From a virus: DNA of 38,998 nt. Below the pieces are notes generated by a model, which searched no databases, was not told the DNA's origin, and was given only the letters and a program-made list of their open reading frames with translations. The position numbers were made by a program, and so were the translations under genes. The stretch lies in the IMG/VR virus record IMGVR_UViG_3300021420_000082, positions 1 to 38,998 of that record, one strand, 5' to 3'. Below are positions 1 through 38,998 of this stretch, piece by piece; positions within the stretch are counted from its first letter, which is position 1, and every line of letters begins with the position of its first letter.

Positions 1-123
1 CTACGGAAGAAAGCCATGGGCATCGACTGGATGACCAACGCAGAGCTTTCCCAGGCCATCCCGCCGGCGTACACCGAGTACATCGGCGCACAACTGATCC
101 AGGTGTGCGAGGTGGCCGCATGA
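1..123 (+). CDS. DNA cytosine methyltransferase, C-terminal end only (partial)
   Basis: Only the last 40 codons are present; the gene starts outside the window. The readable tail (AMGIDWMTNAELSQAIPPAY followed by TEYIG) matches the conserved end of C5 cytosine DNA methyltransferases of phages and bacteria: a MGIDWM segment, then an AIPPAYTEYIG-type segment that closes the target-recognition/AdoMet fold. The enzyme would methylate cytosines in phage DNA, usually for protection against host restriction. The stop overlaps the next start (ATGA), so it belongs to the same operon as the small genes that follow. The catalytic PC motif and AdoMet-binding motifs lie outside the window, so activity cannot be judged. 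Confidence 0.75.
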   Translation, partial: LRKKAMGIDWMTNAELSQAIPPAYTEYIGAQLIQVCEVAA

Positions 124-458
124 CGACACCTGAGCGTGATGTGTGTGACCGCGCCCGCCAAGCGCTCGAAGAAACAACACCCGAGCCATGGGTCGTCAAC
201 AACGAGGGTTGGGCAGTCATCTCGCATGAATCGGATTCGGTGCTACATCCGTACGTGGAAACCACTTGCTTCGAGTGCGACGCCGAGATCGTCCAATCTA
301 TGGGCTGCAGGGTGGCGCTCAGCATCGAGGATTTGGGGTTCATCGCCGCCGCCCGAGCATTGGTGCCCGAACTGGTCGCCGAGGTTGAGCGGCTACGGGC
401 CAACCAGCGGGTCGAGACCGTCGAGGACTGGCACGGGATCGCGGAGGGGAGTAACTGA
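120..458 (+). CDS. Small hypothetical phage protein
   Basis: 112 residues. I do not recognise a family. The ATG at 120 overlaps the methyltransferase stop by 4 bases (ATGA), which decides this start over an in-frame GTG-type start 15 bases earlier. The sequence has a central CFEC cysteine pair (TTCFECDAE) and a C-terminal helical stretch (AAARALVPELVAEVERLRA) that could form a short coiled coil. It resembles in layout the many small proteins of actinophage early regions. The stop overlaps the next start (TGATG), indicating translational coupling in an operon with the methyltransferase and the replication gene. Function unknown. Confidence 0.7.
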   Translation: MTTPERDVCDRARQALEETTPEPWVVNNEGWAVISHESDSVLHPYVETTCFECDAEIVQSMGCRVALSIEDLGFIAAARALVPELVAEVERLRANQRVETVEDWHGIAEGSN

Positions 459-607
459 TGGCGGCTGAGGACGACGCAATCGAGAGCCTGGAAATCGACC
501 TCAAGGTAGCAGATATCGGCGAACTGCTCAAGAAGCACGGCGTAGCTCCAACGCCGGAACTCGTAACGGCGCTCTGGAATTGGGCCGAAGGCAAGAGGCG
601 GGGATAG
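458..607 (+). CDS. Very small hypothetical protein (49 aa)
   Basis: 49 residues, starting MAAEDDAIESLEIDLKVADI and ending WNWAEGKRRG. The ATG overlaps the preceding stop (TGATG), and the TAG stop abuts the replication gene start (TAGATG) with no gap. The tight packing on both sides, a preceding GGAGG-like sequence (gcggaggggag) and protein-like composition (acidic N-terminal helix, basic tail) support a real gene. No family recognised. Its place directly before the initiator gene suggests an early or replication-related role, which is only positional inference. Confidence 0.6.
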   Translation: MAAEDDAIESLEIDLKVADIGELLKKHGVAPTPELVTALWNWAEGKRRG

Positions 608-1654
608 ATGGCTAGAGATCACGCGAGGATTCATCTCGATATCTGGGGTGACGACGAATGGCTAGACCTCCCCGTCGATGCCCAAATGCTCTACTTCACG
701 CTCTACACCAGCGAGGCCAGAACCTTGTGCGGGTCGCACGAATGGAACCCGCGGAAGCTCGCCCAACGCGCCGTCGACTGGAACATGGAACGCATCCACG
801 ACGCCGCCGAAATCCTGTCGGCAGAGCTGTTTCTGATCATCGACGTCGACACCGAAGAATGCCTAATGCGGTCCTGGATCAAGCACGACGGGCTCTGGCG
901 TACACCGAACATGGCCGTCTCGGTGGCCAACGCTCGAGGCTCACTCGCGTCCCGAACCCTGCGTGGAGTGATCGTCCACGAGGTGTTGAAGCTACGCGAA
1001 CTAGAGCCAGAATCGACGTCCTGGCAAAGGCCGGCGGTGCAGTCGATGCTCAGTCAGAAGCCCATCGACCCGGCCGATTTGGAGCCGTTTAAGGGTGTCT
1101 CTAACCCCAGCTCTAACGGTGCCTCTAAGGGTGGCTCTAACCCTTGCGAAATCGTTGAGCCAACGGTGCCTCCAAGGGTGGACTTAACGATTTCTAACCC
1201 CAGCTCCAAGGGTGGCTCCAAGGGTGGCCCTACTAACGCTATCCCTATCACTAACGCTAACTACATCACTGACGAAGACGTCGTCGTCGAACCCGCGCAC
1301 ATCGACAACCCAGCCAAGCCCACTAAGCGGCACCCGTCATCCGGAGCGCAGGCCGTCGTCCGCCAAGTCCTCGGCAACAGCTATCCGCGAACAACTGTCG
1401 ACCGGCTCGCCGTCCAGGTCGAAAAGCTCGCCCACGAAGGCCAACCCGATGCACTGATCCGGGAAGCGCTCACCGAATGGGACCAGCGACCCGACTGCAC
1501 AAAACCCGAGTTCCTGCCGACCGTCCTCGGCGATGTCGTCAAACGGTCACGCGCGAGACCCGACGCCGGCCTGAACGCAGGCGAATCGAAAGTCGCCGGC
1601 TGGGCAGCCCTCGGACAACCCCAACCCCCACACCTGAAAGCGATCAACGAATGA
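608..1654 (+). CDS. Phage replication initiator-like protein (winged-helix N-terminus)
   Basis: 348 residues. The N-terminal ~120 residues (DIWGDDEWLDLPVDAQMLYF, then WNPRKLAQ-like helices and LIIDVDTEECLMRSWIKHDG) resemble the helix-turn-helix/DnaD-type N-terminal domain of phage replisome organisers and initiators. A low-complexity linker (residues ~160-220, repeated NPSS/KGGS units) joins it to a C-terminal helical region (~245-320). The DNA encoding the linker is a cluster of near-perfect short repeats, listed separately as a putative origin. The next gene starts at the stop codon (ATGA) and looks like a helicase loader, so the pair would play the role of lambda O and P. The initiator assignment is by pattern recognition and gene order; no catalytic residues are expected. 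The alternative is a generic phage DNA-binding protein. Confidence 0.65.
   Translation: MARDHARIHLDIWGDDEWLDLPVDAQMLYFTLYTSEARTLCGSHEWNPRKLAQRAVDWNMERIHDAAEILSAELFLIIDVDTEECLMRSWIKHDGLWRTPNMAVSVANARGSLASRTLRGVIVHEVLKLRELEPESTSWQRPAVQSMLSQKPIDPADLEPFKGVSNPSSNGASKGGSNPCEIVEPTVPPRVDLTISNPSSKGGSKGGPTNAIPITNANYITDEDVVVEPAHIDNPAKPTKRHPSSGAQAVVRQVLGNSYPRTTVDRLAVQVEKLAHEGQPDALIREALTEWDQRPDCTKPEFLPTVLGDVVKRSRARPDAGLNAGESKVAGWAALGQPQPPHLKAINE
1089..1260 (+). repeat. Iteron-like repeat cluster, putative phage replication origin
   Basis: Short direct repeats lie inside the initiator gene. A 20-base unit, AACGGTGCCTCTAAGGGTGG at 1115-1134, recurs at 1162-1181 with one change (CTC CAAG for CTC TAAG). CTAACCCCAGCTC occurs at 1101-1113 and 1194-1206. 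CTCCAAGGGTGG is tandem at 1204-1215 and 1216-1227. ACTAACGCTA occurs at 1232-1241 and 1250-1259. The similarity is stronger in DNA than in the protein, and the stretch is rich in TAA steps in an otherwise GC-rich gene. In lambda-like phages the initiator binds iterons within its own gene, followed by an easily melted segment. That this is the origin is inference. Confidence 0.55.
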
Positions 1655-2010
1655 CCAACGCCATCGAGACCGCCGCACAAGCGCTCGCGAAGTGTGCCGC
1701 CTACGACCCGTGGTTTCCCCAGCCGAACCGGGCGACCGTCGCGGCGTGGGCTGAGCAGATCGACCACTGGAAGCTCGAGCTACCGGATGTGCTGGCCGGT
1801 GTCGCGAAGATGTACGCCGACAACGGGAATGGGTTCCGGCCGCTACCGAAAGACCTGGCTGATGCGGCCCGTGCGATCCGTGCCGATCGGACGCAGCGGG
1901 AGTCGGCCGCCGAACGTGAAGCCCGCGAAGACCGCCGTGACGCCCAGCTTGCGCAGCGCAATATGGCCGCGCTCACAAGTCGTTTCGGGAAGTCGATCGA
2001 CTATGCCTGA
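1651..2010 (+). CDS. Putative helicase loader (G39P-like)
   Basis: 119 residues, ATG overlapping the initiator stop (ATGA). The first ~75 residues follow the pattern of the SPP1 G39P helicase loader/inhibitor domain and of similar actinophage proteins: a hydrophobic helix, an aromatic-rich WFPQP segment, W in AAWAEQI, an alternating L/V helix (ELPDVLAGVAKMYADNG), then FRPLPKDLADAAR, where loaders carry a P-P-T-I-A-D-I-type motif. The rest is a highly charged helix (RADRTQRESAAEREAREDRR). Position next to the initiator supports a role in bringing the host replicative helicase to the origin. No Walker motif is present, so it is not a DnaC-type ATPase. The assignment is by pattern and context. 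Confidence 0.5.
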   Translation: MTNAIETAAQALAKCAAYDPWFPQPNRATVAAWAEQIDHWKLELPDVLAGVAKMYADNGNGFRPLPKDLADAARAIRADRTQRESAAEREAREDRRDAQLAQRNMAALTSRFGKSIDYA

Positions 2011-2185
2011 CCGATACGGCGACGACGACCGACGCGGCTACAGGCCACCCGGCGCGAAGCTCGACATCGGCGGCTTGCCCGTCTGCGATTCCACACATCC
2101 GCAGTGCTGTGCAGACCTTGACGAGTACCGCAAGGCGCACGACGACCGTGAAGCACGCAAGCCGACCGCCCCAGTTCGCCGCTGA
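2003..2185 (+). CDS. Small hypothetical protein (60 aa)
   Basis: 60 residues, beginning MPDRYGDDDRRGYRPPGAKL and ending in a basic tail. Its ATG lies 8 bases inside the end of the loader gene, in another frame, a usual overlap in this operon. It contains a cysteine group (VCDSTHPQCC) that could bind metal. No family recognised. A 45-base gap with an AGGAG before the next gene follows it. Confidence 0.5.
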   Translation: MPDRYGDDDRRGYRPPGAKLDIGGLPVCDSTHPQCCADLDEYRKAHDDREARKPTAPVRR

Positions 2186-2230
2186 GCCACCAGAACCACC
2201 ACCCGCGATAGATGACACCCAGGAGACGCT

Positions 2231-2899
2231 ATGAGCCACCCACAACCCACACCCCAGGACGACGACCAGACGCCGATCGACATCCTCACGCGACACGTTC
2301 GAAATCCGTGGGGTCAACACGACGGCTGGTGGGAGTGCATGTGCACAGCGGTTCACGACGCCCAGCACGTCCTTGACGAACTTCGTGCCGCCGGCGTCGA
2401 GCTCGTCAGCCAGATCGGCACACCAACATGGGTCGAGCGCATCCATCGTGGTCGTCAAGGTGCTGCTCCGAAGTTGCCGAACGCAGCCGACACGCCCCGA
2501 GTCGACTCGCCCACCCTCATCGAGTCCATCGCCCAGTGGCTTGGTGAGCGCGAGTCGACGCACCTGTGGCCCGAAATCCACGAGTCGGACAAGGCGTGTT
2601 ACCGGGATGCTGCACGACACCTGCTGGAGACGGTGGGCGGCGGAATCGATGTCCATGCCGAACTGGTCGCCGAACGAAATACGCACCGAAAGTTGTCGGG
2701 TCAAGCGAACTATCTGCTAGCCCGCATCGTGGCAGCCGCCAACATTGGCGCGATCGACGGATCGGATGGCTTCGTAGAGTCGTACAACCTTCCAGTCGGG
2801 CCGATCCACAGAGCGATCCCATTCCTGAGTGAGCAGGGAATTGTCGTCACGCTCGACGGGCAAATCAGGAACGCATCGAAGGCCGAGGCAGGCGAATGA
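2231..2899 (+). CDS. Hypothetical early phage protein (222 aa)
   Basis: 222 residues, ATG preceded by AGGAGACGCT (good ribosome site with 5-6 base spacing). The N-terminus (HVRNPWGQHDGWWECMCTAV followed by a helix) resembles a short module seen on many mycobacteriophage early proteins. A middle part (PTLIESIAQWLGERE to ARHLLETV) and a C-terminal part (NYLLARIVAAANIGA to GQIRNA) look like separate helical units, so it may be a composite of small modules. No catalytic motif seen. It follows the replication genes after the only sizeable gap of this operon and overlaps the next gene by four bases. Function unknown. Confidence 0.65.
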   Translation: MSHPQPTPQDDDQTPIDILTRHVRNPWGQHDGWWECMCTAVHDAQHVLDELRAAGVELVSQIGTPTWVERIHRGRQGAAPKLPNAADTPRVDSPTLIESIAQWLGERESTHLWPEIHESDKACYRDAARHLLETVGGGIDVHAELVAERNTHRKLSGQANYLLARIVAAANIGAIDGSDGFVESYNLPVGPIHRAIPFLSEQGIVVTLDGQIRNASKAEAGE

Positions 2900-3096
2900 G
2901 CGACGAACTGCGCGAGGCGCAAATCCGAAACAACGAACGCCACCACATCGCGTACCTACTAGAGCAACATGGCGACACCATCGTGAGCTACCTAAGCGAC
3001 CCACGCGACGCCGTGAAGTTAATCGCGTATCTGCTGCGGCTCGAAGCGAACAGGGACAGTGCGAATGCCGCCGACACTGCGGACGGTGCACGATGA
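2896..3096 (+). CDS. Small hypothetical helical protein (66 aa)
   Basis: 66 residues, ATG overlapping the previous stop (ATGA) and its own stop overlapping the next start. The sequence is mostly charged helix (SDELREAQIRNNERHHIAYL, then DAVKLIAYLLRLEANRD). No family recognised. Coupled overlaps at both ends and normal codon use support a genuine gene. Confidence 0.6.
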   Translation: MSDELREAQIRNNERHHIAYLLEQHGDTIVSYLSDPRDAVKLIAYLLRLEANRDSANAADTADGAR

Positions 3097-3641
3097 GCGC
3101 ACTTGAACGCATCGTCAATGTGCGCCCAGCGTACGACTGCATCGGCGTACAACCCTGCGTCTTCGGATCAGAAACCTGCAAACCGGGGACGGGCGGCTCA
3201 CATGGACGACACAACGCTGAGTTGCACATGACCGTGCGAGGACCCGACGCGGAAGTGACGCTCGCCATTGGGACTGGCTGGGATTTGCCGACTATTCCTG
3301 AGTATCAGCGCATCAATCGCCATGCGGATTCCCCTAGTGGCCGGTTCGTTGAAATCCACACCGCACGACCACGTTACGAAGGTCAAGACGGTGGACCGCC
3401 ACGCGCCGATGGAACCTGCGAGAACTGGGACGCGTGTTACATCGACGCCGGTTACACGATGTCCGATGAACCGACCAGGCTGTTGGTTGAAAAAGGCTCA
3501 GACGCAACGTGGGAATGGCTCGAAAACCTATACGGCGAAGTGCAAGCCGACATAGCAAAGGCTGAGTCATGGACCGCTGAATCCCTTGTGTCCTGGCGTC
3601 CCCGGCGCAAATACCACCGAACGAGCTGGAGAACACGATGA
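3093..3641 (+). CDS. Conserved hypothetical phage protein (182 aa)
   Basis: 182 residues from the ATG at 3093, which overlaps the preceding TGA; longer in-frame starts upstream would run through that gene and are rejected. The N-terminal half (RPAYDCIGVQPCVFGSETC, then GGSHGRHNAEL) has the look of a protein widespread in actinobacterial phages and prophages, with four conserved-looking cysteines (DC, PC, TC, and a later GTCENWDAC). Beta-rich and acidic, with no signal peptide or membrane segment. No enzyme motif is evident. The stop overlaps the HTH gene start. Confidence 0.65.
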   Translation: MSALERIVNVRPAYDCIGVQPCVFGSETCKPGTGGSHGRHNAELHMTVRGPDAEVTLAIGTGWDLPTIPEYQRINRHADSPSGRFVEIHTARPRYEGQDGGPPRADGTCENWDACYIDAGYTMSDEPTRLLVEKGSDATWEWLENLYGEVQADIAKAESWTAESLVSWRPRRKYHRTSWRTR

Positions 3642-3844
3642 CTGACCGCGACCTAATCGACCAACTCGCCGCCATCCGACGAGCCAGGCGCATCAAACAA
3701 TCCACCGTAGGCAGACGCGCAGGAATGCACACCAGCTACATCTCCAAACTCGAAAACCAGGACTACCACCCACAGTTGGACACCATCCTCCGCTACGCAG
3801 CAGCCATCGGAGTCCAAATCGGAATCACAGGAGTTGACGAATGA
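3638..3844 (+). CDS. Cro/CI-family helix-turn-helix regulator
   Basis: 68 residues forming little more than one XRE-type HTH domain: IDQLAAIRRARRIKQSTVGR is helix 1-2, AGMHTSYISKLE the turn and recognition helix, and PQLDTILRYAAAIGV helices 4-5. Such single-domain proteins act as DNA-binding repressors (Cro-like) or as antitoxins. Overlaps of four bases with both neighbours place it inside the early operon, so it is more likely an early regulator than the maintenance repressor, which normally has its own promoter and a dimerisation domain. No adjacent toxin is recognisable. Confidence 0.8.
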   Translation: MTDRDLIDQLAAIRRARRIKQSTVGRRAGMHTSYISKLENQDYHPQLDTILRYAAAIGVQIGITGVDE

Positions 3845-4224
3845 CGACCGACTGCTCGCACTGCACACACCCGTGGGATCGACACACCGGACGCTGCATG
3901 GAATGCGGTTGCATGTGGACCGACCCCGCCAAGCAACCACCACCTCCGCCCGAACCGCCCAGCGCGCGAGACGAACTCATCGCCAACATCGAAAACACCA
4001 TCTGGGTCGAACTCGAACGACAGCAAGAAGACCTAGCCATGGGTCCGTATGTTGACCGCGAAATGGGCATGGTCGACTCATCCGGCGCCGGACTCGACAT
4101 GACAGCCGTCGCCGCCACAGTCGCAACACTTTTCGTCGACAGCCAAGACGACTGCACCTGGTGCCACGACTGCACGGCCATAGACGGATGGAAACTGCCA
4201 ATCGAAGGGGACGACGACGAATGA
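3841..4224 (+). CDS. Zinc-finger-like hypothetical protein
   Basis: 127 residues. The N-terminus carries a probable metal site (CSHCTHPWDRHTGRCMECGC), common at the start of small mycobacteriophage proteins. A proline run (PPPPPEPPS, ~residues 33-41) links it to an acidic helical part (ELIANIENTIWVELERQQED). A second pair, CTWCHDC, lies near residue 107, and the protein ends in an acidic tail. No enzymatic motif. It is coupled to the HTH gene upstream and the next gene downstream by ATGA overlaps. From this gene on, third codon positions become strikingly C-rich. Confidence 0.65.
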   Translation: MTTDCSHCTHPWDRHTGRCMECGCMWTDPAKQPPPPPEPPSARDELIANIENTIWVELERQQEDLAMGPYVDREMGMVDSSGAGLDMTAVAATVATLFVDSQDDCTWCHDCTAIDGWKLPIEGDDDE

Positions 4225-4856
4225 CGGAGCATGTCGACGAAGACGGCCAACTCAAACCCGCACTAGCAGCATTCCGTGCCGCAGTCGCCGACCTATGCGA
4301 CCAAACCCCAACACTCCACCACTCCAGCCTGATCCGCGCAGACAGCCTCTACTGGCAACTCCAATGCGCAGTCGGAGGAGCAAACCCCGCAGCCGGCAGC
4401 GGCACAAGCAAATCACGCCCACCCATCTGGACCGACGCCCTCGACCTCAAAAACGACATCGACACCGGCGTATCCCAATGGTGCAGCGGCACAAACACAC
4501 CCGCCAAACTCAACTGGCTCACCAATGCCAAATACAGACCCCAAGACACCAGCCTGCTCGAAAAACGCACCGCCGCAATCACCGACTGGTGCGACCGCAT
4601 CGAAAAACTCTTCAACCCACCCCACGTCAAACACATCTCCGCACCCTGCCCCGCATGCAACGCCACCCACGCCTACCGACGCGACCCCGACGAGCACGAC
4701 AAACACATCCGCGTCCCAGCACTCCAAGTCATCGCCGAACACGGCTGCACCTGCACCGTCTGCCACGCCACATGGCCCCCGTACCTGTATCTGCACTTGT
4801 GCCGACTCCTGGGCTTCGAACTACCCCCAGGCATGGCACTCCACGACATGCCATAA
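4221..4856 (+). CDS. Hypothetical protein with C-terminal zinc ribbon
   Basis: 211 residues, start ATG overlapping the preceding stop. The N-terminal ~140 residues are helical (ALAAFRAAVADLC, SLIRADSLYWQLQCAV, LLEKRTAAITDWCDRIEKLF) without a recognised fold. The C-terminal part has CPACNATH and CTCTVCHATW, a four-cysteine zinc ribbon, then a short hydrophobic tail (YLYLHLCRLLGFELP). The arrangement suits a DNA- or protein-binding accessory protein. It is the last gene before a promoter and terminator island, so it ends the first early operon. Similar proteins occur in mycobacteriophage early regions; function unknown. Confidence 0.65.
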   Translation: MTEHVDEDGQLKPALAAFRAAVADLCDQTPTLHHSSLIRADSLYWQLQCAVGGANPAAGSGTSKSRPPIWTDALDLKNDIDTGVSQWCSGTNTPAKLNWLTNAKYRPQDTSLLEKRTAAITDWCDRIEKLFNPPHVKHISAPCPACNATHAYRRDPDEHDKHIRVPALQVIAEHGCTCTVCHATWPPYLYLHLCRLLGFELPPGMALHDMP

Positions 4857-4868
4857 CGGCACATGTAC

Positions 4869-4896
4869 TTGCCAAACAGGCAAAACGCGATACCCT
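4869..4896 (+). promoter_or_regulatory. Candidate sigma-A promoter with an overlapping inverted repeat
   Basis: TTGCCA at 4869-4874 and TACCCT at 4891-4896 are 16 bases apart and fit a mycobacterial SigA-type -35 and TAnnnT -10. The -35 is embedded in a dyad TTGCC-AAACA-GGCAA (4869-4883), a plausible operator. ACATGTA occurs at 4861-4867 and 4902-4908, framing the promoter. Transcription would start near 4903, directly at a hairpin. Confidence 0.45.
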
Positions 4897-4903
4897 GTCA
4901 GAC

Positions 4904-4926
4904 ATGTAGGAGAATCATGCCTACAT
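4904..4926 (+). other. RNA hairpin covering a ribosome-binding site and start codon
   Basis: ATGTAGG (4904-4910) is a perfect inverted match to CCTACAT (4920-4926). The loop holds part of the AGGAGA ribosome site (4908-4913) and an ATG (4917). In RNA the stem would hide this start. It lies just before a second, terminator-like hairpin. Confidence 0.45.
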
Positions 4927-5120
4927 CCAGAAAGCCCCCACCGCCCCAAACGGTCGGGGCTTTCGTCATGTCAGGAGGTCGACATGCCGGACATCGAAGT
5001 ACAAATCACCACATTGGTTCACGAGCAACCCGCGACCAGGAACTCATCGACGACGAAGCCGAACGCCGATTCGACGAGATATGCGACAAACTCCCACAGC
5101 CCCAAGGAGTAACCCCGTGA
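4917..5120 (+). CDS. Small ORF with uncertain reading frame
   Basis: The last ~30 codons in this frame (DQELIDDEAERRFDEICDKL and PQPQGVTP) look genuine: acidic helix, C-rich third positions, and a stop overlapping the next GTG start. The part between about 4968 and 5025 does not: third positions are almost all A or T and the product is odd (SGGRHAGHRSTNHHIGS). The best ribosome site of the stretch, AGGAGG at 4972-4977, instead serves ATG 4984 in the +1 frame, which begins MPDIEVQITTLVHEQ and then degenerates into an S/T/N-rich string to a stop at 5112. A natural reading starts at 4984 and changes frame (-1) near 5030, so this may be a frameshifted gene. Start 4917 has AGGAG four bases upstream but sits in a hairpin loop. 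Confidence 0.4.
   Translation: MPTSRKPPPPQTVGAFVMSGGRHAGHRSTNHHIGSRATRDQELIDDEAERRFDEICDKLPQPQGVTP
4930..4964 (+). terminator. Terminator-like hairpin
   Basis: GAAAGCCCC (4930-4938) pairs perfectly with GGGGCTTTC (4956-4964), continued inside by ACCG/CGGT (4940-4943 with 4951-4954) around a CCCCAAA loop. The stem is followed by GTC rather than a U tract, a form common for actinobacterial intrinsic terminators. It stands between the candidate promoter at 4869 and the AGGAGG ribosome site at 4971, so it could end a short RNA or attenuate the downstream genes. Confidence 0.6.
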
Positions 5121-5356
5121 CGCTCACCGAAGTCAGCGGCTACAAACTCACCCAACGCGCTCAAACCGAAGCCATGATGAGCGGCCTGGGCGACAAGGCC
5201 ATCCGCAGCCTCTTCGTCGAAACAACCGAGCAATGGCCCATGCCACACGACCTCTGGATGATCACCGACGGACGAAACACCGCCCTGATCAGCCCGTACG
5301 ACAACCTCGTCACCTCACTCGCCAAGGGCTCGCGGAAGCCATCCAACCGGCCATGA
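5117..5356 (+). CDS. Small hypothetical protein (79 aa)
   Basis: 79 residues. GTG at 5117 is chosen because AAGGAG (5104-5109) lies seven bases before it; an ATG in frame at 5081 would overlap the previous gene with no ribosome site. The sequence runs TLTEVSGYKLTQRAQTEAMM, then EQWPMPHDLWMITDGRNTAL, with no known motif. The stop overlaps the next ATG. Confidence 0.6.
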   Translation: MTLTEVSGYKLTQRAQTEAMMSGLGDKAIRSLFVETTEQWPMPHDLWMITDGRNTALISPYDNLVTSLAKGSRKPSNRP

Positions 5357-5679
5357 AGAAGACATTCGTGCACGTCACCTGCCCCGAACTCAGCGATTAC
5401 CCGCTGCTGTGTGCGTTCGCCGAAGTGGAGGAAGACGGCATTACGCTGCCGCTCACCCTGAAAGACATCAGCCATCTCGCGGAACTCGACGTCACAGTCA
5501 AGAACGTCGACTACGGCCCGATGATCGCCCACTACACCGACGCACACGGCGCGGACTCAGTGCTCTCATCAGTGATCGAAAACACCGACTCAGACACAGT
5601 CCGCATCGCGCCCAAGATCGGCCTCGACTTCATCGAACCGTGGACGGTCATCAAGGACCCTGGCAATGCCGAGGCCTGA
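5353..5679 (+). CDS. Hypothetical protein (108 aa)
   Basis: 108 residues from an ATG that overlaps the preceding stop (ATGA). The start MKKTFVHVTCPELSDYPLLC is hydrophobic in places but lacks a signal-peptide pattern. The protein is acidic and beta-rich (DGITLPLTLKDISHL, DSDTVRIAPKIGLDF). No family recognised. The next gene starts 14 bases before its stop in a different frame. Confidence 0.6.
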   Translation: MKKTFVHVTCPELSDYPLLCAFAEVEEDGITLPLTLKDISHLAELDVTVKNVDYGPMIAHYTDAHGADSVLSSVIENTDSDTVRIAPKIGLDFIEPWTVIKDPGNAEA

Positions 5680-6049
5680 CGTTGCAAAGCTCTACGCCGA
5701 CCACCTCGAACGCCTCCCACACCCCGACGGCTTCGACATCCGATTCCTCGAATACAGCCGATTCGGCAAACCCGACGACGTACGCCAACGCGTCAACACC
5801 CGCGCCACCCACATCGGCGAAGCACTCGTCAACGTCGCCGAAACAGCCGGCTACAGCTTCCACCACCCCAACGACCCCAAACCAGCCGACACCCCCGGCC
5901 CAAAGTCGACAATGCTCCGCTGCCTCAGCTGCGGACACGAACTAACCCCCCTACCCGTCAACGACCAGCTCGAATCCGGCATCACACAACACGCACTCGC
6001 CACACTCCTCAGAACCATCAACCCCGAATGCCCCCATGACCAGACCTAA
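5666..6049 (+). CDS. Small protein with possible zinc-binding cysteines
   Basis: 127 residues. The N-terminal helix (MPRPDVAKLYADHLERLPHP) is followed by an acidic body and a CLSCGHEL pair near residue 91; CPH close to the C-terminus could complete a metal site. Third codon positions are nearly all C, strongly supporting the frame. It overlaps both neighbours. Function unknown; probably an accessory early protein. Confidence 0.6.
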   Translation: MPRPDVAKLYADHLERLPHPDGFDIRFLEYSRFGKPDDVRQRVNTRATHIGEALVNVAETAGYSFHHPNDPKPADTPGPKSTMLRCLSCGHELTPLPVNDQLESGITQHALATLLRTINPECPHDQT

Positions 6050-6260
6050 CCTCCCACCACACCTCACCGCCATGGGCCCACGCCACCTCGGCACACGCCG
6101 CATGACCACAGAACGCTCCCTCGCATTCGTCGAACGCATCGCCGCACACTTCTTCCGCGACGAACGACTCGGCCTCGACGTCCACATCGAACGCGACACA
6201 TCAGGCCTCACCATCCGCGTACGCACCAAACACCGCCCACTCCCCGCACCAGGCGACTAA
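6036..6260 (+). CDS. Small hypothetical protein (74 aa)
   Basis: 74 residues, ATG 14 bases inside the previous gene's end and stop sharing a base with the HNH start (TAATG). The sequence reads MTRPNLPPHLTAMGPRHLGT, a helix (LAFVERIAAHFF), then a beta-like basic tail (GLTIRVRTKHRPL). No known family. Coupling and codon use support it. Confidence 0.6.
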   Translation: MTRPNLPPHLTAMGPRHLGTRRMTTERSLAFVERIAAHFFRDERLGLDVHIERDTSGLTIRVRTKHRPLPAPGD

Positions 6261-6604
6261 TGCCACAACGCCTACGGCCAGGAGACCCCCGCTACCGCAC
6301 CACCGCCCAGCGCGGCTACGGCAACCGGCACAAAGTCGCAGCCCAACACCTCAAAGACAGACACACCGAAGGCACCCCCTGCTGGTGGTGCAACCAACCC
6401 ATGTACCTCGCACAAGGCCTCCACGCCGACCACTCCCAACCCCTCGCCGCCGGCGGGAAACTCCCCGACAGACTCATGCACTCCTGGTGCAACACCAGCC
6501 GCGGAGACGGCACACGCGACGACCAACGCCCCGCACTCACCGGCACCAACCCCGAACGCAACGACCTAGACCTCGGCAACCGGCTGCTCCGCTGGCCCTC
6601 CTAG
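6260..6604 (+). CDS. HNH endonuclease next to the packaging genes
   Basis: 114 residues. The HNH core is readable: CWWCNQPM (metal-binding CxxC), LHADHSQPLAAGG (the catalytic His region, DH), and LMHSWCNTSRGDG (Asn and second CxxC partner Cys). The N-terminus RLRPGDPRYRTTAQRGYGNR, with a helix before the first CxxC, is typical of HNH proteins placed beside the terminase genes of cos phages. In HK97-like phages such proteins assist terminase in cutting cos DNA. It immediately precedes the gene-free gap and small terminase, which agrees with this role. A simple freestanding homing nuclease is the alternative. Confidence 0.85.
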   Translation: MPQRLRPGDPRYRTTAQRGYGNRHKVAAQHLKDRHTEGTPCWWCNQPMYLAQGLHADHSQPLAAGGKLPDRLMHSWCNTSRGDGTRDDQRPALTGTNPERNDLDLGNRLLRWPS

Positions 6605-6719
6605 CAAACACAGCCCACACCCGGCGTTGACCCCCCCGTCAAAAAAATTCGGCCCACCCCCCTCCGTCGCGACGGCCCACGTCGCGCTCTTTTTTACGTA
6701 CGGCGCCAAAACGAACGAG
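6605..6719 (+). other. Gene-free gap before terminase, candidate cos/packaging region
   Basis: 115 bases without a credible gene between the HNH and small terminase genes. It contains an inverted repeat TTGAC-CCCCCC-GTCAA (6627-6642) running into an A7 tract (6641-6647), a perfect 12-base palindrome CCGTCGCGACGG (6664-6675), a T6 tract (6690-6695) and TACGTA (6695-6700). Phages with this order commonly have cos here. The cleavage position cannot be seen from sequence. TTGACC could also be a late-promoter -35, but no matching -10 is evident. Confidence 0.45.
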
Positions 6720-7064
6720 GTGAGCCTCTTGTCGCCCGTTGATGAACATAAATCGCCTGGTCAGAGGCTTGTTGATGGTCTGACGCAGGTTGACGACTCG
6801 GTGATGATGACGGTGTTGATCACTGAGGCTGGCCGGATCACGGATCGGCTGGAGGTTTTGCACGCGATTGCGTCGGGTCAGCAAACTTTGTGGGCGCGTC
6901 TGGTTGTGGGTCGTGATGGCGATATCGAGGTCCGGATCGATAATGCGCTGGCTGAGGCGCGGCAGCAGGCGACGGTGTTGCGCCAGCTGCTGAATGACAT
7001 TCAGCGGCAGCGTTCGGCTCAGCCGCCGGCGGGACCTCCGGATGACGATCTCGCTGGACTCTGA
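6720..7064 (+). CDS. terS: Terminase small subunit
   Basis: 114 residues from GTG 6720 (preceded by AACGAGG). Extending upstream would translate the palindromic gap, so the shorter start is chosen. It is mostly helical: SPGQRLVDGLTQVDDSV, ITEAGRITDRLEVLHAIA, then a charged helix ALAEARQQATVLRQLLNDIQ and a disordered PPAGPPDDD tail. Small terminases bind the packaging site and present DNA to the large subunit. The call rests on position directly before the large terminase with a 23-base overlap, on size and on helical content; sequence conservation in the family is low. Confidence 0.7.
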   Translation: MSLLSPVDEHKSPGQRLVDGLTQVDDSVMMTVLITEAGRITDRLEVLHAIASGQQTLWARLVVGRDGDIEVRIDNALAEARQQATVLRQLLNDIQRQRSAQPPAGPPDDDLAGL

Positions 7065-8634
7065 ACTCGAGGTCGAGTTCCCTGATTGGCCGCAGTTGGT
7101 CGGCCGCCAGACGCCGGAGTATCTGCTGTGTGATGACGGCGATCAGTCGGCGGCTGATGGTGCCGTCGCGCTGGCGGCGCGTATCCAGCGCCCGCAGATG
7201 CCCTGGCAGGAGAACACTCTCCGCGGCATCTTGACGCTGAAGCCGGATGGCACGCTGATGCATCCGACGGCGGTGATTGTGTGCCCGCGGCAGAACGGTA
7301 AGACGCTGAGTGCGGCCGAGCTGCGCATCGTGTATGGGGCGTTCCAGCGGCACGAGACGATCGTGTACACGGCTCAGCGGTGGATGACCGCGAAGGCGAT
7401 CTATCTGCGGGTCAAGCAGTTGATCAATTCGAGGCCGTCGTTGAAGCGGCGGGTGTTCGGGTGGACGTGTTCGCAGGGCGCGGCGTCGTTCTCGGTGCGT
7501 CATGACGATGGCACTGAGTCGACTGCGTTGTTTATCACGCGTTCGGGTGACTTTCGTGGCCCGGATGGTGTGGACCTGGTCGTCTATGACGAGGCGTACA
7601 ACCTGACGGACGCGGAGATGGCGGCGATTTCGCCGACGCAGCTGGCGGCGGCGGATCCGCAGACGGTGTATCTGTCGAGCGCGGTGAATCAGGAGATTCA
7701 CCCGAACGGCCGGTCGTTGGCGGGTATCCGCCGGCGGGCGTTGGAGGCGATCGAGCTCGACCGCAGCGCTCAGGGTCTCTATTACGCCGAGTACATGGCG
7801 CCGTTGCCGCCAGAGGGTATCAGTGAGGCTGAGCGTCGGGCGTTCCGTGAGGACCCGGCGACGTGGCGGGCGGCGAATCCGTCGTATGGCGTGATTCAGT
7901 CCGAGGCGAAGGTCCGCAAGTTGCTGACTGAGCTGTCGCCGAAGGCGTTCGAGGTGGAGTGCCTCGGTTGGGGAGATTGGCCGGTGGATGGCGACGGGGA
8001 GCGCCCGCTGGGCCGCGATCGGTGGCTGCCGCTGGCCGGCGCGCCGGCGTTGGTCCGGTCGACGGCTGCGACGATCGGTATTGACCGGGATCCGATGACG
8101 CGGGAGTGGTCGATCAGCGGTGCGCAGCGTTCGACTGATGGCCGCATCCATGCGGAGATCGGTTGGCGCGGCAAGACGCAGCCGACCGAGGTCATTGCGC
8201 GGTTGATGACGATCATCGGCGAGGTCAATCCGGATGCGATTGCGCTCGCCGGCGATTCTCCGGCGACGGTGCTGGTGCCGCTGCTGAATGAGCGCGGTAT
8301 CGAGCCGGTGTTGATGAACTTGACGGACCGGGCGATCGCGTGCGAGGGGCTACTGGAGGCGGCGATCGCGGCGCAGTTGTCGCATTCGGATCAGCGTTTC
8401 CTCAATGATTCGGCGTTTTCGGCGATCAAACGGGAGCTGTCCGGTAAGCGATTCGTCTGGGACAAGGCGACGGGCGGCTCGATTGTCCATCTGAATGCGG
8501 TGACGTGGGCCCACTGGGCTCTGTTGACGTTCGGAATCAACGCTGCACCACCGCCGGCGCCGCTGATGGATACGAAATCAGCGCCGGATCAGCATGTTTC
8601 GGCTGAATTTGACCCCATGACCGCCGCGTTTTAG
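7042..8634 (+). CDS. terL: Terminase large subunit (packaging ATPase-nuclease)
   Basis: 530 residues, starting inside the end of the small subunit gene. Walker A is CPRQNGKT at residues 81-88 and Walker B is VVYDEA, with Asp183-Glu184. A conserved segment follows (ADPQTVYLSSAVN), as in HK97-type terminases. The C-terminal nuclease half begins near residue 345 with an acidic strand (IGIDRDPMTREWS) and continues with IALAGDSPATVLVPLLNERG, which supplies further Asp residues. The protein docks on the portal, translocates DNA into the prohead by ATP hydrolysis and cuts at the packaging site. Length is normal for the family. Codons turn G-rich from here, unlike the C-rich early genes. Confidence 0.95.
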   Translation: MTISLDSELEVEFPDWPQLVGRQTPEYLLCDDGDQSAADGAVALAARIQRPQMPWQENTLRGILTLKPDGTLMHPTAVIVCPRQNGKTLSAAELRIVYGAFQRHETIVYTAQRWMTAKAIYLRVKQLINSRPSLKRRVFGWTCSQGAASFSVRHDDGTESTALFITRSGDFRGPDGVDLVVYDEAYNLTDAEMAAISPTQLAAADPQTVYLSSAVNQEIHPNGRSLAGIRRRALEAIELDRSAQGLYYAEYMAPLPPEGISEAERRAFREDPATWRAANPSYGVIQSEAKVRKLLTELSPKAFEVECLGWGDWPVDGDGERPLGRDRWLPLAGAPALVRSTAATIGIDRDPMTREWSISGAQRSTDGRIHAEIGWRGKTQPTEVIARLMTIIGEVNPDAIALAGDSPATVLVPLLNERGIEPVLMNLTDRAIACEGLLEAAIAAQLSHSDQRFLNDSAFSAIKRELSGKRFVWDKATGGSIVHLNAVTWAHWALLTFGINAAPPPAPLMDTKSAPDQHVSAEFDPMTAAF

Positions 8635-8654
8635 TCAAAAAGGAGGGCTGCTAA

Positions 8655-10124
8655 ATGGCGCCTACAACGCGCAAAATTGCCGCTCCATTGACCGAAATCG
8701 GCTTCGTCAACCCGTATTCGGGGATGTTGTCGGGTTGGACCGAATGGGACACGTTCGAGCAGGTACCGGATCTGTTGTGGCCCAGCAGTGTTCGTACCTA
8801 CACGCGGATGGCTCGGGAAGATGGCCGGATAGCGTCGATTGAGGCCGCGGTCGGGTTGCCGATTCGGCGGACGGCGTGGCGCGTCGATAAGGCTGGCGCT
8901 TCGGATGCGGTCACCGAGTTCGTTGCACGCAATCTCGGGCTGCCGATCCGGGGCGCGGAGGATGTGGAGTACGCCGACCGCACCCGGGATCGCTTCTCGT
9001 GGGCTGAGCACCTCCAGCAGGCGTTGCTGATGCTGCGCTTCGGGCACAGCGTGTTCGAGCAGGTGTACCGGATCGGTGACGATGGCCGGGCGTACCTGCG
9101 CAAGCTTGCGCCGCGTCCCAGCGCGACGATCGCGTACTGGGATGTGGCTCGCGACGGCGGCCTCGTCGGCATTCAGCAGTATCCCGAGGGAAGCATGGGC
9201 GGGGCTGGTGGTGGCGTGATCTACGCCGGCCGAATGGGCAACCTGATCCCGGTCAGTCGGCTGGTCTGCTACACCCGGGACCGCGATCCCGGTGTCTGGA
9301 CCGGAAATTCGATGCTACGGCCGGCGTACAAGCATTGGCTGCTCAAGGATGAGCTGATTCGCATCGAGGCGACGGCAGCCCGACGCAACGGTGTCGGTGT
9401 GCCGGTGGCCACGGCACCAGAAAACGTGTCCGACAACGCTATCGGCGCCAACGATCTGGCACCGTATCTGGCGATCGCACAGTCGTTCCGGGGCGGAAAC
9501 AACGCTGGTGTGGCGTTGCCGTTCGGTGCCGAACTTGAAATCAAGGGCGTACAGGGCACCCTCCCAAGCGGTTTCATTCGCCAAGCCATCGAGTATCACG
9601 ACAAGCAGATGGCGTTGGCCGCGCTGGCGCACTTCCTGAACCTGGACAAGGGCGGATCGTATGCCCTGGCCAGTGTTCAGGCCGATGCTTTCACCCAGTC
9701 GGTGCAGACGATCGCCGAGATGATCCGCGATACCGCGCAGGCCCACATCGTCGAGGACCTGGTTGACATCAACTTCGGCCTGGATGAGCCCGCGCCGCGC
9801 ATCACTGTCGATGAGATCGGTTCCCGCCAGGACGCGACGGCTGCAGCACTCCAGATGCTTGTCACCGCAGGGCTTCTCACGCCCGATTCTCGGCTGGAAG
9901 CTTTCGAGCGCCAGACCCTGGGACTGCCCGCAGTCGACCCGGACGAGATTGACGACGAAGACGAGCCCGATGAGGGACCAGCTGAAACGGCCGCACCGGA
10001 GACGGCCGCGCCACCGGTACCCGAGACCAATGTGACGAACGCGCGGATGACGCATGCCAGGTCCCATCTGCGACGTCGGGGCCGCATCACCATCGAGCCG
10101 AACGGAGCAATGACGCTGTGGTGA
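8655..10124 (+). CDS. Portal protein
   Basis: 489 residues with a strong AGGAGG (8641-8646) before the ATG. The N-terminal part (SVRTYTRMAREDGRIASIEA, then VGLPIRRTAWRV) and a middle part (QQALLMLRFGHSVFEQVYRI, KLAPRPSATIAYWDV) are typical of the Mu gp29/DUF935-like portal family common in mycobacteriophages. Further on, KHWLLKDELIRIEATAARRN and IRQAIEYHDKQMALAALAHF form the long helical stem. The acidic proline-rich tail (residues ~430-465) is a usual extension. Twelve copies would form the ring at one capsid vertex through which DNA passes. Position between large terminase and protease confirms it. Confidence 0.93.
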   Translation: MAPTTRKIAAPLTEIGFVNPYSGMLSGWTEWDTFEQVPDLLWPSSVRTYTRMAREDGRIASIEAAVGLPIRRTAWRVDKAGASDAVTEFVARNLGLPIRGAEDVEYADRTRDRFSWAEHLQQALLMLRFGHSVFEQVYRIGDDGRAYLRKLAPRPSATIAYWDVARDGGLVGIQQYPEGSMGGAGGGVIYAGRMGNLIPVSRLVCYTRDRDPGVWTGNSMLRPAYKHWLLKDELIRIEATAARRNGVGVPVATAPENVSDNAIGANDLAPYLAIAQSFRGGNNAGVALPFGAELEIKGVQGTLPSGFIRQAIEYHDKQMALAALAHFLNLDKGGSYALASVQADAFTQSVQTIAEMIRDTAQAHIVEDLVDINFGLDEPAPRITVDEIGSRQDATAAALQMLVTAGLLTPDSRLEAFERQTLGLPAVDPDEIDDEDEPDEGPAETAAPETAAPPVPETNVTNARMTHARSHLRRRGRITIEPNGAMTLW

Positions 10125-11335
10125 ACAAAGAACATCCGCCCTGGTACACCATCAAGGCACTGGCCGCCGATGAATCCGGGCCTGTGGAAATCCTGATCTA
10201 CGACGAGATTTCGCCGATGTGGGGCGTATCAGCGGTCGACTTCGTTCGGGACCTGGCGGCGATCGACGCCGACGAGATCACTGTCCGGATCAACTCGCCC
10301 GGCGGCTCCGTGTTCGAGGGCATCGCGATCCTCAACGCCCTGCGCGGCCATCCGGCGACGATAACGACTGTCGTGGACAGTATTGCGGCCTCCATCGCCA
10401 GCGTGATTGCGATGGGCGGCAACAAAGTGGTGATGAATCAGAACAGCCAGATGATGATTCACAACGCCTGGAATGTCGCCGTCGGTAATGCCGATGAGTT
10501 GCAGAAGGTCGTCGACGATTTGCGGCGCATGTCCACGAATATCGCTTCGATCTACGCCGGCAGGGCTGGTGGCACCGTCGAGGACTGGCAAGCGCTGATG
10601 GACGCCGAGACCTGGTACAGCGCAGAAGAAGCCGTGGCCGCTGGCCTGGCCGATGACGCGATAACCGATGCGGCGAAAGACAAGACGACTGGATTGTTCG
10701 CCCGCGCGTCATTCGACCTATCGAAATTCAAGTTCGCCGGCCGCGAGGCCGCACCCGCGCCGCAAATCCTGCCACGCGCACAGACCCCTCTGCCGAACGA
10801 GGCCGAGGTCAACAGAAAGGAGCCAGTAATGGCGACCCTCAACGAGAGCCTCGTGGAAAAGCTCGGCCTGGCGGCCGACGCCGACGACGACGCAATCCTG
10901 GCAGCTTTCGAGGCGAAAATCGCCGAGAAGCCAGCCAACCCGGCCCCGGTAGCCGAGCCGACAACCGACCAGATCACCAGTGCCGCAGCGAAGTTGGGCA
11001 TGACGATGGTCGACAAGGTCCAGTACGACGAGGCCGTTGCGGCGATAAATGAACTGCGGGTCGAGCGCGCGAACGCGCTCAAGACCGAGGACGCGCGCCT
11101 GGTCGACGAGGCCGTCTCCGACGGCAAGATCGCGCCGGCCAACAAGGCCAGCTGGCTGGACCTGATGGACAAGGACCGCGCCGGCATCCGCGCCAGCCTG
11201 GCCGCTGTACCCAAGGGCCTGATCCCCGTCAGCGAAATCGGCCACGGCAGGAGCAGCGAAACCGAGTCCGTCGACAACGACATGGCTCGCGCCTTCGCCA
11301 AGATCACTGGCCGTGAAATCGGAAAGGACAACTGA
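10118..11335 (+). CDS. Head maturation protease fused to scaffold (ClpP-like)
   Basis: 405 residues starting at GTG 10118 (a second GTG follows at once). Residues ~1-200 are a ClpP/S49-type serine protease: RINSPGGSVFEGIAILNAL forms the oxyanion region, AASIASVIAMGG carries catalytic Ser92, and MMIHNAWNV carries His115. EAVAAGLADD is the closing ClpP motif. Residues ~238-405 are a helical, acidic scaffold (EAKIAEKPANPAP to FAKITGREIGKDN). The protease processes head proteins and degrades the scaffold during prohead maturation. In lambda the equivalent gene C contains the nested scaffold gene Nu3, and the same arrangement appears here (see nested entry). Confidence 0.92.
   Translation: MVNKEHPPWYTIKALAADESGPVEILIYDEISPMWGVSAVDFVRDLAAIDADEITVRINSPGGSVFEGIAILNALRGHPATITTVVDSIAASIASVIAMGGNKVVMNQNSQMMIHNAWNVAVGNADELQKVVDDLRRMSTNIASIYAGRAGGTVEDWQALMDAETWYSAEEAVAAGLADDAITDAAKDKTTGLFARASFDLSKFKFAGREAAPAPQILPRAQTPLPNEAEVNRKEPVMATLNESLVEKLGLAADADDDAILAAFEAKIAEKPANPAPVAEPTTDQITSAAAKLGMTMVDKVQYDEAVAAINELRVERANALKTEDARLVDEAVSDGKIAPANKASWLDLMDKDRAGIRASLAAVPKGLIPVSEIGHGRSSETESVDNDMARAFAKITGREIGKDN
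10829..11335 (+). CDS. Nested in-frame scaffold protein
   Basis: An ATG at 10829, in the same frame as the protease, is preceded by AAAGGAG (10816-10822) at six bases, a better ribosome site than the protease gene itself has. It would give a separate 168-residue protein (MATLNESLVEKLGLAADADD onward) identical to the protease C-terminus. The composition suits a scaffold: acidic, helical, with a proline linker (EKPANPAPVAEP) and a charged middle (NELRVERANALKTEDARLVD). Extra scaffold relative to protease is needed for head assembly, as with lambda C/Nu3. Independent translation is inference from the ribosome site. Confidence 0.7.
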   Translation: MATLNESLVEKLGLAADADDDAILAAFEAKIAEKPANPAPVAEPTTDQITSAAAKLGMTMVDKVQYDEAVAAINELRVERANALKTEDARLVDEAVSDGKIAPANKASWLDLMDKDRAGIRASLAAVPKGLIPVSEIGHGRSSETESVDNDMARAFAKITGREIGKDN

Positions 11336-11337
11336 CC

Positions 11338-11703
11338 ATGGGCGTGTATTCACCAAGCAATCTCCCCGGCGAGAAGCTCACTTTCACTGCGAGCGCAGCG
11401 ATCTCCGCTGGAAACCTGGTCGCGATCAGCGGCAACGAGACCGTGGCGCCGACCGCTTCCGCCTCCGGTGCGTGGATCGGTGTGGCGGCGTTCGACGCCG
11501 CCAGTGGCGCGACAGTCACGGTGTACACCAAGGGCCGCCACATTCTGGCCGCTTCCGGTGCCATCGCGGCCGGCGCCAACGTGATCCCGGCTGCGGCGGG
11601 GGCTGTGGCAACAGTCGGGTCCGACGCGTCCGATGGTCAGGACGTCGTCGGTGTCGCAACGAGTGCGGCGGCCAACTCGCTTGTCCCGGTATTGATCCGA
11701 TGA
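11338..11703 (+). CDS. Head decoration protein
   Basis: 121 residues, ATG three bases after the protease stop. The pattern YSPSNLPGEKLTFTASAAIS, AGNLVAISGNETV, then repeated small-residue beta strands (VTVYTKGRHILAASGAIAAG, GVATSAAANSLVPVLI) matches small beta-barrel capsid decoration or DUF2190-type proteins. These trimerise on the expanded capsid and stabilise it. Its place between protease/scaffold and major capsid is the usual one. Fifty-nine bases with GAAAGG separate it from the capsid gene. Confidence 0.8.
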   Translation: MGVYSPSNLPGEKLTFTASAAISAGNLVAISGNETVAPTASASGAWIGVAAFDAASGATVTVYTKGRHILAASGAIAAGANVIPAAAGAVATVGSDASDGQDVVGVATSAAANSLVPVLIR

Positions 11704-11762
11704 TCCGCGCAGCCCTGTCCACTCCAGTGCTGCGCTCGCAGCGAAACGAAAGGTAGGCCATC

Positions 11763-12713
11763 GTGCCGATCGAATTCCCTCCCGCTGCGCCAACGCTCTC
11801 GGGTGATTTCCTCACAATCTCACGGTTCCTCAAGGAGCCGCTGCTGGTGCTGCGCGCGCTGCGCACGATTTCCGAGCAGCTGTTCATCTCCGACAAGATT
11901 CTGACCGGTGAACTCAACACCGAGTCGGGTTCGGTGCTCTACGAGCAGAACGAGTCGATCTACGCCGATCGGCCGCCGCAGCCCGTCGCGCCGCTGTCTG
12001 AATACCCGCTCACCTCCGTGAGTACCGGACCGGCACTGACCGCCAACACGGTCAAGTGGGGCAACGACACTGAGATCGCCGACGAGTCGATTTCGCGCCA
12101 GAAGTACCCTGTCGTGGCCCGCGGATTCCGCAAGCTGATGAACTCGCACATCCAGCAGATCGACTCTGTGGCATTGTCCGCCATCTCGACCGCGGTCACG
12201 CAGAACACTCCGGCGGTCAACTCATGGGCCGGTAGCGGTGCCGCTCCGGTCATCCTGCGCGACCTGATGCGGGCACACGCCAACATCATCAACCTCAAGC
12301 AGGGCTACATGCCCGACGTCGTGCTGTGTGGCCTGACGACCTTCGCGAACGTGGTGTCGGACCCGGCGCTGCAGCTGCTGCTGCCGCGTGAGTACCCGGG
12401 TGTGGAGACAGCACCTGTCGCTCAGGGCCTTTCGAGCACGCTGATGCGGCGTATCGGTGGATTCACCTTCATCGCGTCGCCGAACCTGCCGGTCACCGGT
12501 GTGGCCACACTGCTGGACTCCACACTGTTCGGTTCATTCGTCGACGAGCTGATCCCCAGCGAGGGTTACGTCAGCGATGGCGTGGACAACCTGCAGGTGA
12601 TGACCGAGCGCCTCGGCAAGGTTGACGGCTGGCGCGTCCGTGCCCGCCGCACCGTGGTTCCGATCATCCAGGAGTCGGCGGCGGCGTGGAAGATCACGGG
12701 GGTGGACGCCTGA
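11763..12713 (+). CDS. Major capsid protein
   Basis: 316 residues from GTG 11763, preceded by GAAAGGTAGG. The start PIEFPPAAPTLSGDFLTISR and the stretch SEQLFISDKILTG, then VKWGNDTEIADESISRQKYP, are characteristic of a mycobacteriophage HK97-fold capsid family. The A-domain region (ILRDLMRAHANIINLKQGYM, PDVVLCGLTTFANV) and the C-terminal RRTVVPIIQESAAAWKITGV complete it. Hundreds of copies build the icosahedral head. Order protease, decoration, capsid, connectors is standard. Confidence 0.9.
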   Translation: MPIEFPPAAPTLSGDFLTISRFLKEPLLVLRALRTISEQLFISDKILTGELNTESGSVLYEQNESIYADRPPQPVAPLSEYPLTSVSTGPALTANTVKWGNDTEIADESISRQKYPVVARGFRKLMNSHIQQIDSVALSAISTAVTQNTPAVNSWAGSGAAPVILRDLMRAHANIINLKQGYMPDVVLCGLTTFANVVSDPALQLLLPREYPGVETAPVAQGLSSTLMRRIGGFTFIASPNLPVTGVATLLDSTLFGSFVDELIPSEGYVSDGVDNLQVMTERLGKVDGWRVRARRTVVPIIQESAAAWKITGVDA

Positions 12714-13039
12714 TGTCCTACGTGGCGATTTCCGCACTGGTGCTGGTCAAGGTGCGTGACGAGGTCGGCGACGGATTCCGCATCGACTACCACTATGCGG
12801 GCTCGGTCATTCCGCACCTGGACGCCGAGCAGCGTGAGCGTCTGCTCGGCGAGGGGCATGTCCGGGACCTCGGCGGGTCAGTCACGGCCGAGGTCGAGGG
12901 CGGCTCCGGCGATCCGGGACAGCCCCCGCCTAAGGCCGGCTCTCTGCCTGCCTGGCAGGAGTGGGCGAAGTCCAAGGGCGCCTCTGGTGAAGACATCGAG
13001 AAGCTGACCAAGGCTGACCTGATCGAGCTGTACGGCTAG
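12713..13039 (+). CDS. Small head protein with C-terminal HeH/SAP-like domain
   Basis: 108 residues; ATG overlaps the capsid stop (TGATG). The N-terminal half is beta-like (AISALVLVKVRDEVGDGFRI, then HYAGSVIPHLDAEQRERLL). After a glycine-proline linker, the last ~32 residues (LPAWQEWAKSKGASGEDIEK followed by LTKADLIELYG) form a compact helix-extension-helix module of the SAP/HeH/Rho-N type, found at the ends of small phage head genes. The gene is coupled to the capsid. Role in the neck or head is inferred from position. Confidence 0.65.
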   Translation: MSYVAISALVLVKVRDEVGDGFRIDYHYAGSVIPHLDAEQRERLLGEGHVRDLGGSVTAEVEGGSGDPGQPPPKAGSLPAWQEWAKSKGASGEDIEKLTKADLIELYG

Positions 13040-13042
13040 GTC

Positions 13043-13510
13043 GTGACCTCACCGCCAACCCCGTTCCTCACATCGCAGCAGTTTCTGTCGATGTGGGACG
13101 GTCCGACGCTCACCCCGCAGCAGCAGGCACAGTTGAGTCTGCTGCTGCAGGTGGCGTCGAACTGGGTGTATCAGCGGGTCAGTGGTATTGCGTCGAATGA
13201 CCCGACGGCGCAGGCGGTGATTTTCGGTGTCATCTCCAATTTTCTGCGGTACGCGAAGTATTCGCCGTTGTCGAGCTTCCACAAGGCGGTTGGGCACCGT
13301 ATGGAGTCCGGGTCGCTCGCGGCCGATGTGACACGGTTCTTCACCGACGACGATAAAATGTTGCTTGGCATCCCGCTCAAGTCTCTGCCTATGTCATCGT
13401 GCGCGCCAGGCGATTTCGAGGCATCGGACTGGGATCAGGGCTGGCCAACGTGCTGGTCCGATCAGACCGAGAGCACCGGAAACATCTTCTGGGGCGCCAA
13501 CGATGACTGA
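13043..13510 (+). CDS. Head-tail adaptor
   Basis: 155 residues from GTG 13043. The N-terminal helices (TSQQFLSMWDG, LTPQQQAQLSLLLQVASNWV, then NDPTAQAVIFGVISNFLRYA) follow the all-helical pattern of gp6/gp15-type adaptors, which bind under the portal ring and extend the channel. A C-terminal part (CAPGDFEASDWDQGWPTCWS) is characteristic of the mycobacteriophage version. First of four connector genes between capsid and major tail. Confidence 0.75.
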   Translation: MTSPPTPFLTSQQFLSMWDGPTLTPQQQAQLSLLLQVASNWVYQRVSGIASNDPTAQAVIFGVISNFLRYAKYSPLSSFHKAVGHRMESGSLAADVTRFFTDDDKMLLGIPLKSLPMSSCAPGDFEASDWDQGWPTCWSDQTESTGNIFWGANDD

Positions 13511-13516
13511 CCGCCC

Positions 13517-13924
13517 ATGACGGTGTACCCGGGCGGCGAAACGGTCGGCATCGTCACCTACGTTCCGCAGGTCGACGGCAGCGGTAATCCGTTGACGGAC
13601 GGCCTGAATCAGCCGCTCGACCCGGTGCGCACGGTGTTGTGGAAGTACGGGTGCGTGTTCGAGCCCGAGCATGTCTCCGAAGAGCAGACCAACACGATCA
13701 CGAGCCGTGAACGGGCGTGGGTGTTCATGCCTGTCGACCCGGACACCGCGAAGATCACGAACGCGAATTTCCTCACTCCACAACGGCCATCTTTGGACGA
13801 GAACGGGGCCGACGAGTCAGCCGCCCAACGCGACTACAAGGTCCATGGGCTGCCCCTGATCGAGTACGACATGGACGGCAAACCTGATCACATCTGGGTG
13901 ATCTGCGAGTACGACGGTGGCTAA
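13517..13924 (+). CDS. Head-tail stopper (head closure protein)
   Basis: 135 residues, ATG 13517. The protein is beta-rich: YPGGETVGIVTYVPQVDG, then VLWKYGCVFEPEHVSEEQ, ERAWVFMPVD and GKPDHIWVICEYDGG, fitting the SPP1 gp16-like fold of head closure proteins that seal the filled capsid and dock the tail. The length agrees. It overlaps the next gene by eight bases. Confidence 0.72.
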   Translation: MTVYPGGETVGIVTYVPQVDGSGNPLTDGLNQPLDPVRTVLWKYGCVFEPEHVSEEQTNTITSRERAWVFMPVDPDTAKITNANFLTPQRPSLDENGADESAAQRDYKVHGLPLIEYDMDGKPDHIWVICEYDGG

Positions 13925-14501
13925 TCCACTGGCGGAGCTGATGGGCATCAGCGACAAGGAGTTTCTGGCGCTGGTCGCCAAGGATGCCGGCGCGAAGAAG
14001 GGCCTGCGCGACAAGGGGAAACAGGTCACGGAGGTGTGGCAGGGCCATGCCCCTGTGTTCGGTGACAAGGATCCGCGCCGCGCCGCGCCGGAGCATGGTG
14101 AGCCCGAGGACTACCGGAATTCGATCGCGCCGGGGGAGCCGTTCGTGAACAAGGAGGGCAACCTCGAGCTCCGTGTCCGCAGCGATGATTTCAAGGCGGT
14201 GTGGATCGAGCTGGGTGCCAGGCATATGCCGATCTACGCGCCTGCGACGCAGACGATGCAGGAGTTGGGCGCCGAGGACGGTCCGATTGTCACCAGTGGC
14301 GACCAGCGCGGGGTCGACGAGGCTCAGCATCATCTTGTTGGTGAGCTGGAGCGCCTGGCGGAGCTGCGCGGGGTCGGCGCGCACGCTGATCACATTGCAC
14401 GCCAGCAGGGCCGTGTTGATGCGGCGCGGCAGGCGCGGTCGGCGGCGTTCAAGGCGGCGAAGCCGCGGCGCGGCTCGCGGGGCCGGAAGAATCGCGGATG
14501 A
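13917..14501 (+). CDS. HK97 gp10-like neck/tail protein
   Basis: 194 residues from GTG 13917 inside the end of the stopper gene. The helical start (LAELMGISDKEFLALVAKDA) and the middle (DKGKQVTEVWQGHAPVFGDK, then YRNSIA and a beta part ELRVRSDDFKAVWIELGARH) resemble HK97 gp10-type tail components, which have a long helix, a Y-R-x-S-I strand and a W-x-E-x-G motif. The C-terminal third is basic and arginine-rich (ARQQGRVDAARQARS to RRGSRGRKNRG), an unusual tail that could contact DNA. The next gene overlaps by four bases. Confidence 0.72.
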   Translation: MANPLAELMGISDKEFLALVAKDAGAKKGLRDKGKQVTEVWQGHAPVFGDKDPRRAAPEHGEPEDYRNSIAPGEPFVNKEGNLELRVRSDDFKAVWIELGARHMPIYAPATQTMQELGAEDGPIVTSGDQRGVDEAQHHLVGELERLAELRGVGAHADHIARQQGRVDAARQARSAAFKAAKPRRGSRGRKNRG

Positions 14502-14899
14502 CGCTGGAGTGGGGGCGCCCGAAATCCCCTGAGGCGTATGTCATTGCGGTGCTAAAGCCGCTTGGCCTGCCGGTGGTGCCGGAGCGCGGCGACGGTGACC
14601 CTCTGCCCTCGTACATGGTGACCGTCATTCCCGGCGCCACGTCGGACCGCGTCACGCTGTGCGCACTGGTGCAGGTCAATTCGTTCGACGCGACCCGCGA
14701 CAAGGCGCGGATCGCCGCCGATAACGCCGATCACGCACTGATGTCGATGAACGATTGGGATGTCGTGACGTTGCCGGACGGCTCCACGACGACCGCGATC
14801 GTGGACTGCAAGATGTGGCCCAACTGGCATGAGTACCGCGACCCGCGGGTGAAGTGCTATATCGCCCGCTACCAAATCGAATTGCGCTTCACCTTCTAA
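14498..14899 (+). CDS. Tail terminator protein
   Basis: 133 residues, ATG overlapping the preceding stop (ATGA). Alternating strands and helices (PEAYVIAVLKPLGLPVVPER, SYMVTVIPGATSDRVTLCAL, then VQVNSFDATRDKARIAADNA) match the gpU-like fold of tail terminators, which cap the tail tube and join it to the head. It is the last gene before a transcription terminator and the major tail protein, the usual position. Confidence 0.78.
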   Translation: MTLEWGRPKSPEAYVIAVLKPLGLPVVPERGDGDPLPSYMVTVIPGATSDRVTLCALVQVNSFDATRDKARIAADNADHALMSMNDWDVVTLPDGSTTTAIVDCKMWPNWHEYRDPRVKCYIARYQIELRFTF

Positions 14900-14916
14900 C
14901 CCAACCCCCACATACG

Positions 14917-14947
14917 CCCCCGTCACCGCCTGGTGTCGGGGTTTTTT
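14917..14947 (+). terminator. Intrinsic terminator between head and tail genes
   Basis: CCCCG-T-CACC, a GCCT loop, and GGTG-T-CGGGG form a 9-pair stem with one T-T mismatch, followed directly by TTTTTT. It sits just upstream of the major tail protein, whose ATG at 14988 has its own GAAAGGA site. Partial read-through or processing here would set head versus tail expression. Confidence 0.8.
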
Positions 14948-14987
14948 AATGCCCCGACTGGGCGAAATCCATTGAAAGGAAACGGCT

Positions 14988-16697
14988 ATGGCATCGACCT
15001 TGCCCAGCACCGGCAGCACATACGCGCTGCTGCAGCAGACGGCACTCAACCCGGCCGCAGTCATCAAGGCCCGGGTGGCGAACATCCTGGTTCGCGATAC
15101 CCGCAACGCTGACGGCTCGCTCTTCAACCTCGCATCGCCGAGCGTCGGCCTGAATGCCAACGGCGTGTTCTCCCCGTTCGCCGCCGACGGCACCCTGCGT
15201 TCGGACCTGCTGGCCTCGGCTCCGGGCGCGAACCTCGGCTTCTACAACGTCGGCCACCTCAAGGGTGACGGCATCAAGGGCGCGCAGGATTTCGCCAGCG
15301 ATGAAACGGACTCGGCGCAGACTCTCTACCCGATCCGGATCGACCCGAGCAAGGACGGCATCTCGCTGAGCTTCACCCCGCGTGAGGTGAACGCGATCAC
15401 GCTGGCGTTGGCGATGGAGCTGCCGTTGAACTCCAACCCGTCTCAGATGATCCAGATGGGTCAGGCGCAGTTGTCGATCGCGGCGCCGTCCGACTCGCCT
15501 CTGGTGGAGCGCGTGGTCATCGCGCTGTGCTTCGACGGGCAGGGCAACCGGTTCGCGCTCACGTTGCCCCGTACCGGCCCGAAGAAAAAGGGCGGTTTCA
15601 TGATGAACCGCAAGGACACCGTCCTTGGCGACTACGAGGCCGAGGGGCTGCTGGACCCGAACACCGGAACGACCTACATCTACTCGCAGGATGGTTCGAG
15701 CTGGCGCGGCCAGGCAGGTAACCCGATCTGGTCGATGGCCGTCCCGACTGCGACTGCGCTGGCCGGCAAGCAGGCCACTGTGGCGTTCGCTGCCCCGACC
15801 GACCCGCAGGCATCGATCGAGACGTTCACGTTCTCGGTGAACCAGGTGACCCCGGCGGCCGTTCCGGCCACCTCAAACACCGCGACTCTGCCGGTTCCGT
15901 CCGCTCCGACGGTCACCACCTCGGGTACTGCGGGGACCACGAACTACTTCTACAAGGCCGTGGTGCACTCGGTGAACGGCACCGTGACGTCGGCGGAAGG
16001 CACCATCGCCACCGGCAACGCGACATTGACCGGCACGAACTACAACATCGTGTCATTCACGCTGCCAGCCGGTGGCGTGACCTGGGACTTGTACCGCGGT
16101 TCCACCACCGGGTCTGAAAACCTGCTGGTTGCTTCGGGTTTGACCGGGACGTCGTTCAACGACAACGGTGGTGCCACCAGCTCGGCGACGCCGCCCGTCA
16201 CCAACACCGCGACCGTCGCATCGCCGGTCGCGACGGCAACGTTCGTCGCGTCGGGTGGTTCGTTCCCGTCCGGCCTGAACGAGTTCTACAAGGTGTCGGC
16301 CATCACGGTTGCTGGTGAGACCACGCCGTCCGCCGAGGTGTCCGTGGTGACCTCCGGTACCACCGGTTCGGTGGCGCTGGCATGGCCGCAGGTTGCCGGT
16401 GCTACCGGTTACCGCATCTACCGCGGGACCGTGGCGGGCGCTGAAATCGTCTTGGTCCAGGCGATCGGTTCCGGCACCACGGTGACGTTCACCGATACCG
16501 GCGCGATTCAGCCGACTGTTGCCGCGGTGACACAGTCGCCGACCGGTGCTCAGCCGGCGGCCGCGTCGGTGACCGACACCGTGACGGGGCCGCTGTCCGT
16601 GGGCGCGACCTACGCCTTCCAGGTGGTCGCTACCGGCGGGGTGAACAACGCAACGGCCAGCTCGGCGTGGTCGAACGTCATCACCGCCCTCACCTAA
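14988..16697 (+). CDS. Major tail tube protein with Ig/FN3-like C-terminal domains
   Basis: 569 residues; GAAAGGA precedes the ATG. Residues ~1-285 are the tube domain (VFSPFAADGTLRSDLLA, FYNVGHLKGDGIKGAQDFAS, PSKDGISLSFTPREVNAITL). The remainder consists of threonine- and alanine-rich beta domains. Two related modules are visible: one with VTWDLYRGSTTGSENLLVAS then GTSFNDNG (~362-395), and one with ATGYRIYRGTVAGAEIVLVQ then TVTFTDTG (~468-504). Each ends in a D-x-G turn typical of FN3/Ig-like folds. A last module (AAASVTDTVTGPLSVGATYA) resembles another. Such domains decorate the tail tube and are thought to contact cell-surface sugars. Longer than a bare tube protein because of these additions. 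Confidence 0.88.
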   Translation: MASTLPSTGSTYALLQQTALNPAAVIKARVANILVRDTRNADGSLFNLASPSVGLNANGVFSPFAADGTLRSDLLASAPGANLGFYNVGHLKGDGIKGAQDFASDETDSAQTLYPIRIDPSKDGISLSFTPREVNAITLALAMELPLNSNPSQMIQMGQAQLSIAAPSDSPLVERVVIALCFDGQGNRFALTLPRTGPKKKGGFMMNRKDTVLGDYEAEGLLDPNTGTTYIYSQDGSSWRGQAGNPIWSMAVPTATALAGKQATVAFAAPTDPQASIETFTFSVNQVTPAAVPATSNTATLPVPSAPTVTTSGTAGTTNYFYKAVVHSVNGTVTSAEGTIATGNATLTGTNYNIVSFTLPAGGVTWDLYRGSTTGSENLLVASGLTGTSFNDNGGATSSATPPVTNTATVASPVATATFVASGGSFPSGLNEFYKVSAITVAGETTPSAEVSVVTSGTTGSVALAWPQVAGATGYRIYRGTVAGAEIVLVQAIGSGTTVTFTDTGAIQPTVAAVTQSPTGAQPAAASVTDTVTGPLSVGATYAFQVVATGGVNNATASSAWSNVITALT

Positions 16698-16710
16698 CCC
16701 CTCCTAGTCC

Positions 16711-16750
16711 CCGGCCGGCTGCCCGCATGGGCTGCCGGGTAGTCGGCCGG
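16711..16750 (+). terminator. Hairpin after the major tail gene
   Basis: CCGGCCG (16711-16717) pairs with CGGCCGG (16744-16750), and an inner GCCC-GCAT-GGGC hairpin (16721-16732) lies within. No U tract follows, so it may be a weak terminator or an mRNA 3'-stabilising structure that keeps major tail transcript levels above those of the downstream chaperones. Confidence 0.45.
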
Positions 16751-16785
16751 TCCGCAGCCCACCGCAGCCCTGATTGGAAACTGTT

Positions 16786-17223
16786 GTGTCTCAGGAAGAA
16801 TTTCAGGCGCTGTCCATCGAGGAAGCCCGCGCCCAAGCCGCCGACTATCTCGGATTCGTCCAGTGCAAAGTCGTCAAGGTCGACGACAAGGAGTTCACCA
16901 TCTCCAATCCAGCACTGCTGACCTACGAGCAGCAGGAAGCCTACGACACGCTGCTGATGGAGCTCGAAGAGCTGGACCGGCATCCCGACATCCTCGATGA
17001 GGACGGAAAGGTGTTGCGGCGCGGCGCGATCAAGGAACCCCACCGCAAAGACGGCGTGAGGGTCGAGAACTACGATGCACGGCTCGCGCGCGCGTTGTTC
17101 GGCGACGACGACTTCACTCTGTTCGTGGCCGGCGGCGGACGCCCGTCGGATGTATCCCTGTTCTGGGGAGAGATGAACAAGCGCCTGGCAGATAAGCGGG
17201 CAGCAGACTCCAAAAGTTCTTGA
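16786..17223 (+). CDS. Tail assembly chaperone, upstream frame (gpG-like)
   Basis: 145 residues from GTG 16786; a TTG 12 bases earlier is possible but less likely. It is acidic and helical (SQEEFQALSIEEARAQAADY, LLTYEQQEAYDTLLMELEEL), with a C-terminal part (DARLARALFGDDDFTLFVAG, then SLFWGEMNKRLADKRAADSK) typical of mycobacteriophage tail chaperones. With its frameshifted longer form it coats the tape measure during tail assembly. The stop at 17221 is reached only by ribosomes that do not shift at the AAAA run just before it. Confidence 0.85.
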   Translation: MSQEEFQALSIEEARAQAADYLGFVQCKVVKVDDKEFTISNPALLTYEQQEAYDTLLMELEELDRHPDILDEDGKVLRRGAIKEPHRKDGVRVENYDARLARALFGDDDFTLFVAGGGRPSDVSLFWGEMNKRLADKRAADSKSS

Positions 17224-17623
17224 TGCACTGTCGATTTGGCGTCGATTCCCGACGCAAATAGAGGCCAGTCTGCGTGCCCACTATCACGGTGTGAGCGTCG
17301 CGGACTGGCACCAGGGTCGCATGTCGTCACGTGAATTCCTGGTGCTGGTCAACAAGCTGCCGGACGAATCCGAGTACAAGCGGTTCCGCGCCGGCTATTC
17401 CCACGGGGTGCGGGACTGGACGCCGGAGGAATACCGGATGGCCCGCTTGGTCCGCGAAATCGCCGCAGCCCGGTACGACGGCCGCGACGCCGGTGAGCCC
17501 GATCTGACCGGCCTGTATTCGCCGCTGGACCTGGCCTATATGGCTGCCGAGCAAGAAACGTACGACGCCGCATACAACCGCAACGAAGACGAGCTGTACC
17601 GCGGACAGGAAAGGGGTGACTGA
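17216..17623 (+). CDS. Tail assembly chaperone, +1 frameshift extension (gpT-like)
   Basis: In the +1 frame the protein continues without a stop from 17177 to 17623. After the slip it reads VLDALSIWRRFPTQIEASLR, then AHYHGVSVADWHQGRMSSRE and FLVLVNKLPDESEYKRFRAG, clearly the second half of a mycobacteriophage G-T chaperone. No good start precedes the conserved part, so it is expected as a fusion with the upstream frame (about 278 residues). The likely slip is tRNA-Lys moving from AAA (17212-17214) to the overlapping AAA (17213-17215) in TCC AAA AGT TCT TGA. The tape-measure start overlaps its stop (TGATG). Confidence 0.85.
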   Translation, partial: VLDALSIWRRFPTQIEASLRAHYHGVSVADWHQGRMSSREFLVLVNKLPDESEYKRFRAGYSHGVRDWTPEEYRMARLVREIAAARYDGRDAGEPDLTGLYSPLDLAYMAAEQETYDAAYNRNEDELYRGQERGD

Positions 17624-20600
17624 TGCCGGTTGAGATTCCTGTATCGACGCGCCTTGATGTTCGTAGCGCCGAGGCGGCGGCCAATGCTGTCAAGGCCCTG
17701 TTCTCTCGTACCGGCCGGGAGATCAGCAGCGAGTACGACAAGCTTGGTTCGTCACTGTTGAACTCGTTCAACGGGTCTCGGTTCGCTGAGCAGCAGGAGG
17801 CGATGCGCGCCGAGATGGCCAAGACCGTGCGTGCCGAGCAGGAGGCTGCACGGCTGGCGATCCGGGCCGATAACGAAGTCATCGCGTCGAAGCGGCGTCT
17901 TGCAGAGCAAACCGCCAAGTATGGCGACGAGTCGTCGCAGGCTGCGAAAGCCGCTGGCGCCTATGCCGACAAGCAGGCTCTCGCAGCCCAAGCGCATCGT
18001 GAAAGTGCTGACGCGATACTCGCGGCGGACGCCGCGACGACGAAGTTCGCGGGCTCGCACGACAAGGCGGCGGCGTCGGCGTCGAATGCGGCGCGGATTT
18101 TCAACGCTGCGGGTGTCACCTCGATAGCCGCCCTCGGGATCGCGTTCGCTGAAACCGGCAAGTTGGCTGGCGATTTCCAGCAGGGCATGACCAAGCTGTC
18201 GGCATCGGCGGACTTGCCCATTGATCAGATCAAGGCCGTTCAGGACGGCATTCTGAAAATGACTGGCACCGTGGGTTATTCGGCCGGTGAGTTGACCAAC
18301 GCGTTCTACACGATCCAGAAGGCTCAGCTACAGGGCGCCAACGGTGCTGCGACGGCCGCGGAGAAACTGGACGTACTCAAGGCTTCCGCGCAGGGCGCAA
18401 CCGTCGAGCAGGCACCGCTACCGGAAGTGATTAACGCAGTGACCACGTCACTGACGGACTTCAACCTGCCTGCCGATCAGGCGGCGAATGTCATGTCGAA
18501 ACTCGTTACCGCCGTCGGCGAGTCGAAAACCAACCTCAATGACTTCGCCGGGTCGCTGCATAACGTGGAGCCGGTCGCCAGGCTCGCCGGCGTGAGTATC
18601 GATCAGGTGTACGGGTCAATAGCCCGTTTGACCCAGTCGGGCACCTCACCGGATCAGGCGACGCAGAACCTTGCTCAGACGATGCGCAATTTCATGAATC
18701 CGTCTCAGCAGATGCGTGATTCACTCGGCAAGCTGCATCTGAGTGCCGAGCAGTTGCAGAAAGACATGGCCGACCCGCAAGTCGGCATCGTCGGGGTACT
18801 CAAAGAGGTGTCCGAGGCGATCCGTGGCCAGGTCGGTCCATCGGGGCAGGTGGCCATTGACACGTTCTACAAGAATGCGGACGCGTCCCAAGCTCTCAAG
18901 ACGGCGTATGAGGGTCTGACACCGGCATCGAAAGCTTTTGCCGACGAACTGAATTCGGGTGTGGCTCCGAATATGAGAAAGCTGCATGAACAGGCCTTGG
19001 CTGATCCGAAGCTCGCTCAGTGGGTGACGTTGCGTAACCACGTCGACGGCCTATCGCAAAACCTTAGGCGGCTGCAGCCTGAATTGGAAACGGTGCAGCA
19101 GGCGTGGAAAGAGGCGACAGGCGGCGCCGAGACTCTGAATGTGGCGTCACAGCTTGTCGGTTCGCCGGAGGACATCCAGAAGACCTTAGACGCCATCAAG
19201 AAGGTGTCCCAGTCGACGACCGACGCCGGTAACAACGTCAAGGGGTTCAACGAAACTCAGGACACGCTCAATCAGAAGATGCGCGATGCCAGGGCGGCGT
19301 TCGGTGCGGCGGCCATCGAGTTGGGGACCAGCTTTATCCCGGTGATGACCGACGTCGCCAACGTGGCCAAGACGGTCGGTGACTTGCTGGCGCAGAATCC
19401 CGGGCTGGCGCGCGATGCTGTCGATGCTATGGAGGGCCTGGCCGGCATCTGGCTGGCGTACAAGGCTGTCACGAGCCAGACCGCGCAGGATGCGGTCAAG
19501 GCGCTCAAGTGGATTGGCACGCAGACCGGCCTGCTGAAAGACCAGACGATCGCCGATTCCGCCGCCGCCTCGGAGAAGCAGATCGCCGATCAGGGCCGTG
19601 TGAGTGGCGCTGCGGAGAAAACGAACGCGGCTCTCGGTCCGCAAAGGGCTACGGCCGCCGCGGAGGGTGAGCGTGGGGTGGCGGCGGCAGCTACCGCCGA
19701 AGTTGGCGAGGAGAACGCTGTTGCTGAAGCCGCTGGGCGTGCTGATGGTGCCATAGCTGGCGGTGCTGCAGGTGCGGGCGGTGGCATGGCGGGTCTGCTC
19801 GGCCCTGCTGCGGCTGTGGCTGGTGTGGATATGGCTGCGCATCAGACACCTGCGGGCTCGCCTTTGCGCTCAATCGTTTCTAGCGCACTGCCTTTCGACC
19901 CGACATTGAAGCCGGACGCTGGACCGGACGCACCGTGGTACAAGCGCGATGCCATGCGTGATCTTTGGAATTGGGCAACGAAGCCCGAGGGCCATGTGGC
20001 CGGTGGCCCAGTCGACGGCCCGGGCCCGAAGGGTAAGGATTCGGTGGCGTCGTGGCTGGCCCCCGGCGAGCATGTCCTGACCGCTTCCGATGTCGATGCC
20101 GCAGGCGGCCACTCCGGTGTCTACGCGTGGCGTAACGCGCTACACCGTGAACTCGGCGGCCCGTCGGACGCTGATCTTCCGGACGGTCCCGGTGACTACG
20201 TTGTCAGCCCAGACGGACTCACCACGGCCATGCAGTACGCGGCCAAAAACAGTGGGCGCCAATACCAATACGGCACCTTGTGGGACTGCAGCGGCTTCAT
20301 GAGTCAGCTGTACGGCATCGTCACGGGCAAGCCCGCGCCAACTGGCCAGCGGTTCTTCTCCACCGAATCGGATTTCACGAAGCTCGGTTTCCTGCCCGGC
20401 TATGACCCAAACTCCCCGTTCAACATCGGCGTGCACAACGGTGGCGGCGGGATGAACTCGCACATGGCGGGGACCATCGGCGGCCACAATGTCGAATCGG
20501 GTGGCCACGGTGTGCAATTCGGCGGCCAGGTGGGTGCACTCGACCCGCAGTTCGAGCACCACTATCACCTGCCTGGGTCGATGGGCACAGGCGGCGCGGA

Positions 20601-22350
20601 CGGCTATTACTCGCCGGACCCCGACAAGGTCGCCAAGGTCGAGAACGAGATCAAGCGCAAAAACGACAACATTCACGACCTGGAGGAGAAGCTCGCCGAG
20701 CTGAAGTCGAACGCGAAACAGTCTGAGCGGGACCGCATTCAGCACGAGATCGACCACGCCAAGGATGATTTGAAGCTGCTGGACAGGAAGCTTGCGGAGG
20801 CTCAGCAGGGTACGTTCCACCGCGGCCGGTCTGGCGGGCGCGGTCGTTCCGGTTCTGGCGGCTCGTGGCAGCCGCAGTTCGGCGCTCCGCTGCCTGCGAA
20901 CTTCGGCCTCGACAAGGGCTTGTCGGGGCTCGTCGAGTGGGCGATCACGGCTGCAGCTGATGCGGCGATCGGTCCGGTCGAGGGCGCGGCGTACGGCGAT
21001 GCGCTGCGGTCGGGCGCGTTCGGTGATATCGGCGGAGGCTCTGGCAGTTTCGGTGATGTCGCTGATGCCATGGGTGTACCGACGTCGTCACTGGCCGGTG
21101 ACTATAGCGCTGGCGCCGGTGGCAGCGGATCGTATGGCGGCGGCTCCGGTGGGGGCGTTGGCTCGGGCGGCGGTGGTTCTGCCGGCTCGCAGTGGTGGGC
21201 TCCCGGATCAGGGAAGGCCGCTACGGGCGGCGCTGGCGGTTCGTGGTGGTCGCCTGGATTCACCACTGACGCCAACAAATACGCCAACGAACCATCGGTG
21301 CTGCCCCCAGCGCCCGGAGCACCTTCTACCCCCAGCGCCGCGCAGATGGGGCCAAACCGCATCTTCGCCGGCTTCCCCGGGGAACTGCCGCTCAATAGTC
21401 TCAGCGGTGCTGGCGGCACAGGCGCGCTTCCCGGCATTGGTCCAGCGGGCGGCTCGGCGTATGCATCGAAGACCGCTTTCCAGGGCTACATGGACGCATT
21501 GGGGGGGCAAAGCAACGCGGCGCAGCAGGACCGCGACAGTGCCCGCGCGGCACGTGAAAAAGCCGCCAGCGATGCCGTATCGGCTGCCACAACACCAGGA
21601 CAGCGCGCCGGCGACAATGCATTCCTCGACCAGCTGTATCCCAGCGCTATTCACCGGGCTAACGGCGGCCCATCAGGAACCGACACGATTCCGGCGTGGC
21701 TCTCGCCCGGCGAATACGTGCTCAACAGCAGCCAGGTGGACAAGCTCGGTGGCCCCGATGCCGTCCAGAAGTTCATGAAGGCGCACCGCTACGCCACCGG
21801 TGGCGAGGTCGACGACGCCGAGAACGGTTCCCGGCAGCCGTCGACCGCGCAGAACGCCAGCGGCGGCCTGGACGTCGGTGGCGGCAGCCTCGGCATGGCG
21901 GAAGCCGCCGGCGCGATGGCCGTCAACGGTCTGGCACCCGGCGCCGGCCAAGCCGTCCAGGTCGGTACGCAGGAAGCGAACCGGGCCGTCAAGTACGGCG
22001 CGCAGCTCGGCGGCATCGCCGTGCAGGGCCTGTTCGAGACCCTGGCCCTCAACGACTCGGTGCTGTCCGATCCGTCCAAGAGCTGGATCGGCCGCTTCGG
22101 CGCCGGTCTTGCTGGTGCGCACCCGAGCTCCCCGAACAGCGCCGGTAAAGCCGCGCCGCCGCTGAAAAAGGAATCCAACCACGAGGATGGTGGCCGCAGC
22201 GAGCACCTCGGCACCGGACAGCCGCCCGGGCCGTCCGGCAACGCGCCGCTCATCGGCAACATCAACATGGGCAACAACGGTGACCCGCACGCCGCGGCCC
22301 GCGAAATCAACCGCCAGGTGGGCGCCTACCCCGGCATGGGTGGCCGGTAG
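17623..22350 (+). CDS. Tape measure protein with peptidase-like domain
   Basis: 1575 residues, the largest gene. It sets tail length and is ejected first. Residues ~60-120 are a charged alanine-rich helix. Residues ~180-320 resemble the PhageMin_Tail domain (FQQGMTKLSASADLPIDQIK, then GYSAGELTNAFYTIQKA). An NlpC/P60-like segment at ~862-985 has Cys889 in WDCSGFMSQLYG, His947 in MNSHMAGTIGG and HHYHLP, a likely peptidoglycan hydrolase for infection. Residues ~1000-1065 are a coiled coil (KVENEIKRKNDNIHDLEEKL). A Gly/Ser-rich stretch lies at ~1165-1215. A motif, WLAPGEHVLTASDVDAAGG (~809-827), recurs as WLSPGEYVLNSSQVDKLGG (~1360-1378). Several transmembrane-like stretches are alanine-rich rather than strongly hydrophobic. 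Confidence 0.93.
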   Translation: MPVEIPVSTRLDVRSAEAAANAVKALFSRTGREISSEYDKLGSSLLNSFNGSRFAEQQEAMRAEMAKTVRAEQEAARLAIRADNEVIASKRRLAEQTAKYGDESSQAAKAAGAYADKQALAAQAHRESADAILAADAATTKFAGSHDKAAASASNAARIFNAAGVTSIAALGIAFAETGKLAGDFQQGMTKLSASADLPIDQIKAVQDGILKMTGTVGYSAGELTNAFYTIQKAQLQGANGAATAAEKLDVLKASAQGATVEQAPLPEVINAVTTSLTDFNLPADQAANVMSKLVTAVGESKTNLNDFAGSLHNVEPVARLAGVSIDQVYGSIARLTQSGTSPDQATQNLAQTMRNFMNPSQQMRDSLGKLHLSAEQLQKDMADPQVGIVGVLKEVSEAIRGQVGPSGQVAIDTFYKNADASQALKTAYEGLTPASKAFADELNSGVAPNMRKLHEQALADPKLAQWVTLRNHVDGLSQNLRRLQPELETVQQAWKEATGGAETLNVASQLVGSPEDIQKTLDAIKKVSQSTTDAGNNVKGFNETQDTLNQKMRDARAAFGAAAIELGTSFIPVMTDVANVAKTVGDLLAQNPGLARDAVDAMEGLAGIWLAYKAVTSQTAQDAVKALKWIGTQTGLLKDQTIADSAAASEKQIADQGRVSGAAEKTNAALGPQRATAAAEGERGVAAAATAEVGEENAVAEAAGRADGAIAGGAAGAGGGMAGLLGPAAAVAGVDMAAHQTPAGSPLRSIVSSALPFDPTLKPDAGPDAPWYKRDAMRDLWNWATKPEGHVAGGPVDGPGPKGKDSVASWLAPGEHVLTASDVDAAGGHSGVYAWRNALHRELGGPSDADLPDGPGDYVVSPDGLTTAMQYAAKNSGRQYQYGTLWDCSGFMSQLYGIVTGKPAPTGQRFFSTESDFTKLGFLPGYDPNSPFNIGVHNGGGGMNSHMAGTIGGHNVESGGHGVQFGGQVGALDPQFEHHYHLPGSMGTGGADGYYSPDPDKVAKVENEIKRKNDNIHDLEEKLAELKSNAKQSERDRIQHEIDHAKDDLKLLDRKLAEAQQGTFHRGRSGGRGRSGSGGSWQPQFGAPLPANFGLDKGLSGLVEWAITAAADAAIGPVEGAAYGDALRSGAFGDIGGGSGSFGDVADAMGVPTSSLAGDYSAGAGGSGSYGGGSGGGVGSGGGGSAGSQWWAPGSGKAATGGAGGSWWSPGFTTDANKYANEPSVLPPAPGAPSTPSAAQMGPNRIFAGFPGELPLNSLSGAGGTGALPGIGPAGGSAYASKTAFQGYMDALGGQSNAAQQDRDSARAAREKAASDAVSAATTPGQRAGDNAFLDQLYPSAIHRANGGPSGTDTIPAWLSPGEYVLNSSQVDKLGGPDAVQKFMKAHRYATGGEVDDAENGSRQPSTAQNASGGLDVGGGSLGMAEAAGAMAVNGLAPGAGQAVQVGTQEANRAVKYGAQLGGIAVQGLFETLALNDSVLSDPSKSWIGRFGAGLAGAHPSSPNSAGKAAPPLKKESNHEDGGRSEHLGTGQPPGPSGNAPLIGNINMGNNGDPHAAAREINRQVGAYPGMGGR

Positions 22351-23456
22351 TGGGGCTGTACCCGCCCGGCCAGATCATGCCGTACGGCGCGAAGCTGCTG
22401 ACCCAGGGCATCGACGAAAACATCTGGTACACAAGCCCCGGCGGCACAGCGACCGCAACCGGCATCACCGCCGGCCAGTCCCAGTTCTACCTCGCGGGCG
22501 CGGCCCGGTCGTGGCCCGGGGTCACTGACGGCATGGTGATGCCCGGTGGCCTCAAAGGGATGTCGCCGAACTTCAAGCACCTCGACCTCAAGGGCGCGCG
22601 CCAGGCCGGTGTGACGTGGACAGGAACCGTCTACGACGCCATGGAGATCGACTGCGTCTTGGAGGCGCACGCCCGTACGCCGCAGGGGCTTTCGGCGCTG
22701 TCGTCCGAATGGGTCGGCTCGTGGGACCCGACGCAGCGTGGGACGCTGGAGCATTGGACGCTGGACGGCGGCTACTGGTTCTGCAATCCGCGTCTGCATT
22801 CGGTGTGGGCCGATCAACCGAAGAAGTCGCCGCGCCGGCTGCTGTACCGCAAATTCACCCATGCGATGCGGGTGGACGACGCCTTCTGGAAGTCGATCGA
22901 CTCGATCAACACTTTCCAGCCTGGCGTGGCGAACGCATCGACGTTCATGATGCTCAGCAACATCGGCACGCAGGTCGCATACCCTCGATTCCTCTGCTAC
23001 GCAGGCACTTCCGACGGCGCAACATTCTCGTTCTCGAACGGCCCGTCTGGCGCGCCCGGTAGCACGAACATGATCACCTTCGGACCGCTCAAGGCCGGGC
23101 AGATCGTGTTGCTCACCACCGAGGACCGGCTGCGCGGCGTCGTGGACCTCACGCCCAACCAGGTGCTGACCGGCAGCCAGACGTCGCAGAATTTCATGCA
23201 GCAGTTGATCTCGTTGGCGTTCAACAACAACACGCCGCCGCTGCTGGCGTGGTTCGAGTCGCTGTTCGGGATTCTCCCGCCGCAGGGCCCGCTGTATGCG
23301 CTGCTGCAAGGCCGCTGGACGAACGGCATGTCGGGCGTGGCGCGGCCGTCGTGGGCGCAGCCGCAGTACTACACGGTGCAGATCAGCGGCGGCAACGCCG
23401 CGACGAAAGTCATTGGCTCCGTGACCCCGCTGCGGACCTGGCCAGAGGGCAACTGA
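22350..23456 (+). CDS. Minor tail protein (distal tail-like)
   Basis: 368 residues from GTG 22350, overlapping the tape-measure stop (TAGTG). Directly after the tape measure comes the distal tail (Dit) protein that forms the hub of the tail tip. The sequence (YPPGQIMPYGAKLLTQGIDE, DGMVMPGGLKGMSPNFKHLD, then TGTVYDAMEIDCVLEAHART) and the central WVGSWDPTQRGTLEHWTLDG region are typical of the mycobacteriophage first minor tail protein. The C-terminus is beta-rich. Function is from position and pattern. Confidence 0.82.
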   Translation: MGLYPPGQIMPYGAKLLTQGIDENIWYTSPGGTATATGITAGQSQFYLAGAARSWPGVTDGMVMPGGLKGMSPNFKHLDLKGARQAGVTWTGTVYDAMEIDCVLEAHARTPQGLSALSSEWVGSWDPTQRGTLEHWTLDGGYWFCNPRLHSVWADQPKKSPRRLLYRKFTHAMRVDDAFWKSIDSINTFQPGVANASTFMMLSNIGTQVAYPRFLCYAGTSDGATFSFSNGPSGAPGSTNMITFGPLKAGQIVLLTTEDRLRGVVDLTPNQVLTGSQTSQNFMQQLISLAFNNNTPPLLAWFESLFGILPPQGPLYALLQGRWTNGMSGVARPSWAQPQYYTVQISGGNAATKVIGSVTPLRTWPEGN

Positions 23457-23462
23457 CCCCCC

Positions 23463-25181
23463 GTGACAGCACCGCAAACCGGTGGGCGCGTACCGCTGCC
23501 CCCCGGTAATTCCGCATGGTTTTCGGCAGCACTGCAGTCGGCAGACCCATCCGTCGCCATGGCCGCAGCTAACGCCCTCGCCTACGTCGAGCAGAACCCG
23601 CCGCAGGATGCCCGACGGCGCCTGTTCGACCGCACATACAACGAGATCGACGAGATCAACGACCACATCGACCTGAATCTGTCGATTCCCCGGCTGGCGC
23701 TGCCGACCGGGATGCTGACGCTCAAAGGCACCGATCCGCTCGTCGACTACGTGTTGCAGTGCGACACAACGACGATCCCGTTCGTCTGGGACAAGGGCGC
23801 GGTCCGCTGGTCGGGTCGGGTCGACGTCGCGCACGACCGCCTCAAGGACGGTGTCAACACCGTCGAGTGCGAGCTGGTGCACGACAAAGTGTGGCTTGAC
23901 CGGATCCTCGCGTGGCCTGATCCGTGGGCTCCGATCCTGGCGCAGGTGCCGTTCCGCGAGTGGTGGGGGATCGGCCCGGCCATCACGGTCATGAAGACCC
24001 TCATCGCCGAACAGGCGCTGCGGATTCAGACAGGCCTGTGGGAGCTGGTCAACAACGCCGGCTCGCTCAACCCTGATGTGCGGGCATGGTTCGGCACGCT
24101 GCTGATCCAGAACTCGCTGTCGTTCAACGATCTGATGCAGGCGGTCACCACGCCGATCGCGGTGGTGTTCACTGACCCGCTGTTCGACACGTCGCCGTGG
24201 ATCGAGATCGACGGCCGCATGGACACCGTGTGGAAGTTGCTGCAACAGCAGTTGCAGGACAACGGTTTAGTGCTCGAAGTTAATGTGTGGCTGCCCGGTG
24301 AGCCGCAGCCCGAGGGCATGATCATCCCGCTGCAGGTGGCCACGATCGTCGTGGACATCAAGGACCGCAGCAACCGCACCGGTTTCTCGGGGACGTTCCT
24401 GGACGGCCTGGAGCTGGACCTGACTGACCTGATCGACTCGACGGTCGGTGATGTTGTTGCGCCGCTGCTCAACCCGCAGAACGAGTTCGCCCCGGCGGGT
24501 GTGAACATCGCCCCACTGATTGGCGTGAACTTCGTCAAGCCGTGGGTGATGTTCAACGCCGACAACCCGTATGGCGGCGTCATCGAACACGATGTGGCGC
24601 ACCATCATCCCCTCGCATGGCAAATCGTCGTCGGGGGCAAGAGCCCGAAGTGGCTGGACGATTTTTTTAACGCCACGTTCGAATACCTGATCGACGCCAT
24701 CGGAATCGTTGCGGGCGTTGCGATTCCGAACAGTGTGCTCGACGGCGCGCTCGACGACCTGTTCCTGGCATTCAGCCTCGTCGAATACTTCGATCGCAGG
24801 CTAGACCTCGGCCCGTACGGGCTGCCCGAAAAGTTCTTCCCGTCTGGCGCATCAGCTTTCACGCTCGACGCGTTCCTGACCGAGATACGAGCCGGGTGGG
24901 ATACCCGCGGCTACGTCTCGGCGATCGTTACGTTCATCGACGGATACCCGTACGAATACGGCCGCGACCTGTTCCCCGGCGCGCTGGCCCTGGTGATCCG
25001 CCGCGGAAAGATTTTCGTCGACTACGTGGAGAACGTCGACATCGAAGACTCCGTCACCGTCCGCAACAAGATCAGCGTCCAGATCGGTGACGGCAAACAC
25101 GAAGAAGCACCAATCGCCAAGATACAACGCAAGATTGTAGGGGTTGAGCAATGGCTGAACATCGTCTCGATGGCGAACTGA
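23463..25181 (+). CDS. Minor tail protein, ReqiPepy6 gp37-like (tail hub)
   Basis: 572 residues, GTG start six bases after the previous stop. The N-terminal segment (FDRTYNEIDEINDHIDLNLS, then PRLALPTGMLTLKGTDPLVD) and VRWSGRVDVAHDRLKDGVNT, VECELVHDKVWLDRILAW, are hallmarks of the large second minor tail protein of mycobacteriophages (gp37-like family). It includes an acidic central part and a C-terminal DYVENVDIEDSVTVRNKISV segment typical of tail-tip hub proteins related to Tal/gp27. It probably joins Dit to the receptor-binding proteins that follow. Confidence 0.82.
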   Translation: MTAPQTGGRVPLPPGNSAWFSAALQSADPSVAMAAANALAYVEQNPPQDARRRLFDRTYNEIDEINDHIDLNLSIPRLALPTGMLTLKGTDPLVDYVLQCDTTTIPFVWDKGAVRWSGRVDVAHDRLKDGVNTVECELVHDKVWLDRILAWPDPWAPILAQVPFREWWGIGPAITVMKTLIAEQALRIQTGLWELVNNAGSLNPDVRAWFGTLLIQNSLSFNDLMQAVTTPIAVVFTDPLFDTSPWIEIDGRMDTVWKLLQQQLQDNGLVLEVNVWLPGEPQPEGMIIPLQVATIVVDIKDRSNRTGFSGTFLDGLELDLTDLIDSTVGDVVAPLLNPQNEFAPAGVNIAPLIGVNFVKPWVMFNADNPYGGVIEHDVAHHHPLAWQIVVGGKSPKWLDDFFNATFEYLIDAIGIVAGVAIPNSVLDGALDDLFLAFSLVEYFDRRLDLGPYGLPEKFFPSGASAFTLDAFLTEIRAGWDTRGYVSAIVTFIDGYPYEYGRDLFPGALALVIRRGKIFVDYVENVDIEDSVTVRNKISVQIGDGKHEEAPIAKIQRKIVGVEQWLNIVSMAN

Positions 25182-25182
25182 C

Positions 25183-26379
25183 GTGACGACGATCGCTGCA
25201 GGAGCGGGCGCCGGCACCGGTGCTACCGCGTCGGTGGCGACGGGCAGCTCCGACTATTTCGGTGCCATCACGATCAACACCGGAACATCGACTGCCGCGG
25301 GCATTTTGGCGACGGTGACGTTCGGCAACAACTATGCGGTGGCGCCCACGGCGTTCCTCGAAGCGGGCACTGCTGGGTCTGCCGGGTTGCAGCATTATGT
25401 TTCCGGCACCAGTGTTTCCACGTTCGTGGTGTCGGTGGCGAACGTCCCCACGGCGTCGACCACGTACACGTTCTATTACCGGGTGATGGGCGCCTACACC
25501 GGCTCGGGTATCGGCAACACCTGGACCACGAACAGTGACGGCTCAACCGATTTCAACGGCAACGTGCACTTTCCGGCGGGCACCAACCTCGCATCCGGGA
25601 TGGGTGTCGTCGTTTTCGGCCCGAACGGCGGCCAGGCGAGCTTCCCCGCTACGCAACAGGGGCCTGCGGGTCCGGCGCCGGTCATCAACTGGTCATCGAC
25701 GCCGGTTCCCTATGGCACGCCGCTGCAGTCTCCGAACCCGGCTGTCACAACCACCGCGCCGGGCGTGCAGAACGTCAACCTGCAGTACTGGATAGGGCAA
25801 CAGGGCCCGGTGGGCACCATGGCGGTTCTGTCGGCGTCCGACCTTGAGGGCGTCACGATGCCGGGCACGCCGCCCGCCGCGAAGAACGTCCTGGCCTTCG
25901 ATGCCAGCACATCCAAGGTGCAATTCGTGGATCCGCGCGTCGGCGGCATGTATTCGGTGCTGGTCAGCTCCACCACCGCGACGGCCGGGCAGGGGCGGCA
26001 GTTGGGCAGCGGTATCGCGGTTCCTGCGCTGCCGTATGCGTGGTGGCCGTTGTGTGGCGCGGTCATCCCAGTTTCCGCGTCGGACAACACATCTCAGGTC
26101 AACCTAGTGGCACGCGTGAACAACGCGACCTCGGGCGATCAGTGCGGTATCCATCTGGGCACGCTCGGAGCGCTCGGTTACACCGGCGTTGTCGAACCAG
26201 CCTTCGGGGCTGTGCTGCCCGGTGGGTCCACCGCGGGTGCGATGGGCTCCTACTACGGTGCGGTGCCAGCGGGAACCGCGGTCACGATCTACCTGCGCGC
26301 CGAACAGCAAGCCTCCACCACGTCCGGCTACGCCACGGGCGGCGGCTACTTCTGGCTCAAGGTGAACCCGGTCCCGTGA
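25183..26379 (+). CDS. Minor tail protein (398 aa)
   Basis: 398 residues from GTG 25183, overlapping the upstream stop context by one base spacing. It is almost entirely small residues and beta-forming (GTGATASVATGSSDYFGAIT, then TVTFGNNYAVAPTAFLEAGT). A collagen-like hint (QQGPAGPAP, QQGPVG) marks the middle. The C-terminal third (GMYSVLVSSTTATAGQGRQL, then YAWWPLCGAVIPVSAS) resembles a carbohydrate-binding or fibre head domain. It overlaps the next gene by four bases. Likely part of the host-recognition apparatus; not assignable to a named family. Confidence 0.75.
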   Translation: MTTIAAGAGAGTGATASVATGSSDYFGAITINTGTSTAAGILATVTFGNNYAVAPTAFLEAGTAGSAGLQHYVSGTSVSTFVVSVANVPTASTTYTFYYRVMGAYTGSGIGNTWTTNSDGSTDFNGNVHFPAGTNLASGMGVVVFGPNGGQASFPATQQGPAGPAPVINWSSTPVPYGTPLQSPNPAVTTTAPGVQNVNLQYWIGQQGPVGTMAVLSASDLEGVTMPGTPPAAKNVLAFDASTSKVQFVDPRVGGMYSVLVSSTTATAGQGRQLGSGIAVPALPYAWWPLCGAVIPVSASDNTSQVNLVARVNNATSGDQCGIHLGTLGALGYTGVVEPAFGAVLPGGSTAGAMGSYYGAVPAGTAVTIYLRAEQQASTTSGYATGGGYFWLKVNPVP

Positions 26380-28421
26380 CGCAAGCCAGCGGCACACCGT
26401 ACTGGCCGGCGTCCACCACCCCGGACACGGCCGTTCACTCCGGCAACCCGGACGCCGGACTGCACGGACTGTCCCAGCAGCAGGTCAACGCACTGCGCAA
26501 CGAGCTGATCCAGATCACCGTGCAGACGGTGTATCAGGCGCTCACCGGAATCTTCCCGCTGGGCGCATCCGCGTTCGGGCTGTTGGCGTCCTGGGCCGGC
26601 GTGGTGCCGCTGGTGAACCCGGTGACCAATCAGCTACCCACAGGGGTCATCCCGGATACACCCTTGGTGTTGGGGTCCGCGCAGGCATTGTCGCAGCAGG
26701 CCATCGCCAAACCCGGGTACCTGGCAGTGGATGCCTCCGCTGACGCGGTGTTCCCGATCGCGAACATTCAGGGCACTACGCCGACGGTGGTATCGGTCTC
26801 GGCTGGCGCGTCGGTCATCGGATTCATACCGACCCCGGACAACGGCAAAAAGAGCTCGATCATATGGCTCGGCCAAAACACCAGCGGCATAACGGGTTTC
26901 TTCATCAACCTGTACAAGCTGAACACGTCCACCGGGGCGCTAACCCTCGTGCAGGGTTCCACGAACATCGTGTCGTCAGTGTCGAACACGCTGGCCTGGA
27001 ATTACTACAACCTGACTGCGCCGACCACCACCAGCGTGAGCGACGTCTACGCCGTCGAGGTGGTCGTCACCGGCAGCGGCACCTACCAGATCGCCGGGAT
27101 GCCCAACCATTGGCTACCCGCGAACGCCTCGGTGTACCCGCGACAGATGGGCGCCACCCGCGCCCCCATAGCAGTCACCTACGACGCTACCGGCGCAGGC
27201 TATACCGCTTCCCCCAACGCCTCCACAGCATCCGGTTCCTGGTCCCACACCGCGGCAGCGGGGGCCACGGTGATCGTCTCCGTCGCAACTCAGCAGAACT
27301 CCAGCACGCCAACGACCACGGCAACCTACGGCGGCGTCGCGATGACCAGCCTCGGCATCAGCGTCAACCCGACCGCAGGCAATACGTCGGTTCAGTTGTT
27401 CGGACTGCAGAACGTAGCGGGCGGACCCAAGACCGTCGCCGTCAGCCTCAACGCTGGAAGCAACACGGTTCAAAACTTTGCGGGACAGTCGGCTTCCTAC
27501 ACCGGGGTCGGGGGACTGCAGACTGCCGTCACCAACGGCGGCACCTCAGGGTCCTTGTCGTCGGGTTCTGTGCCATCCGCACTGCAAAACATGGTCGTCT
27601 GCGCCTTCGTAGCGGGCGCGGGCAGCGCATTCTCTATGACGAGTTACAGTGGTACGCAACGCGCTTCGCAGTCAGTCAACAGCGGTGGCAACTATCTCGT
27701 CACGGCCCTCGGTGACACCCCGGGAACATCGTCATCCAGTATCACGGTGACTGCATCCGATGGTGGCGCGTGGTGGGCTTCGGTGGCCGTGGACCTGATC
27801 CCGACCCTGGAACCGGCCCCTACCACCCCGGCCTTCACCTACTCGGGGAATGTGCCGTGGTTCGGCCTCGGCGGCTTCCTGTTCGCCGGCCCACTGACCA
27901 CCCAATACAACACTGCGGGCAGCCACACCTACACCATCCCCACCTGGCTCAAATGGGGCGACAAGATCGACATCGCCGCCCTCGGCGCCGGTGCGGGCGG
28001 CCTGTCATCGGCGGCGTGGCTCGCAGGCTACGGCGGACTAGCCGGCAGTTGGATGCCCCAGACGTTGGTGTACGGCGTCGATATTCCGGCCACCACAACA
28101 TCATTGACGGTGACCGTGGGCGCAGGCGGCAGTGGTAGCGGCGGCTCAGGCGGCAACTCGACCATCACCGGTACGGGCGTCACCACGATCACCGCAAACG
28201 GCGGCACCGGAAACACCGGAAGCGCAAACGCCGGACCCGGACCCGGAAACCAGGCGCTAAACGGCATCACCTACACAGGCGGCGGCGCCCAGAACACCCA
28301 AGGTGGCAACGGTATTGCACCGGGCGGCGGCGGCGCTGGCGGCTTCCCCTACGGCCCCGGCGGCGCCGGCGCGGACGGCTCAGTCTGGCTCGTCGCCTAC
28401 CAAGCCGGAACAGCCCCATAA
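26376..28421 (+). CDS. Minor tail protein with glycine-rich end
   Basis: 681 residues from GTG 26376, which overlaps the previous stop (GTGA). After an N-terminal helical attachment segment (LSQQQVNALRNELIQITVQT) it has a beta-rich part (SVIGFIPTPDNGKKSSIIWL, VYAVEVVVTGSGTYQIAGMP), then an Ig-like module with SWSHTAAAGATVIVSVATQQ (~295-480). The last ~130 residues are glycine-rich (VTVGAGGSGSGGSGGNSTIT to GAGGFPYGPGGAGADGSVWL), the fold of phage glycine-rich tip domains such as the S16/T2 adhesin type. These often bind surface receptors. A tail fibre or adhesin is likely. Confidence 0.78.
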   Translation: MTQASGTPYWPASTTPDTAVHSGNPDAGLHGLSQQQVNALRNELIQITVQTVYQALTGIFPLGASAFGLLASWAGVVPLVNPVTNQLPTGVIPDTPLVLGSAQALSQQAIAKPGYLAVDASADAVFPIANIQGTTPTVVSVSAGASVIGFIPTPDNGKKSSIIWLGQNTSGITGFFINLYKLNTSTGALTLVQGSTNIVSSVSNTLAWNYYNLTAPTTTSVSDVYAVEVVVTGSGTYQIAGMPNHWLPANASVYPRQMGATRAPIAVTYDATGAGYTASPNASTASGSWSHTAAAGATVIVSVATQQNSSTPTTTATYGGVAMTSLGISVNPTAGNTSVQLFGLQNVAGGPKTVAVSLNAGSNTVQNFAGQSASYTGVGGLQTAVTNGGTSGSLSSGSVPSALQNMVVCAFVAGAGSAFSMTSYSGTQRASQSVNSGGNYLVTALGDTPGTSSSSITVTASDGGAWWASVAVDLIPTLEPAPTTPAFTYSGNVPWFGLGGFLFAGPLTTQYNTAGSHTYTIPTWLKWGDKIDIAALGAGAGGLSSAAWLAGYGGLAGSWMPQTLVYGVDIPATTTSLTVTVGAGGSGSGGSGGNSTITGTGVTTITANGGTGNTGSANAGPGPGNQALNGITYTGGGAQNTQGGNGIAPGGGGAGGFPYGPGGAGADGSVWLVAYQAGTAP

Positions 28422-28430
28422 AGGACAGCG

Positions 28431-28748
28431 ATGACTGACATTCCGCTCACCCCCGCGACCGTGAACCTGATCGGTATCGTCCAAAACGATTCCTGGTCAG
28501 TGAATCTCGTCATCACCAACGGCACGGCACCGTACAACCTGACCGGCGCGACCATCGTGTCGAAGATTTCCACGTCGGCCGGCAGCTACCCGCTCACCGT
28601 GACCGTCACGGACGCGGTCAACGGCAAGCTCACCCTGTCCATGACGTCATCGCCCCTGATCCCATACGGGTCGACGTGGGCGCTGCGCATCAATGCCCGC
28701 ACGCTCATGGAGGGCACCGCCACCGGCATGGCGGACGTGCTGCTGTGA
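28431..28748 (+). CDS. Small tail/baseplate protein (105 aa)
   Basis: 105 residues; AAAGGA eight bases before the ATG. The pattern IGIVQNDSWSVNLVITNGTA, PYNLTGATIVSKIST, then YPLTVTVTDAVNGKLTLSM, resembles the N-terminal domain of BppU-type baseplate upper proteins (short strands around LTG). Overlaps the next GTG start (GTGA). Probably a structural adapter for fibres. Confidence 0.6.
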   Translation: MTDIPLTPATVNLIGIVQNDSWSVNLVITNGTAPYNLTGATIVSKISTSAGSYPLTVTVTDAVNGKLTLSMTSSPLIPYGSTWALRINARTLMEGTATGMADVLL

Positions 28749-29041
28749 CCACCCCGATCAACGTGGTGCTGACACCCACTGTGGTGACCAGCGCACCGAC
28801 ACCAGCGGCGCAGACGGTGAACGTGACCGATCCGGCGCCGATCACAGTCAACGCCTCACCGGGCGCGGTGGCGGTCTCGGTCGCCGCCACCCCGGTACAG
28901 GTGGCGATCGGCGCACCCGGCGGCCCTATCCCCGTGCAGCAATTCGTGTTCGGCGGTAGCCAGCCCGCACACACCACCGAGCCGATCCTGTGGCTCCAGC
29001 AGACCGGGCCGAACACCTACCAGCCCTGGATCATCCCGTGA
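28745..29041 (+). CDS. Small tail protein, Val/Pro/Thr-rich (98 aa)
   Basis: 98 residues from GTG 28745, within a GTGA overlap. Alternating V-x-V strands (PINVVLTPTVVTSAPTPAAQ, PITVNASPGAVAVSVAATPV) precede a C-terminal segment ending FGGSQPAHTTEPILWLQQ. The W-L-Q-Q-T-G-type end is frequent on phage tail fibre connector proteins. No enzymatic motif. Confidence 0.6.
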   Translation: MTTPINVVLTPTVVTSAPTPAAQTVNVTDPAPITVNASPGAVAVSVAATPVQVAIGAPGGPIPVQQFVFGGSQPAHTTEPILWLQQTGPNTYQPWIIP

Positions 29042-29433
29042 GCAGCCCGATCAACGTCCAGCTCGGCCAGGGTGCACCCGGAACGACACCGTGGCCGGTC
29101 ACCGACACCGCCGCGGAGGCCACGCTCGGCAACCGGTTCGCCGGCGGCCTGACCTCCACAGCGGCTGTCTTGTCGGCCGCCGGCAACAACACACTGATCA
29201 CACCACCTGCCGGTAAATCCGTTCGCCTGCAATGGGTCTCCATGATCCCCGACACCGACAACGCGACCGCGAACTTGGTGACCGTGCAATTCCTGACCAG
29301 CGGCCAGGTGCTGTACATCGCCTACGCGATGGCGCACTGGGAACTGTTCACCGGCAACGTCAACGAACCGCTGACCGTGACCCTGGCCAACGCCCAGCCG
29401 GTCGCGGTCACCGCCCACTGGAAGGCCATCTGA
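29038..29433 (+). CDS. Hypothetical tail-associated protein (131 aa)
   Basis: 131 residues from GTG 29038 overlapping the upstream stop (GTGA). It starts SSPINVQLGQGAPGTTPWPV and continues with beta strands around SVRLQWVSMIPDTDNATANL and VLYIAYAMAHWELF, giving a compact jelly-roll-like composition. Its opening SSPINVQL echoes TTPINVVL of the preceding gene, suggesting that the two share an N-terminal attachment segment. Function inferred only from context. Confidence 0.6.
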   Translation: MSSPINVQLGQGAPGTTPWPVTDTAAEATLGNRFAGGLTSTAAVLSAAGNNTLITPPAGKSVRLQWVSMIPDTDNATANLVTVQFLTSGQVLYIAYAMAHWELFTGNVNEPLTVTLANAQPVAVTAHWKAI

Positions 29434-29591
29434 TGGACCACCTCGCACGTTCAGCGCCGCGCGTCTCGGCCAATGTTGTTGTCCACCATTGCGGCCGCGA
29501 TTGGAACCTCGGGGACCTCACGGCACGCGGCAACTGGCGGCTCTGGCGATACAAGCTGCACCACTTCATCCACCACCGAAAGGAATGCTGA
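29433..29591 (+). CDS. Very small basic protein (52 aa)
   Basis: 52 residues; ATG overlaps the previous stop (TGATG). It is basic and rich in His and Trp (VVVHHCGRDWNLGDLTARGN then WRLWRYKLHHFIHHRKEC). No family recognised. It lies in the tail operon just before an HNH gene, and its end contains the GAAAGGA that serves that gene. Confidence 0.5.
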   Translation: MDHLARSAPRVSANVVVHHCGRDWNLGDLTARGNWRLWRYKLHHFIHHRKEC

Positions 29592-29593
29592 TC

Positions 29594-30031
29594 GTGGCGC
29601 GGCCAGTAACCCCGTTGAAATTGCGCATCATGTCAAAGGTCCAAAAGACCAATGGTTGCTGGTGGTGGACCGGCAGTCACACAGAGGTCGATGGCTACGG
29701 CCACTTCGCATATCGGGAAGCCGGACGTATCCACGGCCAATGCGCCCATCGTGCGGTTTGGGAACTCTTGCGAGGCCCGATTCCGGACGGAATGCAACTC
29801 GATCATCTCTGCCGGAATAAGCGATGCGTGCGCCCGGATCACCTCGAAGTAGTAACTCCGCGCGATAACACCATGCGTTGCGCCGAGGCCCCCGCCACGA
29901 TCAATGCCTCCAAAACGCATTGCGTTCATGGTCATGAGTTCACGCCCGAGAACACATACGTCCCGCCAAAGCGTCCAAACCGACGCTATTGCCGGACCTG
30001 CCAAAACACTCGATCGAAAGGACGTGGTTAA
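29594..30031 (+). CDS. HNH endonuclease (HNH_3-type, homing-like)
   Basis: 145 residues. GTG 29594 is preferred because GAAAGGA at 29578-29584 is about nine bases upstream; an ATG at 29585 is too close. The HNH_3 hallmarks are in order: GCWWWTGSH and GYGHFAY (substrate-side strands), AHRAVWELLRGPIPDG, LDHLCRNKRCVRPDHLEVV (the HNH metal site), TPRDNTMR, and a C-terminal zinc knuckle (HCVHGHEFTPENTY, YCRTCQNTR). Such free-standing nucleases are selfish elements that spread between phages. Its stop overlaps the next gene, and it interrupts a run of minor tail genes. Confidence 0.88.
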   Translation: MARPVTPLKLRIMSKVQKTNGCWWWTGSHTEVDGYGHFAYREAGRIHGQCAHRAVWELLRGPIPDGMQLDHLCRNKRCVRPDHLEVVTPRDNTMRCAEAPATINASKTHCVHGHEFTPENTYVPPKRPNRRYCRTCQNTRSKGRG

Positions 30032-30407
30032 AATCGCTACAGTCGTCACGAACGTCGGAAAAGCCTACGCGGCCAACAAGATCAGCAACGGCAACAACGC
30101 TGCCACCGCCAACTTCATCGGCTGGGGGACTGGTGCCGGTACCGCGGCCGTCGCCGATACGACCATCTTCACCGAGGCCGCCGAGGCGCGGGTGTCGGGC
30201 ACCCAATCGCGGGTGACCACCACCGTGACCAACGACACCGCCCAGATCGTCGGCACCCTGACGTCCGCGAGCGGCCAGACCATCACCAACGTGGGTCTGC
30301 TGGATGCGTCAACGTCCGGAAACCTTTGCATCCATTCGGATTTCGCCGGTCTGCCGCTGCTGACTGGCGACAGCATCCAGTTCACCATTAAGTGGCAATT
30401 CTCCTAG
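30024..30407 (+). CDS. Minor tail protein (127 aa)
   Basis: 127 residues from GTG 30024, overlapping the HNH end by eight bases. The sequence (VVTNVGKAYAANKISNGNNA, then NFIGWGTGAGTAAVADTTIF) is a family found in phage tail-fibre regions, with a C-terminal ITNVGLLDASTSGNLCIHSD and FTIKWQFS. It is beta-rich. GAAAGGA sits only two bases before the GTG, an unfavourable spacing, so translation may rely on coupling to the upstream gene or on a slightly different start. Probably a fibre or chaperone-linked structural piece. Confidence 0.65.
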   Translation: MVKIATVVTNVGKAYAANKISNGNNAATANFIGWGTGAGTAAVADTTIFTEAAEARVSGTQSRVTTTVTNDTAQIVGTLTSASGQTITNVGLLDASTSGNLCIHSDFAGLPLLTGDSIQFTIKWQFS

Positions 30408-32162
30408 ATGCCCGGTAACAACAGCACCACCTACTCGACGGCGGGCACTTTCACGTGGTCGACGCCGACCCCGTGCTCGCAGGTGTGGTTCTACTGCTGG
30501 GGTGGAGGCGGTGCTGGCGGCAATACCGGCGTCGGGTCCAGCGGTGGTGGTGGCGGCGGTGGCGGGTTTTCGATGACCACCGTTGTCAACCCTTCGGGCA
30601 ACTACACACTCGTGGTCCCGGGGGCTGCGAGTGGGGCGAATGCGAGCGGCAGCTCGGCGACCGTCAACACCACGCTCTGCGTTGCCAACGGTGGTGGCGG
30701 CGGCGCGACTGGCGGCTTCGGCACAAACGGCCCCGGGGGTGCCGGCGCGACAGCCGGTACCGGGTCAGTGACCTACACCGGTGGCGCTGGCGCTACTGGT
30801 GGCGGTGGTGGAGGCGGTGCTGGTTCGGGTGGCAATGGTTCGGCGAGCACGTCGGGTTCCGGCGGTAGCGGCGGCATTACGGACGGCTCTGGCGGCACGG
30901 GCGGTGCTGGCGGCGGCAACAACTCCAGCGGGTCAGCCCCCGGTGGTGGTGGCGGCGGCAATTCGGGTACCGCAGTAGGTTCGGGCGCGGCCGGCAAGAT
31001 CATCGTCTTCTGGCTGTCGAACACCACCTATCCGGTGTCGGCGAGCGCCAGCTCGACAGGTTCAGCAAGCTTGGTCCGCCGGGTGGGTAAACCGTTTGCG
31101 CTGACCACCACCGACACCGTGGCGTTGGCGCGCATGGTGAGCAAGACTGCTAGCCCGGTGTCGACCGACGTGGCGGCCCTCGCCAGAACTGTCGGCAAGC
31201 CCCTGGCCGCCGCGTCGGCGGACACCGCCAGGGTTACCCGTTCTGTCGGTAAGGCATTGGCTGCGGCATCCACGCAGAGTGTCGCGATCATCCGGCAGCT
31301 CGGCAAGACAATCGGGGGCGCCGCCCAGGCGACAGCCGATCTGGCCAGCGTTGCCAAGCAGATCGAGAAAGTTGTGACCGTCACCGTTGCCGCGGGCAGC
31401 GTCGCGACCATCGTCCGCCGGGTGGCCCGAACATTCACGGGCAGCACTTCTGATGCCGCGACATTGAATCGCCAAGTGGGAAAGCCTTTCTCCGCTGCCA
31501 TCGCCAACGCTGCGGCGCTGATTCGGGTCGCGTCATTGTCGCGGACACTCGCCCCTGCGACATCTTCTGCGGCGTCCTTGGTCCGCCAGATCGGCCGGAC
31601 CCTCAACGTGGCGGAAGTGGATGCTGCATCCATCACACGCCAGATTGACCGAACTGTCACAGGTACTTCGTCCGGTGTCGTGGCACTGAATCGCCAAGTG
31701 TCGAAGGCGTTATCCAGCACCGTTACCGGTACCTCGGTATTGAGCAAGCAGGTTGGAAAGTCCCTCGCCGCGGCGGTCGCTGGTGCCGCGTCTGTGTCTC
31801 GTGCCTTGGGTCTCACGCGAGTTGTCGCAGTGGCCACCACCAGCACCGCTGCACTCGCAAAAGCAGCGTCCCGCACGCTCACCGCCGCCTCAACGAACTC
31901 CGCGGCTACGGTCCGCCAGCTCGGCAAGACGCTGACCTCTGCCGCAGCCAGCGGGGGCGCAATCACCCGCGTGCTCTCTGTCAGCCGCACAGCCGCAGCA
32001 ACCAGTGTCAGCGTCGCAACGCTGACCAAGCAACTATCAAAAGCATTGGCCGCTAACGCAACCAGCGCGGCCGAAACCATCGTCGGCATCCCCGCCGCGA
32101 TCCTCGGACGACTGGGCAACGCCACCGTCGTCAAACGCATCATCCAGATTTTCGACGACTAG
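30408..32162 (+). CDS. Tail fibre: glycine-rich domain plus 18-residue repeats
   Basis: 584 residues, ATG directly after the previous stop. Residues ~1-35 contain FTWSTPTPCSQVWFYCWGGG, the opening of phage glycine-rich tip proteins; residues ~30-205 are dominated by glycine runs, closing with GKIIVFWLSNTTYPVSASA. From ~215 to ~550 the chain is a tandem repeat of about 18 units of 18 residues (a few of 20), roughly L-x-R-Q-V-G-K-x-L-x-A-A-x-x-x-A-A-x. The final ~25 residues (AILGRLGNATVVKRIIQIFD) differ. It is the last tail gene before lysis, where receptor-binding fibres usually lie. Confidence 0.78.
   Translation: MPGNNSTTYSTAGTFTWSTPTPCSQVWFYCWGGGGAGGNTGVGSSGGGGGGGGFSMTTVVNPSGNYTLVVPGAASGANASGSSATVNTTLCVANGGGGGATGGFGTNGPGGAGATAGTGSVTYTGGAGATGGGGGGGAGSGGNGSASTSGSGGSGGITDGSGGTGGAGGGNNSSGSAPGGGGGGNSGTAVGSGAAGKIIVFWLSNTTYPVSASASSTGSASLVRRVGKPFALTTTDTVALARMVSKTASPVSTDVAALARTVGKPLAAASADTARVTRSVGKALAAASTQSVAIIRQLGKTIGGAAQATADLASVAKQIEKVVTVTVAAGSVATIVRRVARTFTGSTSDAATLNRQVGKPFSAAIANAAALIRVASLSRTLAPATSSAASLVRQIGRTLNVAEVDAASITRQIDRTVTGTSSGVVALNRQVSKALSSTVTGTSVLSKQVGKSLAAAVAGAASVSRALGLTRVVAVATTSTAALAKAASRTLTAASTNSAATVRQLGKTLTSAAASGGAITRVLSVSRTAAATSVSVATLTKQLSKALAANATSAAETIVGIPAAILGRLGNATVVKRIIQIFDD
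31047..32075 (+). repeat. Degenerate 54-base (18-residue) tandem repeats in the fibre gene
   Basis: About 18 protein units in register, for example LVRRVGKPFALTTTDTVA, LARMVSKTASPVSTDVAA, LARTVGKPLAAASADTAR and LNRQVGKPFSAAIANAAA. A basic residue stands at position 3 and usually 7, with hydrophobics at 1, 5 and 9. Several units carry two extra residues (for example LIRVASLSRTLAPATSSAAS). The DNA copies are diverged, so the repeat is old and maintained by selection on the protein. Confidence 0.75.
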
Positions 32163-32169
32163 GAGCATC

Positions 32170-32586
32170 GTGGAATCGCTATGGCACCATCACCCAGCGG
32201 TGCGCACCGGCACTGACCTGTCGCTCGGTGAACGCGCCGCGGACCTGCTGCGCAACGGTATGGGCTCCTGGCCGTTCGTATTCAGCTTCCTCGGATTCAT
32301 GGCGCTGTGGGCGGTTGCGAACAGTGCTCTGTACCTGGGTGGTTCGGCGGATGGACAGCACGGCTTCGATCCGTACCCGTACATCCTGCTGAACCTCGCG
32401 CTGTCGATGGTCGCCGGCCTACAGGGCGCGATCTTGCTCATTGCCGCCAAGCGGTCTGATCAGGTCGCCAGCGAGGTCGCACATCACACGCTCGAAAACA
32501 CCGAGGCCCACACAGAGCTGCTACGCCAGGTCCACGCCGTCGCTCAGGAAGTCCGTGACCTCCTACATCCAGGTGACTCGAAATGA
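32170..32586 (+). CDS. DUF1003 membrane protein
   Basis: 138 residues from GTG 32170, with AGGAG (32161-32165) upstream. Two membrane segments (FVFSFLGFMALWAVANSALY and ILLNLALSMVAGLQGAILLI) flank the DUF1003 signature around FDPYPYILLNLALS. A helical tail follows (SEVAHHTLENTEAHTELLRQ). Bacterial DUF1003 proteins are of unknown function. In actinophages they sit next to the lysis genes, so a role in lysis or in altering the host membrane is plausible. It opens the lysis block and overlaps the next gene. Confidence 0.85.
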   Translation: MESLWHHHPAVRTGTDLSLGERAADLLRNGMGSWPFVFSFLGFMALWAVANSALYLGGSADGQHGFDPYPYILLNLALSMVAGLQGAILLIAAKRSDQVASEVAHHTLENTEAHTELLRQVHAVAQEVRDLLHPGDSK

Positions 32587-33002
32587 CCGACACCCCAGCG
32601 CATGACGCCAACACCACGCACCACTACCTGCTGCACTATCCGGCGCACCCGCCGCGCGCCGGCGACCCACATTACGTCGACTTCGAGGCCTACCGTCGCC
32701 GCACCCACGCGACTGCGAAGTGCGCGATCGGCGAACACCGCGACGACTTCAGCGAGTGTCACGGCCAGCTCGAATTGCACCATGCGCACGTCGAATTCAG
32801 CTTGCAGAACGGCGTCAAGCTCAAGTGGCTCGAAAAGGACTACCCCGGCATCTCCAACCCCGACGAGGTGGGCGCATGGGTTGAGTCAGCCGCAAATCTC
32901 ATGTGGCTATGCGAGTTTCACCATCGCGGCCACGGCGGCGTGCACTGCGCCTCCTACGCCGACTTCGAAGCATCCAAGTACGTCAGGGGACTCATCCAAT
33001 GA
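32583..33002 (+). CDS. HNH-type protein in the lysis cassette
   Basis: 139 residues, ATG overlapping the DUF1003 stop. Metal-binding candidates are CAIGEHRDDFSECHG, LELHHAHVEFSLQNG (HHxH), then ESAANLMWLCEFHHRGHGGV and HCASYADFEA. This is a variant HNH pattern seen in a mycobacteriophage family located near LysA. It could be a nuclease acting in packaging or DNA processing, or a degenerate homing enzyme kept for another job. Its stop overlaps the LysA ATG, so it is part of the lysis transcript. Confidence 0.7.
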   Translation: MTDTPAHDANTTHHYLLHYPAHPPRAGDPHYVDFEAYRRRTHATAKCAIGEHRDDFSECHGQLELHHAHVEFSLQNGVKLKWLEKDYPGISNPDEVGAWVESAANLMWLCEFHHRGHGGVHCASYADFEASKYVRGLIQ

Positions 33003-34120
33003 GCTTCACATCATTCAACATCGCTCCGATGATGAGCCGCGAGCAGATCGCCGCCGCGGTTCACAAGGTGTCGATCGCCCGGGGTCTAGACACGCTGGCT
33101 ACGGTCCTGTGCTGCATGGGCATTGCCACCGAGGTGGGTGCCGTTAACGGCCAGGGCGTCTACGGCTGGTGGTGTCCGGCCAACCCGACCGCGTGGCCGG
33201 ATTCGACGAACTATCCCCATGATTCGATATCGAACGACAGCCGGTCATCGGGGTATCTGCAGCAGCAGCCGGGCCCCCACGGCGAACCGTGGTGGGGGAC
33301 CACCGCCGACATGATGACCCTCGCCTCGGCCGCCAACAACTTCCTGGACCGGCTCACCGACAACTGGCAAGCCGCAGCCAACAACCCCACCGTCGCAGGG
33401 CATTTCGTCCAGCAAGTCCAAGGGAGCGAATTCCCCGACCGTTACGCCCAGCGGTGGCAAGAGGCGTGGGACGTCGTGAACCGTGCACTCGCCACCCCGC
33501 CATGCCCACCACCCGCCCACCTCGGAGGATCTGTGAACCGACCCGACTTCAACGAATACGCGAAATGGTCACCAAATAGTCAGTCCCGCAACGGCGTAAA
33601 GCCCACGCTGTGGCTGCTCCACACCGAGGAATGCGCCGGGTACGACAACGCTGACGGACTCGCCAACTTCCTCGATAACCCGGCCAGCCAGGTTTCGTAC
33701 CACTACACGATCAGCAAGGGCCAGAACGATGATGGCGTGACGGTCGTCGACGTCGTCAACACCGACCTCGCTTCCTGGTCCGTCGGCGATGCGAACAACC
33801 GCAGCATCAACCTGTGCTTCGCCGACTCACACGCGGCGTGGACCCGCGACGAGTGGATGGCCAACGTCGGCCGCGCGATCGACGTCGCCGCCTACCTGGC
33901 CGTGCAGGACTGCCGAAAGTACGGAATCCCCCTGCTGGTGATTCCGCCGCCCTACACGGCGGGCAACGCTGGGGTTTCAGATCACCGGTACGTCACCGAC
34001 GTCATCGGATGGGGCACCCACACCGACGTCGACGGTCCCGACGGGCCAACCGCACCCCCATGGACCCGGTTCCCGTGGGACTACTTCACCGCGTCGTTCA
34101 ACAAGTACGCCAACCAGTAA
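32999..34120 (+). CDS. lysA: Endolysin LysA: peptidase plus amidase
   Basis: 373 residues from ATG 32999. The N-terminal domain (residues ~1-175, starting MSREQIAAAVHKVSIARGLD, with CCMGIATEVGAVNG then WWCPANPTAWPDS) is one of the mycobacteriophage LysA N-terminal peptidase-type domains. Residues ~180-360 are an Amidase_2/PGRP fold: His208 in LLHTEECAG, SWSVGDANNRSINLCF, and zinc/catalytic candidates His329 (VSDHRYVTD) and His341 (WGTHTD). The two activities cut cross-links and the sugar-peptide bond of peptidoglycan. No separate C-terminal wall-binding domain is visible; the protein ends soon after the amidase. LysB follows 12 bases later. Confidence 0.9.
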   Translation: MSFTSFNIAPMMSREQIAAAVHKVSIARGLDTLATVLCCMGIATEVGAVNGQGVYGWWCPANPTAWPDSTNYPHDSISNDSRSSGYLQQQPGPHGEPWWGTTADMMTLASAANNFLDRLTDNWQAAANNPTVAGHFVQQVQGSEFPDRYAQRWQEAWDVVNRALATPPCPPPAHLGGSVNRPDFNEYAKWSPNSQSRNGVKPTLWLLHTEECAGYDNADGLANFLDNPASQVSYHYTISKGQNDDGVTVVDVVNTDLASWSVGDANNRSINLCFADSHAAWTRDEWMANVGRAIDVAAYLAVQDCRKYGIPLLVIPPPYTAGNAGVSDHRYVTDVIGWGTHTDVDGPDGPTAPPWTRFPWDYFTASFNKYANQ

Positions 34121-34132
34121 AGGGGACCATCC

Positions 34133-35158
34133 ATGAACATCAACGGCCACTACATCGGTCTCGGCATCGGCGATACCGGCGCGGAGATTCAGAAGATCAA
34201 AGCATTCATGCGCAAGAAATTCTCTTACGCTGCACTGCTTTCCGACAACACCGTCTATGACGCCGCGCTGGCTGCGGTCGTCTCGGACATGCAGGCACGC
34301 TACGCCGCCAGCGGCACGCTCAAGCCGGGCACCTACACACCGGGCGTGATCAACCTCGACACCAAGTATGCGATGGGCTACCTCACCCGGCCCCCGGCTG
34401 AGTTGCCGATCTTCTTCACCGTCGAAGGGCACCTCTCGGACATGTGGGCCGGACCGTGCGCGGCCACCGCGCAGGCGCTTGAGGCCGAGGGGCGTTGCCG
34501 TTGGCAGCCGGTCGGATATGACAACGTCAGCCTGCCGTTCGATGACAGCTCAGGCATCAACGAGCTTGATCGACTGTTCTCCGACACCGCCGCATTCCCG
34601 CTGGCCCGGCCGTGGTTGGCGTCCTGCTTCTCGCAGGGCGCGCTGGTGTTCTGCCAGTTCTTCATGGATCAGGTGCAGAACCCGAACGGTAAGCACCACA
34701 ACCGGTTCGCCACGTGGCGGGGGACGCTGGCGCATGGCAACCCGATGCGCGAGAAGGACGTCAACGCAGAGTGGGTACCGGACCCGCCGAAGCCCGGGAC
34801 GCAAGGCATCTACGACCGGCACATGACGGGCACCGGCCCCGGTGGCGTCCTGGCAGCCCGCTGGCGGGAAGTGAACCGCACCGGCGACCTGTACGCAGAG
34901 AACTCCGACGACGAAGCGGGCAAGGACCGCACAGCCGTCTGTCTGGCCGTCGTCGACGGGCAACTGATGGGCGCCGGATCGCTGGCTGAGCGCATCTGGT
35001 TGCTGGCCAGCAACATCGGTGGCGAGGTGTGGCCGCTGTTCCAGGCCATCGCCGGGGGCGTCCGATTCCTGCTGAACATGGCTCCTCACGGAACTTACGA
35101 CCTTGGCCCCGGCATCGACTTCATGCGCGAGCGCCTCACCGAGCAGGTGGCGGCGTGA
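34133..35158 (+). CDS. lysB: Endolysin LysB: mycolylarabinogalactan esterase
   Basis: 341 residues; AAAGGGGA before the ATG. Residues ~1-90 resemble a peptidoglycan-binding domain (IGDTGAEIQKIKAFMRKKFS, YDAALAAVVSDMQARYAASG). The esterase follows: FFTVEGHLSDMWAGPCAATA, the nucleophile Ser167 in CFSQGALVFCQF, the acidic segment SDDEAGKDRTAV (~258-268) and His319 in NMAPHGTYD. LysB frees mycolic acids from arabinogalactan so that lysis of the outer membrane can complete. The usual G-x-S-x-G is here C-F-S-Q-G, with Cys in place of the first Gly. Its presence ties the phage to a mycolate-bearing host. Confidence 0.92.
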   Translation: MNINGHYIGLGIGDTGAEIQKIKAFMRKKFSYAALLSDNTVYDAALAAVVSDMQARYAASGTLKPGTYTPGVINLDTKYAMGYLTRPPAELPIFFTVEGHLSDMWAGPCAATAQALEAEGRCRWQPVGYDNVSLPFDDSSGINELDRLFSDTAAFPLARPWLASCFSQGALVFCQFFMDQVQNPNGKHHNRFATWRGTLAHGNPMREKDVNAEWVPDPPKPGTQGIYDRHMTGTGPGGVLAARWREVNRTGDLYAENSDDEAGKDRTAVCLAVVDGQLMGAGSLAERIWLLASNIGGEVWPLFQAIAGGVRFLLNMAPHGTYDLGPGIDFMRERLTEQVAA

Positions 35159-35367
35159 AAATCAACCTGCTCCAGCCGACGCCGCAGCAGCGCCGGTACA
35201 TCTATTTCGTGGCCCTCGCGGCGCTCGGCGTCCTGGTCGGCTACCACTTGATCAGCTCGGACCAGGTTCCATTGTGGGCCGACCTGGTGGGCGCTGTGCT
35301 CGGCATGGGCGCCCCCGCCGTAGCCATCCCGGCGGTGAACCAGAAGATCAACGAGGCAAAGCAGTGA
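35155..35367 (+). CDS. Holin-like membrane protein (70 aa)
   Basis: 70 residues from GTG 35155, overlapping the LysB stop (GTGA). Two membrane segments are visible, YIYFVALAALGVLVGYHLI and LWADLVGAVLGMGAPAVAI, with short polar ends (a r1t-type holin layout). It would form the timed membrane lesions that let LysA reach the wall. It is the first of three consecutive small membrane proteins after LysB, any of which could be the holin. Confidence 0.7.
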   Translation: MKINLLQPTPQQRRYIYFVALAALGVLVGYHLISSDQVPLWADLVGAVLGMGAPAVAIPAVNQKINEAKQ

Positions 35368-35672
35368 GCGGCCAGGAGTGGATCGCTATCGCAGCGATGA
35401 GCATGACGCTGATGGCCGCGATCATCGGCGCGGTTGCCACGCTGTGGGGCAACCGCGACACCCGGAAGATCAAGGGGCAGGTCGTCAATGGTCACGGCGA
35501 TGATCCGCCTTTGCGCGATGACATCGATTCGTTGAAGGCGCAGGGCGACCGGACGGAGGGCCTGCTGAAGCTGCTGGTGGATCGGCAGCTCGAGCAAGGC
35601 CGCGACATCGGCGGCATCCGCGAGGAGCTCCGTGTTGAGCGGCAGGAGCGCATCGCCGGGGACCAGCGGTGA
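35364..35672 (+). CDS. Membrane protein with coiled coil (DUF2746-like)
   Basis: 102 residues from GTG 35364, overlapping the previous stop. One N-terminal membrane helix (WIAIAAMSMTLMAAIIGAVA) is followed by a polar linker (GHGDDPPLRDDIDSL) and a charged coiled coil (LLKLLVDRQLEQGRDIGGIR, then EELRVERQERIA). This N-in membrane anchor with a long helix fits DUF2746-type proteins found beside mycobacteriophage holins. It could be a second holin, an antiholin or a spanin-like partner; this cannot be decided from sequence. Confidence 0.7.
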   Translation: MSGQEWIAIAAMSMTLMAAIIGAVATLWGNRDTRKIKGQVVNGHGDDPPLRDDIDSLKAQGDRTEGLLKLLVDRQLEQGRDIGGIREELRVERQERIAGDQR

Positions 35673-35923
35673 CTGGGCGCCGCGCTGATCGTGGTTGGCT
35701 GACGATCGTCGAGTTCGTGCTCGGGCACAATGTCGTGGCCGCTGGGCGGGGCGACGAGATGCTGTCGGAGGCTTTCGACCGGTATCTGGCCAAGTATCCG
35801 GTGCTGATGCACGCGGTCGTGGTGCTGGTCGGGCTGCATCTGCTGAATCGGCTGCCACGATTCGCCGACCCGCTGGCCGCGGTGATGGGCGGATTGGCCC
35901 GCGCTGTCGGACCTCTGCGATAA
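35669..35923 (+). CDS. Small membrane protein at the end of the lysis operon
   Basis: 84 residues from GTG 35669 (GTGA overlap with the previous stop). A polar N-terminus (RRADRGWLTIVEFVLGHNVV) precedes one clear membrane helix (LMHAVVVLVGLHLLNRLP) and a C-terminal amphipathic stretch (LAAVMGGLARAVGPLR). It is coupled to the two membrane proteins before it and is the last gene before the terminator. Likely part of the lysis machinery. Confidence 0.62.
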   Translation: MTGRRADRGWLTIVEFVLGHNVVAAGRGDEMLSEAFDRYLAKYPVLMHAVVVLVGLHLLNRLPRFADPLAAVMGGLARAVGPLR

Positions 35924-35943
35924 CCTCCTGCATCAAACCGAAT

Positions 35944-35980
35944 AAATCGCCCCCGACCCTCACCGGTCGGGGGCGATTTT
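35944..35980 (+). terminator. Strong intrinsic terminator after the lysis genes
   Basis: AAATCGCCCCCGACC (35944-35958) and GGTCGGGGGCGATTT (35965-35979) form a perfect 15-pair stem with loop CTCACC, followed by TTTTCGTTT. It closes the late operon and separates it from the next group of genes. Confidence 0.92.
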
Positions 35981-36005
35981 CGTTTGCCGGGAGTACCGTC
36001 GATCT

Positions 36006-36494
36006 GTGCGTAGTTACGTTGCCGCAGCGCTTCTCATAGCCTCGGGATTGTTGCCGACCCCGAACGCCTCGGCCGCCACATGCCAGGCCCACAACGGGCT
36101 ACCCGACTCCAGCTGCACGCCCGGCGACCGGGACCCGCGCGTCACACCGGGCACCCTCGCAGACACCATCTGCGTGAAGGGCTGGTCCAAGTCTGTCCGG
36201 CCAGCGAAGAACGTCACCGACCAGATCAAGCGGGAACGCATGGCCGCCTACGGTGTCGAACCACCCGCCGGGCAATACGAGCTCGACCATCTGATCCCGA
36301 TCGAGCTGGGCGGCGCGTCGACCGTCGCGAACCTGTGGCCGGAGCAGTGGGACGGACCGCTCGGAGCGCACCAGAAAGACCGGCTGGAGGATCGCCTGCA
36401 CTCGCTGGTGTGCACTGGCCGGATGCAGCTCGATGCGGCGCAGCAGGTGTTCGCGACCGACTGGGTGAGCGCCTACCGGCAGAGCTTCAGCTAG
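36006..36494 (+). CDS. Secreted HNH-type nuclease-like protein
   Basis: 162 residues from GTG 36006. Residues ~1-23 form a signal peptide: R near the start, hydrophobic VAAALLIASGLL, then an A-S-A-A cleavage site. The mature part has an HNH core: YELDHLIPIELGGAS (catalytic DH) and NLWPEQWDG, and its cysteines (TCQAHNG, SSCTPGD, ICVKG, VCTG) could form disulfides. This family is found in secreted proteins of actinobacteria. Unlike the other three HNH genes here, it is exported. It stands after the terminator, with a possible TACCGT -10 close to the start (leaderless), so it may be expressed independently of lysis. Degradation of DNA outside the membrane is a hypothesis. Confidence 0.75.
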   Translation: MRSYVAAALLIASGLLPTPNASAATCQAHNGLPDSSCTPGDRDPRVTPGTLADTICVKGWSKSVRPAKNVTDQIKRERMAAYGVEPPAGQYELDHLIPIELGGASTVANLWPEQWDGPLGAHQKDRLEDRLHSLVCTGRMQLDAAQQVFATDWVSAYRQSFS

Positions 36495-36949
36495 TCGGGG
36501 AGGTTCCTCGGGTTCACGCCGAGCAAGAACAACATGAGCCGTGCCGCGGCGAACAGGTACGCCATCAGTACCAGGGCCGTGACGATCAGTGCCAGCATGT
36601 AGCCGGTGCCGCCGGATGCCGTGTCCCAGAACGCCCAGACGAACACGCCGCCGATGATGGCGATCGGTGACGTGATGACGAGTGCGGCGATCAGACAAAG
36701 GATCGACTTGGTCCTGGTGATCGGGGCGACGGTCGTGGGCGGGGTGCTGATCTTTCCCGCGCCGATCTTTCGGGTGTCGCGATAAGAGAGCCCGGTGCCC
36801 GGGAGTCCGGCCGAGAGGGTGCGCTGACCTTTGCTGTTCACGGTGACATGCGCCCCTCGCAGGCCACCGGTCACCGATACCGACTTGGCATTGAGGTTCA
36901 ACTTCACCCCAGGTGCCAGTTTTACGATCTTGCGGAACCGCATTCCCAT
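36491..36949 (-). CDS. DUF4236 membrane protein, minus strand
   Basis: 152 residues read right to left. The N-terminal ~55 residues are the DUF4236 domain (MRFRKIVKLAPGVKLNLNAK, then SVSVTGGLRGAHVTVNSKGQ and TLSAGLPGTGLSYRD). Two membrane regions follow (ILCLIAALVITSPIAIIGGV and MLALIVTALVLMAYLFAAAR). The stop overlaps the stop of the secreted HNH gene tail to tail in a shared CTAG. Small membrane proteins transcribed against the late genes next to the integration module are often expressed from the prophage and alter infection by other phages. That is context-based inference; DUF4236 has no known function. Confidence 0.82.
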   Translation of the reverse strand: MGMRFRKIVKLAPGVKLNLNAKSVSVTGGLRGAHVTVNSKGQRTLSAGLPGTGLSYRDTRKIGAGKISTPPTTVAPITRTKSILCLIAALVITSPIAIIGGVFVWAFWDTASGGTGYMLALIVTALVLMAYLFAAARLMLFLLGVNPRNLPD

Positions 36950-36981
36950 GGCAAAACCCCTTCATCGCGAACGATAGAGGT

Positions 36982-37308
36982 TCACGACGGCAACCTCCAG
37001 CAGTCCTTGTTCTCCGCTTCATTGATCATGATTGGGACGAAAGCCTGGTTACTCAGCACGCCACTGGGAAATGGCGGCGTCATGGTGAGTTCGGCAAGAT
37101 AGTTCCCGTCGCCCGGCTGCTCACTGGGAGATAGATGGCACCGCGGTCGCGGATCGGCTGACATGCAGTCACCGCGCCCATCAATACCGTGAGCGACGAA
37201 CGCACCCCCCACGTCGGCGCAGGTCCATGTACCGGGGCTGGCGGATGCCGATGGCGTGACGCTAGCGGCGACTACCGACATGACGATCAGAGACAGCGAC
37301 CAGCGCAT
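36982..37308 (-). CDS. Small secreted cysteine-containing protein, minus strand
   Basis: 108 residues. The start at 37308 is chosen over one 14 codons upstream because GGGAG lies seven bases before it and a signal peptide begins there: MRWSLSLIVMSVVAASV, then PSASAS cleavage. The mature protein has four cysteines (TCADVGG, DCMSADP, RCHLSPS, DCWRLPS), likely two disulfides, and a PPFPSGVLSNQAFVPIMI segment. It resembles small secreted mycobacterial proteins. It is upstream of the DUF4236 gene on the same strand (32 bases apart), so the two are probably one operon. Function unknown. Confidence 0.65.
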   Translation of the reverse strand: MRWSLSLIVMSVVAASVTPSASASPGTWTCADVGGAFVAHGIDGRGDCMSADPRPRCHLSPSEQPGDGNYLAELTMTPPFPSGVLSNQAFVPIMINEAENKDCWRLPS

Positions 37309-37435
37309 AGCAAAGCTCCCTCCCGGTGACCCAACCGAGAAGTGGAGCATAGCGCCGGAATGGTCGCTCAGCCGCGCAATTCAGCTAACGCTCAGGTAGT
37401 GCCCCGGACGGTACGCCCGGCCACCGACATGCCCG

Positions 37436-37642
37436 TGTGGATGTGTGGATGCGCATCCACGTCGGCGCCAGTTTTCCCAGGTCGTGACGCGGATCTACAC
37501 GTACCGCAAATGGGCTGTTTTTGCAGGTCAAACCCCCGTGACCTGCGATTTGCAAGGGGTTCGAATCCCCTTAGCTCCACCGTTTACGCAGGTCAAACGG
37601 TACGGATTAAGGCAAAACGCCAATCCACACCACCAATCCACA
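37436..37642 (+). other. attP: attP with arm-type integrase sites
   Basis: A tRNA-end core (listed separately) is flanked by repeated sites. On the left TGTGGAT(G) is tandem at 37436-37443 and 37444-37451, and a perfect 16-base palindrome GTGGATGCGCATCCAC spans 37445-37460. On the right the inverse form CCAATCCACA is repeated at 37620-37629 and 37633-37642. A second set, GCAGGTCAAAC, occurs at 37523-37533 and 37588-37598, with its inverse TGACCTGC at 37539-37546, close around the core. The distal sites look like integrase arm sites; the proximal set could be core-type or accessory-protein sites. Both arms being present shows an undivided attP. The stretch 37309-37435 holds only the presumed minus-strand promoter region. 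Confidence 0.8.
37549..37581 (+). other. attP core: 3' end of a tRNA gene
   Basis: The T arm AGGGG-TTCGAAT-CCCCT (37555-37571) is followed by acceptor strand TAGCTCC, discriminator A and CC. This is the 3' part of a tRNA; no 5' half, D arm or anticodon arm precedes it. A partner strand GGGGCTA would give the G3:U70 pair of alanine tRNAs, which suggests a host tRNA-Ala as attB, though GGAGCTA would also pair. Integration would rebuild the tRNA 3' end. Confidence 0.82.
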
Positions 37643-37653
37643 AACCGAGGTTT

Positions 37654-37659
37654 TACAAT
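37654..37659 (+). promoter_or_regulatory. Candidate -10 for a leaderless integrase transcript
   Basis: TACAAT (within TTTTACAAT) matches the SigA -10 consensus at 5 of 6 positions. Its position would place the start site at or beside the integrase ATG at 37666. No recognisable -35. No ribosome site precedes the ATG, which agrees with leaderless translation, common in mycobacteria. Confidence 0.5.
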
Positions 37660-37665
37660 CGGTGT

Positions 37666-38784
37666 ATGGCATCAGTCCGGCCCGGCCCGCTGCTCGCGGA
37701 CGGCACCCGAAAATGGCAGGTCCGCTACCGCATCGGCGGCCGCCAATCCTCGCTTACCTTGGGCGATGAGCAAGAGGCCTACGACTTCGCCGCGCTCGTC
37801 GACGCCGTGGGTCCACAGCGCGCCCTCGATGCCCACCACGTCGACACCGAGCGGATTCGTGGCGCCAACAATGGCATGACCGTGGATAAGTGGCTGGGTA
37901 TCCACATCGACGGCCTCACTGGCGTCAAGCAGTACACGCTCGACAAGTACCGCGAATACCGAGCCAACGACTTCCCGGCACTCGGCCCGATGCCGCTCGC
38001 CGCGCTCACCGAGGCTGACATCGCCGAATGGGTCCGGTGGTTGGAAGCCAAGAAGAACAAGCCGAAGACCATCAAAAACAAGCACGGGTTTCTGTCTGGG
38101 GCGCTGGGCAAGGCCATCCCGAAGCACCTGGCAACCAACCCGGCGGCTGGCACACGGCTACCGCGTCACACAGGTACCGGCGACGAATCCGACACCGACG
38201 ACATGCGGATGCTCACCACCACCGAGTTCGATGCGCTGCTTGCGGCCACGTCCGAGTACTGGCGCCCCATGGTGTTGTTCATGGGCCGATCCGGCGCCCG
38301 CTGGGGCGAGGTGGCCGCGCTCAAGCCGACCGACGTCGATCGCAAGAATGGCACCGTCCGCATCCGCCGCGCCTGGGAGTACTCGACCAAGGGCTACACG
38401 ATCGGGTCAACGAAAACCGTCCGCTCCGATCGCACCATCAACGTCGCTACCAAGGTGCTCGAGCAGCTCGACTACACGGGCGAGTGGCTGTTTACGAACA
38501 GCGGGCGCGGCAGACGTGGCGCTGGCGGTGCCGTGCGGTACCAGAACTTCCGCCGCAACGTCTGGATTCCGGCCGTCACCGCAGCCAAACTCGACCCTGC
38601 GCCCACGCCGCATGACCTTCGGCATTCCTGCGCGTCGTGGATGATCGGCGCCGGCGTACCGATCGCGATCGTGTCTAGGCATCTCGGGCACGAGTCCATC
38701 AAGATCACGATGGACGTATACGGCGACGTCGCCCGCGACAGCTTCGCGCAGGCCGCCGACGCGCTAGACAAGCTCTGGGACTAG
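37666..38784 (+). CDS. int: Tyrosine integrase
   Basis: 372 residues from ATG 37666; a reading frame open further upstream crosses attP and is not coding. Residues ~1-65 form the arm-binding domain (WQVRYRIGGRQSSLTLG). Residues ~75-165 are the core-binding SAM-like domain (TVDKWLGIHIDGLTGVKQYT, EADIAEWVRWLEAKKNKPKT). The catalytic domain carries Arg212 (SGARWGEVAAL), His316 and Arg319 (HDLRHS), His342 (HLGHESI) and the nucleophile Tyr352 (MDVYGD), so all main residues are present. It inserts the phage at the tRNA attachment site and, with an excision factor not found here, removes it. It is adjacent to attP, as usual. Confidence 0.95.
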   Translation: MASVRPGPLLADGTRKWQVRYRIGGRQSSLTLGDEQEAYDFAALVDAVGPQRALDAHHVDTERIRGANNGMTVDKWLGIHIDGLTGVKQYTLDKYREYRANDFPALGPMPLAALTEADIAEWVRWLEAKKNKPKTIKNKHGFLSGALGKAIPKHLATNPAAGTRLPRHTGTGDESDTDDMRMLTTTEFDALLAATSEYWRPMVLFMGRSGARWGEVAALKPTDVDRKNGTVRIRRAWEYSTKGYTIGSTKTVRSDRTINVATKVLEQLDYTGEWLFTNSGRGRRGAGGAVRYQNFRRNVWIPAVTAAKLDPAPTPHDLRHSCASWMIGAGVPIAIVSRHLGHESIKITMDVYGDVARDSFAQAADALDKLWD

Positions 38785-38998
38785 GAACAGCTCAGCCGCC
38801 GGTACCCGCGAATCGTTGATTGCTGTGGGTGTTGCTGTGGCGAGTTCCCTAGAATTGCGGTGGCAACTTTGGTATGTGGACTAGCTTTCTGCAGCGCGAG
38901 GCCTTCGGGCGTATCCGCGTGTCGGTGCTGAGATTGTCTGCACCATGCGGTTTTTCGAAAAATGACGACGGCAAATTAAGCCACCCCCCCCCCCTGGT
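38785..38998 (+). other. Region after integrase without a credible gene
   Basis: 214 bases. I see a -10-like TAGAAT (38850-38855) with no -35 at the proper distance, a short reading frame from ATG 38874 (MWTSFLQREAFGRIR onward) that stays open to the edge but has no ribosome site, a palindrome TTTTTCGAAAAA (38951-38962) and a run of 11 C (38984-38994) at the end. In related phages the repressor region begins near here. Confidence 0.4.

What the first reader, a model, noticed from the sequence alone, without database searches (positions are those of the whole stretch)
1089..1260. Putative replication origin of iterons inside the initiator gene
Four sets of direct repeats (20-base unit twice with one mismatch, 13-base unit twice, tandem 12-base unit, 10-base unit twice) are packed into 170 bases within the replication gene. 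They are conserved more as DNA than as protein and lie in TAA-rich sequence. This copies the lambda arrangement, where O protein binds iterons in its own gene. Origins are rarely mapped in mycobacteriophages, so a visible candidate is valuable.
Basis: partly seen in the sequence, partly recalled or inferred. Interest (0 to 1): 0.7.

Follow-up and report, generated by a model that had tools for sequence, protein, structure and literature searches.

The report
Phage replication origin inside initiator gene
Inside the gene for a phage's replication-starting protein lies a block of short repeated DNA words followed by the most easily melted stretch of the genome, which very probably is where the phage starts copying its DNA; the same layout recurs in almost every relative examined, although the place itself has apparently never been mapped by experiment in this family.

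Summary
Window 1088-1228 holds ten ~12-bp repeats in three blocks inside the initiator gene (608-1654). This is the most repetitive segment of the window, and no synonymous recoding of the same protein reproduces it (0 of 5000). One 20-bp copy lies in a different reading frame, so selection on the peptide cannot explain it.

In 28 non-redundant relatives the linker carries the same DNA word: TAACCC 90 times against 0.25 expected, read in two frames. A helically weak, NCT-codon-rich element follows. Repeat sequence tracks the N-terminal domain, not the C-terminal domain. Phages with an unrelated N-domain (Che8 type) carry different repeats. In Arthrobacter phage Mufasa8, whose initiator gene stops after the N-domain, the repeats and weak element lie just past the stop codon.

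Best explanation (0.88): a lambda-ori-like intragenic replication origin bound by its own initiator. It is not a member of the lambda O family by sequence. New variant of a known kind, testable in hundreds of actinobacteriophages. No binding or replication data exist here. The mycobacterial host is unproven.

The parts
608..1654 (+). replication initiator gene (348 aa): N-terminal domain aa 1-160, origin-bearing linker aa 161-223, C-terminal domain aa ~225-348
   Evidence: phrog_3171 'replication initiation protein' E 4.5e-75 and phrog_8064; tblastn matches in 342 phage records; N-domain model pLDDT 91
1088..1147 (+). iteron block A: five 12-bp units (1088, 1100, 1112, 1124, 1136), in the reading frame of the gene
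1159..1182 (+). iteron block B: two 12-bp units (1159, 1171) shifted into a different reading frame
   Evidence: 19/20 identity with 1115-1134
1193..1228 (+). iteron block C: three 12-bp units (1193, 1205, 1217)
1148..1194 (.). inverted repeat (arms 1148-1164 and 1178-1194, 82% complementary) flanking block B; role unclear
   Evidence: I3; fold of the whole region not better than shuffles, z -1.29
1229..1276 (+). candidate DNA unwinding element: least stable 40-mer of the whole window (1230-1269); all 7 A/P/S/T codons in 1229-1270 end in T
   Evidence: rank 1 of the window; p 0.00065 against synonymous recoding; family-wide
1651..2010 (+). next gene, phrog_4296; its relatives are annotated 'helicase loader' in Che8 and Samman98
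   Evidence: E 1.2e-49; annotations

Best explanation
This is the phage's replication origin, built like lambda ori and placed in the linker of its own initiator. The N-terminal domain of the gene product binds the 12-bp iterons at 1088-1228 in several copies. The assembled complex strains and opens the adjoining weak element at 1229-1276. The C-terminal domain, with the neighbouring putative loader (1651-2010), then brings the host replicative helicase onto the exposed strand. Shown here: the repeats, their independence from the peptide, their conservation and covariation with the N-domain, and the weak element next to them. Inferred: binding by the N-domain, strand opening, helicase recruitment and origin activity.
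For: Repeats exceed every synonymous recoding and cross reading frames. TAACCC occurs 90 times in 28 linkers against 0.25 expected, in two frames; the palindrome GGGGTTAACCCC occurs in 11 of 28 against 0.0 expected. Per-relative recoding test for TAASSS is at most 0.001 in 25 of 28. The NCT-codon element appears 30-50 codons after the N-domain. 1230-1269 is the least stable 40-mer of the window; the least stable 40-mer within 1 kb lies at +92 to +157 from the N-domain end in 23 of 28 relatives. Iteron similarity follows the N-domain (partial Mantel r 0.45, 0 of 2000 permutations) and not the C-domain (r 0.05, p 0.28). Unrelated N-domains carry other repeats in the same place. In Mufasa8 the repeats and weak element lie after the end of a short initiator gene. 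The N-domain model matches predicted phage 'replisome organizer' folds.
Against: No binding, footprint or replication data. N-domain and iterons are adjacent, so shared inheritance alone could produce part of the covariation. The N-domain has no confident match among solved structures. BarretLemon has repeats after its short initiator gene but its least stable 40-mer lies elsewhere. MoxS-R1 has the weak element but no clear iterons.
Confidence: 0.88

Rival explanations
1. The repeats are only a repetitive, flexible linker peptide (period four residues, such as SNPS or SKGG); the DNA repeats are a by-product.
For: Most units are in frame and encode four-residue repeats; the linker joins two domains.
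Against: 0 of 5000 synonymous recodings reach the observed repeat count. The 20-mer recurs in another frame and encodes a different peptide. TAACCC is read in two frames across the family. In Mufasa8 the repeats lie after the initiator's stop codon.
Confidence: 0.03
2. The array is an operator: the initiator binds its own gene to regulate its synthesis or transcription of the operon, and replication starts elsewhere.
For: Initiators often autoregulate (general knowledge); binding sites alone do not prove an origin.
Against: An operator needs no adjacent unwinding element, yet the weakest stretch of the window sits here and does so across the family. Sites lie mid-gene, some 480 bp inside the reading frame, not at the start of the gene.
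Confidence: 0.06
3. The array is a partition, packaging or other structural phage site.
For: parS loci in some mycobacteriophages are arrays of 8-bp repeats (PMC7157519).
Against: It lies in the initiator and covaries with its N-domain; the large terminase gene is some 5.7 kb away (6994); an integrase gene is present, so no partition system is needed.
Confidence: 0.03

Closest known systems
Lambda ori in gene O (lambdoid phages)
   Same: Origin in the middle of the initiator gene; iterons followed by a weak or AT-rich tract (as described in PMC7466680); next gene P is a helicase loader.
   Different: 12-bp TAA-SSS units, ten of them, instead of four iterons that are each inverted repeats; the weak element is rich in NCT triplets; no sequence relation to O in Pfam.
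RepA origins of extrachromosomal cluster A mycobacteriophages (Miko, Rachaly and others; PMC7157519)
   Same: A mycobacteriophage gene annotated 'RepA-like replication initiator'; those authors suspected an origin upstream of or within repA.
   Different: Plasmid-type RepA of another family: no hit of the N-domain profile in Miko RepA; the authors found no repeated motifs in the intervals they searched there.
Intragenic origins of Gram-positive phages such as TP901-1 or Tuc2009 (from my own knowledge, not retrieved here)
   Same: Repeats within the rep gene act as origin.
   Different: Low-GC hosts and other initiator families; not tested here.
Iteron plasmids (P1 RepA and others; reviewed in PMC4980987, seen only as a search result)
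   Same: Directly repeated initiator sites beside an AT-rich unwinding region.
   Different: Here the repeats lie inside the gene, and no DnaA boxes are present above chance.

Membership tests
lambda O initiator family | sequence match to the phage replication protein O family | tested here: not met
   Pfam-A gives no family up to E 1 for the window protein
lambda-type intragenic origin (architecture) | direct repeats inside the initiator gene between N- and C-domains | tested here: met
lambda-type intragenic origin (architecture) | helically weak tract directly beside the iterons | tested here: met
   1230-1269 is the least stable 40-mer of the window; family-wide
lambda-type intragenic origin (architecture) | helicase loader gene adjacent | tested here: inconclusive
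   1651-2010 is phrog_4296, annotated helicase loader in some records; function not tested
lambda-type intragenic origin (architecture) | initiator binds the iterons and replication starts there | not testable with these tools
   needs footprinting and replication assays
phrog_3171 / phrog_8064 replication initiation proteins | profile match over the N-domain | tested here: met
   E 4.5e-75 and 1.7e-47
iteron plasmid origin | host DnaA boxes near the iterons | tested here: not met
   7 sites with one mismatch in the window against 9.3 expected, none near 1088-1276
plasmid-type RepA of Miko | homology of the N-domain | tested here: not met
   no hmmsearch hit at E 10

The most novel reading that the evidence does not exclude
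A family-wide actinobacteriophage origin module (winged-helix-like N-domain, 12-bp TAA-SSS iterons, strand-asymmetric NCT element) in which the DNA dictates the linker peptide and moves as a unit against exchangeable C-domain and loader modules; the NCT element would be a specific single-strand binding site for the opened strand, in the manner of DnaA-trios, rather than merely weak DNA.
Probability: 0.2. Interest if true: 0.75.

Novelty: new variant of a known kind. Interest (0 to 1): 0.58.

Why it matters
Few mycobacteriophage origins have been mapped. This gives one precise, base-level candidate that can be recognised in relatives among the 342 phage records matching this initiator, many of which infect M. 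smegmatis or Gordonia in the laboratory. It turns a general question (where and how do these phages start replication?) into a simple test: scramble the linker synonymously. It also shows a coding sequence whose peptide is dictated by an overlapping DNA code, and gives candidate parts for new mycobacterial and Gordonia replicons.

Tried and rejected
Sequence search of solved structures with the N-domain profile gave no relative, and fold search of PDB only weak winged-helix matches. Pfam and NCBIfam do not know the protein. Host DnaA boxes: none above chance. Single-strand folding of the region: not unusual (z -1.29). A scan of viral contigs for the bare 19-bp pattern of two iteron cores was too unspecific; a stricter pattern in the window's style found only an unrelated tandem repeat. 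The idea that the gene after the repeats in Mufasa8 or BarretLemon supplies the missing C-domain found no support by HMM. Plasmid collection: no match to the origin segment. Host assignment was not achieved; distant genomic relatives lie in Gordonia, Mycolicibacterium, Mycobacterium, Mycolicibacter, Rhodococcus and Nocardia. My translation of the window C-domain was out of frame and was not used; the C-domain result rests.

Full report
WHAT WAS CLAIMED.

OBSERVATION. The repeats are real. They reduce to one 12-bp unit, roughly T[CT][CT]AA[CG][CG][CG][CT]nnn, in three blocks: 1088-1147 (five units), 1159-1182 (two), 1193-1228 (three). Within blocks the spacing is exactly 12; between blocks it is 23 and 22. 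The middle block therefore lies in another reading frame: the 20-mer at 1115-1134 recurs at 1162-1181 with one mismatch, but encodes PTVPPRV instead of NGASKG. Segment 1091-1273 has 42 pairs of shared 8-mers, 15 of them between frames. None of 5000 synonymous recodings with the window's codon usage reaches either number (maximum 28 and 6), and no other place in the window does (next best 22, none off-frame). A shuffle of synonymous codons within the segment also fails to reach either (0 of 5000).

SECOND ELEMENT. Directly downstream, 1230-1269 is the least stable 40-bp stretch of the entire 38,998-bp window by nearest-neighbour energy. Its seven A/P/S/T codons all end in T, against 10% in other genes of the window, and a recoding is as weak in 0.065% of cases.

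THE GENE. 608-1654 matches phrog_3171 and phrog_8064, replication initiation proteins; 342 phage records contain a tblastn match. The protein is modular. Its N-domain (aa 1-160) is shared with Gordonia, Mycobacterium and Rhodococcus phages. Its C-domain (aa 225-348) and the next gene are shared with cluster-F mycobacteriophages such as Che8 and Estave1, whose N-domain is different. The N-domain is predicted with high confidence (pLDDT 91) and resembles predicted phage 'replisome organizer' proteins (E 6e-7, TM 0.72); PDB gives only weak winged-helix matches.

RELATIVES. In 28 non-redundant relatives (the window among them) the 162-bp linker holds TAACCC 90 times against 0.25 expected from the flanks, in 24 of 28, read as T-AAC-CC in 63 cases and TA-ACC-C in 27. 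TAAGGG occurs 14 times against 0.16. GGGGTTAACCCC occurs in 11 of 28 against 0.0. Synonymous recoding fails to reproduce the TAASSS count (p at most 0.001) in 25 of 28. The exceptions are L005 (0.042) and L050 and L018, which use the variant TGACCC. After the repeats the share of NCT among A/P/S/T codons rises from about 10% to 50-70% for some 20 codons. The least stable 40-mer within 1 kb lies at +92 to +157 from the N-domain end in 23 of 28, and at +47 or +49 in two more.

COVARIATION AND NATURAL EXPERIMENTS. Iteron similarity follows N-domain identity after correction for the C-domain (partial r 0.45, 0 of 2000 permutations), not the reverse (0.05, p 0.28). Adjacency may contribute to this. 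Che8, Estave1 and OwlsT2W, with an unrelated N-domain, carry 8-bp tandem repeats GA[AG]CAGGG in their own linker, 38 off-frame 8-mer pairs, 0 of 1000 recodings. William and L038, more distant, carry GGTTTRCCCC-type repeats; William's linker is followed by a similar NCT stretch. In Mufasa8 the initiator gene is only 489 bp long and ends at 2474. Twelve-bp AACCC/AAGGG repeats lie at 2475-2531 and 2662-2742, followed by ACTCCTTA repeats that form the least stable 40-mer of the 4.4-kb locus. An ORF is annotated there (gp50), but it is not the initiator. BarretLemon has repeats in the gap after its short initiator gene, though its weakest stretch is elsewhere. MoxS-R1 has only the weak element.

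INTERPRETATION. The evidence fits an origin that works like lambda ori (PMC7466680 describes iterons and AT-rich tract in the middle of gene O). Initiator binding, unwinding and helicase loading are inferred. It is not an O-family member by Pfam, and it lacks DnaA boxes, unlike many iteron plasmids. The nearest literature statement found is the suspicion of an intragenic origin in another, plasmid-type RepA family of cluster A phages, where no repeats were identified (PMC7157519); Miko RepA does not match this N-domain. Seven literature searches found no mapped origin for the present family; subscription papers are largely missing from that library.

LIMITS. Everything is computed from sequence. 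The host of the window is unknown. Annotated names such as 'helicase loader' are annotations, not tests. Stability values come from a nearest-neighbour sum, not a superhelical model. The 28 relatives were chosen by N-domain score above 250 bits; weaker relatives were looked at one by one, not counted.

Noticed in passing
L005, L009, L010, L015, L020, L050, L065, L091, L094 and others, just after the NCT element: Relatives with the GYVS-type C-domain keep GGTTACGTAAGT nearly letter for letter, with very rare codons (GTA, AGT); a further DNA-level element or module boundary, absent from the window.
   Followed up: partly
L166 about 2936-3071 (minus strand): An unrelated viral ORF of about 277 aa from a 44% GC contig carries GATAACCCC repeats in its linker, which looks like a convergent intragenic origin.
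   Followed up: partly
L048, L049, L054 (Estave1, OwlsT2W, Che8) initiator linkers: A second candidate origin type in cluster-F phages: 8-bp tandem GA[AG]CAGGG repeats crossing reading frames.
   Followed up: partly
window 1148-1194: Inverted repeat GAAATCGTTGAG ... CTTAACGATTTC around the off-frame iteron block.
   Followed up: partly
L055 2589-2670: Microbacterium phage vB_MoxS-R1: CTACAT repeats after a short initiator gene, with an exact TTATCCACA (DnaA-box-like) nearby.
   Followed up: no
window 28201-28400 and 30781-31000: The next most repetitive stretches of the window, purely in frame, so probably peptide repeats.
   Followed up: no
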